Positions 1-51,106 of a DNA stretch of 51,106 nucleotides are shown here, piece by piece. Both the position numbers and the translations under genes were made by a program. A model generated the notes under the pieces. That model did no database searches. It saw only the letters and a program-made list of their open reading frames with translations, and was not told the origin of the DNA. The stretch is from an uncultured Chloroflexota bacterium (GTDB lineage Bacteria > Chloroflexota > Anaerolineae > Anaerolineales > Villigracilaceae), in assembly GCA_903914955.1 (NCBI GenBank), contig CAIWRB010000457.1, forward strand, positions 1 to 51,106, read 5' to 3'. Positions within the stretch are counted from its first letter, which is position 1. Each line of letters starts with the position of its first letter.

Positions 1-172
1 AGCAAGTTTTCTTGGATAACCAAACCATCGAAATACCGATTTCAAGTTTTGAAGGCCAAAACTGCTCCAAATTTGCCAGAAAATGGCCTTGACATACGCC
101 CAAAAACCTTAACTTGTAAGTGATGGGCTTACAGGTACAAAAAATAATAAGTACGATAAAAAGGAGGCAGGT

Positions 173-418
173 ATGGATACTCCAATTCTACAGACCCAAG
201 AAACCCAATTACGAGCATTACTCGAACGTCTGAGTGCGTATGTAGAACAATTCCATGGTGGCACGGTGGAATTTGTTGCATTCGATGGAAATGTCCTTAA
301 AGTGCGTCTGGGCGGAGCGTGCCTTGACTGTCCACTCCTTCCTTCCACGCTGCATGGGTGGGTTGCAGGGACTGTTCACCAATTCTTCCCAAATGTATCC
401 GTGGTCGAAGAAAAATAA
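173..418 (+). CDS. NifU C-terminal-domain-like protein
   Basis: This 81-residue protein matches the NifU C-terminal (Nfu) scaffold domain, which carries or delivers an Fe-S cluster. A helical N-terminus is followed by the HGGTVEFV motif (residues 28-35) and the paired cysteines C50-x2-C53 in GGACLDCPLLPSTL, which in Nfu proteins bind a bridging cluster. The whole protein is just this domain, the usual size for stand-alone Nfu. A strong AAGGAGG site lies about 5 bases before the ATG. A TTGACA box at 89-94 could be a -35, but no clear -10 follows. A hairpin terminator closes the gene. The family is fairly certain; the client protein is unknown. Confidence 0.85.
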   Translation: MDTPILQTQETQLRALLERLSAYVEQFHGGTVEFVAFDGNVLKVRLGGACLDCPLLPSTLHGWVAGTVHQFFPNVSVVEEK

Positions 419-441
419 CAATTATTAATGGCATGTGGAAT

Positions 442-473
442 GAAAAATCCCCGCGAGTTAGCGGGGATTTTTC
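442..473. terminator. Rho-independent terminator after the NifU-like gene
   Basis: An inverted repeat of about 12 bp (GAAAAATCCCCGC and its complement) surrounds the loop GAGTTA and ends in a T-run. It lies between convergent genes and its A/T flanks are symmetrical, so it could work in both directions. Confidence 0.85.
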
Positions 474-497
474 ATTCTCTTCTCGAATAACCGGTTT

Positions 498-1259
498 TTA
501 TCGATTCGAGAAATACCTAAAAAGCAAGAATCCGCCGGCTGCGATCAGGGCGGCAGCCCAAAAGTAATTTGCAAACTGTAAAAGGGATGCAATTCCAAGA
601 AATCCCATCACACCCAGAACAGCTGCGGGCCAGTATGCCCAACGCATTTTTGCCAGCAATGCGACGAGCAAAAACGTGAGTGCAAGACCGGAAAAGAAAA
701 AGCCAGCTGTTTCAAAACTACCGTATATTCCTGCAGCAATGGTCACTCCGGCGAGAGTGATCAATACTCCGGCAGGGATAAGTGCCCACCAGCGTTCTGC
801 CCGGTCACTAAGATACACCGTAAAAAATGACAGCCCGATACCACCAAGGAAGATCGCGCCGCCAAGGTTCTCAAATCGCTGAGCAACGACAATCATCACA
901 GCAAGCGCAGTCAACACTCCGGCCGGGATGAGCGCCCACCAACGTTCAACACGGCTCGAGAAGTACACCACCCAAAATGAAAGCCCAATACCACCCAGGA
1001 AGACCGCACCTCCAAATTCGCTTAGCGATTTGGGGAGCAATATCAACGTGCCAAGACCGACCAATGTAAAGCCGGGAATCGCACTCCACCAATGCCCGCC
1101 AAAAAGCAAGGTCAGAAATATTAACCCAGTTGCAAGGAATAACCCGCCCCAAAAGAGCTTTGAGCCATCTTTCAGGATACCCATGGCTTGCGCCAACGCA
1201 AGCCCACCCCCCACCAGAAGTAAAAACCCAAACACAATTCGCGGATCAAATCGTTTCAT
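498..1259 (-). CDS. polytopic membrane protein with four internal repeats
   Basis: A 253-residue, almost wholly hydrophobic protein of unknown function. It is built from four units of about 50 residues. Units two and three are near identical, sharing GGxxFLGGIGLSF at about 83-95 and 133-145 and ERWWALIPAGVL at about 105-116 and 155-166. The outer units, about 38-70 and 183-220, are diverged copies with HWWSAIPG and RWAYWPAAVLG. This implies about eight membrane segments that arose by duplication. It is the last gene of a three-gene minus-strand operon with a LiaF-like and a DUF5668-like protein, so a role in envelope sensing is plausible but only inferred. AAAGGA precedes the ATG. Confidence 0.6.
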   Translation of the reverse strand: MKRFDPRIVFGFLLLVGGGLALAQAMGILKDGSKLFWGGLFLATGLIFLTLLFGGHWWSAIPGFTLVGLGTLILLPKSLSEFGGAVFLGGIGLSFWVVYFSSRVERWWALIPAGVLTALAVMIVVAQRFENLGGAIFLGGIGLSFFTVYLSDRAERWWALIPAGVLITLAGVTIAAGIYGSFETAGFFFSGLALTFLLVALLAKMRWAYWPAAVLGVMGFLGIASLLQFANYFWAAALIAAGGFLLFRYFSNR

Positions 1260-1271
1260 TTTATATCCTTT

Positions 1272-2069
1272 CTATCGAACACGGATCGAGGCAGCGCCTG
1301 CATCAATGGTCATATCCACTGAATTTGCTGCTGAATCAAAATCGGGAGATTGATAATATCCACCACTACGCGGGAAGCGGGATTCGTCAATTTTCAGATC
1401 TGCCGCGCCAATGGAAGCGCGGATCCGAGCAGACAGTCCATCAGGCACGATCACTTCCAGAGAGGCCGCGCCAAGATCGAGGTCCGCTTTGAAGCGGCCT
1501 TTTGAAGGCAGAGTCAATTTTGTTTCGCTCGCGCCTGTATCCAGATCCAAAGCGGTAAGGTTCATGTCACGCAGATCGATCTCTGATTTATTCGCGCCCA
1601 GATTTAAATCCAACGCAATCGGGATATTTGCATTAAGGGCAACATCCCAATCTAGGCGGGAGTATGGCCCAAAGAACGGGAAATCCACCGCGCTTTTTGC
1701 GGGTCTCATACGGACCTCAAGCCTGTCTCCATTTCGGTTCGCTTTGTGATCCATCCCGCCCGCAAAGGAACCGTGCACGATTTCATTTTCATTCGCGCCG
1801 CTATGAATTTTCAATTCACCCGCGCCGTGGCTAAGCTTGAGATCAACCGAGGATGCTGCCTGCAGATCGATGGAAGCATTCTGAGTTTCAACATTCCCGC
1901 GAAGGAAAACGCCAACGAGTACCCATGCTCCAGCACCTAGTAAGGCGATCGGCCAAAACAGATCCATGAGCGAAGCACCGTTCGGAAGTCTAACTCCCAT
2001 GGCGTTGGCAAGCATCAGGCTACCTATTAGCAGAAGAACTAAACCCCAGACGAATTGATTGCGACCCAT
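1272..2069 (-). CDS. LiaF-like / toast-rack membrane protein
   Basis: The protein has 265 residues: two N-terminal membrane segments (about 8-25 and 37-56), then a soluble beta-rich domain of short alternating repeats such as SSVDLKLSHGAGELKI, TALDLDTGASETKLTL and GAASLEVIVP. That layout resembles LiaF and DUF4097-type beta-solenoid domains, which act in cell-envelope stress sensing. The start follows the upstream stop with one base between, with an AAAGGAG site inside the end of that gene, so translation is probably coupled. The fold class is well supported; the signal sensed is not known. Confidence 0.65.
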   Translation of the reverse strand: MGRNQFVWGLVLLLIGSLMLANAMGVRLPNGASLMDLFWPIALLGAGAWVLVGVFLRGNVETQNASIDLQAASSVDLKLSHGAGELKIHSGANENEIVHGSFAGGMDHKANRNGDRLEVRMRPAKSAVDFPFFGPYSRLDWDVALNANIPIALDLNLGANKSEIDLRDMNLTALDLDTGASETKLTLPSKGRFKADLDLGAASLEVIVPDGLSARIRASIGAADLKIDESRFPRSGGYYQSPDFDSAANSVDMTIDAGAASIRVR

Positions 2070-2070
2070 T

Positions 2071-2601
2071 TTATTCTCCTTTGTTACGAAACGAGCGGTA
2101 AAGTCCGCTGCCTAGAACCCAAACACCAAGTAAGATCAACAGGATCGCGGGACCAAAACTACCCAGTAATGTCCAGCCGCCAAAAAAGGAAGAAAATACG
2201 AGGAATAACACCGCGCTGATGACCATCAAATTAATGCCATGTTTAATATTATGCGCAGTATTGTCTCCGAGGATGCCTGCCAGAACGGTTCCCACGCCGA
2301 CAAAGCCTGGGATGAGCGCCCACATATATGACCATGATGAAAAGTTTTCAGTAACTTGCTGATAATAGAAAATCCCGCCAAGTCCGGCGACGATCGCGGC
2401 AGGCACGGACATGCCGGGCTGACCCAGCACCAGTCCGAAAATAAAGATCCCGCCGCCGATCAAAAGCATATTAACAGGCCATCTGGTATATTGTTCGAAA
2501 ATATTGTGGAACGCGGGCACACTTTTATCCATAAGAAACCACGAGCCAAGTAAAATGAGGATGACACCGAGAGCCAATTGGGAACGACCTTGTTTATTCA
2601 T
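2071..2601 (-). CDS. DUF5668-like small membrane protein
   Basis: A 176-residue protein with about six membrane segments. Its N-terminus (QLALGVILILLGSWFLMD) resembles the LiaI/DUF5668 transmembrane module and parallels the N-termini of the two following genes, which suggests that the operon arose by duplication. It is the first gene of the minus-strand operon, with AGGAGAATGAAAT before the ATG. No catalytic residues are visible. Function is not known. Its place ahead of a LiaF-like protein suggests a role in envelope homeostasis, which is inference. Confidence 0.6.
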   Translation of the reverse strand: MNKQGRSQLALGVILILLGSWFLMDKSVPAFHNIFEQYTRWPVNMLLIGGGIFIFGLVLGQPGMSVPAAIVAGLGGIFYYQQVTENFSSWSYMWALIPGFVGVGTVLAGILGDNTAHNIKHGINLMVISAVLFLVFSSFFGGWTLLGSFGPAILLILLGVWVLGSGLYRSFRNKGE

Positions 2602-2723
2602 ATTTCATTCTCCTTAATAAGATTTCAATATAAGTTTATTACTTTCTCCGGCATAATAAAGTCCTTCCAGATATACGGGTAAATGCGAAAAAAGTTGTGA
2701 GAGGAATGGCATAAACTCAAATT

Positions 2724-3662
2724 TTATTTACTTTCTCTACACCATTCAATCGTGGCGCGCATTGCATCTTTCAAGGAAGTCCCCTGCCAGCCGAAAGCTT
2801 TCTCAGCCTTGCTCGAATCCATGATGAACGGCTTATCCCATTCGTAGAGCATCTCCACAGATTCTCGCAAAGTTGGCATAAATAAACCCAGCATACTTAA
2901 CATCATCTTGCCAGCGGCCATAAATTTGACTTTGTGACCCAGCACATCTTCCATGACCTTGACTAGATCAATTTGTGTTATGGGAGCGGGAGATGGAGTA
3001 AACCAAATTTGCCCAAGCGCTTCTTCGCGCGTTCCGAGCGTTGCCAAAAGTTTTCCAAAATCAGCAATATAAGAAAAAGTGTGCGGCTGATCTGTTCGTC
3101 CAAGCAAATTTATAGATTTTCCTTCCAATGCAGGGCGAATGGCAAAAGAGGTAACTGCTATATCATCGGGACCAAAAAAGTTGGAGGCACGCCCAATCGC
3201 GGCGCGAACTTTACCCGCGCGATGAGCTTCCATAACGGCAGTTGACATCTCAGCACGTACCTTTCCTTTTTTTGTATGTGGCTGATAAGGCAGATCCTCG
3301 CCGATAGCGTGACCGTTTGTGTCGCCATACATATAAAGATTATCGCCGACAATGAATTTCGCACCATTGGTCGAGACAGCATCAAGAATTGCTTTCTGCA
3401 TTGGAGGAAATTTTTCAGCCCACTCGTGATATTGCGGCTGAGCGCATTGATATACTGCAGCTGCACCTCTGGTCACTTCAAGGTTATGTTTTGTATCGTA
3501 GGCATCGCCCTGAACAATTTCAACACCGGCAGGGATGCGAGAATCCGCTTTCCCTGAATGACTGACCATACGGACTGGTTTGCCCAATCTTATTAATTCG
3601 CGCGCCGTCCACTTACCGAGCGCGCCAGTACCGAAAATTACGTGCAATTCATTTTGTGTCAT
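2724..3662 (-). CDS. NAD(P)-dependent epimerase/dehydratase-like oxidoreductase
   Basis: This 312-residue protein is an extended SDR-type Rossmann protein. The nucleotide-binding glycine motif G11-x-G13-x2-G16 lies right at the N-terminus. Later blocks, KFIVGDNLYMYGD, AAIGRASNFFGP and HTFSYIADFGKLLATLG, fit NAD-dependent epimerases and nucleoside-sugar-like SDRs. The usual YxxxK pair is not obvious, although K132-K133 follow the YMYGD segment, so the reaction is uncertain. It lies 26 bases downstream of a TetR-family gene on the same strand and is probably repressed by it, which would suit a catabolic or detoxifying oxidoreductase. Confidence 0.75.
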   Translation of the reverse strand: MTQNELHVIFGTGALGKWTARELIRLGKPVRMVSHSGKADSRIPAGVEIVQGDAYDTKHNLEVTRGAAAVYQCAQPQYHEWAEKFPPMQKAILDAVSTNGAKFIVGDNLYMYGDTNGHAIGEDLPYQPHTKKGKVRAEMSTAVMEAHRAGKVRAAIGRASNFFGPDDIAVTSFAIRPALEGKSINLLGRTDQPHTFSYIADFGKLLATLGTREEALGQIWFTPSPAPITQIDLVKVMEDVLGHKVKFMAAGKMMLSMLGLFMPTLRESVEMLYEWDKPFIMDSSKAEKAFGWQGTSLKDAMRATIEWCRESK

Positions 3663-3688
3663 TTTAATATTCCTTGTCTGATTTTTAT

Positions 3689-4381
3689 TTATTGACCTGT
3701 ATATTGATTTACCATTGTGGCAATTTCGCGACGGAAGATCTCACCAGGGTCGGTAAAAAAAGATGGCAATTGGCCGCCCAGCTCAAGCATCACCAAGCCA
3801 TGTACGCGACTCCATACAACATATGCGGTATACAAAACTTCGGTTTCGATAGTATTCCCTGTAAATTGTTTCCACGTTTCAAGCATCGACTTTAATTTGG
3901 CGGACAACTTCGCAAATCTATCCAATCGCAAATTGCCTTCGTCATAAAGAACTTGAACGGTCTCGATCAGCGGCAAAAGCGCCCAGGCAGCAGCGGGAAT
4001 AGTGGTATCTTCGGGTGCAACATAATCAGAAAGCGGGGTACCAAAGATAAGTTGATAGCGCTGCGGATACTGGATTGCCCAATCACGGTATGCGATACCC
4101 AAGGCAAAAAGGAGAGTCCCACCATCTTTTTTGGGCGGATTTTCCAAAGTGAATTTTTGCGAATCCCCTAAGGAAGTGTACGCATCCACGATGAGCGCAG
4201 TGACCAGATGATCTCGACTGGGAAAATAGTTATAGATGGCGGGTGCGGTGATCTTTAACTCGCGCGCAATCGCCCGCAGGGATAAAGCGGATGCACCAAG
4301 TTCAGCGGCTTGTTTCCACGCAGTTTCCTTGATGGCCTCCTGTAAATTCGGGATCTGTTTTTTGAGTGTCGGCCTAACCAT
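3689..4381 (-). CDS. TetR/AcrR-family transcriptional regulator
   Basis: A 230-residue TetR-type repressor. The N-terminal helix-turn-helix is at about 33-55 (SLRAIARELKITAPAIYNYF), followed by FPSRDHLVTAL. The C-terminal ligand domain resembles the TetR_C_13/WHG group (AIQYPQRYQLIFGTPL). The gene leads the operon that includes the oxidoreductase downstream. AAGGAGTCAAC precedes the ATG, and paired TACAGnGTAAA sites just upstream are the likely autoregulatory operator. The ligand is unknown. Confidence 0.9.
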   Translation of the reverse strand: MVRPTLKKQIPNLQEAIKETAWKQAAELGASALSLRAIARELKITAPAIYNYFPSRDHLVTALIVDAYTSLGDSQKFTLENPPKKDGGTLLFALGIAYRDWAIQYPQRYQLIFGTPLSDYVAPEDTTIPAAAWALLPLIETVQVLYDEGNLRLDRFAKLSAKLKSMLETWKQFTGNTIETEVLYTAYVVWSRVHGLVMLELGGQLPSFFTDPGEIFRREIATMVNQYTGQ

Positions 4382-4394
4382 GTTGACTCCTTGT

Positions 4395-4428
4395 TTACTT
4401 TACAGCGTAAATATACAGTGTAAAGTAA
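4395..4428. promoter_or_regulatory. candidate TetR operator, overlapping palindrome and tandem sites
   Basis: A perfect 10-bp inverted repeat (TTACTTTACA at 4395-4404, its complement at 4419-4428) contains two same-orientation copies of TACAGnGTAAA at 4401-4411 and 4414-4424, spaced 13 bp apart. The site sits 14 bases ahead of the TetR gene start, the usual place for self-repression. Confidence 0.6.
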
Positions 4429-4445
4429 TTGTTGTCAAGGGTTAT

Positions 4446-4486
4446 AACCAGATCTTCGAGGTCAAAAAAGCTTCGAAGATCTGGTT
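4446..4486. repeat. 14-bp perfect inverted repeat, dispersed-palindrome type
   Basis: AACCAGATCTTCGA at 4446-4459 is exactly complementary to 4473-4486, around an A-rich loop. It overlaps the stop codon of the gene on the minus strand and has no T-run after it on either side. A mobile palindrome, possibly with an mRNA-end role, fits better than a standard terminator. A related AGACCTGACAGG palindrome is at 14457-14496. Confidence 0.6.
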
Positions 4487-5360
4487 AGAGAATCTCTCTT
4501 ACTACAATCCACTCCCCCGTTTGTTTGGGATGCTCCGCTTTTATTAATTTCCCCTGCTCCAACAATTTTTCCAGAGTGCGTTTTACAATTTCATTTTGCC
4601 AGCCAAATATTTTTGAGAGATCTTTTATTTGAGCCGCTCCGACCATGTCAAAATACAATTCCAATAATTTAGCCCGCGCCTGTGTTTCGGTGATGACTCG
4701 CGCCTGTTCGGAAAGGTCGGGGTAGTGCCGCGTGACGATTTCGTAAATATGTGAATAATTCCATGCGCCTGCTTGTGCGACTCCCACTGGCAATATTTTG
4801 AAATCCTTTTGTAATTGCACCAGAGCCTTATTGAATTCAGAATCTTTCGCGTTGGATAATTTAGCTTTCTTCCGCAAATCCAAAGTATTCAATGCGCCGT
4901 TATCCAGCAAAGTTTCGTAGACTTGTTTCGATGCTTGTGTTAAACGTCCTTCGTGATAGGCGATAAGATAATCCTCTTCGGGCGAGCCATAATTTTCAGA
5001 GAGCGCGTAAAAATACGGGGCGATTTCAAGCGAGATCATGGTCGCTTTGCCGCGCAAAATCTTGCCATAATACCAGATCTTTTTATCGAGAGCTTCATCC
5101 TTCCAGCCCCACGTGATGTGACCGGGATCATCATGCTTATCAGCGACGGGTCTTTCGCCTGCGACAGCGCCCCACAGCGACGGCAAATCAATGTCTTTGA
5201 TGGGCCAAAAATAAATGAAACCGCGCGCGTTGATGAAGGTCAATGCCTGAGATGGAGATGACAGCCTTTTCGCGGGAGGCTGACCAGAGGCCCCACCTTG
5301 AGCCTGTCGAAAGGTGCGCGTACGATGTGATTGAAGTTTCTTTAAATTAATTTTTGGCAT
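4485..5360 (-). CDS. AlkZ-related winged-helix protein
   Basis: A 291-residue protein related to the AlkZ/YcaQ winged-helix family of DNA-crosslink glycosylases. The evidence is the GFIYFWPIKDIDLPSLW block (about 47-63), the ADKHDDPGHITWGWKD block (about 73-88) and a C-terminal set of wHTH-like helices (AQIKDLSKIFGW, VKRTLEKLLEQGKLIKAEH). It is shorter than true AlkZ, so enzymatic activity is uncertain. The start at MPKINLKK is preferred because an extension would run into the upstream phosphoesterase gene. Residues 16-28 (TFRQAQGGASGQP) are encoded by a dispersed palindrome inserted in frame, so that part is probably not ancestral. Confidence 0.6.
   Translation of the reverse strand: MPKINLKKLQSHRTRTFRQAQGGASGQPPAKRLSSPSQALTFINARGFIYFWPIKDIDLPSLWGAVAGERPVADKHDDPGHITWGWKDEALDKKIWYYGKILRGKATMISLEIAPYFYALSENYGSPEEDYLIAYHEGRLTQASKQVYETLLDNGALNTLDLRKKAKLSNAKDSEFNKALVQLQKDFKILPVGVAQAGAWNYSHIYEIVTRHYPDLSEQARVITETQARAKLLELYFDMVGAAQIKDLSKIFGWQNEIVKRTLEKLLEQGKLIKAEHPKQTGEWIVVREIL
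5294..5316. repeat. REP-like palindrome inside a coding region
   Basis: CACCTTGAGCCTGTCGAAAGGTG has CACCTT/AAGGTG arms and the core GAGCCTGTCGAA found in dispersed palindromes of many bacteria. On the minus strand it encodes TFRQAQGG near the N-terminus of the AlkZ-related protein, a familiar translation signature of this repeat. Confidence 0.6.
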
Positions 5361-5379
5361 ATTTACAATTGTAATGGAG

Positions 5380-6393
5380 TTATTTCCACGGCGCAGCGAT
5401 GAGGGGCGTTTCCGCATCAGCGGCATGACCGAGATACGGCAAGCTCCAGGCCTCGGAGATCGTCTTCAAGATTGAGTAATGCGAGTAGGGCGTTTCGTCT
5501 TGAAAGTTTTCCTTTACTTGCGGAGAGATCAATACAGTTGCGATCCGCCCGCCAGCAAGTTCAGGCAGGCCACAGCAGGAGTGTGCGCCTTGTCCTTCGT
5601 CCCAAGTGATGATAATAAGGTACGGCTCGCCAGTGGACTCGAGCGCAGGAAAAAGCTTTTCGATCTGTTCCTTCAAAAATCCATCTGCGAGGTTGAGCGT
5701 GCAATCATGGGCTGAATAACAAATATCAGGAGTGATGAAGATGAAATTAGGCAAATCGTTGGCGGCTATATCAATATCCATTTGAGTCAGGGGGACAACA
5801 CTCCTTTGACATCTTTCGCTATCCAGGCGGATCGGGTCAAAAAAGATGAATGGATTATGCTTTCTTACATAGCGCAACGTATTTCCTAGGAAACAAGGTT
5901 CAGGCATATCATCCTGATATGTTTTCCAGGTGCGGCCACTTTCCTCGATCAGGTCGGGCAGGCTCTGGGCATTGATATAACAATCCTGAAAATCGCAATC
6001 ATCAACAAGATCAAAGGTGTCACCGCCAATCAAGGAAATATAATTTGGCAGGCTTGGATGCGTTGTTGCATAATGTTGAGTAAGCAGGGTGTAAGAACTG
6101 GCAAGCAGGTTAAAGTACACCATATCCGAGTTGCCAACAACTGTACCAAATTCCTTGTTCTCAAAAATAATGATAACAATATGTGAGAAATTCGGGACAA
6201 GAGGTACAGAAGTGGAAGTGGGCACGATGGTTGAAGTCGGCGCGGGCGTTTCGCTCGGAACTGCCACAGGCGGGAGAGTAGGTGGAAAAATCGTCGGTGC
6301 TGACTCTACCAATTTGGGTTGGCAGGCACAGACAAGAAAAGAGGCGATGATCGTCATCTGAAATATTCGATTAATTTTGTTCATGGCCTTCAT
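5380..6393 (-). CDS. lipoprotein phosphoesterase (acid phosphatase/phospholipase C-like)
   Basis: The 337-residue protein has a signal peptide ending in a lipobox-like VCAC (C24) and a Pro/Thr/Ser-rich linker (about 30-66), followed by an alkaline-phosphatase-fold phosphoesterase domain of the AcpA/phospholipase C group. The diagnostic blocks are HIVIIIFENKEF (about 71-82), HYATTHPSLPNYISLIGGDTF and LIIITWDEGQG near the C-terminus. It probably hydrolyses phosphate esters outside the cell while anchored to the membrane. The substrate cannot be told. It is transcribed with the AlkZ-related gene on the minus strand, 19 bases apart. The ATG at 6393 has no strong Shine-Dalgarno, and an in-frame ATG three codons later is an alternative. 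Confidence 0.75.
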   Translation of the reverse strand: MKAMNKINRIFQMTIIASFLVCACQPKLVESAPTIFPPTLPPVAVPSETPAPTSTIVPTSTSVPLVPNFSHIVIIIFENKEFGTVVGNSDMVYFNLLASSYTLLTQHYATTHPSLPNYISLIGGDTFDLVDDCDFQDCYINAQSLPDLIEESGRTWKTYQDDMPEPCFLGNTLRYVRKHNPFIFFDPIRLDSERCQRSVVPLTQMDIDIAANDLPNFIFITPDICYSAHDCTLNLADGFLKEQIEKLFPALESTGEPYLIIITWDEGQGAHSCCGLPELAGGRIATVLISPQVKENFQDETPYSHYSILKTISEAWSLPYLGHAADAETPLIAAPWK

Positions 6394-6404
6394 TATAAAA
6401 TGTT

Positions 6405-6433
6405 TTGATATCGCAATTCAATTTAGGTATTAT
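6405..6433 (+). promoter_or_regulatory. sigma70-type promoter for the cNMP-histidine kinase
   Basis: TTGATA (6405-6410) and TATTAT (6428-6433) are 17 bases apart and lie 65 bases ahead of the kinase ATG. Confidence 0.5.
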
Positions 6434-6498
6434 TCTGGGATAATTCCAAATGGATAATTCCTGTCACCCTCGAGATGACAAGTTTAGGAGAATAAATA

Positions 6499-7665
6499 AT
6501 GACCACAATCCGCACGCCCGCAAAAATCATCCCACGCGCTTTTCCGGGCATATCGCCAGATGAAATGCAGGAAATTATCATGAACAGCCGCATCAAAACC
6601 TATCCGCCAGATACTGTGATTTGTAAGGAAAATGAGGTGGAGTTTACCTTTTATATGATACTGGAAGGGGATTTCAAAGTTACGAAGATAATCAATAATT
6701 CGCAGGATCGTCTGTTGAAAACATTAACTGCAGGGGATTTCTTCGGCGAGATGGCATTGATCCATAACGCACCGCGCGCCGCAACCGTCACCTCGGTTAC
6801 AAGCGCAACTCTTCTGGAACTGGACAAAGATGGATTCAAACGGGTTCTTAAGCATAGTCCCAGCGTATCCATGGCCATGGTCAGCGAGATCAGCAACCGT
6901 CTTCGCCAGAACGATGAGTTGACCATTGAAGATCTACGCATGCGGGCGGCGGAACTGGCAGATGCCTACCAAAGACTCGCTGAACAGGACATGGCGCGAC
7001 ATGAATTTCTTTCAAACGTGGCGCATGAATTACGCACGCCACTAATGGTCGCTAGTGGTTATCTTCATGCTCTCAAAAAAGGGATGGTCTCAAGCGATCA
7101 ACTCGAAAACATTGTAGACACAGTGACACGTAATGTGGATCAAATCGTTACGCTCACGAATGACATTCTCTTCCTGCAGGAGATTGAATTGGTTTTACCT
7201 GAATTCCAATCTGTAAATTTGATGAAAGTGGCAGAGGAAGTTGTAAAATCATATCAAGACAAAGCGCAGGCAAAACTGGTAACGTTGACAATAAAGCACG
7301 GCCGCAACATTTCCGCCGTGCAGGGCGATAAACACTCGCTTCAACGAGCGGTCACGGCATTGGTAGACAATGCCATTAAATTTAGCAATACAAATGGAAA
7401 TGTGGAAATTTATTTTTCAGAAAATGGAACGCGCGCGAGCATTTCTGTGGAAGATCACGGCATCGGCATCGCCCCGGAGATCCGTCCACGCATCTTTGAC
7501 AGGTTCGCACATCTTGAAAAAAACGGAAACGAACTTTACGGTGGTCTTGGTATCGGGCTTTCCATTACAAAACAGGTCATTCAACAACATAATGGTTCGC
7601 TGGAAGTGGACAGCAAGCTGGGCATGGGAAGCAGGTTCACGATCTCACTGATGAAGTGGCAGTAA
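6499..7665 (+). CDS. cyclic-nucleotide-binding-domain histidine kinase
   Basis: A 388-residue soluble sensor kinase. Residues about 12-135 form a CRP-like cyclic-nucleotide-binding domain with phosphate-binding cassette FFGEMALIHNAPRAATV (81-97, R93). A short coiled coil (about 140-165) leads to the HisKA domain with phosphoacceptor H176 in NVAHELRTP. The ATPase domain shows the N-box (DNAIKF, about 290), the G1 box DHGIGI (319-324) and the G2 box GGLGIGLSI (348-356). There is no membrane segment and no adjacent response regulator, so it is an orphan kinase likely to sense an intracellular nucleotide or another small ligand. AGGAGAATAAATA lies just before the ATG. The 3' end overlaps the convergent NUDIX gene by 29 bases. 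Confidence 0.9.
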   Translation: MTTIRTPAKIIPRAFPGISPDEMQEIIMNSRIKTYPPDTVICKENEVEFTFYMILEGDFKVTKIINNSQDRLLKTLTAGDFFGEMALIHNAPRAATVTSVTSATLLELDKDGFKRVLKHSPSVSMAMVSEISNRLRQNDELTIEDLRMRAAELADAYQRLAEQDMARHEFLSNVAHELRTPLMVASGYLHALKKGMVSSDQLENIVDTVTRNVDQIVTLTNDILFLQEIELVLPEFQSVNLMKVAEEVVKSYQDKAQAKLVTLTIKHGRNISAVQGDKHSLQRAVTALVDNAIKFSNTNGNVEIYFSENGTRASISVEDHGIGIAPEIRPRIFDRFAHLEKNGNELYGGLGIGLSITKQVIQQHNGSLEVDSKLGMGSRFTISLMKWQ

Positions 7666-8152
7666 ATACTACCATCAACTCATCATTTTCATCATAATAA
7701 GATCGTGCTGAAAATGGCGGATCACCACGCTGCATGTTGTGGATTCGATCAAGCAGAACGGGCAAATCTTCCACCGCTGGAAGATGTAGAATCGCTTCTT
7801 TTGTCACCCATTCAACTCCTCCCTCTTCACTGGCTTTGATCTCACCCTGAGTATTTTCCCCGCAAAAAACAAACAGACAGATTCCCGTTTCACCGGCATC
7901 CACAAAGACCGTGCCGCACAACCATAGATCTGCTGTCAGCCCCGTTTCTTCCAGCAGTTCGCGCTGCGCTGAAGCAAGCACATCCTCACCGCGCTCCACG
8001 TGACCGCCGATGCCATTGTATTTCCCCGCCCACAATCTCTTGGTCGGCGCACCTTTAATTAACAGATACTCATTCCCTTGGCGGGCAAAGATCGCCGTGC
8101 GGGGAATGAACATGTATCTATCTTTCGTTATACCCTGGTCAGATTTTGGCAT
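7637..8152 (-). CDS. NUDIX hydrolase
   Basis: This 171-residue protein has a clear Nudix box from G50 to L72 (GHVERGEDVLASAQ then RELLEETGL), which binds Mg2+ and cleaves nucleoside diphosphates linked to another group. GKYNGIGGHVE resembles MutT/8-oxo-dGTPase and ADP-ribose-type members, but the substrate cannot be read from sequence. The ATG directly follows a dispersed inverted repeat and has no clear ribosome site. An internal ATG at codon 14 (MFIPRTAIF) is a reasonable alternative start. Confidence 0.9.
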   Translation of the reverse strand: MPKSDQGITKDRYMFIPRTAIFARQGNEYLLIKGAPTKRLWAGKYNGIGGHVERGEDVLASAQRELLEETGLTADLWLCGTVFVDAGETGICLFVFCGENTQGEIKASEEGGVEWVTKEAILHLPAVEDLPVLLDRIHNMQRGDPPFSARSYYDENDELMVVFTATSSVRS

Positions 8153-8160
8153 AAAAAAAA

Positions 8161-8231
8161 CGCCACAGAGATCACACAGTTCACTGAGATTTTAAGAGAA
8201 TTTCTCTGTGTTCTTTGTGCGCTCTGTGGCG
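8161..8231. repeat. dispersed inverted repeat (CGCCACAGAG family)
   Basis: CGCCACAGAG at 8161-8170 pairs with CTCTGTGGCG at about 8222-8231. Between them are more CTCTGTG/CACAGAG-like words. It lies between two minus-strand genes and fills most of the spacer. The words resemble dispersed intergenic repeats seen in environmental bacterial genomes, which is a recollection and was not searched. Confidence 0.55.
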
Positions 8232-8242
8232 GAAAGAATTTA

Positions 8243-9661
8243 TTAATCTGCTAAATCGCTGACATCTTCCGCGGCGACTTCTTCCTTCACGTAGTCCGCA
8301 AGTTTGGGCGCAATTTTCACAGTGGGGACAAATTTCTCCACGATCTGCTTTGTATCCTTCACGCCAAGCAAATTGAAAAGTTTATCAAATTGAGATTCCC
8401 AGGCCGCACCAAGTTTGGCTATTTCTTCCTCGGGCAAAGCATAGGATTTCGCTTTGAAAGCTCCAATTGCATTCTTGCGCGCCTTGTAATAGAACTGCTC
8501 ATCGGTCATACCTGCTTTGCGTTCTCCCGCAGAGTTGATATCCAGCCAGGCGTACATTTCCGTTTTCAGATCGGCGGGGATATTATCATAGAACATCGTT
8601 GCAAAATTCGTGGCAAGATGAACCTCAATCGCTTCATTAGTAACAAATTGATGGAAGTTTTCTTCAGCCACAGTGGATGCGCCGTGCTGGACAGTTCCGC
8701 CCATGCTATATTCTTTGCGCGCCACGCGGCTTAAGTCTCGCAAAACATCGAAGGCGATGGTCACTTTGGCAATGGATCCATCCGCGAGAACCGTTCCGCC
8801 ATGAGATGTGCCTGTCAAAACGCTGATCTTGCTCAAGCCAGATTTTCCAGGCGCAAGTTTTTTTAACGCGACATTGTAGCCATCCATGTAGGCGCGTAGT
8901 TCAGGTTCTGTTGAGTTATTCGTGCCGACTTCTCCGATCTCTCCGCCAATGGAAATGGTTACACCTTTTGGTTCGTTCTCACGGATAAAAACAGAGAGTT
9001 CCGCTGAAAGCTGGGAATTCAATGCTTGTTGTTCAGGGACGGTTGACAGCGAAATATCTACCAGAGTGGAAGTATCCACGTCAATGTTAAAGAAACCTGC
9101 TTCCATTGATTCAATTGATAGATCACGCACAGCTTTTAATTCAGCTTGTGGGTCAATTCCGTATTTCTTAGCAGAGACCTGGAAATGGTCACCTTGAATA
9201 AATACGGGACCGACAAATCCCTCGGCAATGGCGGCCGCGAAGATATTGGTCGCATACTCAGAGGGCCTCTGCGCAGTGTAGCTCATCTCGGATCGCGCAA
9301 GTTCAAAAATAAATGCACCGCCATCGATCTTCTTCGCGGCACGGAACATGGCGCACGCCGCATGATATGACAACGCTCGCAAGTTAAAAGCGGGAGTTGT
9401 AAAAGTCATGGGCGCATCACCCCGCCCGCGCGCGAGATACAATTCGTGAATGGATGCGGGGTAAATGCCCAATTCCAAAGCAGCAGAGCGGATAATGTAA
9501 CGAGCCCAACCCGCAGATGAATCTGATGCGAGGGCAGACCGTTCCACCAGCTTGCCAACATTCTTCCTGAATTTCGCCGCGTCGGTCACTTTGACGGTTG
9601 CCCCATCCACTGACAAGCTGTTTTCTACAAGCTCAAGTAATTCTTTAATCTGATTTGACAT
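8243..9661 (-). CDS. class II fructose-bisphosphate aldolase family protein
   Basis: This 472-residue protein is a zinc-dependent class II aldolase-type TIM barrel, cleaving or forming fructose 1,6-bisphosphate or a related ketose bisphosphate. Key motifs are FIQGDHFQ (D158, H159), NIDVDTST (192-199), ISIGGEIGEVG (about 237-247) and GTSHGGTV with metal ligand H287. At 472 residues it is longer than the usual 300-360, with extra helical sequence at both ends, so a variant substrate is possible. The start follows CAGGAGTATCAAAACA. Confidence 0.8.
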   Translation of the reverse strand: MSNQIKELLELVENSLSVDGATVKVTDAAKFRKNVGKLVERSALASDSSAGWARYIIRSAALELGIYPASIHELYLARGRGDAPMTFTTPAFNLRALSYHAACAMFRAAKKIDGGAFIFELARSEMSYTAQRPSEYATNIFAAAIAEGFVGPVFIQGDHFQVSAKKYGIDPQAELKAVRDLSIESMEAGFFNIDVDTSTLVDISLSTVPEQQALNSQLSAELSVFIRENEPKGVTISIGGEIGEVGTNNSTEPELRAYMDGYNVALKKLAPGKSGLSKISVLTGTSHGGTVLADGSIAKVTIAFDVLRDLSRVARKEYSMGGTVQHGASTVAEENFHQFVTNEAIEVHLATNFATMFYDNIPADLKTEMYAWLDINSAGERKAGMTDEQFYYKARKNAIGAFKAKSYALPEEEIAKLGAAWESQFDKLFNLLGVKDTKQIVEKFVPTVKIAPKLADYVKEEVAAEDVSDLAD

Positions 9662-9693
9662 TGTTTTGATACTCCTGAGAAAATAATGATGGC

Positions 9694-9723
9694 TTGATTA
9701 TAACTGGAATTAAACGATATAAT
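9694..9723 (+). promoter_or_regulatory. promoter for the unknown gene at 9781
   Basis: TTGATT (9694-9699) and TATAAT (9718-9723) are 18 bases apart. A minus-strand TATAAT overlaps at 9697-9702 and could serve the divergent aldolase gene. Confidence 0.55.
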
Positions 9724-9780
9724 GAGCATAGTCGTGAGACGGATTAATATAACTCGCGTATATATCGGCAGGAGGCTCAC

Positions 9781-10305
9781 ATGAGTGATTTCTTTGAAAA
9801 AGTAAGTGGACAAAATGACCCGTTCAAAAAGCTGCTTTCGTACATCCCCGGTTTCAGTGGCTATATAGAGAGGCAAAACCGCCGCGATGCAGACAAAATT
9901 CTGCGCGATACAGTTGCGCGCCGCTTTGAGGAACTTTGGGGACGGGCTTCAAACCTGCAGGTTGAAATTGTCAACAATGGCATGATCAAATATATGGATG
10001 ATATGGAAAGAGCCGCGCTTGCACTGCGTACCTTCATAGACAAAATTTCCAGAGCTGCACGTGGATACTCCGGCGTGTTCGATGCCACCAAGATCAATGA
10101 GAAAGAACTTGAAGCGATCTATCAATTCGATGTCGCATTCTTCACTCTGGGTGATCAAGTGAGCGGCGCGCTTGATAACGTGGAAGCCAGCCTCGGCGAC
10201 GAAGCTGCCCTGCCGGCCGCCATCCGCAACCTGATATCTCTTACCCGCCTGGCCGTGGAAACCTTTGAGCGCCGCTCTGAGGTTGTTACTGGAAGCGGAC
10301 AATAA
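9781..10305 (+). CDS. hypothetical helical protein
   Basis: I do not recognise this 174-residue protein. It is soluble and mostly alpha-helical, with no signal peptide. Charged heptad-like stretches at about 32-60 and 80-110 suggest helical bundles or coiled coils. The N-terminus contains PFKKLLSYIPGFSGYIERQNRRDADK. Its start is very well supported by AGGAGG with good spacing, and an upstream promoter is visible, so it is a real gene. A dispersed palindrome follows it, so it is probably transcribed alone. Confidence 0.7.
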   Translation: MSDFFEKVSGQNDPFKKLLSYIPGFSGYIERQNRRDADKILRDTVARRFEELWGRASNLQVEIVNNGMIKYMDDMERAALALRTFIDKISRAARGYSGVFDATKINEKELEAIYQFDVAFFTLGDQVSGALDNVEASLGDEAALPAAIRNLISLTRLAVETFERRSEVVTGSGQ

Positions 10306-10311
10306 ATTTAT

Positions 10312-10396
10312 CGTCATTGCGAGGCGTGGAACGATGAAGCAATCTCCCATTACCATGAGGTTGCTTCATCGGGAAGAACGCCCTTCCCGCAACGAC
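10312..10396. repeat. dispersed palindromic repeat, copy 1
   Basis: Outer arms CGTCATTGCG/CGCAACGAC enclose inner arms GATGAAGCAA/TTGCTTCATC. The same architecture and words recur at 46196-46275 and 50724-50781, so this is a dispersed intergenic element. Confidence 0.8.
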
Positions 10397-10408
10397 ATAT
10401 AAAATATT

Positions 10409-11818
10409 ATGTGGCACGAATACACCAACGCAACATCCATTGATCAAGTCATAAATATTTTAGGGGAGAAAAAAGAGCGCGCCCGCGTTATCGCTGGCGG
10501 GACTGACCTCATTCTCGAACTCGAGCGCGGAGTCCGCAAAGGGCTTGAAACGCTCATTGATATAACACGCATCCCAAAGCTGGGTCAGATCACAATTGAC
10601 GAAGACGAAGTCATTCATCTTGGGCCGCTCGTCACCCACAACGATTGCGCCTCATCCAAACTGATCCGTGCACGCGCATATCCCTTGGCGCGCGCTGCGT
10701 GGGAAGTAGGCGCACCGCAAATCCGCAATCGTGGCACCATCGCCGGCAACCTCATCACAGCCTCACCCGCGAACGACACCATCACGCCGCTCATGGCACT
10801 CGGTGCAAGCGTAACCTTACAATCCATTCGAGGCGAACGGACAATTGCATTAAACAAATTCTACACAGGCGTTCGCAAAACCGTCATGCAGGTTGATGAA
10901 ATGCTGGTGGATATTTCATTTCCCGCTTTGACAATTACACAGCGCGGGATTTTCGTCAAACTCGCATTGCGACGCGCCCAAGCCATCTCACTCGTCAACG
11001 CAGCGATCATTCTTAATTTGAAAGCTGATACCGTCAAATCAGCAGTCATCACGCTGGGGGCAGTCACCCCCACCATCGTACACGCCGAAGAAGCGGAAAA
11101 ATTCCTCGCGAAGAAAAAACTCAACGAGAAAAATATCACCCGCGCCGCGGAACTCGCCATGCAAGCCGCGCATCCCATAGACGACGTGCGCGGGTCAGCC
11201 GCATATCGCAGTGAAATGGTGCGCGTCATCACCATGCGCGGACTGACCGCGATCCGTGACGGAAACGAACAAGCTGGAATGCCAAAGCGACCAATCCTCT
11301 TGGTTGGGAAAACGCAAAAGACAAAAGGCGGATGGCATAGCGCGGATAGATTCCCAGATTCACCGATCGAAACAACCATTAACGGAAAAAACTATTCCTT
11401 CAACAGCGGGCACAGCAAAACATTATTGCGCCTGCTCCGCGAAGAGGGAATGTTGACCGGCACAAAAGAAGGCTGCGCCGAGGGTGAATGTGGAGCATGT
11501 ACGGTTTTTCTGGATGGCAAAGCTGTAATGGCCTGTCTTGTCCCTGCGCCGCGCGCGCATGGCGCTGAGATATCAACAGTTGAAGGACTCTCAAAAGGCA
11601 GCAAACTTCACCCGGTGCAGAAAGCCTTTGTTGAAAATGGCGCAGTCCAATGTGGATATTGCACGCCGGGCTTCATCATGTCTGGTGCAAAATTACTGGA
11701 AGAAAAAGCCAATCCGACACACAACGAGATCGAACAAGCCATGACCGGAAATCTATGCCGATGCACGGGATATTACAAAATCGTAAAAGCAATTGAAGGT
11801 GCGAGCAAAACAAAATAA
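10409..11818 (+). CDS. fused FAD-binding and [2Fe-2S] subunit of molybdenum hydroxylase
   Basis: A 469-residue fusion. Residues 1-about 285 are the CoxM/XdhB FAD domain, with RVIAGGTDL (26-34) and the IRNRGTIAGNLITASPANDT block (105-124) that binds FAD. After a linker, residues about 320-469 are the CoxS/XdhC iron-sulfur subunit: plant-type ferredoxin cysteines C356, C361, C364 and C376, then the second cluster C415, C418, C450 and C452. It passes electrons from the Mo site to FAD and an acceptor. The FAD-first, Fe-S-last order is the reverse of the classic fused small subunit of bacterial xanthine dehydrogenase. It heads the Mo hydroxylase cluster. Confidence 0.9.
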   Translation: MWHEYTNATSIDQVINILGEKKERARVIAGGTDLILELERGVRKGLETLIDITRIPKLGQITIDEDEVIHLGPLVTHNDCASSKLIRARAYPLARAAWEVGAPQIRNRGTIAGNLITASPANDTITPLMALGASVTLQSIRGERTIALNKFYTGVRKTVMQVDEMLVDISFPALTITQRGIFVKLALRRAQAISLVNAAIILNLKADTVKSAVITLGAVTPTIVHAEEAEKFLAKKKLNEKNITRAAELAMQAAHPIDDVRGSAAYRSEMVRVITMRGLTAIRDGNEQAGMPKRPILLVGKTQKTKGGWHSADRFPDSPIETTINGKNYSFNSGHSKTLLRLLREEGMLTGTKEGCAEGECGACTVFLDGKAVMACLVPAPRAHGAEISTVEGLSKGSKLHPVQKAFVENGAVQCGYCTPGFIMSGAKLLEEKANPTHNEIEQAMTGNLCRCTGYYKIVKAIEGASKTK

Positions 11819-11833
11819 AATAAGAGGTATCCA

Positions 11834-12259
11834 ATGGGTAAATATTCAACTTCTTCAAGAAGGCCACCGCCCAAACCAAAAGCGGAGGGACCTCACGCTA
11901 TCTGGCGCGGCATCGGCTGTTTGATGATGCTGATCATTCCGGCAATTTCCATAGCAGCGGGTTACGCGACGATCAACTACGCGATTGAAAAAAGATGGGC
12001 TATTCCATATCAATTAACGGGCGCTATGCGTCTGCCTGATTTCTTTTATAAATCAACTGGCTTAATACAAGTTTTGGGTCCACTCACTAAAATACCAAAT
12101 TTATACGCCCACGCAGCTGCCAGCGTTTTGTATATGATAATGATCACAGGCGTTATTTCGGTAATTTACGCCGTAGTTTATCGAATTATGGGCCCGTCAC
12201 GTTACGGCCCAACCGATGCGCCTCCCCCAAAAATAAAAACCAAACGATACACTCGATAG
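11834..12259 (+). CDS. hypothetical two-TM membrane protein in the Mo-hydroxylase operon
   Basis: A 141-residue protein I cannot assign. It has a basic, proline-rich N-terminus (about 1-22), a membrane segment at about 25-48 and another at about 97-118, and a positively charged tail ending KIKTKRYTR. It lies 15 bases after the fused FAD/Fe-S subunit and 6 before the Mo subunit, so it must be cotranscribed. A spacer of this kind is not part of the standard three-subunit enzyme. A role as membrane anchor or electron-acceptor link is only a guess. GAGGTATCC precedes the ATG. Confidence 0.65.
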   Translation: MGKYSTSSRRPPPKPKAEGPHAIWRGIGCLMMLIIPAISIAAGYATINYAIEKRWAIPYQLTGAMRLPDFFYKSTGLIQVLGPLTKIPNLYAHAAASVLYMIMITGVISVIYAVVYRIMGPSRYGPTDAPPPKIKTKRYTR

Positions 12260-12265
12260 GAACCT

Positions 12266-14449
12266 ATGTCACATCACTCTGTCGGCAAATCACTTCCACG
12301 CATTGACGCACGAGATAAAGTCACCGGTACAACGCTTTACTCCGGGGACTTGCAAATCAGCGGTATGCTGCACATGAAGCTCCTCTTCGCCGAGCGTCCT
12401 CATGCGCGCGTATTAAACATTACCACTAATAAAGCAGAAAATGCGGCAGGGGTCGTCGCTGTTTATACCGCAAAGGATGTACCGCTCAACGAATATGGTT
12501 TACAGATCCCAGATCAACCGGTGCTCTGCGGCCCCGGCTCGAGCAAACCCTACACAGATATCGTCCGCTTTGTAGGAGATCAAGTCGCGGTTGTGGTAGC
12601 CAGGACAGAGGTCGAAGCGGAAGCGGCTGTGAAATTGATCGAAGTGGAGTATAAAGACTTACCGCTTCTTTCCAACCCGACAATTGCTCTGCGTCCCGAT
12701 GCGCCAATACTCCACCCCGACAGAGGCGACACGAATGTCTGTGTCCATTACAAAATCCGCAAAGGTGATCTGGATGAAGCTTTCGCCAAAGCAGATGTGA
12801 TCGTGGAAGGTGAATATCACACGCCCGTACAGGAACACGCCTACCTGCAACCTGAAGCGGGACTCGCTTATATTGACGATGAAGGCCGCATCACGATCGA
12901 AGCTGGCGGACAATGGACTCATGCTGACCGCGAAACCATTGCCCACTCGCTCGGCTTGCCCGAGGAAATGATCCGCGTCATCTACCCGGCCATCGGCGGC
13001 GCATTTGGCGGACGGGAAGATATGTCTGTTCAGATCGTGCTGGCGCTGGCGGCGTGGAAACTTAAACAACCAGTGAAGATCATCTGGTCACGGCGCGAAT
13101 CCATGATCGGTCACGGCAAACGACACGCAGTTTCCATCAAAGCAAAATGGGGCGCGACCAAAGACGGAAAATTGATCGCCGCTGAAAACGAATTGATCGG
13201 TGACGGCGGCGCATATATGTACACATCCAATAAAGTACTTGGCAACGCCGCCATCACATCCACCGGGCCATATTTCATCCCAAATGCAAAAGTGGATGTC
13301 TTCGGTGTTTACACCAACAATGTTCCCGGCGCAGCCTTCCGCGGATTTGGCGCACCGCAAGCGTTATTCATGGCCGAATCGCAAATGAACAAACTCGCAG
13401 AAAAACTTGGGCTTGACCCAATTGAGTTTCGGTTAAAGAACGCTCTGCGCGATGGCGACTTGATGAGCTTTGGTACGCCTGTACCAAGCCAGGTCAGCAT
13501 TGTGCAATGCATCGAAGCTGCACGCGATCAATTCAAGTGGAAGAAAGCAAAAAAGAAGAATTCAAAACCACACCTTGCACGCGGACACGGCTTCGCGGCC
13601 GGATTCAAAAATGTGGGATTCTCATTTGGATATCAGGAAAATTGCTGGTCAAAAGTGGAGATCCACGGAAACGGCAAAATGGATCGTGTGATCGTCCATC
13701 AAGCCGGCGCAGAAGTTGGCCAAGGCTTGCATACGGTCATGATCCAAATGGCGGCGCACGTGCTGGGCGTTTCAGAAAATAAAGTAGAGATCAGAACATC
13801 CGATTCAGCCACGCAGGGAAATTCCGGTTCAGCGTCAGCATCGCGTCTTACTTTTATGGCAGGCAACTCTGTCAAAGGCGCGGCGGAAGCGGCTTTGACA
13901 AAATGGAATGCGGAAGAAAGACCCGCCATTGCGGAATTCAAATATCTCGCGCCGCGCACAACTCCCTTCGATCATGAGACTGGATATTCAACACCCAATT
14001 TTGCTTACGCGTATGTCGCTCAGGCCGCCGAAGTGGAAGTGGACACAGAGACTGGTCACGTGCGTGTCATTCGTATCGTCTCTGCTGACGATATTGGCAA
14101 GGCAATAAATCCGGAACTTGTGATCGGTCAAATTGAAGGCGCGATCGTTCAAGCGCATGGATACGCAGTTATTGAAGATTACAAGACCAAGGATGGGCGC
14201 GTGCTGACCGATCAATTAAGTACCTATCTCATCCCAACGATTTTGGATATTCCCGAATCAGTTGAATCGGTTCTGGTTGAAATCCCCGACCCGAATGGTC
14301 CCTGGGGAGCGCGCGGACTGGGCGAACTTCCATTCCTGCCCGTTGCTCCAGCGATCGCAGCCGCGATCCACGACGCGACTGGGGTTTGGATCAGTGAATT
14401 CCCATTCACGCCAGAGCGTGTTTTACGCGCGCTTGGAAAAATAAAATAG
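12266..14449 (+). CDS. molybdopterin-binding subunit, xanthine dehydrogenase-type
   Basis: This 727-residue protein is the large Mo-pterin subunit of the xanthine oxidase family, hydroxylating purines or other heterocycles and aldehydes with water. It includes GGAFGGREDMSVQ in the region around 250, AAFRGFGAPQALFM and a GQG segment in AGAEVGQGLHTV. The essential active-site base is E687 in the GARGLGE motif near the C-terminus. The AFRGFG loop resembles xanthine/purine hydroxylases and lacks the Cys of the CO dehydrogenase AYRCSFR loop, so CO oxidation is unlikely. Substrate remains open. YqeB/YqeC genes downstream suggest a selenium-dependent form. Confidence 0.9.
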   Translation: MSHHSVGKSLPRIDARDKVTGTTLYSGDLQISGMLHMKLLFAERPHARVLNITTNKAENAAGVVAVYTAKDVPLNEYGLQIPDQPVLCGPGSSKPYTDIVRFVGDQVAVVVARTEVEAEAAVKLIEVEYKDLPLLSNPTIALRPDAPILHPDRGDTNVCVHYKIRKGDLDEAFAKADVIVEGEYHTPVQEHAYLQPEAGLAYIDDEGRITIEAGGQWTHADRETIAHSLGLPEEMIRVIYPAIGGAFGGREDMSVQIVLALAAWKLKQPVKIIWSRRESMIGHGKRHAVSIKAKWGATKDGKLIAAENELIGDGGAYMYTSNKVLGNAAITSTGPYFIPNAKVDVFGVYTNNVPGAAFRGFGAPQALFMAESQMNKLAEKLGLDPIEFRLKNALRDGDLMSFGTPVPSQVSIVQCIEAARDQFKWKKAKKKNSKPHLARGHGFAAGFKNVGFSFGYQENCWSKVEIHGNGKMDRVIVHQAGAEVGQGLHTVMIQMAAHVLGVSENKVEIRTSDSATQGNSGSASASRLTFMAGNSVKGAAEAALTKWNAEERPAIAEFKYLAPRTTPFDHETGYSTPNFAYAYVAQAAEVEVDTETGHVRVIRIVSADDIGKAINPELVIGQIEGAIVQAHGYAVIEDYKTKDGRVLTDQLSTYLIPTILDIPESVESVLVEIPDPNGPWGARGLGELPFLPVAPAIAAAIHDATGVWISEFPFTPERVLRALGKIK

Positions 14450-14456
14450 TTTACAA

Positions 14457-14496
14457 AGACCTGACAGGTTTCATTTACTGGAAGCCTGTCAGATCT
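14457..14496. repeat. inverted repeat after the Mo-hydroxylase gene
   Basis: AGACCTGACAGGTTTC at 14457-14472 pairs with 14481-14496, with two G.U-type differences. It resembles the AGATCT-rich palindrome at 4446-4486. It ends 10 bases before the next ATG and may act as a weak transcription terminator. Confidence 0.6.
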
Positions 14497-14506
14497 GCCT
14501 ATTTTT

Positions 14507-15382
14507 ATGCCCTTCCCCTTTTTAGGTGAAACCCAAGAATTAAACGAGCTCACTCGCCGCACGGCGAGTGGATCTTTCATAACGCTTGCCGATGGCGTCA
14601 CTCATTACCAACTTGGCGGACCAGTAAATGGAAAAACAGTTGTGCTGGTACACGGGTTCTCCACCCCGTATTTTATTTTCGACACGACTTTTGATTTTTT
14701 GGTTCACTCAGGCTTTCGCGTATTACGCTATGATCTTATCGGGCGGGGGTTTTCCGATCGTCCACACGTCAACTATAATATTCAGCTCTTTGTAAAACAA
14801 CTCAAAGACCTGCTGGACGCTCTCGAACTCAAAGACATTAACCTGATCGGACTTTCCATGGGCGGACCGATCACAGCGTCTTTCATTAGCAAATATCCGC
14901 ATTATGTCAGCAAACACATCTTGATCGATCCGGCGGGCGCAAAACGAACTGAACTCTTGTGGATACTCAAAGCTGCGAAACTGCCCCTTGTCGGCGAGCT
15001 GGCATTCGGTCTGTTTGGAAGCGGGAATATGATCAAAAATATTGCGAAGGATTTGTTTGATCCCCAATCGGTAGAATATTTTCAGGATCAATATAAAATC
15101 CAAATGGAATACAAAGGATTCAAACACGCTATTTTATCCACCATGAGAAACAATATGCTAGAGTCTTTTTTTGAAACCTATACCCAGGTTGGAAATTTGC
15201 AAAAACCCACACTGCTTTTTTGGGGAAGGAACGACAAGACTATACCGTTTGAAAATAGCAAAATCATTCTGAAAGCAGTGCCGCACGCGGAATTCCACGC
15301 CATTGAAAACTGCGGGCATATTCCACATTACGAAAAACCTGAGATCGTAAACCCGATCCTGTTGGAGTTTTTATCGAAATGA
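14507..15382 (+). CDS. alpha/beta hydrolase
   Basis: A 291-residue alpha/beta-fold hydrolase. The nucleophile is S117 in GLSMGG. The likely catalytic acid and base are D243 (WGRND) and H271 (ENCGHIPH). The oxyanion-type VLVHGFSTP motif is at 47-55. A cap region (about 160-215) is present, as in lipases, haloalkane dehalogenases and carboxylesterases, so the substrate is unclear. It sits in the Mo-hydroxylase stretch but is separated by a palindrome. There is no good ribosome site near the ATG. Confidence 0.85.
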   Translation: MPFPFLGETQELNELTRRTASGSFITLADGVTHYQLGGPVNGKTVVLVHGFSTPYFIFDTTFDFLVHSGFRVLRYDLIGRGFSDRPHVNYNIQLFVKQLKDLLDALELKDINLIGLSMGGPITASFISKYPHYVSKHILIDPAGAKRTELLWILKAAKLPLVGELAFGLFGSGNMIKNIAKDLFDPQSVEYFQDQYKIQMEYKGFKHAILSTMRNNMLESFFETYTQVGNLQKPTLLFWGRNDKTIPFENSKIILKAVPHAEFHAIENCGHIPHYEKPEIVNPILLEFLSK

Positions 15383-16191
15383 ACAAACAAGAAATTCAAC
15401 CCTCTCCTAAGGGGTTTTCTTTTTCTGCGCGAGAAATTCTAATGTACAACAAGATCAAGAATTTCATTTATCGAAACAGGCACAGCATCACGGTTTTTAT
15501 ATTGCTTAACACAGCCTGCCTGGTCTGCATTTTGCTTGTAGCAGCAAGAGTGGCCTACACCGATTCGAGGCGGCACACAGGGCTTATCTGGAATCTCTTC
15601 CTCGCCTGGATACCATTTATCCTGGCATACGTCGCTCACGCATTCTCCTGGAAGCGTATCTGGGTATATTTTGTCATGCCGCTTATCGCGTTTCTTTGGT
15701 TGATCTTCTATCCAAACGCGCCGTACATGCTCACAGACCTGCAAGATCTGGCCCGGGCTGGCGGTGTGGGCGCTCCGCTCTGGTATGATGTCCTGATCGT
15801 AGTCTGGTGCTCCTGGACAGGCACACTGCTCGGTGTAATATCGCTTTATCTAATGCAGGATATCATCATACGGACATTTGAACGCTGGGTAGGCTGGATA
15901 TTTGTCTTGGTAATATCCGCCTTGAGCAGTTTCGGAATTTACATTGGGCGTTTTGTCCGTCTGAATTCATGGGATATTCTGCAAAATCCCGCTGAGACAA
16001 CCATGGAAATCCTCGGGCTCGTGATCGACCCAAGTATGCGCCTTGCCGCCTTTACCATCCTGTACACATTCTTCTTCCTCTTTATTTTCGTGTTGTTGTA
16101 TTCTTTCAGTCATATGCTGCAGGAACAGGCTATCAGGGCTCAAAGCACGCCCGAACAACTTGCAGTTACTCAGCCAAAACAAATTCGTTAA
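15379..16191 (+). CDS. DUF1361 membrane protein
   Basis: A 270-residue membrane protein with about seven membrane segments and the DUF1361 hallmark FYPNAPYMLTDLQDL at about 113-127. Function is unknown in the family. Two starts are possible. The ATG at 15379 overlaps the previous stop as ATGA, suggesting coupling. The ATG at 15442, codon 22, lies after a terminator-like hairpin (15398-15424) and gives the shorter, more typical protein. Which is used cannot be decided from sequence alone. It is followed closely by the yqeB-like gene. Confidence 0.7.
   Translation: MNKQEIQPSPKGFSFSAREILMYNKIKNFIYRNRHSITVFILLNTACLVCILLVAARVAYTDSRRHTGLIWNLFLAWIPFILAYVAHAFSWKRIWVYFVMPLIAFLWLIFYPNAPYMLTDLQDLARAGGVGAPLWYDVLIVVWCSWTGTLLGVISLYLMQDIIIRTFERWVGWIFVLVISALSSFGIYIGRFVRLNSWDILQNPAETTMEILGLVIDPSMRLAAFTILYTFFFLFIFVLLYSFSHMLQEQAIRAQSTPEQLAVTQPKQIR
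15398..15424 (+). terminator. possible terminator of the alpha/beta hydrolase gene
   Basis: AACCC and GGGTT arms with a seven-base loop are followed by TTTTCTTTTTC. The hairpin lies inside the 5' part of the longest DUF1361 reading frame, which argues for the internal ATG at 15442. Confidence 0.45.
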
Positions 16192-16216
16192 TGCCTCATT
16201 ACCCATAGGAAATTAT

Positions 16217-17044
16217 ATGATCCCACTCATTCTCATCCGCGGCGGCGGCGACCTTGCAAGCGGAGTAGCTTTGCGTTTATATCGGACAGGTTTTCAAACC
16301 GCCATACTTGAATTGGAAAAACCCCTGACAGTTCGCCGTAACGTTGCGTTTTCTCAGGCAGTCTATGAGGGTACGTACACTTTGGAGGGTGTCACGGCAC
16401 GTCTCGTCTCGCCAGACCAGCTTCAAGATGCATTGGATGCGGATGAAATTCCAGTGTTGATCGACCCTAATGCGACCATCCTGCGCAACCAATTCCTGAC
16501 GAGTCCACGCTCCACTTTTGTAATTGACGGGCGACTATTGAAATCTGTACCCGAACCTTTAGACACGGATGTAGCACTTCATATCGGGCTTGGGCCTGGA
16601 TTCTGCGCAGGCGAGAATTGTCACGCTGTTATAGAAACCCGCCGCGGTCACACCTTGGGAAGAGTCTACTGGACTGGCTCCGCGCAAGCTGACAGCGGAC
16701 AACCCGAAGGCGATCCGAACCGTGTTTTACGTGCGCCACATAATGGCACATTGACTGCTTTCGCCAAGATAGGCGATCACCTCGAAGAAGATCAACTCAT
16801 TGCTGAGATTCAATCTGAAAATGAAAATCTGAAATCGGAAATTATCAGTCCATTCGCAGGTATCCTACGCGGACTGATTCATCCCAGCGTTGATGTGACC
16901 AAAGGCATGAAGATCGGCGATGTCGATGCGCGCGACGATCCTGCTTTATGCAACCTTGTCTCAGAGAAGGCAATGGCAATCGCAGGCGGTGTGTTGGAAG
17001 CCTTGGTTATATTTACAAACGACGCATCAAAGCGAGAGCAATAG
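16217..17044 (+). CDS. yqeB: YqeB/EF2563-family selenium-dependent Mo-hydroxylase protein
   Basis: This 275-residue protein matches the EF2563/YqeB family, a marker gene for selenium-dependent molybdenum hydroxylases. The N-terminus IPLILIRGGGDLASGVALRLYRTGF is a Rossmann-like start, and GPGFCAGENCHAVIETRRGHTLGRV is the second typical block. The precise role, probably in maturation or in selenium insertion next to the Mo atom, is not established. The ATG at 16217 has AGGAAATT in front. An upstream extension to 16043 would overlap DUF1361 in another frame and is rejected. The yqeC-mocA fusion follows five bases after the stop. Confidence 0.85.
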   Translation: MIPLILIRGGGDLASGVALRLYRTGFQTAILELEKPLTVRRNVAFSQAVYEGTYTLEGVTARLVSPDQLQDALDADEIPVLIDPNATILRNQFLTSPRSTFVIDGRLLKSVPEPLDTDVALHIGLGPGFCAGENCHAVIETRRGHTLGRVYWTGSAQADSGQPEGDPNRVLRAPHNGTLTAFAKIGDHLEEDQLIAEIQSENENLKSEIISPFAGILRGLIHPSVDVTKGMKIGDVDARDDPALCNLVSEKAMAIAGGVLEALVIFTNDASKREQ

Positions 17045-17049
17045 CAGGC

Positions 17050-18405
17050 ATGAATCTCCTGCGCGCGTCCCGGCTTGTCGCCCGCCCTACCTTCCCAAAA
17101 TCAGTATTTGAGGAAGGAGGAGCGCAGGTTATAAGCGTAGTTGGCGCGGGCGGAAAAACCACCGCCATATTTCAACTCGCGCAGCAACTCATTGAAAGCC
17201 AACAAAAGGAATCGGCGGTGATCGTAACCGCCACAACTCACCTTGGCCAGTGGCAAATCCCGCTGGCCGATCATCACATCATCGCAACTGATCCAAATGA
17301 TCTGAAAAATATCCCGCCGCGCGGAATTACACTCATCACAGGCGGGATTGAAGATGACAGAACAAAACCTATAAACCAATCCACCCTAAGCTGGATCCAC
17401 AAAAATAAAAATATTCCACTGCTGATAGAATCGGACGGGTCACGCCGAAAATCACTGAAAGCGCCTACCGAACACGAACCTGCCATTCCTGAATTTTCTG
17501 ATACTGTCATTGTCGTCGCGGGGTTGAGCGCCCTTGGCAAACCGCTAAATGATGAGCATGTTCATCGCGCTGAAATATTTTCAGAACTAAGCGGCTTACC
17601 CATAAATCAACCGATCACGCCAGACACAATTACGCGTGTACTCACGCATCCACAAGGCGGACTAAAGAACATCCCCATCACCGCACGGCGCGTTATTTTG
17701 CTTAATCAAGCCGACACCCCTGAACTTCAATCCATTGGCGGAGGGATGGCGCACAAGCTGCTCGACCATTTTGACTCTATCATTGTTGGAGCACTACAAC
17801 ATTCACATGTTCAAACGTTTGAACATTGCGCAGGAGTTATTCTCGCCGCAGGAGAATCATCCCGGTTTGGGTCGCCGAAACAATTGCTGGATTGGAAAGG
17901 CAAGCCATTCGTGCGACAAGTTGCTGAAACCGCGCTTCAAGCAGGACTTTGGCCTGTAGTAATCGTCACAGGCAGTCAGACCGCTGAAATAGAATCTGCG
18001 CTAAGCGGACTGCCTGTTCGCATTATTTATAATCCGCATTACGCGCAGGGACAAAGCACATCCATTCGAGCTGGGATAAACGCATTGCCGCAAAATACAG
18101 GCGCTTCTGTTTTCTTATTAGCAGATCAACCACAAATTCCAGTTGACGTGATCCGCGCGCTGGTTGAGTCACATACACGTGAAATGCAATCCATCCTCGC
18201 GCCGCTGGTACTGGAAGAGCGCCGTGCTAATCCTGTGCTATTTGACCGGGACGCATTTCCTGATCTTCTCCAACTCACGGGTGACGTTGGCGGCCGCGCG
18301 ATCTTTGACAAACACCGCGTGGAATATCTGCCCTGGCACGATGATATTTTATTATTCGATGTGGATAAGCCCGAAGACTATCAACGATTAAAGGATATGG
18401 TATGA
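17050..18405 (+). CDS. YqeC - MocA-like nucleotidyltransferase fusion
   Basis: A 451-residue fusion. Residues about 27-250 are YqeC-like, a putative selenium-dependent hydroxylase accessory protein, with P-loop-like GAGGKTT (32-38) and the LLIESDGSRRKSLKAP block (124-139). From about 261 it is a MobA/MocA-type NTP transferase with LAAGESSRFGSPK (265-277), which adds a nucleotide, often CMP, to molybdopterin to give the cofactor used by hydroxylases. Two maturation steps for one enzyme are joined in one polypeptide. The start at MNLLRAS is the best in-frame choice; it has a weak ribosome site. Confidence 0.85.
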   Translation: MNLLRASRLVARPTFPKSVFEEGGAQVISVVGAGGKTTAIFQLAQQLIESQQKESAVIVTATTHLGQWQIPLADHHIIATDPNDLKNIPPRGITLITGGIEDDRTKPINQSTLSWIHKNKNIPLLIESDGSRRKSLKAPTEHEPAIPEFSDTVIVVAGLSALGKPLNDEHVHRAEIFSELSGLPINQPITPDTITRVLTHPQGGLKNIPITARRVILLNQADTPELQSIGGGMAHKLLDHFDSIIVGALQHSHVQTFEHCAGVILAAGESSRFGSPKQLLDWKGKPFVRQVAETALQAGLWPVVIVTGSQTAEIESALSGLPVRIIYNPHYAQGQSTSIRAGINALPQNTGASVFLLADQPQIPVDVIRALVESHTREMQSILAPLVLEERRANPVLFDRDAFPDLLQLTGDVGGRAIFDKHRVEYLPWHDDILLFDVDKPEDYQRLKDMV

Positions 18406-18989
18406 GCATTTCAGCCATCCTCCTTGCGGCAGGACAATCCAAACGCATGAGACGGCCCAAGATGCTTTTGCCGTGGGGAAATACGACAGTGTTGGGTAAG
18501 GTCATCGAGACGATTCATAATGCTGGCATTAATGATATTCTCGTTGTAACCGGCGGGGCAAAAAACGAAGTAGAAAAACTCATCGCCAATTACGAATTAC
18601 GAACCGCATATAACCAAAATTATGCTAACAACGAAATGCTGGCATCCATTCAACTTGGACTGCAAGCACAAAAACCCGAAGCGCAGGCAACTCTTATTTG
18701 CCTCGGCGACCAACCCCAGGTTGAGGAAAGAAGCGTGCGGATCGTATGCGAAATGTTCCTCGCAAACAAATCCAGCATTGTCGTGCCGAGTTATCAAATG
18801 CGGCGCGGACACCCATGGTTGATCGCGAGAGAATTTTGGGAGGAGGTTTTGCAAATGCGTGCGCAAGAATCGATGCGCGAATTCTTGAATAATCACGGGA
18901 AGGATATTTTTTACATCGAATATGATTCACCCAGCATCCTGCAAGATCTCGACACTCCCGAAGACTACTTGAAACACAAACCGAAATAG
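18402..18989 (+). CDS. second MocA-like molybdenum cofactor nucleotidyltransferase
   Basis: A 195-residue NTP transferase of the MobA/MocA group. The nucleotide-binding loop is LAAGQSKRMRRPK (8-20), where the usual Gly after RM is Arg (R17). LGDQPQV carries the acidic metal site. Its start overlaps the previous stop as ATGA, so it is translationally coupled to the fusion. It is a second, related enzyme in the same operon. It may act on a different cofactor form than the fused domain, for example CMP versus GMP, but that cannot be read from sequence. Confidence 0.85.
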   Translation: MSISAILLAAGQSKRMRRPKMLLPWGNTTVLGKVIETIHNAGINDILVVTGGAKNEVEKLIANYELRTAYNQNYANNEMLASIQLGLQAQKPEAQATLICLGDQPQVEERSVRIVCEMFLANKSSIVVPSYQMRRGHPWLIAREFWEEVLQMRAQESMREFLNNHGKDIFYIEYDSPSILQDLDTPEDYLKHKPK

Positions 18990-19050
18990 CCGATTGACAA
19001 TCTATCTCACAAAAGATAAACTCGATTTCATCCCAATTCAGGAGCACCCC

Positions 19051-19971
19051 GTGAAATATTACATCATTGTTAATCCAACATCAGGCCGCGGACTTGGCGC
19101 GAAGTCCATCCCGCAAATCGAATCCAGCCTGCTCGCGAGTGCGTTGGATTTCACACTTGTACAAACGGAACGTGTATGGCACGCCGCTGAACTTGCTGAA
19201 AAAGCGGTGCGCGATGGCTACGATGTAATTGTTTGCGCGAGCGGTGATGGAACCATCAACGAAGCCATCAATGGGATCATGAAAGCGCGCAAAGATGGAT
19301 TTACAAAAACTGTTTTCTCTGTGCTAAGTATTGGCACAGGCAATGACTTTGCGGGAGGTACCGGCATCCCCACAAATTTGAACGAGAGTTTGAAATCACT
19401 TGTCGCGAACAAACGCAGAAAAATTGATATCGGTCTTGTAAAGGGCGGTGATTTTCCCGAAGGCAGATATTTTGGCAACGGCATCGGTGTCGGTTTTGAC
19501 GCAGCCGTAGGCAACGAAGCCATCAAAGTCCGCTGGACGCGCGGCTTGCTGGCGTATCTGATCGGCGTGATCAAAACCGTTTTTCTTTATTACAATCCGG
19601 CGCGGGTTGAAATTATTTTGGACGACAAGGAAACCATCAATCAAGTTTCGTTGATGATCTCCGTCATGAACGGAAGGCGCATGGGCGGTGGCTTTCAGAT
19701 GGCCCCCGAAAGCAAACCTGATGACGGGCTCTTCGATCTGTGCATCGCTGAGACCGCGTCGAAAGGGCGCATCCTTCAATTGATCCCCCACTTTCTGAAA
19801 GGGACACAAGCGAGTCAACCAGAAGTGAAGATGCGGCGCGCCAGTAAAATTTCGATCAAGTCATTGGATAAGACATTCCCCGCCCACGCAGACGGAGAAT
19901 TCATCTGCCTGAATGGTTCAGCCTTGACACTGGAATTGCTCCCGTCTGAATTGGAAATTATCTGCGCATGA
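19051..19971 (+). CDS. diacylglycerol kinase / YegS-like lipid kinase
   Basis: The 306-residue protein is a DAGK-catalytic-domain lipid kinase of the YegS/DgkB/LCB5 family, phosphorylating diacylglycerol or a related lipid alcohol. Motifs are NPTSGRG (8-14), ASGDGTINEAINGI and the IGTGNDFAGG block. A DGLFDLCIAE segment and HADGEFI complete the family pattern. The start is the GTG at 19051, with AGGAG six bases ahead. A TTG at 18994 would give a longer form with no ribosome site. It is followed by plsC and nearby pcs, so this is a phospholipid cluster. Confidence 0.85.
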   Translation: MKYYIIVNPTSGRGLGAKSIPQIESSLLASALDFTLVQTERVWHAAELAEKAVRDGYDVIVCASGDGTINEAINGIMKARKDGFTKTVFSVLSIGTGNDFAGGTGIPTNLNESLKSLVANKRRKIDIGLVKGGDFPEGRYFGNGIGVGFDAAVGNEAIKVRWTRGLLAYLIGVIKTVFLYYNPARVEIILDDKETINQVSLMISVMNGRRMGGGFQMAPESKPDDGLFDLCIAETASKGRILQLIPHFLKGTQASQPEVKMRRASKISIKSLDKTFPAHADGEFICLNGSALTLELLPSELEIICA

Positions 19972-20025
19972 GCGCACGCCTCAAAATATATTCAAGACTA
20001 CTCGACCTCCACTCAAACAAATAAA

Positions 20026-20694
20026 ATGTACTTGCTCATCAACTTCATTATCCGAGTTTATACACGCATCACCTGTCGGTTGGACATGCCCGACCTGGGC
20101 CAATTTCCATCGCACGGACCGTTGATCGCCATCTCGAATCACACGGGAACACTCGAAGTGCCATTAATCTTTGCCCACCTCCAACCGCGCAAGTTGACAG
20201 GCTGGGCAAAAATAGAATCATGGGACAACTGGTTCCTGCGCTGGGTCTTTGGGATATGGGGTGCGATTCCCATTCGCCGCGGAGAAGCTGATATGCATGC
20301 GCTCAAAGCGGCGTTACACGCGCTGGAAAACGGAATGATCTTTGGGCTTGCTCCAGAAGGAACACGCAATTACAACGGAATCCTTAAACGCGCACTGCCA
20401 GGCGCAGTTATCATCGCGCTTCATTCAGGTGCGCCCATTATTCCGATTGCTCATTGGGGTGGGGAAAATTTCCTGCAGAATCTCAAACACTTCAAGCGGA
20501 CTGATTATCACGTCCGCATCGGCGAACCTTTCAAATTGAAAGTTGAAGGTTTGAAAGTTACAGGTGAAGTCCGCCAGCAAATTGTGGATGAGATGATGGT
20601 GCAGATCGTAAAATTATTGCCCGAGAAGTATCACGGCGAATATGCTGATACGAATAAGTGGACGGAAAAATATATTCAAAAAGAAACGACCTGA
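20026..20694 (+). CDS. plsC: 1-acyl-sn-glycerol-3-phosphate acyltransferase-like protein
   Basis: A 222-residue PlsC/LPLAT-family acyltransferase that would acylate lysophosphatidate in membrane lipid synthesis. The catalytic motif is NHTGTLEVP (38-46), so the normal H-x4-D is H39-x4-E44. Later motifs are GAIPIRRGEAD (79-89) and PEGTR (110-114), followed by the family's PGA block. The N-terminus has one hydrophobic segment (about 3-15). The Asp-to-Glu change is conservative but at a catalytic position, so substrate or activity may differ. A terminator covers the 3' end. Confidence 0.8.
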   Translation: MYLLINFIIRVYTRITCRLDMPDLGQFPSHGPLIAISNHTGTLEVPLIFAHLQPRKLTGWAKIESWDNWFLRWVFGIWGAIPIRRGEADMHALKAALHALENGMIFGLAPEGTRNYNGILKRALPGAVIIALHSGAPIIPIAHWGGENFLQNLKHFKRTDYHVRIGEPFKLKVEGLKVTGEVRQQIVDEMMVQIVKLLPEKYHGEYADTNKWTEKYIQKETT

Positions 20695-20709
20695 GCAAGT
20701 CGTTTCTTT
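20680..20709. terminator. bidirectional terminator between plsC and the GNAT gene
   Basis: AAAGAAACGAC at 20680-20690 pairs with GTCGTTTCTTT at 20699-20709, around a loop containing the plsC stop. T-runs occur on both sides, which suits the two convergent genes. Confidence 0.85.
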
Positions 20710-20710
20710 T

Positions 20711-21145
20711 TTAGAATTTATATTGATATAAATTCGTTTCGCGTTGCTTAAACCCCAACCGCTGATACAACCGATTCGCCGCTGCCCGCATTGGATTGCA
20801 AGTAAGTGAAATATTGGTTGCGCCTTTTTCGCGTGCGACTTCGATGGCTCGATTCATCAACGCTTCACCAACTCCCTCTCCGCGTGCTGAGGTATCCACG
20901 ATGACATCTTCGATGATGGAGCGGATTCCTGTCGGTACGCGGTAGACGGTCAGAGTGAGTGCGCCTACGATCTCGCCATGCTCGTTGCGAGTCACCATCA
21001 GCGTGGTACACGAATCTCGGACGAGAGCAGTCAGGTCGTTTAGAGAAGGCGGTGGATTGCTATTGCTATTTGTCAATTGAGGAATTAAACGCTGAAATGC
21101 ACCGCGAAGTTCTTCATCCGCCTGAGTTACGATATCAATTTGCAT
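20711..21145 (-). CDS. GNAT-family N-acetyltransferase
   Basis: This 144-residue protein has the GNAT fold signature: VIVDTSARGEGVGEALMNRAIEVA (motif A with R/GxGxG acetyl-CoA contact) and ANRLYQRLGFKQR near the C-terminus. It transfers an acetyl group to an unidentified amine substrate. The gene overlaps the end of the phosphatidylcholine synthase gene by 11 bases on the same strand, so the two are cotranscribed. Confidence 0.9.
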   Translation of the reverse strand: MQIDIVTQADEELRGAFQRLIPQLTNSNSNPPPSLNDLTALVRDSCTTLMVTRNEHGEIVGALTLTVYRVPTGIRSIIEDVIVDTSARGEGVGEALMNRAIEVAREKGATNISLTCNPMRAAANRLYQRLGFKQRETNLYQYKF

Positions 21146-21854
21146 TTGGTTTCTTGGGTATCACGCTCAATATCAAATAATATCCAACATAAAGAAACGA
21201 TGCCCAGACAACCCATTTTGGATGATCGGGATATTGAATCAATCCCCAAATACCAACTGCCCCATAAAGATATGTGAGGCCAAGTGTAAGCGTCCGCAAA
21301 TACGTGCTGCGGGTGGGATAAATATATTTAATCGGAATGAAAACCATAATATTGAACAGCATCAAAAAACCAAAATTTACCCATTGCGGTAAATTCATCA
21401 AGAGCATATAAAGCGCAGCAACATTCCAATAGGATGGGAAACCCTTGAAGTGATGATCGTTGGTCTTGGCGTCGGTTTGTGTGAATTGATACGCTGAGGT
21501 TAACAAAATGGAACTCGCTGACAACAGGCGTACACTATCAGGCAGGACGTTCGTATTAATCATCAAAAACAGTGCGGGTACCATGACGTAATTTAAATAA
21601 TCAAGAATATTATCTAGCAGTGCGCCATCAACACCATTGGCATATTTTTTCACGTCCGCCCAACGTGCCAGCGTCCCGTCGAAACCATCCACCAGCATGG
21701 CGATGACCATCCAGACGATCATCATCTTCCAGTCTTTTTCGAAAATGGACAGGATCGCGAGTAATCCAAACACTGCGCCTGTGGCAGTAAAAAGATGCAC
21801 GCCCCACGCGGCGATCACGCGAAAAATATTTGGCTTATTTTCTAAAAGTGTCAT
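21135..21854 (-). CDS. pcs: phosphatidylcholine synthase (Pcs-type CDP-alcohol phosphotransferase)
   Basis: A 239-residue CDP-alcohol phosphatidyltransferase with about eight membrane segments. The catalytic motif is D56-x2-D59-G60-x2-A63-R64-x12-G77-x3-D81-x3-D85. The x12 spacing is that of bacterial phosphatidylcholine synthases such as the Sinorhizobium enzyme, rather than the usual x8. VHLFTATG (19-26), HHFKGFPSYWN and PIKYIYPTR also match Pcs. It condenses choline with CDP-diacylglycerol at the membrane. The ATG at 21854 has AAAGGATAACC before it, and a longer form lacks a site. Confidence 0.85.
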   Translation of the reverse strand: MTLLENKPNIFRVIAAWGVHLFTATGAVFGLLAILSIFEKDWKMMIVWMVIAMLVDGFDGTLARWADVKKYANGVDGALLDNILDYLNYVMVPALFLMINTNVLPDSVRLLSASSILLTSAYQFTQTDAKTNDHHFKGFPSYWNVAALYMLLMNLPQWVNFGFLMLFNIMVFIPIKYIYPTRSTYLRTLTLGLTYLYGAVGIWGLIQYPDHPKWVVWASFLYVGYYLILSVIPKKPNAN

Positions 21855-21914
21855 GGTTATCCTTTGGTTAGTAAGAGAACAGGAAAACAGGTATATGAAA
21901 TTATACAATTAAAA

Positions 21915-21946
21915 AGACTTCGGAAGATTTCAAACTTCCGAAGTCT
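21915..21946 (-). terminator. Rho-independent terminator after ileS
   Basis: AGACTTCGGAAG at 21915-21926 pairs perfectly with 21935-21946. On the minus strand it ends in a TTTTT tract, and it begins 8 bases beyond the ileS stop. Confidence 0.85.
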
Positions 21947-21953
21947 CATCTTT

Positions 21954-24900
21954 TTAGCTGACTTTTCTAACTCCAATTTTTACCTTTTCTCCTTCAAACT
22001 CATCTTCCACAATAGATGATTTCTCCGGGGGCATTGCAAAGGACAAATTGGATGTGAGTGTTTCAGATGTGATGTAATCCTTGTGTGCTTCAATAGCAGA
22101 CCGAAGCCCTGTTGTGGCCTCGATGAACATTTCTATGCGATCAGCGACATCCAACTCGGCGGCCTTGCGCAGATCCTGCACACGACGGACGAATTCACGC
22201 GCCAAGCCTTCCTGCGCAAGTTCAGGCGTCAGATCAGTGACGAGGGCCGCGACATAAGCGCCTTCTTCTGCCACTGCGAAACCTTCCTTTGCCATCGCCT
22301 TGACTTCGACTTCATCAGCCAAAATATTATATGTTTCGCCGCCTGCGTCCACCACAAGCGCCCTGCCTGAGTGAAGAGTCTTCGCGACTTCTTCTGCATT
22401 CATAATGAGGATGGCTTTTTGAATGGCGGGATATTTATTGCCATATTTTTGTCCGAGCTGCTTCGGCAATGGCTTGGCAGAGTGAGTCAATGCTTCAGTG
22501 GATGCGTCCAGCAAACGGACTTGCTTCACGTTGAGTTCATCCGCGATGACTTCGGCGTAGGTTGAGACTGCTTTGCGTTCTGCAGGAGTGCTGACCGAGA
22601 ACGCAGCAGAAGCCAACGGCTGACGCACTTTGCGATTCGCCTTTTGGCGGGCGGAATGTCCGAGCGAGACGAGACGCATAACCAATTGCATTTCGCGATT
22701 GAGCGTTTCATCAATAAATTCTTCCATTGTCTCAGGCCAGTCAGCGAGATGCACAGACTCGGGGGCGGTCTCATCCACAGAACGGACAAGGTTCTGATAC
22801 AACTCTTCCGCAAAGAACGGCATGGCAGGCGCAAGTAATTTTGCCACGGTTGTCAACGCGGTGTAGAGCGTGGAGTACGCGCCTTGCTTATCAGTGCCTG
22901 AGTCATTCTTCCAAAAGCGGCGGCGTGAGCGGCGTACATACCATGTTGAAAGTTGCTCCACAAATTTCTCAACAGGACGCGTGGCATTTAACACGTCATA
23001 GGTTTCATATGCCTGAGTCACGTCACGGACGAGCACATTCAGTTCTGAAAGCAACCAGCGATCGAGATCGTTCGTTGGCGCAGTGACAGTCAATGCTTGA
23101 GGGTTGTCGAGATTGGCGTATGTCACAAAGAATGAATACACGTTCCAAAGCGTAAGTGTAAAACTGCGGATCACGTCCCCAACCAGGTCGGCGGAGAAGC
23201 GGCGTTCCTGTCCAGGAGGTGATGCGGTGTAGAGATACCAGCGCAAAGCGTCGGCGCCGTGTACATTTAAGACATCCCAGGGCTGAACAATGTTTCCCAA
23301 AGACTTCGACATCTTGCGCCCTTCGGCATCCTGAATGTGACCAAGGCAGATGACATTCTTGAATGAAACTTCATCATTGAGCAAGGTACTGATGGCATGC
23401 AGTGAATAGAACCAACCGCGAGTTTGATCCACGGCTTCGCAGATGTAATCCGCTGGATATTGGCGGGCAAATTGTTCCTGATTTTCAAATGGATAATGCC
23501 ACTGGGCAATAGGCATGGATCCAGAATCAAACCAGACATCGATCAAGTCTGGTACGCGAGTCATTTTTCCGCCGCAGTTGACGCACTTCCATTGAACTTC
23601 ATCCACGTATGGGCGATGTAAATCCAATTCGCTTAAATCCCTGCCAGCTTTTTCGGAGAGCTCCGCCACAGAGCCCACGCACTCGCGATGAGTGCAATCC
23701 ACGCACTCCCAAACAGGAAGCGGCGTGCCCCAATATCGTTCGCGCGAAAGCGACCAGTCAATATTATTTTCAAGCCAGTTGCCAAAACGTCCGCTCTTAA
23801 TGTGATCGGGAACCCAGTTGATGGTGTTGTTCAATTCAACAAGGCGGTCACGATGAGCGCTGGTGCGGATGAACCAAGAGTCGCGCGCGTAATACAAAAG
23901 CGGAGTATGACAGCGCCAGCAGAACGGGTACGTGTGTGTATATTTCTCGGTGCGGAATAATAATCCACGCGCATCCAGGTCCTGGATGATGAGCGGATCA
24001 GCGTCCTTGACAAAGACTCCTCGCCAGGGAGTGACCTCAGGGATGAATGTTCCGTCGGGCAAGACGGTCATCAACACTGGCAGGTCATGCTCCTTTGCCA
24101 GTTGCATATCTTCCTGGCCAAAAGCAGGAGCGATGTGTACAAGGCCAGAGCCATCATCAGTGGTGACGAAATCACCAAGGGCCACAAAATGCGCGGGTTT
24201 ATCTGGAGGCAGAAAAGTAAAGAGTGGATGATATTTCATGCCCTTTAATTTCTTGCCTTTGAAAGTTTCCAAAACTTTTACTTCTTCATCCTTGAATAAT
24301 TTTTCAACCAAAGACTTGGCGAGGATGAGTTTCTCTTTTGTACCGCCGTTATCGCGCTCGATAGTCACATAATCTACATTGGCGTGCGCGGCGACAGCGA
24401 CGTTGCCGGGTAGGGTCCAAGGGGTAGTCGTCCACACTAATAACGAAGTGTCCGGTTTATCTACCAGCGGCATGCGAACAAAAACCGAAGGGTCGGATAC
24501 TTCCTCATAACCGAGAGCAACTTCATGGTCAGAAAGAGGCGTGCCGCAGCGCGGGCAATAAGGGACAACCTTGTAGCCCTTGTAAAGCAAATTTTTATCC
24601 CAGAAGTTTTTGAGGATCCACCAGACCGATTCCATATATTCATTTTCGTAGGTCACATATGCGGTTTCCAAGTCAACCCAGAAGGCGATGCGGTCTGTCA
24701 GACGTTCCCATTCTTGAATATAAGTAAAGACAGAGTCTTTACATAGCGCGTTGAATTTATCTATGCCATATTCTTCGATCTGCTGTTTGTTGTTGAAACC
24801 AAGTTGTTTCTCAACCTCGATCTCAACGGGCAAGCCGTGCGTATCCCAACCGCCGCGACGAGAGACGTGATAACCGCGCATGATCTTGTAGCGTGGAAAC

Positions 24901-25103
24901 ATATCCTTGAAGGCGCGTGCCAACACATGATGAACACCCGGGCGTCCATTCGCAGTGGGAGGTCCTTCATAAAATACATACTCGGGTTTCCCTTTGCGCT
25001 GCTCAACTGTCTTCTTGAAAACATCCTGTTTTTTCCATAATTTCAGAATGTTTTCTTCCATCGAAGACACATCCAGCCTTGGTAATACCGATTTAAAAGT
25101 CAT
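21954..25103 (-). CDS. ileS: isoleucyl-tRNA synthetase
   Basis: A class I aminoacyl-tRNA synthetase of 1049 residues that charges tRNA-Ile. The HIGH region reads PPTANGRPGVHHVLA (48-62). GRKMSKSLGN gives the KMSKS loop. Zinc-ligand-like CxxC pairs occur in the insertion (WECVDC, WKCVNCGG). Length, the GVHH form and these cysteines fit the eukaryotic-like IleS2 type rather than the shorter bacterial IleS1, and IleS2 enzymes are often mupirocin-insensitive. That inference was not tested. Expression is controlled by the T-box in the leader. Confidence 0.95.
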   Translation of the reverse strand: MTFKSVLPRLDVSSMEENILKLWKKQDVFKKTVEQRKGKPEYVFYEGPPTANGRPGVHHVLARAFKDMFPRYKIMRGYHVSRRGGWDTHGLPVEIEVEKQLGFNNKQQIEEYGIDKFNALCKDSVFTYIQEWERLTDRIAFWVDLETAYVTYENEYMESVWWILKNFWDKNLLYKGYKVVPYCPRCGTPLSDHEVALGYEEVSDPSVFVRMPLVDKPDTSLLVWTTTPWTLPGNVAVAAHANVDYVTIERDNGGTKEKLILAKSLVEKLFKDEEVKVLETFKGKKLKGMKYHPLFTFLPPDKPAHFVALGDFVTTDDGSGLVHIAPAFGQEDMQLAKEHDLPVLMTVLPDGTFIPEVTPWRGVFVKDADPLIIQDLDARGLLFRTEKYTHTYPFCWRCHTPLLYYARDSWFIRTSAHRDRLVELNNTINWVPDHIKSGRFGNWLENNIDWSLSRERYWGTPLPVWECVDCTHRECVGSVAELSEKAGRDLSELDLHRPYVDEVQWKCVNCGGKMTRVPDLIDVWFDSGSMPIAQWHYPFENQEQFARQYPADYICEAVDQTRGWFYSLHAISTLLNDEVSFKNVICLGHIQDAEGRKMSKSLGNIVQPWDVLNVHGADALRWYLYTASPPGQERRFSADLVGDVIRSFTLTLWNVYSFFVTYANLDNPQALTVTAPTNDLDRWLLSELNVLVRDVTQAYETYDVLNATRPVEKFVEQLSTWYVRRSRRRFWKNDSGTDKQGAYSTLYTALTTVAKLLAPAMPFFAEELYQNLVRSVDETAPESVHLADWPETMEEFIDETLNREMQLVMRLVSLGHSARQKANRKVRQPLASAAFSVSTPAERKAVSTYAEVIADELNVKQVRLLDASTEALTHSAKPLPKQLGQKYGNKYPAIQKAILIMNAEEVAKTLHSGRALVVDAGGETYNILADEVEVKAMAKEGFAVAEEGAYVAALVTDLTPELAQEGLAREFVRRVQDLRKAAELDVADRIEMFIEATTGLRSAIEAHKDYITSETLTSNLSFAMPPEKSSIVEDEFEGEKVKIGVRKVS

Positions 25104-25175
25104 TCCTACCTCCAGTGTTCACAAGTTATCAGGTTTGCCCGCTTCAACGTTCAGACCTGTAAACGGCCTATCTCT

Positions 25176-25460
25176 AAAAAATAAAAGCTCCCGTCTCAAT
25201 GCAGAGACGAGAGCCATGCTCACGCGGTACCACTCTGATTCCCGTCTCGCGACAGGTGCTCAACCAAAGACAATTATCTTTGTTCCCGCATAACGTTGGG
25301 CTAACGGCTCTCTTACTTTTAGTGAGAAACTCGCTAATTTCAGTTCACTGCTCCGAGATGATTTTCAATTTGTTTTGTTAATCTGTCTCTCACCTGTCAC
25401 AGACTCGCTGGCAACAATCACGCAAATTTACTCGTTCTCATCAATGCTTTTGATTGGCAG
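25176..25460 (-). promoter_or_regulatory. T-box riboswitch (isoleucine)
   Basis: The minus-strand leader of ileS contains the T-box core AGAGTGGTACCGCG (25236-25223), the antiterminator bulge that pairs with the NCCA end of uncharged tRNA. Next is a strong terminator with a T-run (25216-25176, arms CTCTCGTCTC/GAGACGGGAG). Upstream are stem I-like elements GATGAGAACGAGTA and, at 25366-25357, the word GAAAATCATC. The latter offers AUC, an Ile codon, as specifier. Uncharged tRNA-Ile would favour readthrough and raise IleS. Confidence 0.9.
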
Positions 25461-25489
25461 ATTATACTCAGGTCAAACACAAACGGCAA
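25461..25489 (-). promoter_or_regulatory. ileS promoter
   Basis: On the minus strand, TTGCCG (25489-25484) and TATAAT (25466-25461) are 17 bases apart. Transcription would start just ahead of the T-box. Confidence 0.65.
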
Positions 25490-25526
25490 GACGCAAACTC
25501 AACTAAATTCCGTACCAAAATTCGCA

Positions 25527-25555
25527 TTGACGGTTTATTGTCAGACAGGTATAAT
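25527..25555 (+). promoter_or_regulatory. promoter of the S1-domain protein gene
   Basis: TTGACG (25527-25532) and TATAAT (25550-25555) have a 17-base spacer. A GTAGGAG ribosome site precedes the ATG. Confidence 0.75.
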
Positions 25556-25593
25556 CTTTTCTCGGCATTATTTCAACTAGTAGGAGTATAACC

Positions 25594-26385
25594 ATGACAA
25601 CACCCGACAGCGCGCCTTCCGTAGCGCTTGAACCAAAAACAAAACTTAGCGGAAAAATATTGAAGACAACACTCGCGGGGGCGCTTGTGGACATCGGCCA
25701 AAGTGTTCCTGGCGTGATTCACATTTCACAGCTCCAACAAGAAGCAGTCAATAAAGTGGAAGATGTTGTCAAGGAAGGCCAAACTGTCGAAGTTTGGGTA
25801 CGTCGTGTTAAGAAAGACCGCGTCGAACTAACCATGATCGAACCGCTCGGATTCGAGTGGAAAGAGATCGTGCCTGACATGATCGTGAAAGGCAAAGTTG
25901 TTCGGATCGAAACTTATGGCGCATTCGTAGATTTCGGTGCAGAACGCCCCGGCTTGATTCATGTCAGCGAACTCACCCGCGGATATGTCAAGACCGCCAG
26001 TGAAGTGGTAAAAGAAGGCGAAGAGATCGAAGCGAAAGTATTGGATGTCGATCGCCGCAAACGCCAGATCCGCTTGAGTATGAAAGCGCTTCAGCCGGAA
26101 ATTGTTGAAGAAGTCAAACCTGAGCGCGAAGAGCGCAAACGAACTCCTGGCGGTGGCACAGCTGACAAGCGCAAACCGAAAGGTAAAAAACAGGAAGAAG
26201 ATTTCCAAGTAGAAGTGGAAGTATCAACCGAGCCGCAATATACTGCTATGCAGATGGCATGGCAGGCAGCTCTTGATCGCTCCAAAGGCCACAGCAAAGT
26301 CCGACCAAAGTCATACAAATCTGCGACGGAAGAACAGGAAAAACTTTTCAACCGTACTCTTGAAAAAAGAGTTTCAAGTAGCTAA
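25594..26385 (+). CDS. S1 RNA-binding domain protein (two S1 domains)
   Basis: This 263-residue protein has two S1 OB-fold RNA-binding domains, at about 16-85 and 93-165. The second is nearly canonical (GKVVRIETYGAFVDFG, GLIHVSEL, VKVLDVDRRKRQIRLSMKA-like). The C-terminal third is rich in Lys, Glu and Arg and probably disordered. It is like the short ribosomal S1-type proteins or YugI, which bind mRNA or ribosomes. It is much shorter than ribosomal protein S1 itself. It has its own promoter and terminator, so it is monocistronic. Confidence 0.85.
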   Translation: MTTPDSAPSVALEPKTKLSGKILKTTLAGALVDIGQSVPGVIHISQLQQEAVNKVEDVVKEGQTVEVWVRRVKKDRVELTMIEPLGFEWKEIVPDMIVKGKVVRIETYGAFVDFGAERPGLIHVSELTRGYVKTASEVVKEGEEIEAKVLDVDRRKRQIRLSMKALQPEIVEEVKPEREERKRTPGGGTADKRKPKGKKQEEDFQVEVEVSTEPQYTAMQMAWQAALDRSKGHSKVRPKSYKSATEEQEKLFNRTLEKRVSSS

Positions 26386-26423
26386 ATCAAAAAGAGCGAG
26401 TTCATAACTCGCTCTTTTTGATT
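26385..26423. terminator. bidirectional terminator between the S1 gene and prfB
   Basis: An 18-bp perfect inverted repeat (26385-26402 and 26406-26423) has a three-base loop. The A-tract and T-tract on each arm suit termination from both convergent genes. Confidence 0.85.
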
Positions 26424-26469
26424 CTTATTATATCGACATCAAAAGACTTCCACCCCGCGAAGACCCGTC

Positions 26470-27559
26470 CTATTTGTTAAACTCACTTTTCAAAAAAGAT
26501 TCCATAAAGTTATTCAAATTCCCATCCAACACAGATTGCGTATTCCCCATTTCAAATTCTGTGCGATGATCCTTGACCATTTGATAGGGATGTAAAACAT
26601 ACGAGCGGATCTGACTGCCCCACTCGGCTTTTGTATATTCACCACGCAGGATCGCGCGCTCTTCATCTCTTTCCGCTGTCCGCAATTCGAGCAAACGTGC
26701 GCGCAGGATATTCATCGCAAACTCACGGTTCTGAGATTGTGATCTTTCATTCTGACAAGTGACAACAATTCCAGTTGGGATGTGCGTCAAACGCACTGCT
26801 GTGGCATTCTTCTGAACATTTTGCCCGCCTGCGCCTGAGGAACGAAACACATCCAATTTTATATCCCCCGGATTAATATCAATATTTGCCTCCTCCATGG
26901 ACACCTGCGGCAAAACTTCGATCAGCGCAAAAGATGTATGTCTGCGATGCGCAGCGTCAAATGGAGAAAGACGCACCAGACGATGAACTCCTTTTTCCGA
27001 GCGCAAATATCCAAACGAATATTGACCGCTTATCGCGATGGTTATACTTTTTGTGCCTGCTTCTTCACCAGGTGAAAAATCCAAAATATCAGTGGTAAAT
27101 CCCTGGTCTTCCGCCCAACGCAGATACATGCGCTGAAGCATGGCCGCCCAATCCTGCGAATCCGTTCCACCTGCGCCGGCGTGAATCGCGAGGATTGCGT
27201 CATCGTGATCGTACGGGCCGGAGAGCATGGTGGTGAAGGCGCGTTTTTCAAGATCAGATTCAAGTTTCGCGATCTCAACTTCCAATTCGCCGCGCATCGA
27301 TTCGTCATCGAGCTGCGACAACTCGGTCAGATCATGAAGATGCTGTTTAATAGAATTCCACGATTCGACCTCATTACGCAAACTTGCGACGGTCTTCATC
27401 ACACGCTGGGCGTTCGTCGAGTTATTCCAAAAATCCGGATGCTCCGCATCTTTTTCAAGTTGTGCTAATTGAATTTCCTTGCCCAGCAAGTCAAAGACGC
27501 ACCAATAGTTGTTGAGTCAGGTCATTCGCGGCCTGCAAACGATTATTCAAATCTTGCAT
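26470..27559 (-). CDS. prfB: peptide chain release factor 2 with programmed +1 frameshift
   Basis: Release factor 2 recognises UGA and UAA. The gene starts at 27559 (site GTAGGAGTTATC) and runs 22 codons to CTT TGA C at 27496-27490. This is the classic autoregulatory site, and a +1 shift at CUU joins it to the second reading frame. The product would be 362 residues. GGTG lies a few bases upstream as an internal Shine-Dalgarno. The specificity motif SPF (RLVRLSPFDAAHRRH) and the catalytic GGQ (SSGAGGQNVQ) are present. It is 8 bases downstream of ftsY on the same strand. Confidence 0.95.
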
Positions 27560-27567
27560 GATAACTC

Positions 27568-28479
27568 CTACGTGTTGGATAAAATACCATCGACAAAAGC
27601 GTTAGGGTCAAAGGGTTGCAGATCTTCAGGCTGTTCGCCCAAGCCAGCAAATAAAATCGGCAGACCTAATTCACGTTGAATGGCAAACGCCATCCCGCCG
27701 CGCGCAGATGAATCAAGTTTTGACAGGATCACACCAGTCACGTGTACGGCTTCTTTAAATGCACGCGCCTGTTGGAGAGCATTCTGCCCGGTGGTCGCAT
27801 CCAGTACAAGCCACACTTCATGCGGCGCGCCGTCCAGCGCTTTTCCAACCACACGATTAACTTTTTTCAATTCTTCCATTAAATTAAAACGCGTATGCAG
27901 GCGTCCCGCGGTATCAATCATAACGATGTCTACACTGCGGGCGACTCCTGCCTGAACGGCATTGAACGCCACTGCACCAGGGTCAGACTCCGAAGCGCCG
28001 ACGATCACCTCGACCTTTAGCCTATCGCCCCAAACTTGAAGTTGATCCATCGCCGCGGCGCGGAAGGTGTCTGCGGCGCCGAGCAGAACTTTCCTGCCTT
28101 CAGAACGAAAGCGTGATGCAAGTTTTGCAATGGTTGTAGTTTTTCCCGAGCCATTCACACCGACCACCAAAATAATGGATGGTTTATGATCCAAATTTAA
28201 AACAGGCGGCCCTTCGAGGCGGACGCGTAACTCCTGCCGAAGCGCTGAAAAAAGCTCATTGGCACGAATCAGTCCCTCGGTCCGTTGGATGCGTTTAAGA
28301 GAATCCAAAACGGAAGTTGCGGTTTCGATTCCCATATCCGCTTGAATGAGGAGTGTTTCCAGATCTTCCCAAGTTTCAGCGGTGATCTCTGATGTTCCAA
28401 GCAACGAAGCGATCTGCCCAAAGGCTGCTTTGCTCGTTCGGGCGAGCCCGTCTTTCCATCGTGAAAATATATTAGACAT
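27568..28479 (-). CDS. ftsY: signal recognition particle receptor FtsY
   Basis: The 303-residue protein is the SRP GTPase receptor that docks ribosome-nascent chains at the membrane. It shows an N-terminal four-helix N domain and the G domain with G1 GVNGSGKTTTIAKLA, DTAGRLHTRFNLMEEL (G3) and SKLDSSARGG (G4-G5). The acidic A domain of long FtsY proteins is missing, so membrane attachment uses the N domain. The ATG has no clear ribosome site, and the -10 box ends 8 bases upstream, suggesting a leaderless mRNA. Confidence 0.95.
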   Translation of the reverse strand: MSNIFSRWKDGLARTSKAAFGQIASLLGTSEITAETWEDLETLLIQADMGIETATSVLDSLKRIQRTEGLIRANELFSALRQELRVRLEGPPVLNLDHKPSIILVVGVNGSGKTTTIAKLASRFRSEGRKVLLGAADTFRAAAMDQLQVWGDRLKVEVIVGASESDPGAVAFNAVQAGVARSVDIVMIDTAGRLHTRFNLMEELKKVNRVVGKALDGAPHEVWLVLDATTGQNALQQARAFKEAVHVTGVILSKLDSSARGGMAFAIQRELGLPILFAGLGEQPEDLQPFDPNAFVDGILSNT

Positions 28480-28487
28480 GACGCGGC

Positions 28488-28493
28488 ATTATA
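28488..28493 (-). promoter_or_regulatory. ftsY -10 box, possible leaderless start
   Basis: The minus strand reads TATAAT, with its end 8 bases before the ftsY ATG. This would place the transcription start at or next to the start codon. No convincing -35 is seen. Confidence 0.4.
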
Positions 28494-28523
28494 CCCTACA
28501 GGCACAATGTATCAGGGAATTTA

Positions 28524-28532
28524 TGTTATACT
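28524..28532 (+). promoter_or_regulatory. thioredoxin gene extended -10 promoter
   Basis: TGTTATACT reads as an extended -10 (TGnTATACT) with a weak -35. The start codon is about 45 bases further on, with an AAAGGATT ribosome site between. Confidence 0.45.
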
Positions 28533-28577
28533 TTTTTGGCTCAATATAGAAAAAATTATACTAAAAGGATTAATAAA

Positions 28578-28922
28578 ATGAACGGTGAACCTATTCATAT
28601 TTCAGATGAAAGTTTTGAAAAAGATGTGATGCAATCAGCGTTGCCCGTGATCGTGGATTTTTGGGCACCGTGGTGCGGTCCCTGCAAGACGATCGCCCCC
28701 ACACTCGAGAAGCTGGCCAAGGAACAGGATGGCAAACTGATCGTGGCAAAGATCAACACGGACGACCACTCAGAATGGATGCAGAAATTTGGTATTCAAG
28801 GTATTCCAACTTTGTTATTTGTTTCTGGCGGCAAAGTTGTGCATCGCCAAGTTGGTGCGCTTCCAGAACAGATGCTGCGTGAAGTCGTCACGCAGTTCAT
28901 GGAAGTTATCAGTCAGAATTAG
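28578..28922 (+). CDS. trxA: thioredoxin
   Basis: A 114-residue thioredoxin with active-site WCGPC (C33, C36), which reduces disulfides in cytosolic client proteins. The cis-Pro is in IQGIPTLLFV, and the fold length is standard. The start at MNGEPIHIS follows AAAGGATT. A longer reading frame from 28536 is not supported by a ribosome site. Confidence 0.95.
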   Translation: MNGEPIHISDESFEKDVMQSALPVIVDFWAPWCGPCKTIAPTLEKLAKEQDGKLIVAKINTDDHSEWMQKFGIQGIPTLLFVSGGKVVHRQVGALPEQMLREVVTQFMEVISQN

Positions 28923-29097
28923 TCAATTAATCATATATTGAGGAAGGTATTTTTTAACTTCAATCGGAAAATATTCCCAACCAGGTCAGCACACGCTGTC
29001 ACCAGAGCGGTAGCAGGCAGATTAAGATTTTACGATCAAGGTTTTCAATGACCTTGCTGAAAATAAAAATACCAATAAAGTTGAAATAAGAGGAACC

Positions 29098-29721
29098 ATG
29101 GAGAAAAAAATGATTAAAAGATTTTTACCCGTTTTGCTTATGCTAACCACAATAATAACTGCATGCGGCCCGCAAGGCACACCAACCATGACATCAGCTG
29201 ATGTTCAAGGTACGGCTGTTTCGGCCGCATGGACAATGGTTGCGATGACCCAAGCCGCCATTCCGACATCCACACCCACCGAAATACCAAGTCCGACTCC
29301 GTTACCTACCTTTACGCCTTTACCACCACCAACAATAGATATTGCGCTTGTGCCTGCATTGCTTCCCACTAGCACACAAACATCCGGCGATCCCTGTGAT
29401 GGCTACAAAAATCTGGTTGTTAGTCAAGGAGCCAGAATGACCCGCTTACGGTTACAAAATGAAGCGGGCGCTCCTGTAACCCTTTCGATCTATCTCTACA
29501 AGACCCCATTCGGAGATTGTGGTTACAGCGGATTCACACTCACAAAAGGCGGCAAAGTTTTTATTGATTATCCGCAGGGATGTTATTTCTTCGCAGCAAT
29601 CATCAATAACCCAAAGAGTCCGAGCAAAGCTTTCGGTGGTGGCGAATCCACTTGCGCAAATAACGATGATCTGTGGATGGTTAGGATCGGCAAAGAATCC
29701 ATCAACTTAGCTTCCCCGTAA
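29098..29721 (+). CDS. lipoprotein with Thr/Pro-rich linker
   Basis: The 207-residue protein begins with a lipoprotein signal peptide. The lipobox ends ITAC with lipid Cys C23. Next is a Thr/Pro/Ser-rich stalk (about 55-85, PTSTPTEIPSPTPLPTFTPL) and a C-terminal domain with several Cys that could form disulfides (DPCDGY, GDCGY, GCYF, TCANN). That domain may be a beta-sandwich of unknown role. It is probably anchored at the outer face of the membrane. The AGAGGAACC ribosome site supports this start. Confidence 0.7.
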   Translation: MEKKMIKRFLPVLLMLTTIITACGPQGTPTMTSADVQGTAVSAAWTMVAMTQAAIPTSTPTEIPSPTPLPTFTPLPPPTIDIALVPALLPTSTQTSGDPCDGYKNLVVSQGARMTRLRLQNEAGAPVTLSIYLYKTPFGDCGYSGFTLTKGGKVFIDYPQGCYFFAAIINNPKSPSKAFGGGESTCANNDDLWMVRIGKESINLASP

Positions 29722-29734
29722 ACGAAATCTCCCG

Positions 29735-29778
29735 TAGGAGAAAAAATAGCGGCCTTTCAGCCGCTATTTTTTCTCCTA
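29735..29778. terminator. bidirectional terminator between the lipoprotein gene and murA
   Basis: A 19-bp perfect inverted repeat (29735-29753 with 29760-29778) carries A/T-runs in both arms and closes both convergent genes. The murA stop lies in the right arm. Confidence 0.9.
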
Positions 29779-31056
29779 TTCAGAAACACGTTCTATTTTC
29801 GCGCCCAACAAACGCAATTTTTCATCTACTCGTTCATAGCCCCGCTCGATCTGACTGATATTTCTTATTTTGGATGTGCCTTTTGCCGCCAAAGCTGCCA
29901 ACACCAGTGCCATACCAGCCCGAATATCAGGGCTTTCAAGCTTTTCACTGTAGAGCTGTGTGCGGCCTTGAATTAAAACCCTGTACGGATCACACAATAT
30001 GATACGCGCTCCCATCCCCACTAGTTTGTCTGTAAAATACATGCGTCCTGAAAACATCCAGTCATGGAATAATACGGAGCCAACCGCTTGGGTAGCGACT
30101 GTAATGGCAATACTGGTCAAGTCGGTTGGAAAAGCAGGCCAGACATTGGTTTTGATTTCAGGCACTGCCCCATCCAAATCAGAGGCGATCACAAGCTCCT
30201 GCTCCGAAGGGACGATCAAGTCATTTCCGTCAATCAGCCACTTCACTCCCAAACGATGAAAGACCTGTCCTACCATTTCTAAATGTTCAATCCCTGCGTT
30301 ACGAATTCGAATTTCTCCGCGGGTGACCACTGCCGCTCCAATGTAACTTACAACTTCCAGCAGATCGGGTCCGATCGTAAATTCTCCGCCTTTCAATGTA
30401 GTCACACCTGAAATATGTAAAGTATTCGAACCAATTCCCTCTATTTTTGCACCTAGAATATTTAAAAACCGACAAACTTCCTGAACGTGTGGCTCGGAAG
30501 CCGCGTTACGGATTTGAGTTTCGCCTTTGGCAAGCACCGCCGCCATGACAGCATTTTCCGTGGCAGTCACACTCGCTTCATCGAGAAGAATATCTGCACC
30601 CTGTAATTCACCAGATTCAATATCGAAGACCCGGTCATAGGTTATCTTTGCGCCGAGCGCACGTAATGCCAAGATATGTGTATCCAAACGCCGGCGACCA
30701 ATCACATCTCCGCCGGGGGGCGGCAATCGAAGGCCCCCAGCACGCGCGAGCACTGGTCCAGCGATGAGAATTGATGCTCGAATGCGGCGACACAGATCCG
30801 GGTCAAGATGAGAAGCCGTCAGTTCCCGAGTTGTGATCCGCCAGGTATTAGTATCCAATTCTTCAATTTGCGCACCTAGGCTCTCGATCAGTTTTCGCAT
30901 CGCCAACACATCACGGATCTGAGGCACATTATGAAGCACAACCGGTTCTGCCGTAAGCAAACATGCGGCCAGTAAAGGCAATGCGGCATTCTTGTTTCCC
31001 GAAGGGGTTACCTCACCATGTAATGAATACCCGCCTTCGATAATAAATTCTTCCAT
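29776..31056 (-). CDS. murA: UDP-N-acetylglucosamine 1-carboxyvinyltransferase (Asp-type active site)
   Basis: A 426-residue MurA that adds enolpyruvate from PEP to UDP-GlcNAc, the first committed step of peptidoglycan synthesis. SGNKNAALPLLAA at 19-31 contains the substrate-binding Lys. In the active-site loop the sequence is PPGGDVIGRRRLD, so the Cys that fosfomycin alkylates in typical MurA is Asp117. Such enzymes are active but fosfomycin-insensitive in mycobacteria and some other bacteria. The start at MEEFIIEGGY follows AAGGAGATCTTT. The rest of the protein is full length and conserved. Confidence 0.93.
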   Translation of the reverse strand: MEEFIIEGGYSLHGEVTPSGNKNAALPLLAACLLTAEPVVLHNVPQIRDVLAMRKLIESLGAQIEELDTNTWRITTRELTASHLDPDLCRRIRASILIAGPVLARAGGLRLPPPGGDVIGRRRLDTHILALRALGAKITYDRVFDIESGELQGADILLDEASVTATENAVMAAVLAKGETQIRNAASEPHVQEVCRFLNILGAKIEGIGSNTLHISGVTTLKGGEFTIGPDLLEVVSYIGAAVVTRGEIRIRNAGIEHLEMVGQVFHRLGVKWLIDGNDLIVPSEQELVIASDLDGAVPEIKTNVWPAFPTDLTSIAITVATQAVGSVLFHDWMFSGRMYFTDKLVGMGARIILCDPYRVLIQGRTQLYSEKLESPDIRAGMALVLAALAAKGTSKIRNISQIERGYERVDEKLRLLGAKIERVSE

Positions 31057-31081
31057 AAAGATCTCCTTGAAAACCTTCAAA

Positions 31082-31110
31082 ATTGTAAGGTATTTTTATT
31101 AATTCGCCAA
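31082..31110 (-). promoter_or_regulatory. murA promoter
   Basis: On the minus strand, TTGGCG (31110-31105) and TACAAT (31087-31082) are 17 bases apart, about 25 bases before the ATG. Confidence 0.55.
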
Positions 31111-31147
31111 GAACATTACAATCGACTTGCACACAAGACCGATCATG

Positions 31148-31176
31148 TTGACGCACCAATTTAGAATTATAATAAT
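31148..31176 (+). promoter_or_regulatory. promoter of the prepilin peptidase gene, possibly leaderless
   Basis: TTGACG (31148-31153) and AATAAT (31171-31176) are 17 bases apart; an overlapping TATAAT is at 31168-31173. The ATG at 31182 lies about where transcription would begin, and there is no Shine-Dalgarno. Confidence 0.5.
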
Positions 31177-31181
31177 TTCAA

Positions 31182-31970
31182 ATGAATCTCACTCTAGTCA
31201 TACCCGCATTGATAGGATGGCTCGCAGGATTAATTGTAAACTATCTTGCCGATGTTCTACCCATCACACGGCGACTCAGCCAACCGACCTGCCCACAATG
31301 CGATTCGCAATTCGCGTGGAAAGATTATTTCTTTTTTCGCCCCTGCCCAAATAGACACCCACGCAAAATCCGTCTTTGGATTGTTCAAGCAGTAATGCTG
31401 GCATTAAGCATTTACATTTGGATCAAGCCTCCATCCAGACTTGGATATATCTTTGGATTTATTCTTCTGATTTACTTTGGGATTATATTCGTGATCGATA
31501 TGGAATACCGGCTAATTCTTCACCCGACCAGCATCTTCGGTTCTTTTCTTGGACTGGTAGTTGGCTGGCTGAATTGGGGATTAGTGCCAACTTTGACAGG
31601 TGGTTTATGCGGACTATTGATCATGTTGGCATTATATTTTTTTGGCGTTATCTTCACACGCATACGGACAAAACGCATGCTCGCCCTTGGCCAGGAAACC
31701 GATGATGAAGAAGCCCTTGGCGCAGGCGATGTGATTCTAATTACCATCCTAGGCTTTATACTTGGGTGGCCGCTAATCTGGTTCGGGATGCTATTTGGCA
31801 TTCTGCTTGGAGGCTTTTTTAGTTTATTGCTGGTTCTTTGGCTGGTAATTTCGAGGAAATATGAGAAGAACGCATTAATGCTCTTCGTCCCATACGGCCC
31901 ATATTTTATTACCAGCGCCTTTCTGATCATCTTTTTTCCAAAATTTATCGCTATGATCGTACCTGGATAA
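31182..31970 (+). CDS. A24 prepilin peptidase (PilD/TadV-like)
   Basis: A 262-residue aspartic peptidase of the prepilin type with about eight membrane segments. The catalytic aspartates are D106 in VIDMEYRLI and D183 in GAGD (180-183). An N-terminal zinc-ribbon-like region keeps three cysteines, C37, C40 and C55 (CPQC and CPN), rather than the four of PilD, so its methylase-associated part is degenerate. It would trim the positively charged leaders of the TadE/TadG proteins encoded next. It starts the cluster with a possibly leaderless promoter. Confidence 0.85.
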   Translation: MNLTLVIPALIGWLAGLIVNYLADVLPITRRLSQPTCPQCDSQFAWKDYFFFRPCPNRHPRKIRLWIVQAVMLALSIYIWIKPPSRLGYIFGFILLIYFGIIFVIDMEYRLILHPTSIFGSFLGLVVGWLNWGLVPTLTGGLCGLLIMLALYFFGVIFTRIRTKRMLALGQETDDEEALGAGDVILITILGFILGWPLIWFGMLFGILLGGFFSLLLVLWLVISRKYEKNALMLFVPYGPYFITSAFLIIFFPKFIAMIVPG

Positions 31971-32040
31971 TAACCTCTTCCACATCAGTCGGGAGTCTTT
32001 TCTTGCAGGAAAGATATCCCTTTCTTATCAAGAGCAAAAT

Positions 32041-33183
32041 TTGAAATCATCCTTTATCAAACCACATAAAAATAAAAAAAAATATGGGCAGGCAATGGTG
32101 GAATTCATGCTCGCCTTGCCTCTTCTTCTATTGTTAATCTACGGAACGATCGAGGTAGGGCGTCTTATATTCATTTTCTCCTCTGTTGCCAATGCATCGC
32201 GGCAAGCGGCGCAATATGGCTCTGCCACCGGCGAGATCGACAATGTGGCCTTCTACCAAAACTGCGATGGCATTCGGGATGTTGCCAACGAGTCGGCATA
32301 CATCGTTGCATTCGATGAGATTAATATCACTTATGACCGTGGCATAAATAAGGATGGAACCCAGATTCCCATTTCGGACATTGACCCGAATCCAAAAGCT
32401 GACACATGTCCGATCGATCAGAATATGATCCGCAACGGCGACCGTATTATTGTGCAAGTTTCAGCGCGTTATGAACCGATCATATCGATCATCCCGATTG
32501 ATCCACTGGAAATTGTATCAGCAAGCGCGCACACCTTTTTAGTCTCCATCCCTATTGTCGGCTCAGCCATGCCGACCGGATTTTTTGCTGAAACCAGCAC
32601 CCCCTCCCGAGTACCTACTATACTCACCTCAACCAGCTCGCCAACGATCGCAGCGACATTCACGGCTATTCATATTCCGCCATCGGGTAATACACCAACA
32701 AATATCCAACCGGTAAATACCATCCCTCCCACATTAACATTTACACCAACCAGGACATCGCTCCCAACCTACACACCTTCCATCACGCCTACGCCAATTA
32801 GCTGCTCGGGGCTCAGTGGCGTTTTTCATGGTCCGCTTACAATTGTTGATAATATTATGAAAATGCGGATCAATAACCAAAGTGGGCACGTACTCTCAAC
32901 CGCTCAAATATATCTTGAGTGGAATCATGATAGAGGGCATCAATCGGGCAATGATACAACCTTGCATCTCAGGCAGATCTTGATAGCTGATCAAATTTGG
33001 AATGGCGACATCCAAACACCATCTGCATACATCCCCGCGTTCTACCCGTTCATTCCGATCGGCGAATCGGTTATTGAATTTAGATTCCATCAGAGTTACG
33101 ATCTGGCAGATGGGACAGAGCGGATCATCATTAACATATCCACGCCGGGCTGCACAAATTACCCTGTAGATTCAAGGAATTAA
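32041..33183 (+). CDS. TadE-like pseudopilin with Thr/Pro linker
   Basis: A 380-residue TadE-type protein. The short basic leader ends at KKYGQAMVEF, with Glu21 in the pilin E5-like position, followed by a hydrophobic helix (about 21-45). Next comes an external domain (about 60-180), a Thr/Ser/Pro-rich linker (about 190-250) and a C-terminal beta-rich domain (about 255-380) with ISCSGLSGVFHGPL at its start. It is likely processed by the neighbouring peptidase and displayed outside. The start is TTG, with a weak ribosome site, as no ATG precedes the signal. Confidence 0.8.
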   Translation: MKSSFIKPHKNKKKYGQAMVEFMLALPLLLLLIYGTIEVGRLIFIFSSVANASRQAAQYGSATGEIDNVAFYQNCDGIRDVANESAYIVAFDEINITYDRGINKDGTQIPISDIDPNPKADTCPIDQNMIRNGDRIIVQVSARYEPIISIIPIDPLEIVSASAHTFLVSIPIVGSAMPTGFFAETSTPSRVPTILTSTSSPTIAATFTAIHIPPSGNTPTNIQPVNTIPPTLTFTPTRTSLPTYTPSITPTPISCSGLSGVFHGPLTIVDNIMKMRINNQSGHVLSTAQIYLEWNHDRGHQSGNDTTLHLRQILIADQIWNGDIQTPSAYIPAFYPFIPIGESVIEFRFHQSYDLADGTERIIINISTPGCTNYPVDSRN

Positions 33184-33189
33184 TAATTC

Positions 33190-33675
33190 GTGATTAATAT
33201 TCAAACCAAAATAAAAAAATCTGGCAGAAACGAACGCGGTCAAAGTCTGGTTGAGTTGGCTGTCAGTCTGCCGGTACTCATCCTACTTTTGCTCGGCACA
33301 GTTGATTTTGGCATGGCGATCTTCTCTTACTCAATATTAAGAGACGCCGCTCAGGAAGGCGCATTTTACGGTTCATTCAATCCAGTCAACAAAGCAGAGA
33401 TCGAAAATCGCGCCCGTAACATCTCGCCGCGTAATAACGATGTTGTTTTTTCATCCCCGGTAAACTTGAGAGACGAAACGCTCGTCAAAGTGACAGTAAA
33501 AACGATCGGCGGCCCGTGCCAGGGCATAACGAAAAACGCAGCCAACAGCTTGCGAGTCAGTGTATCTTATAAATATCCGATTCTAATGCCTTTCGCCGGG
33601 CAAATTCTAGGCGATAATACGATCCTACTTACCGGTACCGCCAGCAACGTCATCCTTCAACCCGCATGCCCATGA
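33190..33675 (+). CDS. TadE-like pseudopilin (short)
   Basis: A 161-residue minor pilin-like protein with leader ERGQSLVELAVSLPVL (Glu22) and a long N-terminal helix, typical of TadE. The rest is a small outer domain. The start is GTG. The stop is followed in overlap (10 bases) by the next gene, so they are coupled. It contains few special residues beyond the pilin-like start. Confidence 0.8.
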   Translation: MINIQTKIKKSGRNERGQSLVELAVSLPVLILLLLGTVDFGMAIFSYSILRDAAQEGAFYGSFNPVNKAEIENRARNISPRNNDVVFSSPVNLRDETLVKVTVKTIGGPCQGITKNAANSLRVSVSYKYPILMPFAGQILGDNTILLTGTASNVILQPACP

Positions 33676-34940
33676 TAAATTTTATCTTTAAGTTAACTCA
33701 TTACAAAAAATATGAACGTGGTCAGGCGATGATCATGATCGTATTTTCGCTGATCGGTCTGCTGGGCATGTCTGCGCTGGCAATTGACGGGGGCAATGCT
33801 TATGTTGATCGTAGCAAAGCTCAGAGCGCCGCATCTGCTACAGCGCTGACTGCCGCAGTCACGCGCATCGAAGGTGGCAATTGGCGAAGCGCTGCCCTCG
33901 CCACCGCCGCCTCGAACGGATATGACAATAATGGTATAACCAACACTGTTGAATTAAACACGCCTCCTACCAGTGATCCTTACACAGGGAACCCAGAATA
34001 TATTGAAGTGATCATCACTTCATATGTTGATACATATTTTGGACCCGTAATTGGCGTTCCGCAAGTTGTCAATAGAGTAAAGGCAATTTCCCAATCCAAA
34101 CCGGCCGTGCTTGGGCAAATGTTTGACGGGTATGCACTTGTCAGTCTGGCTCCGCATAGCGAATGTGATCGTAAAATTTCTTTCTGGATCCATGCTGAAG
34201 CTACGATCAGCCTTCAAGGTGGAGGACTGTTCATTAATTCAGACAACCCGAATTGTGCCTTTATCCAATTCGGCAGCGGTAGTGTGCGTATTCTGGATGA
34301 CAGCCCGTTTACGGTTGTCGGCGGCGCTCAGATACAAAAAACCAATCTGATCACCCCATTTCCAATCCAAACTGGCGCCCCTCCCATCGCCTACCCTCCC
34401 GCCTTTCAAATGCCAAAATTTGGCTGTGGCGTGGAAGAGGCTAAGGTGGATGAATTAAACGGGACAACTATGACGGCCGGAAACTGGAGTGACGGCGATT
34501 TTCCTCCCGATGGAGTCAAGTTTCTTGAAAGCGGAACATATTGCATTGACGGAGATTTCATTGTTGAGGGAGGCGAACAGTTAAGTGGGTCCAATGTGGT
34601 GCTTCGGTTGAATCACGGAAAAATAAAGATTGATGGTGACGCAGAAATTAATATTAGCGCACCAAGAGGCGGCCCATTAAAGGGCTTGTTGATCTATCTG
34701 CCTATCAAGAATAGAAGCATTGTAAATATAAACGGCAATGAGAAATCGAACCTGACAGGGACAATACTCGCCCCAGGCGCGGATATTCGCATTAACGGAT
34801 TTTCTTCGGACAATGGTATCCACAGTCAGATCATCGGATACTACATCGAAGTAGATGGGCAAAGTAATATCATTATTAAGTATAAGGATGACCAGAATTA
34901 CGATGCTTTTAAAATGCCGGAAGTGATCCTTACGCAGTAA
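33666..34940 (+). CDS. TadG-like (Flp pilus assembly TadE/G) protein
   Basis: A 424-residue protein. Its N-terminus has the TadG signature YERGQAMIMIVFSLIGLLGMSALAIDGG with a single anchor helix (about 19-42). Residues 45-150 form a TadG-like region. Residues about 155-424 are rich in beta strands and Gly (SISLQGGGLFINSDNPNCAFIQFG), resembling a right-handed beta-helix or DUF7305-type carbohydrate-related domain. The start overlaps the preceding gene. An ATG two codons later is equally possible. Confidence 0.75.
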   Translation: MPMINFIFKLTHYKKYERGQAMIMIVFSLIGLLGMSALAIDGGNAYVDRSKAQSAASATALTAAVTRIEGGNWRSAALATAASNGYDNNGITNTVELNTPPTSDPYTGNPEYIEVIITSYVDTYFGPVIGVPQVVNRVKAISQSKPAVLGQMFDGYALVSLAPHSECDRKISFWIHAEATISLQGGGLFINSDNPNCAFIQFGSGSVRILDDSPFTVVGGAQIQKTNLITPFPIQTGAPPIAYPPAFQMPKFGCGVEEAKVDELNGTTMTAGNWSDGDFPPDGVKFLESGTYCIDGDFIVEGGEQLSGSNVVLRLNHGKIKIDGDAEINISAPRGGPLKGLLIYLPIKNRSIVNINGNEKSNLTGTILAPGADIRINGFSSDNGIHSQIIGYYIEVDGQSNIIIKYKDDQNYDAFKMPEVILTQ

Positions 34941-35008
34941 AAAGAGTCAAATCTTTGCGAGAGCAAACCGCATCGTAAAAGCAGACCCAAGACAAGTGTT
35001 TTTTGATA

Positions 35009-35036
35009 GTAACGCTTACATATCTGTAAGCGTTAC
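35009..35036. promoter_or_regulatory. 12-bp inverted repeat, LacI-type operator-like
   Basis: GTAACGCTTACA at 35009-35020 pairs perfectly with TGTAAGCGTTAC at 35025-35036, loop TATC. Each arm resembles a LacI-family operator. There is no T-run for a terminator. The surrounding spacer, 34941-35222, otherwise holds the promoter below and no gene. Confidence 0.4.
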
Positions 35037-35053
35037 AGATTACCTACATTGTT

Positions 35054-35081
35054 TTGCCCATCCTTTGAAATGGTATATAAT
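35054..35081 (+). promoter_or_regulatory. promoter of the second TadE gene group
   Basis: TTGCCC (35054-35059) and TATAAT (35076-35081) have a 16-base spacer. A second TATAAT is at 35123-35128. Transcripts would have a leader of more than 100 bases. Confidence 0.5.
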
Positions 35082-35222
35082 ATATTCGTAATAATGAAAA
35101 TAATAACGGCAAGCCCCCCCGTTATAATTCCCTGCTTGCATGACAGCCAAATGATCGAACACTCCACCTAGTATTTATAGGGGATTACCAAGTTTAATTT
35201 AGCGTAGTATAAAGGTTGAATC

Positions 35223-35930
35223 ATGAGAGACAAACTGCAGAAAATATATTCTTATTTATTTATAAAAACTGACCTTCAAAAGACAACAATCTCGCGCAAA
35301 CCGAGGGCTCAGAGCATGGTCGAGTTTGCCATTTTATTGCCAATTTTGCTCATGCTTTTTTCCGGGATGGTCGAATTTGGGTTCATGCTTAACTCTTATC
35401 TTTCAATACTTGATGCAACCCGTCAGGCGGCTCGCCAATTTAGCAATACGAGCCCCTTCTTGCTGAATACAGCTACAAACACAATTGAGGATAATCCAGT
35501 TTTTTATGAAGAATGTGCGCAGGCAGCTGTAATTATCCTGGATCCTTCCCTTGCCACACCACCGGATCCTAACGCCCGCAAAATCGTCATGAATCCAAAT
35601 ACAGATGATGTCATTGTTTCCGTGTTGAGCATAAGTGTGAATAGTGCAGTGAATCCAGCAGTCATCTCATCGATCGTAAGACACCCTGATGGGCTTGATT
35701 TTTATAGTTTATACGGTCAGCGAGCAACAAAGTACTCCAATGCAAACATTGAGGAGTATATGACCCAGAATAATAGAACTCCAGTTGAAACCGGCATTCT
35801 TATTGTGGAAATTTATTATGGCTATAGCGGCGTTCTCAAGCTGCCCTGGGTTACTGCTTTTATGTCAGATGCCGACCCCGTCATTTTGCACGCATCCACG
35901 ATCATGCCATTAGTTGCGGCAAAACCTTAA
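35223..35930 (+). CDS. TadE-like pseudopilin
   Basis: A 235-residue protein with a basic leader of about 30 residues, then RAQSMVEFAILLPILLMLFSGMVEFG. Glu34 sits in the pilin E5 position and is followed by the helix. The outer domain is about 175 residues with no recognised motif. It begins the second half of the pseudopilin cluster, behind its own promoter. Confidence 0.8.
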   Translation: MRDKLQKIYSYLFIKTDLQKTTISRKPRAQSMVEFAILLPILLMLFSGMVEFGFMLNSYLSILDATRQAARQFSNTSPFLLNTATNTIEDNPVFYEECAQAAVIILDPSLATPPDPNARKIVMNPNTDDVIVSVLSISVNSAVNPAVISSIVRHPDGLDFYSLYGQRATKYSNANIEEYMTQNNRTPVETGILIVEIYYGYSGVLKLPWVTAFMSDADPVILHASTIMPLVAAKP

Positions 35931-35965
35931 ATTTTTTATTAATATTAATCGAGCAGGTATAAAAC

Positions 35966-37618
35966 ATGATCAAAAAACGATTTCAAAAAATATTAGATCA
36001 GACCGAACGCGGACAGGCGATTGTCCTGGTCGCATTTGCCATCATTGGATTGGTCGCGATGGTCGGCCTGGTCACTGATACCGGTATCTTATTGATCGAA
36101 TACGGCAAGCTCAAGCGCGGGGTCGATGCAGCCGCGGTTTCGGCGGCGCAACAATATCGCTTAAAAGGCAACACACTCGATAAAGCCGCCCTCGAGAACT
36201 CGGCATACAACTTTCTACAGCTTAATCAGTCTGCAGATATCACGAATATTACGGTTCATTCCTGCGAAGACGCCGGAGCTGACACCTTTATTGATGCAAA
36301 CTCAAACGGTGTTTGGGATGCAGGCGAAACACTCACCAAGGATTGGAACGGAAATGGTGCTTTCGACGGCAGCCAGAAACCCGATCTGTGCAACCCTGAC
36401 CCAGTAGGCAACCCAAATGCCAACCGCAAATTAGTTGAAGTGATAGCATCCAAAAAGGTTTATTTTGGGTTTTTAGCGGTAATTGGAATTAGGGAAACAA
36501 CGGTAACAGCCAACTCTGTCGGCGAGGCAGCCACGATCGATCTGGTATTGGTGATCGATAATTCTGGATCCATGGCATACGAGACATCCGCCGATGCGGC
36601 AGGTAATGACCCAAACGTGTGCAATCTCGACAACACCTGCCAACCAATGAAAGTAGTTAAAGACACGGCCCTGGATTTTCTTAACACGCTTTACTTCCCG
36701 TATGACCGCGTCTCGGTCGTAACCATGACTGGTCATACGGATCGTAATCCGGTAGAAGTACTTCCTTTGACTTCAAATAAGGCGGCAATTGTCACCGCTA
36801 TTAATGACATCAAAGTCTTTGAACCGCGGGATTGCGATGGGTCCCTTACCGAGGGATCTTGCTTATACCATGACCCTACCACCGGAGTTTTTTTGGGAGA
36901 GGCATGTGAAATTTACCAAATTACCATTGGTGGCGTCGACCCAGCAACAGCAGACCCATCCTCCTGTCCATCCAGTAATGTCGGCGGTGCACTTAAATTA
37001 GCAAGAATTTCATTTACAGAAGATCCTGTCCACACCCGTCTCGATGCCTTTTGGGTGGTGGTTAGCTTGATTGGCGGTCCTGCAAACGCGACTGATGTAA
37101 CAGACCCGGTAAACTATCCCCATGGTTTTTGCCCACCAAACACATTTGGTTTGGTGGCATCACAACTCCCATGGTGTCGTGATCGAGAACCCACCGTACG
37201 TCATGCCGCTGACGATCCTCTGGTAGCTTACATTAACCCAATAAGTGGTGTAGTAGATCCCCGCAGCCCAATTTCACTGTATGATGCAGACGATTATGCG
37301 CGCGACATGGCAGATGCCCTTGCAAAAACGATTTCTGGTGAGGGAGTTACCATTTACACCATTGGATTGGGCGACGCGATCAAAAACACCACCTTCAGCG
37401 ATGATCACTATCCGGATGGAACAATAATCCCGCCCGCAGAAGACCTGCTCATGTATATTGCCGAATGCGCCGGTGAAGATTCTGCTAATGATTGCAGGAC
37501 TCCGGTAACAACCCCTAAGATCAATCACGGCCAATATTTTTTCGCTCCAAACAATATCGCCCTTGGAGAAATTTTTGATAGAATTGCCAAAAACATCGCC
37601 ACCAAGATCTCGCAATAA
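35966..37618 (+). CDS. TadG-like protein with VWA domain
   Basis: A 550-residue TadG-type protein. The leader ERGQAIVLVAFAIIGLVAMVG precedes a single anchor helix. The region 109-134 has DANSNGVWDAGE and DWNGNGAFDG, EF-hand-like Ca2+ motifs. From about 189 a von Willebrand factor A domain begins, with the metal site D197-x-S199-x-S201 in LVIDNSGSM. VWA domains bind ligands in a metal-dependent manner, so this could be the adhesive tip subunit. That is inference by analogy with pilus adhesins. The C-terminus has several Cys pairs. Confidence 0.85.
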   Translation: MIKKRFQKILDQTERGQAIVLVAFAIIGLVAMVGLVTDTGILLIEYGKLKRGVDAAAVSAAQQYRLKGNTLDKAALENSAYNFLQLNQSADITNITVHSCEDAGADTFIDANSNGVWDAGETLTKDWNGNGAFDGSQKPDLCNPDPVGNPNANRKLVEVIASKKVYFGFLAVIGIRETTVTANSVGEAATIDLVLVIDNSGSMAYETSADAAGNDPNVCNLDNTCQPMKVVKDTALDFLNTLYFPYDRVSVVTMTGHTDRNPVEVLPLTSNKAAIVTAINDIKVFEPRDCDGSLTEGSCLYHDPTTGVFLGEACEIYQITIGGVDPATADPSSCPSSNVGGALKLARISFTEDPVHTRLDAFWVVVSLIGGPANATDVTDPVNYPHGFCPPNTFGLVASQLPWCRDREPTVRHAADDPLVAYINPISGVVDPRSPISLYDADDYARDMADALAKTISGEGVTIYTIGLGDAIKNTTFSDDHYPDGTIIPPAEDLLMYIAECAGEDSANDCRTPVTTPKINHGQYFFAPNNIALGEIFDRIAKNIATKISQ

Positions 37619-37633
37619 CTAAAGGATCACTTT

Positions 37634-39319
37634 ATGAATATTTTCTCTCCTCAAAGAAACAGGAAACGCGGGATGCCCAAAAGAGGGCAGGCTATTGTGG
37701 AATTTGTACTTATCCTTCCAATTTTGATGCTGGTATTGGTGGGGATGTTGGAATTTGGACGCTTATTCTATGCCTGGCTGATCATTGAAAATTCCACCCG
37801 TTTCGGCATTCGCTACGCTACAGCCGGCACGTATGACATAACTAAATGTGTTGATCTGGACGGTAATGGTACACCGTGTGGCGGCCCCAGTGAAACACTT
37901 GAAATTAAAAACGCAAGACTGCCATCCATTGAGGATGAGACAAGACGGGTGATCGTAGGGTTTCATACGGATGAAAACCTTGCCGAGAGCGCAAATGAGT
38001 ATTTAAATATCACGGTTTGCTCTAATGAATTTGATTTTATAAGACCTCAAATGCGCACCCCCGGAGTGTACGCTGAATGTACTAATAATCCACTCGGCGA
38101 GAATGCCGGTGATCCGGGCGCACAGGTATTCGTCGCCGTTGACTATAACTTTACTTTTATCGTTCTGCCAATCTTTAATATCAAACCGGATATGCTCCAT
38201 CTGGCTTCCTATCGTTCCGGAACCAATGAGTCCTTCCGTATCGCAAGAATCGCAGTAGCGGCGGGCAACCCCAATCCCCCAGGAGGAGGATTTGTGGTTT
38301 TTACAGCCACAAGTACATCAACAGCCACAAATACACCGGTGCCCACAAATACACCGTTACCCACGAACACACCGTCACCCACATACACACCGATAAACAC
38401 AAGTACCCCATCAGTCACGCCTTCTCCTTCGTGTTCCAACGTTTTAATTGACCGCACACGGTTCAATGGTAGCGCTTTTGAAGCGCGTGTTGATAATAAT
38501 AATTTCACTACAGCCTATCTAACCAGTTCAACTCTCACTTGGAGCCCATCTCCGCTTACAGGAAACAGGTACTTTGACTCTGCCGCCTTTGGCACCACGT
38601 ACTACAGTCCTGCAAACACACCCAATACGAACTCGCCCATAACCACAAATTCAACTCCCCCGGCTCTGCCAATCGCTGGTAATACTACAACAAGGGTTAG
38701 CTGGGTAGCTACTTTCAGTGACGCAAATTTCACGGGTATTTACAATGTTACCCTGGTATTTAACTTCCCCGGCTGGGGTGATTGTACAGTTTCAGGCAGT
38801 ATAGACAATTTCACGGCTACTCCAACACTCACGCCAACCATTACGCCCACACGAACGCTTACACCCACACGAACCATTACACCCACACCAACCATTACAC
38901 GCACACCAACCATTACACGCACACCAACCATTACACGCACACCAACACGCACGCCCACCATTACGCTCACACCAACCATTACTCGCACGCCAACCATTAC
39001 TCTCACGCCAACACGTACACCCACACGAACCAATACACCCACAGCAACCATTACACGCACACCCACTGCTACGGTTCCGACGGCTACGTTTACAAAAACA
39101 GCAACATTCACGCCAACCGTGCCAACAGCCACGCGTACAAGTACCGCAACATTCACGCCAACCGTGCCAACCGCTACGCCTACAAAAACAGCAACTCCTA
39201 CCAATACAGTGCCACCTACCAATACAAAAACCCCTACACCGAACATTCCGACCTCCACAAGGACACCAATCCCCTTACCAAGCCCAACTTTTTGCTTGGG
39301 TGTGGGATGTAGTGGATAA
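37634..39319 (+). CDS. TadE-like pseudopilin with long TPT repeats
   Basis: A 561-residue protein with pilin-like leader [28 protein letters not shown] (Glu23). A Tad domain (about 45-200) is followed by a first Thr/Pro repeat (about 220-260), a beta-rich domain (about 265-390) and a second Thr/Pro-rich tail of about 160 residues with TPTITRTP-type units. It ends in a short Cys-containing C-terminus. Such tails usually span the cell wall or act as stalks, and may be O-glycosylated. AAAGGATCAC precedes the ATG. A strong terminator ends the cluster. Confidence 0.8.
38310..38410 (+). repeat. 18-bp period repeat (TNTP linker)
   Basis: Units of 18 bases encode TNTPxP-type residues five times. This first linker sits in the middle of the TadE-like protein. 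Confidence 0.7.
38815..39285 (+). repeat. degenerate 18-bp repeat array (TPT tail)
   Basis: About two dozen units of the type ACACCAACCATTACACGC, with drift to GTGCCAACAGCC types, make the Thr/Pro-rich tail of the pseudopilin. Near-identical copies in the middle suggest expansion by slippage or recombination. Confidence 0.8.
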
Positions 39320-39325
39320 GAGCTA

Positions 39326-39369
39326 ACTGTAAAAAAACGCCCGCCAAATGGTGGGCGTTTTTTTACAGT
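39326..39369. terminator. Rho-independent terminator after the pseudopilin cluster
   Basis: A 20-bp inverted repeat with one weak pair (39326-39345 and 39350-39369, loop AAAT) has an A-run and a T-run on its arms. Confidence 0.9.
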
Positions 39370-39374
39370 ATAAT
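39369..39374 (+). promoter_or_regulatory. possible glmS -10 box
   Basis: TATAAT directly follows the terminator stem. The -35 would lie within the hairpin and is weak. Transcripts would start about 50 bases before the ribozyme cleavage site. Confidence 0.4.
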
Positions 39375-39430
39375 CCCGCCATTCAAAAAAAATGGAGGTG
39401 GAGCAAAAATATAAAACAAATGGGAAAGTC

Positions 39431-39663
39431 AGCGCATGGACTTTAGTGATTCACTAAAGTTGACGAGGATGAAGGTTCTCCAATGCAAAATGGAGTTAAT
39501 CTTGTAACTCTTGAAACCTATCAGGCTCAAGAGTGGCGAGAGAAAATCGAACGATCAGCGGAAGCCTTCCGGGTACGCCAAACCCGTCAAATCTTTCCCT
39601 CCAAAGAAAACTTTGCCAACAACACCCGTGAGCGATCGCGCGGTCAAATGGCAATGTGTGGCA
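39431..39663 (+). ncRNA. glmS ribozyme (glucosamine-6-phosphate-responsive) with large insertion
   Basis: The RNA matches the glmS ribozyme core in order: AGCGC at the cleavage site (39431/39432), P1 arms ACTTTAGTG/CACTAAAGT, then TTGACGAGG (39460-39468), GAAGG (39471-39475) pairing with CCTTC (39565-39569), ATCGAACGATCAGCGG ahead of that, the P3 hairpin CGGGT/ACCCG (39570-39586) and a P4-like stem TTGCCA/TGGCAA. Between GGTT and ATCGA lies an extra segment of about 65-70 bases with its own hairpins (CTCTTGA/TCAAGAG, TTCTC/GAGAA). It precedes glmS and would self-cleave when GlcN6P is high, lowering GlmS. Confidence 0.8.
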
Positions 39664-39784
39664 AAAAAAGGAAAGGCAAGAAGTAATTAGAAAAAAAATG
39701 GAATAGGTGATCAGGAATAAAATCACCCAATCCCTAATTCCTAATTACCTATTCTCTAATCTATTTTTCGGAGGACTCCCAATT

Positions 39785-41626
39785 ATGTGTGGAATCGTCG
39801 GATATGTTGGCCCGCGTGACGCGGTGTCTATCATCCTAAATGGCCTGAAAAGACTGGAATACCGCGGCTATGACTCAGCTGGAGTGGCTGTCATTAATGG
39901 CAACCAGATCGAAGTCAGAAGAGATGCGGGTAAGTTATCGCAATTGATCGATCTTGTGAGCAAATCCCCGCTCCAGGGTGCGCCGGGCATTGGGCACACG
40001 CGCTGGGCTACACATGGCGCACCGTCTGCTCGAAATGCGCATCCGCATGTTGGAAATACAGGAAAAGTCGTTGTAGTGCATAACGGCATCGTGGAAAATT
40101 TCCTTGAGATCAAAGATGAAATGATGGCTGAAGGTGTGAATTTCCTTTCAGAGACCGACACAGAAACTATCGTACATCTGGCTGAACATCATCAGGCGGC
40201 TGGAGTCAATTTTGTAGAAGCGGCGCGGCGTACTTTCAAACAGATCGAAGGCGCAAATGTGGTGCTACTCATGTCCGTGGATGAACCGGAAAAAATTGTA
40301 ACTGCGCGCATCGGCAACGCGGGCGGAGTGGTAATCGGATTGGGCGAAAATGAAAACTTTATCGCGTCAGACATTCCCGCCATTTTGGAACACACGCGCA
40401 AAGTGATATTTTTGGAATCACGCCAAATGGCAATTATCACACGCGACAGCGTGCGCATTGAAACACTCGAAGGCGTGGAAGTATCACCTGAAATTCACAC
40501 CATTGCCTGGGACGCGGTCGCCGCTGAAAAAGGCGAATACCGCCACTTCATGCAAAAGGAAATTCATGAGCAAGTACGCGCACTGACAGATACACTAGCT
40601 GGCCGCGTGGATTTCAAAGAGGGGCGCATTAGTCTTCCAGAATTAAATCTCACACCCGAAATCGCCAAACGAATTCAACGCATTTACATCACCGCCTGCG
40701 GAACTGCCGCGTATGCCGGCATGGTCGGAAAATATCTAATTGAAAAGATCGCGCGCATTCCCGTCGAAGTTGTCATCAGTTCCGAGTTCCGTTACAGCGA
40801 CCCGATCGTGGATGAAAACACGGTCGTGTTGGCCATCTCGCAATCTGGAGAAACCGCCGATACGCTGGCCGCCATGGAAGAAGGTCGACGCAAGGGCGGC
40901 ATCATCTGGAGCATTGTCAACGCGATCGGATCACAAGCCATGCGCGTCTCGGATGGGATCATCGCGATGCAAACGGGACCTGAAATTGGGGTGGCGTCTA
41001 CGAAAGCATTCACTGCGCCGTTGGTTGACCAGTACATGCTTGCGATATTACTCGCAGACCTTCGAGGCACAATTGACGAAAAGACCCGCAAAGCGCTGGT
41101 CGCGGATTTGCGCCTTGTCCCTGATCTAGCTGGCCGAGTACTGGATACAGAATCAGAAGTTGAGAAAGTGGCTCATGCATTAAAAGACATTACAGGATGT
41201 CTCTATCTGGGACGCGGCATCAACATGCCGATCGCTTATGAAGGTGCGCTCAAACTCAAAGAGATTTCCTACATCCACGCCGAAGGCTATCCCGCGGGAG
41301 AAATGAAACACGGCCCGATCGCGTTGATCGATGAGGAAATGCCCGTACTGTGCATTGCTCCAAAAGACCCGTGGCATGAGAAAATGATCTCGCAGATCCA
41401 ACAGGCAAAAGCGCGCGGCGGCATGGTGATCGCTGTGGCAACTGAAGGCGACGAATTGATCCAAGGTATGGCTGATCATGTGTTATGGATTCCCGAAGCG
41501 CCGTGGATGCTGTCACCGATATTGACAGTGCTACCGTTGCAGCTTCTCGCCTATCACATCGCTGCCATCCGCGGGCTGGATGTTGACCAGCCGCGAAATC
41601 TCGCCAAGAGTGTGACGGTAGAGTAA
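39785..41626 (+). CDS. glmS: glutamine--fructose-6-phosphate aminotransferase
   Basis: This 613-residue enzyme makes glucosamine 6-phosphate from fructose 6-phosphate and glutamine, the entry to amino-sugar and peptidoglycan synthesis. The N-terminal nucleophile is Cys2 in MCGIVGYVG. The glutaminase domain (HTRWATHGAPS) is followed by two SIS isomerase domains (ITACGTAAYAG; AISQSGETADT), and the C-terminus LAKSVTVE is canonical. The start at 39785 has GGAGG. The ribozyme upstream is its regulator. Confidence 0.97.
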   Translation: MCGIVGYVGPRDAVSIILNGLKRLEYRGYDSAGVAVINGNQIEVRRDAGKLSQLIDLVSKSPLQGAPGIGHTRWATHGAPSARNAHPHVGNTGKVVVVHNGIVENFLEIKDEMMAEGVNFLSETDTETIVHLAEHHQAAGVNFVEAARRTFKQIEGANVVLLMSVDEPEKIVTARIGNAGGVVIGLGENENFIASDIPAILEHTRKVIFLESRQMAIITRDSVRIETLEGVEVSPEIHTIAWDAVAAEKGEYRHFMQKEIHEQVRALTDTLAGRVDFKEGRISLPELNLTPEIAKRIQRIYITACGTAAYAGMVGKYLIEKIARIPVEVVISSEFRYSDPIVDENTVVLAISQSGETADTLAAMEEGRRKGGIIWSIVNAIGSQAMRVSDGIIAMQTGPEIGVASTKAFTAPLVDQYMLAILLADLRGTIDEKTRKALVADLRLVPDLAGRVLDTESEVEKVAHALKDITGCLYLGRGINMPIAYEGALKLKEISYIHAEGYPAGEMKHGPIALIDEEMPVLCIAPKDPWHEKMISQIQQAKARGGMVIAVATEGDELIQGMADHVLWIPEAPWMLSPILTVLPLQLLAYHIAAIRGLDVDQPRNLAKSVTVE

Positions 41627-41710
41627 AAAAGCCTCTCGACAGATTACACAGATCGGGTTAAAAAAAGTGCATAATCTGCGGATAATACACTTTGGTAAAT
41701 TGGAGGAAAT

Positions 41711-42139
41711 ATGCGTCCGGATTGGGATTCTTATTTCATGAAAATTGCATTCGCCGTTTCCGAGCGCAGCACCTGTGACCGCGCCTTTGTGGGATCTGTA
41801 ATCGTACTTGAAAAACGCATCCTCACCACAGGTTTCAACGGCTCCCCCGCCGGGCAAGGACATTGCGATGAGATCGGTCATCTCATGGTGGATGGACACT
41901 GCGTCCGCACGATTCACGCGGAGACAAACGCCATCATCCAGGCCGCGCTGCATGGAGTCTCAACCAAAGGCTCCACGTGTTATGTGACTCATCTGCCGTG
42001 TATCAATTGCACCAAAGTTCTCATAAACGCGGGCATTTATCGCATTGTGTACAGCACCGCTTATCGCACAGATGAAAACGCCATGAACTTTCTCAACGCG
42101 GCAAATATAGAAGTTGTGCAAAAGGAATTCTCACCATAA
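41711..42139 (+). CDS. dCMP deaminase family protein (ComEB-like)
   Basis: A 142-residue zinc-dependent deoxycytidylate deaminase-type protein. The zinc and catalytic site is H69-A-E71 with PCINC (C97 and C100). GFNGSPAGQGHCDE matches the dCMP deaminase substrate loop. It would convert dCMP to dUMP for thymidylate synthesis. It is also similar to late competence ComEB. AATTGGAGGAAAT precedes the ATG. Confidence 0.9.
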   Translation: MRPDWDSYFMKIAFAVSERSTCDRAFVGSVIVLEKRILTTGFNGSPAGQGHCDEIGHLMVDGHCVRTIHAETNAIIQAALHGVSTKGSTCYVTHLPCINCTKVLINAGIYRIVYSTAYRTDENAMNFLNAANIEVVQKEFSP

Positions 42140-42143
42140 ATAA

Positions 42144-42177
42144 AACTCCGGGACGCCTCGCGCAAAATCTCGGAGTT
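42144..42177. terminator. terminator between the dCMP deaminase and SufR-like genes
   Basis: AACTCCGGGA at 42144-42153 pairs with TCTCGGAGTT at 42168-42177, with a T-rich end, between two convergent genes. Confidence 0.65.
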
Positions 42178-42187
42178 CTTTATCACC

Positions 42188-42772
42188 TCAACCAACCCGA
42201 AACACAAACGGACATAATCCGCGTACGCTAAATTCGTTTTTGGTAAATTGCGTGATCGGTCTTCCCAATGAAATCTCCAAAATGATCACATCCATTTTGC
42301 ATAACTCAGGATGATTCTCGATTATCTTTGCAAATGGACATCTTCCAAAAATAACGCGTGGACCTTCCGCACCAGCTTCCCAGCGCGCCTGATAATGCAT
42401 CTCATTTAATTTTTCAACCAGTAGGGATAATCGCTTTGGCAAGGGTTGAGTCGCAAACCCGGCCAGCCCCTGTGCTTGAGCGATACGTTCCCCCACCGCT
42501 TCAATATTATTTTTCCCATCCAACAACGCATCCGCTAAAACGGACAGGTTATCTCCCAGCGCAGATTGCGACAGCGAATACATTTTCTCCGGCCTGCCGC
42601 GGCCACCGCGCTGATTAACAGATGTCACTTCGAGGCGGCCATCAGAGGTTAAGATGCCGAGATGATGTCTGACGTTCGGCGCAGACATCTTCAATGCGCG
42701 CGCGATCTCCCGAGCTGAAGCAGCACGGTTTTTTTTCAGATGTGCAAGTACCTTTTGGCGGGTAGTAATCAT
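42188..42772 (-). CDS. SufR-like helix-turn-helix regulator with candidate Fe-S cysteines
   Basis: A 194-residue ArsR/DeoR-type winged-helix regulator. The helix-turn-helix is at about 17-40 (ASAREIARALKMSAPNVRHHL). The C-terminal domain has C145 and C158 spaced C-x12-C, with a third Cys C187 in GLCPFVF. This resembles SufR, which uses such cysteines to hold a cluster and control Fe-S genes. It is divergent from iscX-nuoB. A role as Fe-S sensor is therefore a good inference but not proven. The start has no clear ribosome site. Confidence 0.7.
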   Translation of the reverse strand: MITTRQKVLAHLKKNRAASAREIARALKMSAPNVRHHLGILTSDGRLEVTSVNQRGGRGRPEKMYSLSQSALGDNLSVLADALLDGKNNIEAVGERIAQAQGLAGFATQPLPKRLSLLVEKLNEMHYQARWEAGAEGPRVIFGRCPFAKIIENHPELCKMDVIILEISLGRPITQFTKNEFSVRGLCPFVFRVG

Positions 42773-42895
42773 TTAGACTCGAAAATATCCAGATTTTCAA
42801 ACGCTTAGAGACGTGTGGCTCCGTGCATAAGTCATACAATCTCAGTGATTATACTCACTTCTTTATTTTTACAAATATATTTTTGCATAATTCAA

Positions 42896-42923
42896 TTGAC
42901 TTCTCCTCTTCCCCTGCTATAAT
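42896..42923 (+). promoter_or_regulatory. strong promoter of the iscX-nuo operon
   Basis: TTGACT (42896-42901), a 16-base spacer, and TATAAT (42918-42923) with an extended TGC just upstream. It lies in the space next to the divergent SufR-like gene, so that regulator may control it. Confidence 0.75.
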
Positions 42924-42976
42924 TCAGTCTTGTGATAAAAATACGCACAGACTCATCCCTAATTTCCTAATCCTCA

Positions 42977-43186
42977 ATGACCCTAAACTGGGAATCCACC
43001 TACGCTATCGCCTTGGAGCTGCGCCGCCAGCATCCAGAAATAAACATTGAAGAAGTCTCGCTGCAGCAAATTTATCAATGGACAATTCAACTTTCGGAAT
43101 TTGAGGATGATCTCGCGCTCGTGAACGACGACATCCTGTACGCAATCTACCAAGACTGGTTCGAGGAGAACATTCATGGAAAATGA
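42977..43186 (+). CDS. iscX: IscX-like Fe-S assembly adaptor
   Basis: A 69-residue acidic protein that matches IscX: W5 near the start, then [16 protein letters not shown] (about 20-35), LSEFEDD (39-45) and IYQDWFEE at the C-terminus. IscX binds the cysteine desulfurase IscS and iron in proteobacterial Fe-S assembly. It is placed here as the first gene of a nuo cluster, overlapping nuoB by 11 bases, which suggests it supports cluster insertion into NuoB/NuoI. The ISC gene cluster itself is not in this window. Confidence 0.85.
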
Positions 43187-43808
43187 AAAGTTAAGTTTAC
43201 CAAACTACAGCATTCCAGAAGATATTCAAAATGTTGTAGCCGTCACAACGCTGGACCGTTTATATAACTGGGGTCGGCGCTCATCCGTCTGGCCGTTGAT
43301 GTTCGGGCTGGCATGCTGCGCCATCGAAATGATCGCAGCGCAAACTGCTCGTTATGATATGGCGCGCTTTGGTATGGAAGTCATGCGCCCCACCCCGCGT
43401 CAGGCTGACATGATGCTGGTCTCAGGCACGGTCACCAAGAAAATGCTTCCATCCATTATCCGTTTGTACAACCAAATGCCCGAGCCGAAATATGTTGTGG
43501 CGATGGGCGCGTGCGCATCGAGCGGCGGTCCTTTCAAGGAAGGCTACAATGTGGTCGCGGGTATTGACAAATTTTTACCCGTCGATGTTTACATCCCCGG
43601 CTGTCCTCCCACTCCGCAGGCTTTGATTGCGGGCATGATCAAACTGCAGGAAAAAATTGACAAGCAGTCCATCAAGCATGTCACCTGGTACAACAAGGAA
43701 AAAAAGGATGGCAATTATGTGCCGATGCCGATCCTCGGACCTGACTTGATCGATGTGCGCCGTAATGCTGAAATTCGTGATGTCGCAGCCGCTAAGGAGA
43801 GTGCATAA
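43176..43808 (+). CDS. nuoB: NADH-quinone oxidoreductase subunit B
   Basis: A 210-residue NuoB with the cysteines of cluster N2: C47 and C48 in [11 protein letters not shown]113 in [11 protein letters not shown] and C143 in PGCPPTPQ. N2 is the last cluster before quinone. Its sequence follows that of NuoB across the whole length. The gene overlaps iscX and its stop is joined to the nuoCD start as TAATG. Confidence 0.95.
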
Positions 43809-45550
43809 TGGTGACACCTCTTACTGCAACCGTGGATCTGGTTGTTCGTTTCCCGGGCACTGTCGCCGCTGATGTGCGCCCCGGCTACACCGGCTTTATC
43901 ATCAACAAAGAGAATCTGGTAGAAGTGGCAACCGCCGTCCGCGACGAGTTTGGCTATGACTTATTGACCGCAGTCACCGCAATTGATTACATCGCCGAAA
44001 ACAAAATGGAAGTGGTTTATCACGCCTACAAAACAACCGGCGGCGCTGGACTCGTTTTTAGAGTACAAGTGGAACGCGTAGACCCGATCGAGCTTCCCTC
44101 GCTGATTGATATCTGGCCCGGCGTGGATTTTCAGGAACGTGAAGCCTGGGATCTGTACGGAATCAAATTCACGGGTCACCCTGATCTGCGCCGCATCTTA
44201 ATGTGGGAAGGCTTCGAAGGTCACCCGCTCCGCAAGGATTGGAAGGAACCTTTCTTCGAAGAGGAAACAAAACCCTTCAAGAGCCGCTGGCCTGATGGAC
44301 AACACACTTTCGCAGAGAACAAGAATCCTTTCCGCGATAATCTCAACTTCCCCAAAGACTTCGACCCTGAAAAATATGTCGTGGACAAGGAAGAAGATCT
44401 TTACGCATCGCTCGAACGCTACACCACCAAAGATGTAGAAGGCAACATGAAGACCGACCATATTGTGGTCAATCTGGGACCGCACCACCCATCAACACAT
44501 GGCGTGTTGCGTGTGGCAGTTACCATGGATGGCGAAACAATTATCGGCCTGAAACCTGTCATGGGATATTTACATCGCAACCACGACAAGATCGGCGAGC
44601 GCAACACCTATTTACAGAACATCCCTTACACCGACCGCCTCGACTATTTCAATTCAATGAGCAACAACTTTGGGTATTGCACCACGGTTGAAAAATTGAT
44701 GAAGATACCAGTAGCCGAACGCGCGGAATATATCCGCGTGATCATGGCGGAACTCAGCCGTATTCAAAACCACTTGATCTTCATCGGCATGTTGATGAAC
44801 GATCTTGGCACCATGTACACGCCATCGCTGTATGCCTTTGAAGAACGCGAATTGATCCTCGACATCTTCGAAGCCGTTTCTGGTGCGCGCATGATGTGCA
44901 ACTACTTCCGCTTTGGCGGCGTGGTGCGTGATATTCCAGACGATGTCTTGCAAAAGATCAAAGGTCTGGTATCTGAGAGACTCCCAGCCAAGACTGACGA
45001 AATGGAACGCTTCCTGAATGAGAATGAAATTTTGGTTGCGCGTTTGAAAGGCATCCATGTTTTGAACGCGGAAGACGCCATCAAATATTCCGTCACGGGA
45101 CCTGTCTTGCGTGCCACTGGCGTTCCTTATGATCTGCGCCGCGCTGACCCATATTCAATCTATGACCGCTTCGATTTTGATGTGGCAGTCCGCCAGAACG
45201 GCGACATGATGGATAACTACCTCATCCGCTTTGATGAGATTCGACAGTCGCTGAGAATATTGGAGCAGGCGCTCAAGCAGATCCCACAAGGGCCGATCAA
45301 CTCACAAAAAGCCGCGTACCAGGTTCGGGTTCCGGCAGGTGAAGCTTATGGTCGCATTGAGTCACCCAAAGGCGAGTTGGGATTCTATGTCGTCTCGAAC
45401 GGCAAGCCGAATCCGTACCGCTACCACGTGCGCCCCGCTTCATTCGTCAATCTCACAGCCGTCGAAAGTATGTGCCGTGGCACAAAGATCGCCGACTTCG
45501 TCGCCTTGCTCGCCATGCTCGATATCGTCATGGGCGAGTTGGATCGCTAA
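43808..45550 (+). CDS. nuoCD: NADH-quinone oxidoreductase subunit C/D fusion
   Basis: A 580-residue fusion of the NuoC 30-kDa subunit (about 1-190, with [22 protein letters not shown]) and the NuoD 49-kDa subunit (from about 215, [15 protein letters not shown]). The C-terminus is VMGELDR. These build the arm next to NuoB and the quinone site. The fused form is like that of E. coli. The start touches the nuoB stop, so they are translated together. The next gene is nuoI. Confidence 0.95.
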
Positions 45551-45565
45551 CAGGAGAATTAACTT

Positions 45566-46189
45566 ATGTATGGAAAAGGTATTCTTAAAGGATTAAGCGT
45601 CACCTGGAAACGATTCTGGGATACATACACCGAAGACATCTCATGGGTGATGCGCGGCAAGAAACGCTACAACACCGATGAAGGCATCCGACATCGCTCC
45701 AGCAAAGATACAAAAGGCATCTTCACGGTGCAGTATCCCGAAGAGCAACTAATCGTGCCCGAAGAATTTCGTTACGTGCCATTTCTTGTTTATGATGAAG
45801 GCGCGGATGGAAAGAAGGAAGTGCGCTGTACCTCATGCGGAATTTGCGCGAAGGTGTGCCCGCCGCAATGTATTTGGATCGTACGCACGAACGATCCTGC
45901 CACGGGTCGTCCAGTTCCTGTTCCGACAGATTTCTACATCGACATGGATATCTGCATGAATTGTGGTTTCTGCTCGGAATATTGTCCCTTCGACGCGATC
46001 AAGATGGATCACGATTTCGACATTGCATCCTATCAACGGAATGTCTACAATCTCGAGAAGTTGATGAAACCTGCCGCATACTACGCAGGCATCCGCCCCG
46101 AGAATTACACTCGCGAAGAAGAAGCCCGTAAAGCCAAAGAAGCCGCCAAGGCCGCCAAAGCAGAAGCTTCTGCCGCAGCTGCCGCGTAA
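45566..46189 (+). CDS. nuoI: NADH-quinone oxidoreductase subunit I
   Basis: A 207-residue NuoI with two [4Fe-4S] sites: C88-x2-C91-x2-C94-x3-C98 and C130-x2-C133-x2-C136-x3-C140. They carry electrons between NuoG and NuoB. The N-terminus is amphipathic, as in other NuoI. The C-terminal 25 residues are rich in Ala/Lys/Glu and appear as an added helix. NuoH, which normally sits between the soluble and NuoI genes, is absent. CAGGAGAATTAACTT precedes the ATG. Confidence 0.95.
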   Translation: MYGKGILKGLSVTWKRFWDTYTEDISWVMRGKKRYNTDEGIRHRSSKDTKGIFTVQYPEEQLIVPEEFRYVPFLVYDEGADGKKEVRCTSCGICAKVCPPQCIWIVRTNDPATGRPVPVPTDFYIDMDICMNCGFCSEYCPFDAIKMDHDFDIASYQRNVYNLEKLMKPAAYYAGIRPENYTREEEARKAKEAAKAAKAEASAAAAA

Positions 46190-46195
46190 TTAGAT

Positions 46196-46275
46196 GTCGT
46201 TGCGAGAAGGGCATTTGCCCTTTCCGATGAAGCAATCCCCAATGATGGAGATTGCTTCATCACTCCGCTCAACAG
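46196..46275. repeat. dispersed palindromic repeat, copy 2
   Basis: GTCGTTGCGAG opens the element. The inner arms GATGAAGCAATC/GATTGCTTCATC match those of copies 1 and 3. An extra palindrome AAGGGCATTTGCCCTT sits inside. It lies between nuoI and mrp. Confidence 0.8.
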
Positions 46276-46297
46276 CACACTTTATAAGGTAAATCAA

Positions 46298-47371
46298 ATG
46301 ACAATCACAAAAGAAGCCGTACTCGCCGCGTTGAGCAAGGTGCAGGAACCTGAGTTACATCAGGACCTTGTCACCCTGAACATGATCCGCAATTTGGAGA
46401 TCGCAGGTGACAAAGTCTCGTTTACCGTTATGCTTACAACTCCCGCCTGCCCTTTACGCGGACGTATTGACAAAGAAGTTAGAGAAGCTGTGATGACTGT
46501 CCCCGGCGTGAAGACTATTGAAGTCAAAATGGACTCGGATGTGCCCAACGATGGCCGCATGCGCGGACTAGTCAACATGCCGATCCGCAACGCGATTGCG
46601 GTTGGCTCAGGAAAAGGCGGCGTTGGCAAATCAACCGTATCCGTAAACATCGCAGTAGCGCTCGCTCAAAGCGGGGCGCGCGTCGGTCTAATGGACGCGG
46701 ATATATACGGTCCCAACACCCCCACCATGCTCGGCGTGGACAAACTCCCTCCGCCAAATGGGCAACGACTCGTTCCCGCCGATGCGTATGGTATCAAAAT
46801 GGTTTCCATGGGACTGCTCGTCAAACCTGGCCAGCCTCTCATCTGGCGCGGACCGATGCTCAACTCTGCCATTCGTCAATTTCTTGGCGATGTCGATTGG
46901 GGCGAGCTGGACTATCTCATCATTGACCTTCCGCCTGGCACTGGCGATGCGGCATTATCTCTCGCACAAGCCCTGCCATTGAGCGGCGCTGTAATTGTGA
47001 CTCTTCCCCAACTGGTTTCACTGGAGGACGCCAGCCGCGGCTTGAACATGTTCAAGCAGTTGGAAGTGCCGATCCTGGGCATAGTTGAGAACATGTCTTA
47101 CCTTGACCTGCCCGATGGCACACGCATGGATATTTTCGGCTCAGGCGGTGGCGAAGAACTCGCAAGCGCAACCGAAACAACCTTCCTTGGCAAAATTCCG
47201 ATAGATCAAAATATCCGCATTGGGGGAGATACGGGCAAGCCGATCGTTGTCTCACACCCTGAGTCAGCGGTTGCGAAATCGCTGCAAGAGATCTCACAGA
47301 AGATCGCGGCAAAAGTCAGCGTAGCGGCTATGACGGCCAGTAACGCTTTGCCGATCAATATTGTGGAATGA
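46298..47371 (+). CDS. Mrp/ApbC-family iron-sulfur carrier ATPase
   Basis: This 357-residue protein has an N-terminal MIP18/DUF59 domain (about 1-85, C51 in TTPACPL) and a ParA-like P-loop ATPase (GSGKGGVGKSTVS, 103-115). Such proteins carry or insert Fe-S clusters into apo-enzymes. The ENMSYLDLPDGTRMDIFG loop lacks the CxxC pair found in many relatives, which may alter cluster binding. It follows nuoI across a palindrome, so it may be part of the same respiratory/Fe-S unit. It ends with a strong terminator. Confidence 0.9.
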   Translation: MTITKEAVLAALSKVQEPELHQDLVTLNMIRNLEIAGDKVSFTVMLTTPACPLRGRIDKEVREAVMTVPGVKTIEVKMDSDVPNDGRMRGLVNMPIRNAIAVGSGKGGVGKSTVSVNIAVALAQSGARVGLMDADIYGPNTPTMLGVDKLPPPNGQRLVPADAYGIKMVSMGLLVKPGQPLIWRGPMLNSAIRQFLGDVDWGELDYLIIDLPPGTGDAALSLAQALPLSGAVIVTLPQLVSLEDASRGLNMFKQLEVPILGIVENMSYLDLPDGTRMDIFGSGGGEELASATETTFLGKIPIDQNIRIGGDTGKPIVVSHPESAVAKSLQEISQKIAAKVSVAAMTASNALPINIVE

Positions 47372-47392
47372 AATTGGTACTTGGAAATTAGG

Positions 47393-47428
47393 AAAGACCC
47401 GATAGGCATTAGAGCCTATCGGGTCTTT
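47393..47428. terminator. terminator between mrp and the sensor kinase
   Basis: A 15-bp perfect inverted repeat (47393-47407 and 47414-47428, loop ATTAGA) carries a T-tract and serves two convergent genes. Confidence 0.9.
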
Positions 47429-47431
47429 TTG

Positions 47432-48763
47432 TTATCTTGCTTTGAATACAATTTGTATTTGCAATCCACCGCCATTCAAATTCTTCGCTCCGATCTTCCC
47501 CCCCTGCGCTTCAACAAGCTGTTTTGTGATCGAAAGCCCCAATCCCGTTCCACCAGCGGCGCGCGAACGGGATTTATCTTTGCGCCAGAAGCGGTCAAAG
47601 AGGAAGGGTAAATCTTCATCCGGCACGCCGGGACCGTTGTCGTTCATGCAAAGTAGCAAAGACTCATCTGCTTGTTCCAATGTCAGCCAGATTCGGCTGC
47701 CATTTGGGATATAACGGAGCGCATTCCCGATCAGGTTCCCAACAACTTGTTCTGTCCGCTGGGAGTCGAGTTCCGCGATAAACCTTCCTTCATTTTTTTC
47801 AAAGGATAACGAAATATTTTTCTCCAATGCTTCAGCCGAGAACATTTCGATCGAATGTTGTACGAGTTGGGTGAGGTCTACGTTCTTCTTTTCAAATTGC
47901 AGTTGACGTGTTTCAGCCAGCGTCAATAGGCGCAGGTCATCTACGAGTCTTTCAAGCAGATAAGTTTGTTCCAATGCAAGCGAAACTTGTCCACTGTCGG
48001 CAGAGTAGACGCCATCCACAATTCCTTCGAGGCGTCCACGAATAACGGTCAGCGGCGTCCGCAATTCGTGGGCGATATCGGCGAGCATGTTGCGGCGTTC
48101 GCGGTCATTGCGTTCGAGGGTGGATGCCATTTCGTTGAAACTTTCCGACAGGCTGCGCAAATCCTGCGGTCCTTCGCTAGAAATTCTGGTATTAAACTTT
48201 CCATCTGCCACAGCGCGCGCGGCGTAGATCACATCCGCCAACGGATTGACCATGCGGCGTACGAGTAGTACCGCAACCATCACAAGGAACAATGCAAGAA
48301 TGCCTGAAATGGCGGCAGCCGGAAGCATTGCTCCTCTAACAAGATTGAAACGGTCTTTCAATGAAAGCGAAGAGATAACCAACGTTCCAACCCTCTCGTC
48401 TTTTATATTCAACTCTAGCGCAAGATCGCCAGGGCGAATCTTGTAGATGGAACCAACCGGCGAAACCGGATCAGATCTGTGGTCAAGGATGATGTGCTGA
48501 TCCTTATCTAGCAAAAGCGTGCTTAAGGATTTCAGTTCAGGATGGGTTTCAAATACCGGGACGACTCCTTCCCAATTCCCATGCCCGAGGTAATATCCTT
48601 TAAGCACTTCAACAAAAGGGATCGGGGAATTTGATGATGGTTGGGATAGAAAATAGCTGGAGATGATCAGAAAGAAAAATAAGGATAAAAGTAAAACGAT
48701 AATAAAGGCTCTCCCCAATAAAAGAAATAAACGGATGCGTATCTCGCGAACGGATGAATGCAT
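47432..48763 (-). CDS. sensor histidine kinase (HAMP, BaeS-like)
   Basis: The 443-residue membrane kinase has two membrane segments (about 18-40 and 145-168) around an outer sensor domain, a HAMP domain (about 170-225), HisKA with H232 in DIAHELRTP, and an ATPase domain (GNALRYIPNG, NDNGPGVPDEDL, AGGTGLGLSI). The start at MHSSVREI is next to the response-regulator stop, one base apart. A longer version to 48889 would overlap that gene. Its partner is split by an IS, so the kinase may have lost its target. Confidence 0.9.
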   Translation of the reverse strand: MHSSVREIRIRLFLLLGRAFIIVLLLSLFFFLIISSYFLSQPSSNSPIPFVEVLKGYYLGHGNWEGVVPVFETHPELKSLSTLLLDKDQHIILDHRSDPVSPVGSIYKIRPGDLALELNIKDERVGTLVISSLSLKDRFNLVRGAMLPAAAISGILALFLVMVAVLLVRRMVNPLADVIYAARAVADGKFNTRISSEGPQDLRSLSESFNEMASTLERNDRERRNMLADIAHELRTPLTVIRGRLEGIVDGVYSADSGQVSLALEQTYLLERLVDDLRLLTLAETRQLQFEKKNVDLTQLVQHSIEMFSAEALEKNISLSFEKNEGRFIAELDSQRTEQVVGNLIGNALRYIPNGSRIWLTLEQADESLLLCMNDNGPGVPDEDLPFLFDRFWRKDKSRSRAAGGTGLGLSITKQLVEAQGGKIGAKNLNGGGLQIQIVFKAR

Positions 48764-48764
48764 A

Positions 48765-49116
48765 TTAGCCCTCGAATTTATAGCCGACGCCATGTACCGT
48801 AACGATGAATTCATCAGGTTCCAGCTTCCGGCGCAGGTTACGGATGTGAGAGTCGATGGCGCGTTCCAAACTTTCGAATGTAATGCCATGTGTGGCCGTC
48901 AGCAATTGGGCGCGTGAAAAAATACGCCCCGGCTGACTCATTAGTGTGGCAAGGATTTCAAATTCAGTGGATGTGAGCTGTACGTTTTTTTCGAGCAAAT
49001 GAACTTCGTAATGCGCGCGGTCTAATTCCACATTCCCGGCGCGAATTAATTCGCTGTCAGGCGAACTGGCAACGCGCCGCAGTACTACACGGACACGCGC
49101 TACAAGTTCGCGCGGA
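48765..49116 (-). pseudogene. OmpR-family response regulator, C-terminal part (split by IS)
   Basis: This is the DNA-binding half of an OmpR/PhoB-type regulator. It has the SPRELVARV linker, then a winged helix with TSTEFEILATLMSQPGR, LERAIDSHIRNLRRKLE and VHGVGYKF. The receiver half lies across the IS at 50392-50705. If the IS and one 4-bp duplicate are removed, the two parts join in frame to 666 bases, 221 residues. A truncated form starting from an IS codon could still be made, but it would have no receiver. Confidence 0.9.
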
Positions 49117-49120
49117 CTAA
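49117..49120. repeat. target-site duplication of the IS, left copy
   Basis: CTAA at 49117-49120 is repeated at 50392-50395, exactly flanking the IS. Its removal restores the response-regulator frame. Confidence 0.8.
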
Positions 49121-50391
49121 GTTGGCATAACAAAATAACCTTAGTTATTTCAGTTGTGGTCGGATGATGTAGTTCCATTCGGGATGAAAATCGTCTCGTT
49201 CAATATTGAGTTGATTCATTTCTTCGTCGGATATCTTGATGCCGGTAGGATATAGATTTTGATCCAAGATAGCATTTATAGTCAGTCCAGTTTTCGTCGT
49301 GGTATGTCGGATGAGTTCCAGCATGAATTCATAGCAGACCAATGGCTTGGCGCGCCAATTGATCGAGATAAATGAGAAGAGCTGATGTTCGATAGAATTC
49401 CATTTGGAAGTTCCTGGTGGATAGTGACAGACGTGTACGCTCAGCCCACTTTCATTGGCGAATTGTTGCAGGGAGACTTTCCAGAGTCGACTGTTGGCAG
49501 CGTTACTCCCGCCGCCATCTGCCAACAGAAGTATCTCGTTGATGGCAAAGTAATCTGCTTTGCCATACTGCTCCCAATACTGGCGGATGGATGCCACCGC
49601 AAAAGCAGCGGTGTTATGGTCAATGCCAACGCTGACAAAGCCTTGCTTCTTCAACTTATTGTAGACCCCATAAGGAATTGCCTTGATCCGTCGTCCGTTT
49701 TTGTCCTTTTCTCCAAAGTCATGCACATTGACCCGTTCTACATCACCTTTGGGTTGCCATTCCCGCCCATTGTTCTTGTAATTCCCAATCAACTCCGCCT
49801 TTTTGGCATCTACCGACAGAATGGGAGCGCCTATTTTCTCGATCTGCTTCATCTGCTCAGCAATGTGCTCGAACTGAGCATTTCGATCAGGATGATTGCT
49901 CTTGCCTTCCACTTCTTTCTTGTTCGCTTTCAACGCAAACCCTTGGGCTTTCAAAATCCGATACACCCCCATCGCCGAGATCGGATAACCTGCTGACTCG
50001 ACCTGTTCGGCAATATGCTCCATCGAGTGGGATGTCCAGCGCAACGGACTTTCTGGATCCCCTTTCGGATCGGCGATTCGTTCCACCGCTGCCTCCATCC
50101 CAGGATAGTGCGCCTCAAGTTTTTTCCTGCCGCCCCCTTCTTTTCGCACGCGTTCCCCTGGCTGATACAACTCTCCCGCTTCGATCTCTTCTATTCCCCG
50201 CTTAATCGTTTGCCAACATGCTCCCGAAGATTCTTCCACCTGCCGCATACCACCATATCCTATCCGCTTTGCTTCCGAAGCCAGAAGATGTCGCCATTGC
50301 TTTTCATTCAACTCTTTTTTCATCAGTTCAAAGTGGTTTATGGTAGTCATACTATTACTATACCAGACCAAACGTTATTTCGTTATCCCCG
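49121..50391 (-). mobile_element. ISAzo13-like insertion sequence
   Basis: A 1271-bp element. Its ends carry imperfect inverted repeats sharing ATAAC-n-AAATAAC-n-TT (GTTGGCATAACAAAATAACC at the left, CGGGGATAACGAAATAACG at the right read on the minus strand). It is bounded by the 4-bp duplicate CTAA. It contains one transposase gene and interrupts a response-regulator gene. Family assignment rests on the transposase. Confidence 0.85.
49145..50350 (-). CDS. ISAzo13-family transposase
   Basis: A 401-residue DDE transposase of the ISAzo13 type. The catalytic triad fits D181 (ILSVDAKK), D278 (LLLADGGGSNAAN, a signature of this family) and E321 (SKWNSIEHQLF). An N-terminal helix-turn-helix is at about 34-55. 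The first in-frame ATG at 50350 is used, since the longer form begins with TTG and lacks a ribosome site. The gene is intact, so the element may be active. Confidence 0.88.
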   Translation of the reverse strand: MTTINHFELMKKELNEKQWRHLLASEAKRIGYGGMRQVEESSGACWQTIKRGIEEIEAGELYQPGERVRKEGGGRKKLEAHYPGMEAAVERIADPKGDPESPLRWTSHSMEHIAEQVESAGYPISAMGVYRILKAQGFALKANKKEVEGKSNHPDRNAQFEHIAEQMKQIEKIGAPILSVDAKKAELIGNYKNNGREWQPKGDVERVNVHDFGEKDKNGRRIKAIPYGVYNKLKKQGFVSVGIDHNTAAFAVASIRQYWEQYGKADYFAINEILLLADGGGSNAANSRLWKVSLQQFANESGLSVHVCHYPPGTSKWNSIEHQLFSFISINWRAKPLVCYEFMLELIRHTTTKTGLTINAILDQNLYPTGIKISDEEMNQLNIERDDFHPEWNYIIRPQLK

Positions 50392-50395
50392 CTAA
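50392..50395. repeat. target-site duplication of the IS, right copy
   Basis: CTAA at 50392-50395 matches 49117-49120. Confidence 0.8.
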
Positions 50396-50705
50396 ACGGC
50401 TTGGTGATGTAATCATCCGCTCCCAGTTCAAGACCGATCAGTTTGTCAGTTTCTTCAACCCGCGCGGTAAGCATGATGATCGGCACATCGCTTTCACGGC
50501 GAAGGGCGCGGCAAACATCCAGCCCATCCATTTCGGGCATCATCAGATCAAGCACGATCAGATCTGGTTTTTCACGGCGCGCAAGGGATACTCCTTGCGC
50601 GCCGTTATTGGCTGTGACAATTTCGTAGCCCGCGGCTTTGAGATAGTCTCGGCAAATTTCTACGATCTGGGGTTCATCATCCACGATGAGGATTTTTTTT
50701 GGCAT
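50396..50705 (-). pseudogene. OmpR-family response regulator, receiver part (split by IS)
   Basis: The receiver domain has acidic residues D9-D10, phospho-acceptor D53 in VLDLMMPEMDG and K102 in DYITKPFS. It then runs into IS sequence (GDNEITFG). It pairs with 48765-49116. The original start is MPKKILIVDDEP at 50705. It may still be translated as a receiver without output. Confidence 0.9.
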
Positions 50706-50723
50706 AGGGGAATTATAAGGGAA

Positions 50724-50781
50724 TGTCACTGCGAGGAACGAAGCAGTCTCCTATTTAGCGGGAGATTGCTTCGGGATGACA
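50724..50781. repeat. dispersed palindromic repeat, copy 3
   Basis: Outer arms TGTCA/TGACA and inner arms GAAGCAGTCTCC/GGAGATTGCTTC match copies 1 and 2. It is followed by ATATAAAAT, as is copy 1. It lies between the split regulator and the permease gene. Confidence 0.8.
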
Positions 50782-50788
50782 TATAAAA

Positions 50789-51106
50789 TTATTCATACCG
50801 CAGCGCCACCATCGGATGCAGATTCGCGGCACGGGAGGCGGGGTATAAGCCGAAGAACACGCCAATTGCCAACGCAAAAGTAAAAGCCAGTAAAATCGAA
50901 TCGGCGGTGATAACCGAGGAAATTAATCCTGAAACGCTGAACGCCAGCGCAATACCCACTCCGAGTAAAATTCCAAGGATGCCGCCGAGCAGGCTAAGTG
51001 TCACGGTTTCGATCAGGAATTGAGTCAAAATCTGATTCTTTGTTGCACCAACCGCCTTTCGCAAACCAATTTCCTTGGTCCGTTCGGTCACAGAGACCAG
51101 CATGAT
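50789..51106 (-). CDS. MacB/FtsX-type ABC transporter permease, C-terminal part
   Basis: At least 105 residues of a permease, cut off at the window edge. SVTERTKEIGLRKAVGATKNQI is the typical MacB/FtsX coupling sequence, followed by about three membrane segments and GLYPASRAANLHPMVALRYE. Such proteins export peptides, lipoproteins or antimicrobial compounds, or act in signalling. It lies upstream of the two-component genes on the same strand, so those genes may have regulated it before the IS inserted. Confidence 0.85.
   Translation of the reverse strand: MMLVSVTERTKEIGLRKAVGATKNQILTQFLIETVTLSLLGGILGILLGVGIALAFSVSGLISSVITADSILLAFTFALAIGVFFGLYPASRAANLHPMVALRYE

What the first reader, a model, noticed from the sequence alone, without database searches (positions are those of the whole stretch)
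39431..39663. glmS ribozyme with a large insertion, hiding a spurious small ORF
The 5' region of glmS carries AGCGC, P1 arms, TTGACGAGG, GCGG, P3 and P4-like elements of the glmS ribozyme, in order. An extra segment of about 65-70 bases with two hairpins separates GGTT from ATCGA, which are adjacent in the Bacillus form. The third core pairing looks weakened (GCGCA opposite AGCG). A 67-codon reading frame (39483-39686) overlaps this region and is probably not a gene. A variant outside Firmicutes with extra structure would be worth describing.
Basis: partly seen in the sequence, partly recalled or inferred. Interest (0 to 1): 0.78.

Follow-up and report, generated by a model that had tools for sequence, protein, structure and literature searches.

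The report
Chloroflexota glmS ribozyme with extra switch
This is, by sequence and structure, a self-cleaving RNA switch on the gene for the first amino-sugar enzyme; in this bacterial lineage it carries two extra stems and a long-range helix that could flip gene control when the RNA cuts itself, and sister copies sit on glutamine-making genes.

Summary
The leader 39420-39666 matches Rfam glmS (RF00234) at 40.3 bits (cut-off 37), with core motifs intact, a 68-nt insert of two hairpins and a spurious ORF. The insert is not peculiar to this genome: it recurs, with strong covariation, in glmS ribozymes of Anaerolineae, Caldilineae and Chloroflexia, while other sampled Chloroflexota families mostly lack it. 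The 'weakened' third pairing is normal: position 5 is A with A53 or C with G53 in 116 of 116 C4-type elements.

Three further features appeared. (1) A covarying long-range helix ('P0') joins bases just upstream of the cleavage site to the pyrimidine segment after P3, which can alternatively pair with the glmS Shine-Dalgarno. (2) A sister class (AGCGRCUG, 'R4-type') precedes glutamine synthetase or glutamate synthase genes in this order; the window's genome has one in a 6S-R4-ada-eamA-glnA cluster. (3) 35 of 76 R4 leaders have terminators with complementary antiterminators and a CCUUCC/GGAAGG pair; 0 of 107 glmS leaders have terminators.

Proposed, untested: self-cleavage releases the 5' strand, freeing the pyrimidine segment to block translation (glmS) or favour termination (glnA). 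No cleavage or ligand data exist here.

The parts
39422..39428 (+). 5' strand (GGGAAAG) of the long-range helix P0, 3-9 nt upstream of A-1
   Evidence: Complement CTTTCCC at 39593-39599; in relatives a positional peak and 0 of 300 partner swaps reach it; the plain MFE fold of the window also shows it
39431..39432 (+). Predicted cleavage site A-1 / G1
   Evidence: Position by homology to glmS; AGCG was also part of the pattern used to collect relatives
39433..39438 (+). P2.2 5' strand C2 G3 C4 (39433-39435), A5 (39436), U6, G7
   Evidence: Partners G56 39560, C55 39559, G54 39558; A5 opposite A53 39557 (numbering after PMC7125110, passages)
39440..39460 (+). P1 hairpin
   Evidence: Covarying in A1, 86.3% of cells paired
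39463..39468 (+). Core ACGAGG: A27, C28-G29-A30 of P2.1 and the presumed catalytic guanine (39465)
   Evidence: Complementary to U-C-G 39547-39549; catalytic-G assignment inferred from numbering in PMC11602151 and PMC7125110 passages
39471..39475 (+). P2 5' strand GAAGG (partner CCTTC 39565-39569)
   Evidence: helix 2, 90.7% of cells paired
39478..39495 (+). Insert hairpin A with GCAA (GNRA) loop
   Evidence: 6 of 6 pairs with double-sided changes, 89.6% paired; GNRA cap with stem>=5 in 142 of 195 elements vs 4 of 975 shuffles
39500..39541 (+). Insert hairpin B (length variable between species)
   Evidence: 5 of 5 pairs with double-sided changes, 95.7% paired
39543..39550 (+). AAAAUCGA: cofactor-pocket strand and P2.1 3' strand
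   Evidence: columns invariant in the 43 sequences of A1 (not part of the collecting pattern)
39556..39569 (+). CAGCGGAAGCCTTC: P2.2 3' strand (A53-G56) and P2 3' strand
39570..39586 (+). P3 hairpin with loop GCCA (39577-39580) forming pseudoknot P3.1 with TGGC 39659-39662
   Evidence: P3.1 95.6% paired, 3 of 4 pairs with double-sided changes, 34 sequences
39593..39602 (+). Pyrimidine segment CTTTCCCTCC after P3: P0 3' strand, and complement of the glmS Shine-Dalgarno
39607..39656 (+). P4 domain with internal loop and GCGA (GNRA) tip
   Evidence: RF00234 alignment; alignment A3; fold
39770..39774 (+). Shine-Dalgarno GGAGG of glmS
   Evidence: sequence; complementarity to the pyrimidine segment peaks here in relatives
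39785..41626 (+). glmS, glutamine-fructose-6-phosphate aminotransferase, 613 aa
   Evidence: SIS and glutamine amidotransferase domains; homologues downstream of 107 of 116 C4-type elements, the window's included
39483..39686 (+). Spurious 67-codon ORF inside the ribozyme
   Evidence: start codon ATG only in the window among 24, frame not kept
39369..39374 (+). Possible -10 element TATAAT just after the upstream gene's terminator (read by eye)
   Evidence: sequence only; no strong -35 seen

Best explanation
The element is a functional glmS ribozyme of a Chloroflexota subclass. When glucosamine-6-phosphate (GlcN6P) is plentiful it binds the preformed pocket and the leader cuts itself between 39431 and 39432, lowering glmS expression (inferred from homology). 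Two extra stems sit between P2 and P2.1; the first usually has a GNRA cap and may be a docking stem (stems shown by covariation, docking inferred). Before cleavage, nts 39422-39428 pair with the pyrimidine segment after P3 (helix P0, supported by covariation). After cleavage the short 5' fragment can leave, and the freed CUUUCCCUCC can cover the glmS Shine-Dalgarno (alternative pairing supported statistically; order of events inferred), besides RNase J-type decay of the 5'-OH product.
For: RF00234 match above cut-off, directly upstream of glmS. P1, P2 and both insert stems covary: 306 double-changed cells vs 98 in shuffles, 90.1% of cells paired vs 36-56% when slid (43 sequences). P3.1 retained. 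Insert in nearly all same-order glmS-type leaders that the pattern read (L010 has only one stem), and an insert-model match in 56 of 56 Chloroflexota-titled loci among the 80 listed (the collecting pattern demands a long spacer). P0: mean best stem 6.49 at the post-P3 segment vs 3.45-3.97 in scanned windows off it, 0 of 300 swaps (92 elements). Pyrimidine segment vs Shine-Dalgarno region: 5.78 vs 3.88-4.46 at offsets away from it; own 5.71 vs swapped 5.20 (maximum 5.49), 0 of 200. TIGR00649 homologue (RNase J family, name recalled) 586.7 bits in the genome. RNase J1 decay after cleavage in B. subtilis: PMC7824784 (passages).
Against: No biochemical evidence. The Rfam margin is thin, and one search puts the window at 36.4 bits, under the cut-off. 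103 of 301 same-order genomes gave no RF00234 match at E<=0.001 (strict filters). Relatives were collected with core patterns, so invariance of the patterned bases is partly by selection. CCUCC is complementary to Shine-Dalgarno sequences in general; only 55 of 99 leaders hold both exact CCTCC and GGAGG, and relatedness may inflate partner-swap tests. P0 is only 3-4 bp in 15 of 92 C4 and 11 of 44 R4 elements.
Confidence: 0.7

Rival explanations
1. An ordinary glmS ribozyme whose extra stems and P0 only stabilise the fold; regulation is purely by RNase J decay of the 5'-OH mRNA as in Bacillus.
For: Core conserved; RNase J-family homologue present; P0 could simply close the RNA, and the plain MFE fold contains it.
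Against: The pyrimidine segment also matches the Shine-Dalgarno region better in its own leader than when swapped and, in the sister class, goes with GGAAGG next to a terminator, which pure fold stabilisation does not predict.
Confidence: 0.35
2. The Chloroflexota RNA no longer cleaves and works as a GlcN6P (or other ligand) aptamer switch using P0 and the pyrimidine segment.
For: P0 gives a classical two-state expression platform; in R4-type copies the cleavage-side P2.2 strand is altered.
Against: The window keeps A-1, G1, C2, G3, ACGAGG, U43-C44-G45 and G54-G57 and matches RF00234; the 5/53 coupling points to a maintained P2.2.
Confidence: 0.12
3. The insert is a mobile or repeat sequence that happens to sit in the ribozyme of this genome.
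For: Hairpin B varies in length and sometimes carries repeat-like sequence.
Against: Same position across the lineage, with compensatory changes in both stems and a GNRA cap.
Confidence: 0.02
4. The 67-codon ORF 39483-39686 encodes a leader peptide.
For: Open frame; TTG at the same codon in 12 of 23 relatives and no stop in the 70 codons read in 4.
Against: ATG in 1 of 24, frame length not conserved; it overlaps the catalytic core.
Confidence: 0.02

Closest known systems
glmS ribozyme, Rfam RF00234 (Bacillus/Thermoanaerobacter form)
   Same: Core motifs, P1, P2, P2.1, P2.2, P3, P3.1, P4 with GNRA tip, position in the glmS leader
   Different: 68-nt two-stem insert between P2 and P2.1; P0 helix between 5' leader and post-P3 segment; the Rfam consensus has 10 positions in place of 77 window bases and an unpaired 5' end
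glmS ribozymes of Chloroflexota families without the insert (L300-L319)
   Same: A glmS homologue (31.6-51.1% identity) follows in 20 of 20 loci; 5/53 coupling in 14 of 14 caught by the pattern (8 C/G, 6 A/A, one of these with G4)
   Different: 21-23 nt instead of the insert, and P0 at background (3.57 vs 3.93-4.50), both in the 14 that matched the pattern
Deinococcus-Thermus glmS variants with additional stems in the core (McCown et al. 2011, abstract recalled; citation seen in a reference list, text not held)
   Same: Extra stems in the catalytic core (recalled)
   Different: Could not be compared; whether their stems sit at the same site is unknown
glnA and Downstream-peptide RNA motifs (riboswitch candidates), PMC2864571 (passages)
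   Same: glnA RNAs precede glutamine synthetase and glutamate synthase genes, as the R4-type sister class does
   Different: Listed there for Cyanobacteria and marine samples; no RF01739 match over cut-off in the 37 R4 loci scanned

Membership tests
glmS ribozyme RF00234 (window element) | Covariance-model score over curated cut-off | tested here: met
   40.3 vs 37 bits; 36.4 in another search set-up
glmS ribozyme RF00234 (window element) | Conserved catalytic core (AGCG, ACGAGG, UCGA, GCGG) and P2.1/P2.2 pairings | tested here: met
   coupling of 5 and 53
glmS ribozyme RF00234 (window element) | P3/P3.1 pseudoknot and P4 periphery | tested here: met
glmS ribozyme RF00234 (window element) | Located in the glmS 5' leader | tested here: met
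   39785-41626 is glmS
glmS ribozyme RF00234 (window element) | GlcN6P-dependent self-cleavage | not testable with these tools
   needs in vitro assay
glmS ribozyme RF00234 (R4-type sister class) | Covariance-model score over curated cut-off | tested here: inconclusive
   10 of 37 R4 loci scanned reach 37 bits (7 of 17, 3 of 20)
glmS ribozyme RF00234 (R4-type sister class) | C4 pairing with G54 in P2.2 | tested here: not met
   R4 by definition; a bulge-shifted P2.2 (C5-G54, U6-A53) is possible in 78 of 78, without covariation behind it
glmS ribozyme RF00234 (R4-type sister class) | P3, P3.1, P4 periphery | tested here: met
   33 of 77 R4 tails aligned: P3 99.5% and P3.1 83.6% of cells paired, with double-sided changes; P4
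glmS ribozyme RF00234 (R4-type sister class) | GlcN6P as ligand, self-cleavage | not testable with these tools
   needs in vitro assay
Deinococcus-Thermus glmS variants | Additional stems at the same core site | not tested
   paper not held; no Deinococcus sequence was reached (one search did not list one)

The most novel reading that the evidence does not exclude
In Anaerolineales a glmS-ribozyme duplicate (R4-type, P2.2 bulge moved from position 6 to 4) has become a cleavage-triggered transcription attenuator of nitrogen-assimilation genes. GlcN6P (or a new ligand) makes the leader cut itself near its 5' end and the short fragment departs. The freed pyrimidine segment then pairs with GGAAGGG, which takes the GGG needed by the antiterminator, so a terminator forms before glnA, glutamate synthase or the ada-eamA-glnA cluster. 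The glmS copy uses the same pyrimidine segment on the Shine-Dalgarno. This would be a ribozyme that switches genes by releasing a strand rather than by mRNA decay, tying amino-sugar level to glutamine supply.
Probability: 0.35. Interest if true: 0.92.

Novelty: new variant of a known kind. Interest (0 to 1): 0.78.

Why it matters
The glmS ribozyme is the standard example of a metabolite-using ribozyme and is described as acting on glmS through mRNA decay (PMC7824784, passages). Here a large lineage adds a covarying expression platform that includes the leaving strand, and a sister class serves glutamine and glutamate synthesis. If confirmed, self-cleavage is coupled to translation or termination directly, GlcN6P becomes a nitrogen-assimilation signal, and the R4-type is either a natural bulge-shifted glmS ribozyme or a variant with altered ligand. 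All of this can be tested with standard cleavage and transcription-termination assays.

Tried and rejected
Leader peptide from the ORF: rejected. Insert as a repeat: rejected. R4-type ribozyme as a 6S RNA processing element: 6S lies just upstream on the same strand in 12 of 37 R4 loci scanned, but 60 of 77 R4 elements have a promoter-like site (score 9 or more of 12; 40 of 385 in shuffles) with the -10 ending 17-55 nt before A-1, so independent transcription is more likely. L060, where 6S is close, lacks such a site; C4 elements show it in 38 of 114 (53 of 570 in shuffles). R4-type in the window's genome as an orphan: first impression, withdrawn when its glnA was found on the same strand 2.3 kb downstream behind ada and eamA. 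R4-type outside the order: in a 400-genome phylum sample 14 of 36 genomes of the order, 0 of 19 others of the class and 1 of 345 remaining match (G414, judged chance: the backward control also matched in 2 genomes). Insert outside Chloroflexota: of 24 listed loci with other titles, two (L105 Spirochaetaceae MAG, L135 Paludibacter MAG) match, but their glmS is 67.9% and 69.5% identical to the window's, so mis-binning is likely. A MAFFT-column test of P0 was not possible because P3 length varies, so partner-swap and positional controls were used. U6-A53 in R4 has no covariation behind it (A53 in 78 of 78). L138 (Thermoflexales) and L194 are R4 by my rule but precede glmS. One search used a frame shifted by one base for glmS and is superseded. 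The plasmid search for Deinococcus glmS gave nothing usable. A Bacillota control with model R1 was not run (one search failed).

Full report
1. What was checked. The whole window was scanned against Rfam: two matches over cut-off, a T-box at 25200-25453 (-) and glmS RF00234 at 39420-39666 (+), 40.3 bits against a gathering score of 37. Another search set-up gives the same place 36.4 bits. The Rfam alignment puts 77 window bases where the consensus has 10, between the P2 5' strand and GCGG; that is the insert. Coordinates of the motifs were re-read by script. The 67-codon ORF is real as an open frame, but at its start codon ATG occurs in 1 of 24 same-family leaders (TTG in 12), and the frame is not kept.

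2. Relatives. RF00234 was sought in 301 genomes of the window's order (unnamed): 198 match at E<=0.001, 96 over the cut-off, 103 give no match. That the order is Anaerolineales is inferred from contigs of the same length in named records, for example L050 (G290, 44,330 bases) and L127 (Anaerolineae bacterium co234_bin63), or L071 (G271, 99,877) and L089 (Anaerolineaceae). Reading fetched leaders with a core pattern, nearly all carry GGTT-[hairpin A]-YTAA-[hairpin B]-GAAAATCGA-NNN-ATCAGCGGA; L010 has only one stem. With model R1, 58 of the 80 listed loci match at E below 1e-9: all 56 with a Chloroflexota title plus two probable mis-bins; 22 do not and are taken as chance. Among 22 named loci whose classification was printed, the hits with a Chloroflexota class fall in Anaerolineae, Caldilineae, Chloroflexia and Thermoflexia. 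In a 400-genome phylum sample 127 genomes match R1. Of 148 matches 99 span at least 111 nt and 49 span 80-94 nt; the split follows families except f41 (17 short, 1 long) and f91 (1 and 1) (match length only, a few long ones partial). Twenty of the short ones were fetched: a glmS homologue follows in all 20, and the 14 caught by the pattern have 21-23 nt instead of the insert.

3. The insert is structure. On a 43-sequence MAFFT alignment (sequences collected by the pattern and chosen by me, 9 of them R4-type) the named structure P1, P2, hairpin A, hairpin B pairs in 90.1% of cells (64.4% in shuffles; 36-56% when slid), with 306 double-changed cells (98 in shuffles). All 6 pairs of hairpin A and all 5 of hairpin B have double-sided changes. 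Hairpin A is GNRA-capped with a stem of 5 or more in 142 of 195 elements, against 4 of 975 shuffled inserts.

4. The third core pairing. Numbering follows PMC7125110 (passages): P2.2 is C2-G56, G3-C55, C4-G54, C5-G53 with bulged A6. Among 196 distinct elements caught by a core pattern in 293 loci plus the window (bases of the pattern are conserved by selection, positions 4-7, 25, 26, 46 and 53 were left free), 116 have C4. In these, A5 goes with A53 in 94 of 94 and C5 with G53 in 22 of 22. The window's A5/A53 is therefore the common state. G26 is found in 116 of 116. The same coupling holds in 14 of 14 non-insert elements.

5. Sister class. Of second or odd RF00234 matches that were fetched, 13 had no glmS downstream: 10 precede glutamine synthetase and 3 a glutamate-synthase-like gene. 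Most of these read AGCG-R-CUG (R4-type, 78 of the 196 elements; many later ones were fetched with a pattern that fixes AGCGRCTG and ACGAGGTGRAGG, so only positions outside it are informative). Position 26 varies (G 38, C 18, T 16, A 6), 46 is A 46 / G 32, 53 is A in 78 of 78, 7 is G in 77 of 78. A P2.2 with R4 bulged and C5-G54, U6-A53 is possible throughout. [quoted passage not shown] On 33 of 77 R4 tails P3 and the P3.1 pseudoknot are kept with covariation (99.5% and 83.6% paired; P4). On a quick tree built without the trait columns R4 needs 3 label changes (60 when shuffled; 193 rows), so one main origin is likely though many forks are weak.

6. Genes served (first recognised protein within 2.6 kb). 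C4, n=116 with the window's own: glmS 107, glutamate synthase 2, glnA 1, contig too short 6. R4, n=78: glnA 50, eamA then glnA 2, glutamate synthase 7, ada with or without eamA 15, glmS 2, too short 2. Family calls by Pfam on examples: Gln-synt and methylguanine methyltransferase plus AraC-type HTH, Glu_synthase and EamA. The R4 pattern occurs in 91 of 301 order genomes, 35 of 112 genera (the backward control was 0 in the rows seen); in a 400-genome phylum sample it occurs in 14 of 36 of the order, 0 of 19 others of the class and 1 of 345 others. The window's own genome has one at C339:24163-24327 (-) (67 bits), between its only 6S match and ada, eamA, glnA on the same strand.

7. P0. Bases shortly upstream of A-1 are complementary to the segment just after P3. 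Over 92 non-redundant C4 elements the mean longest Watson-Crick stem between the 15 nt upstream and the post-P3 window is 6.49, 3.45-3.97 in scanned windows off it, and 0 of 300 partner swaps reach it (maximum 5.08). For 44 R4 elements: 5.39, 3.16-3.82 off it, swapped maximum 5.16, 0 of 300. Stems are only 3-4 bp in 15 of 92 and 11 of 44. Examples with different sequence and kept pairing: L017 TGTGGAAGG/CCTTCCACA, L031 GGCAAAT/ATTTGCC, L054 AAGGATAA/TTATCCTT, L055 ATGGGAAT/ATTCCCAT. Non-insert Chloroflexota ribozymes lack it (3.57, background 3.93-4.50; n=14). In the window: 39422-39428 with 39593-39599.

8. A second partner for the same segment. In 99 non-redundant glmS leaders the pyrimidine segment pairs best with the region about -24 to -4 of glmS (5.78 against 3.88-4.46 at offsets away from it) and better with its own than with swapped ones (5.71 vs 5.20, maximum 5.49, 0 of 200). 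Exact CCTCC is in 61, GGAGG in 71, both in 55 of the 99. In R4 leaders CCTTCC after P3 and GGAAGG in the linker occur together in 55 of 76, singly in 3, neither in 18; both in 0 of 113 C4 (GGAAGG arises in 66 of 1120 shuffled R4 linkers). Intrinsic terminators between ribozyme and gene, by a fixed script rule: 35 of 76 R4 (ada 13/15, glnA 18/50, glutamate synthase 4/7, others 0/4) against 1 of 110 C4 (glmS 0/107); mononucleotide-shuffled leaders 1 of 760 and 0 of 1100. The scanned leader ends at the most upstream in-frame start found, so some R4 leaders were cut short and may be undercounted. All 35 have the CCTTCC/GGAAGG pair, and the stretch from its GG(G) is complementary to the terminator's 5' arm: mean duplex energy -14.4 kcal/mol, swapped -12.8 (best of 200 -13.8), shuffled -7.0. 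The window genome's own copy is the weakest (-8.7). 41 of 76 R4 leaders show no terminator by this rule, so attenuation may not be the only mode.

9. Mechanism. Supported by sequence statistics: family membership, two extra stems, P0, the alternative pairings, terminators, gene context. Inferred: GlcN6P binding and cleavage; fragment release; the switch. PMC7824784 (passages) states the class is predominantly Gram-positive, cleaves to a 5'-OH product degraded by RNase J1, and uses a preorganized site; the window's genome has a TIGR00649 homologue over the cut-off (RNase J family, name recalled). Canonical AGCGC copies before glutamate synthase (L031, L064) suggest GlcN6P itself can serve nitrogen genes; a changed ligand in R4 remains open (compare 'snuggler' variants, PMC10043782 passages).

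10. Literature. Searches and 72 of a library of openly licensed papers listed, by title and start of abstract, no report of this insert, of P0, or of glmS-type ribozymes before glnA; I saw passages of seven papers and no whole text. The key paper on glmS diversity (McCown et al. 2011) and the 2017 survey asked for are not held. I recall from the McCown abstract that Deinococcus-Thermus variants carry additional stems in the core and that all but two glmS ribozymes lie in glmS mRNAs. Priority for the insert is therefore not established.

11. Caveats. The named genomes are mostly metagenome assemblies. Partner-swap tests do not remove relatedness fully. R4 loci were mostly found by pattern; I read 70 loci, the 30 returned and 40 fetched by me, out of the matches listed. 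Regular expressions miss divergent members. No experiment was possible.

Noticed in passing
L073, L060, L254, L260, L264, L265, L266, L267, L268, L270, L273, L208: 6S RNA (RF00013) lies just upstream, same strand, of the R4-type ribozyme in 12 of 37 R4 loci scanned; in the window's genome it is the only 6S match.
   Followed up: partly
L108 1085-2812: Tandem arrangement in Anaerolineaceae UBA6133: R4-type ribozyme, glnA, C4-type ribozyme, glmS.
   Followed up: partly
L031, L064: Canonical AGCGC-type glmS ribozymes directly upstream of glutamate-synthase-like genes rather than glmS (Pfam for L064).
   Followed up: partly
window 25200-25453 (-): T-box leader (106.5 bits) upstream of an isoleucyl-tRNA synthetase-like ORF 21954-25103 (-) (name recalled from the sequence, not from a family search). 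Ordinary.
   Followed up: no
L054 2775-2867, L288 2980-3072: tRNA-Sec genes close to R4-type glnA leaders in two genomes, on the opposite strand.
   Followed up: no
window 39687-39769: A/T-rich stretch with inverted GAATAGGT/ACCTATTC-like repeats between ribozyme and glmS Shine-Dalgarno (read by eye).
   Followed up: no
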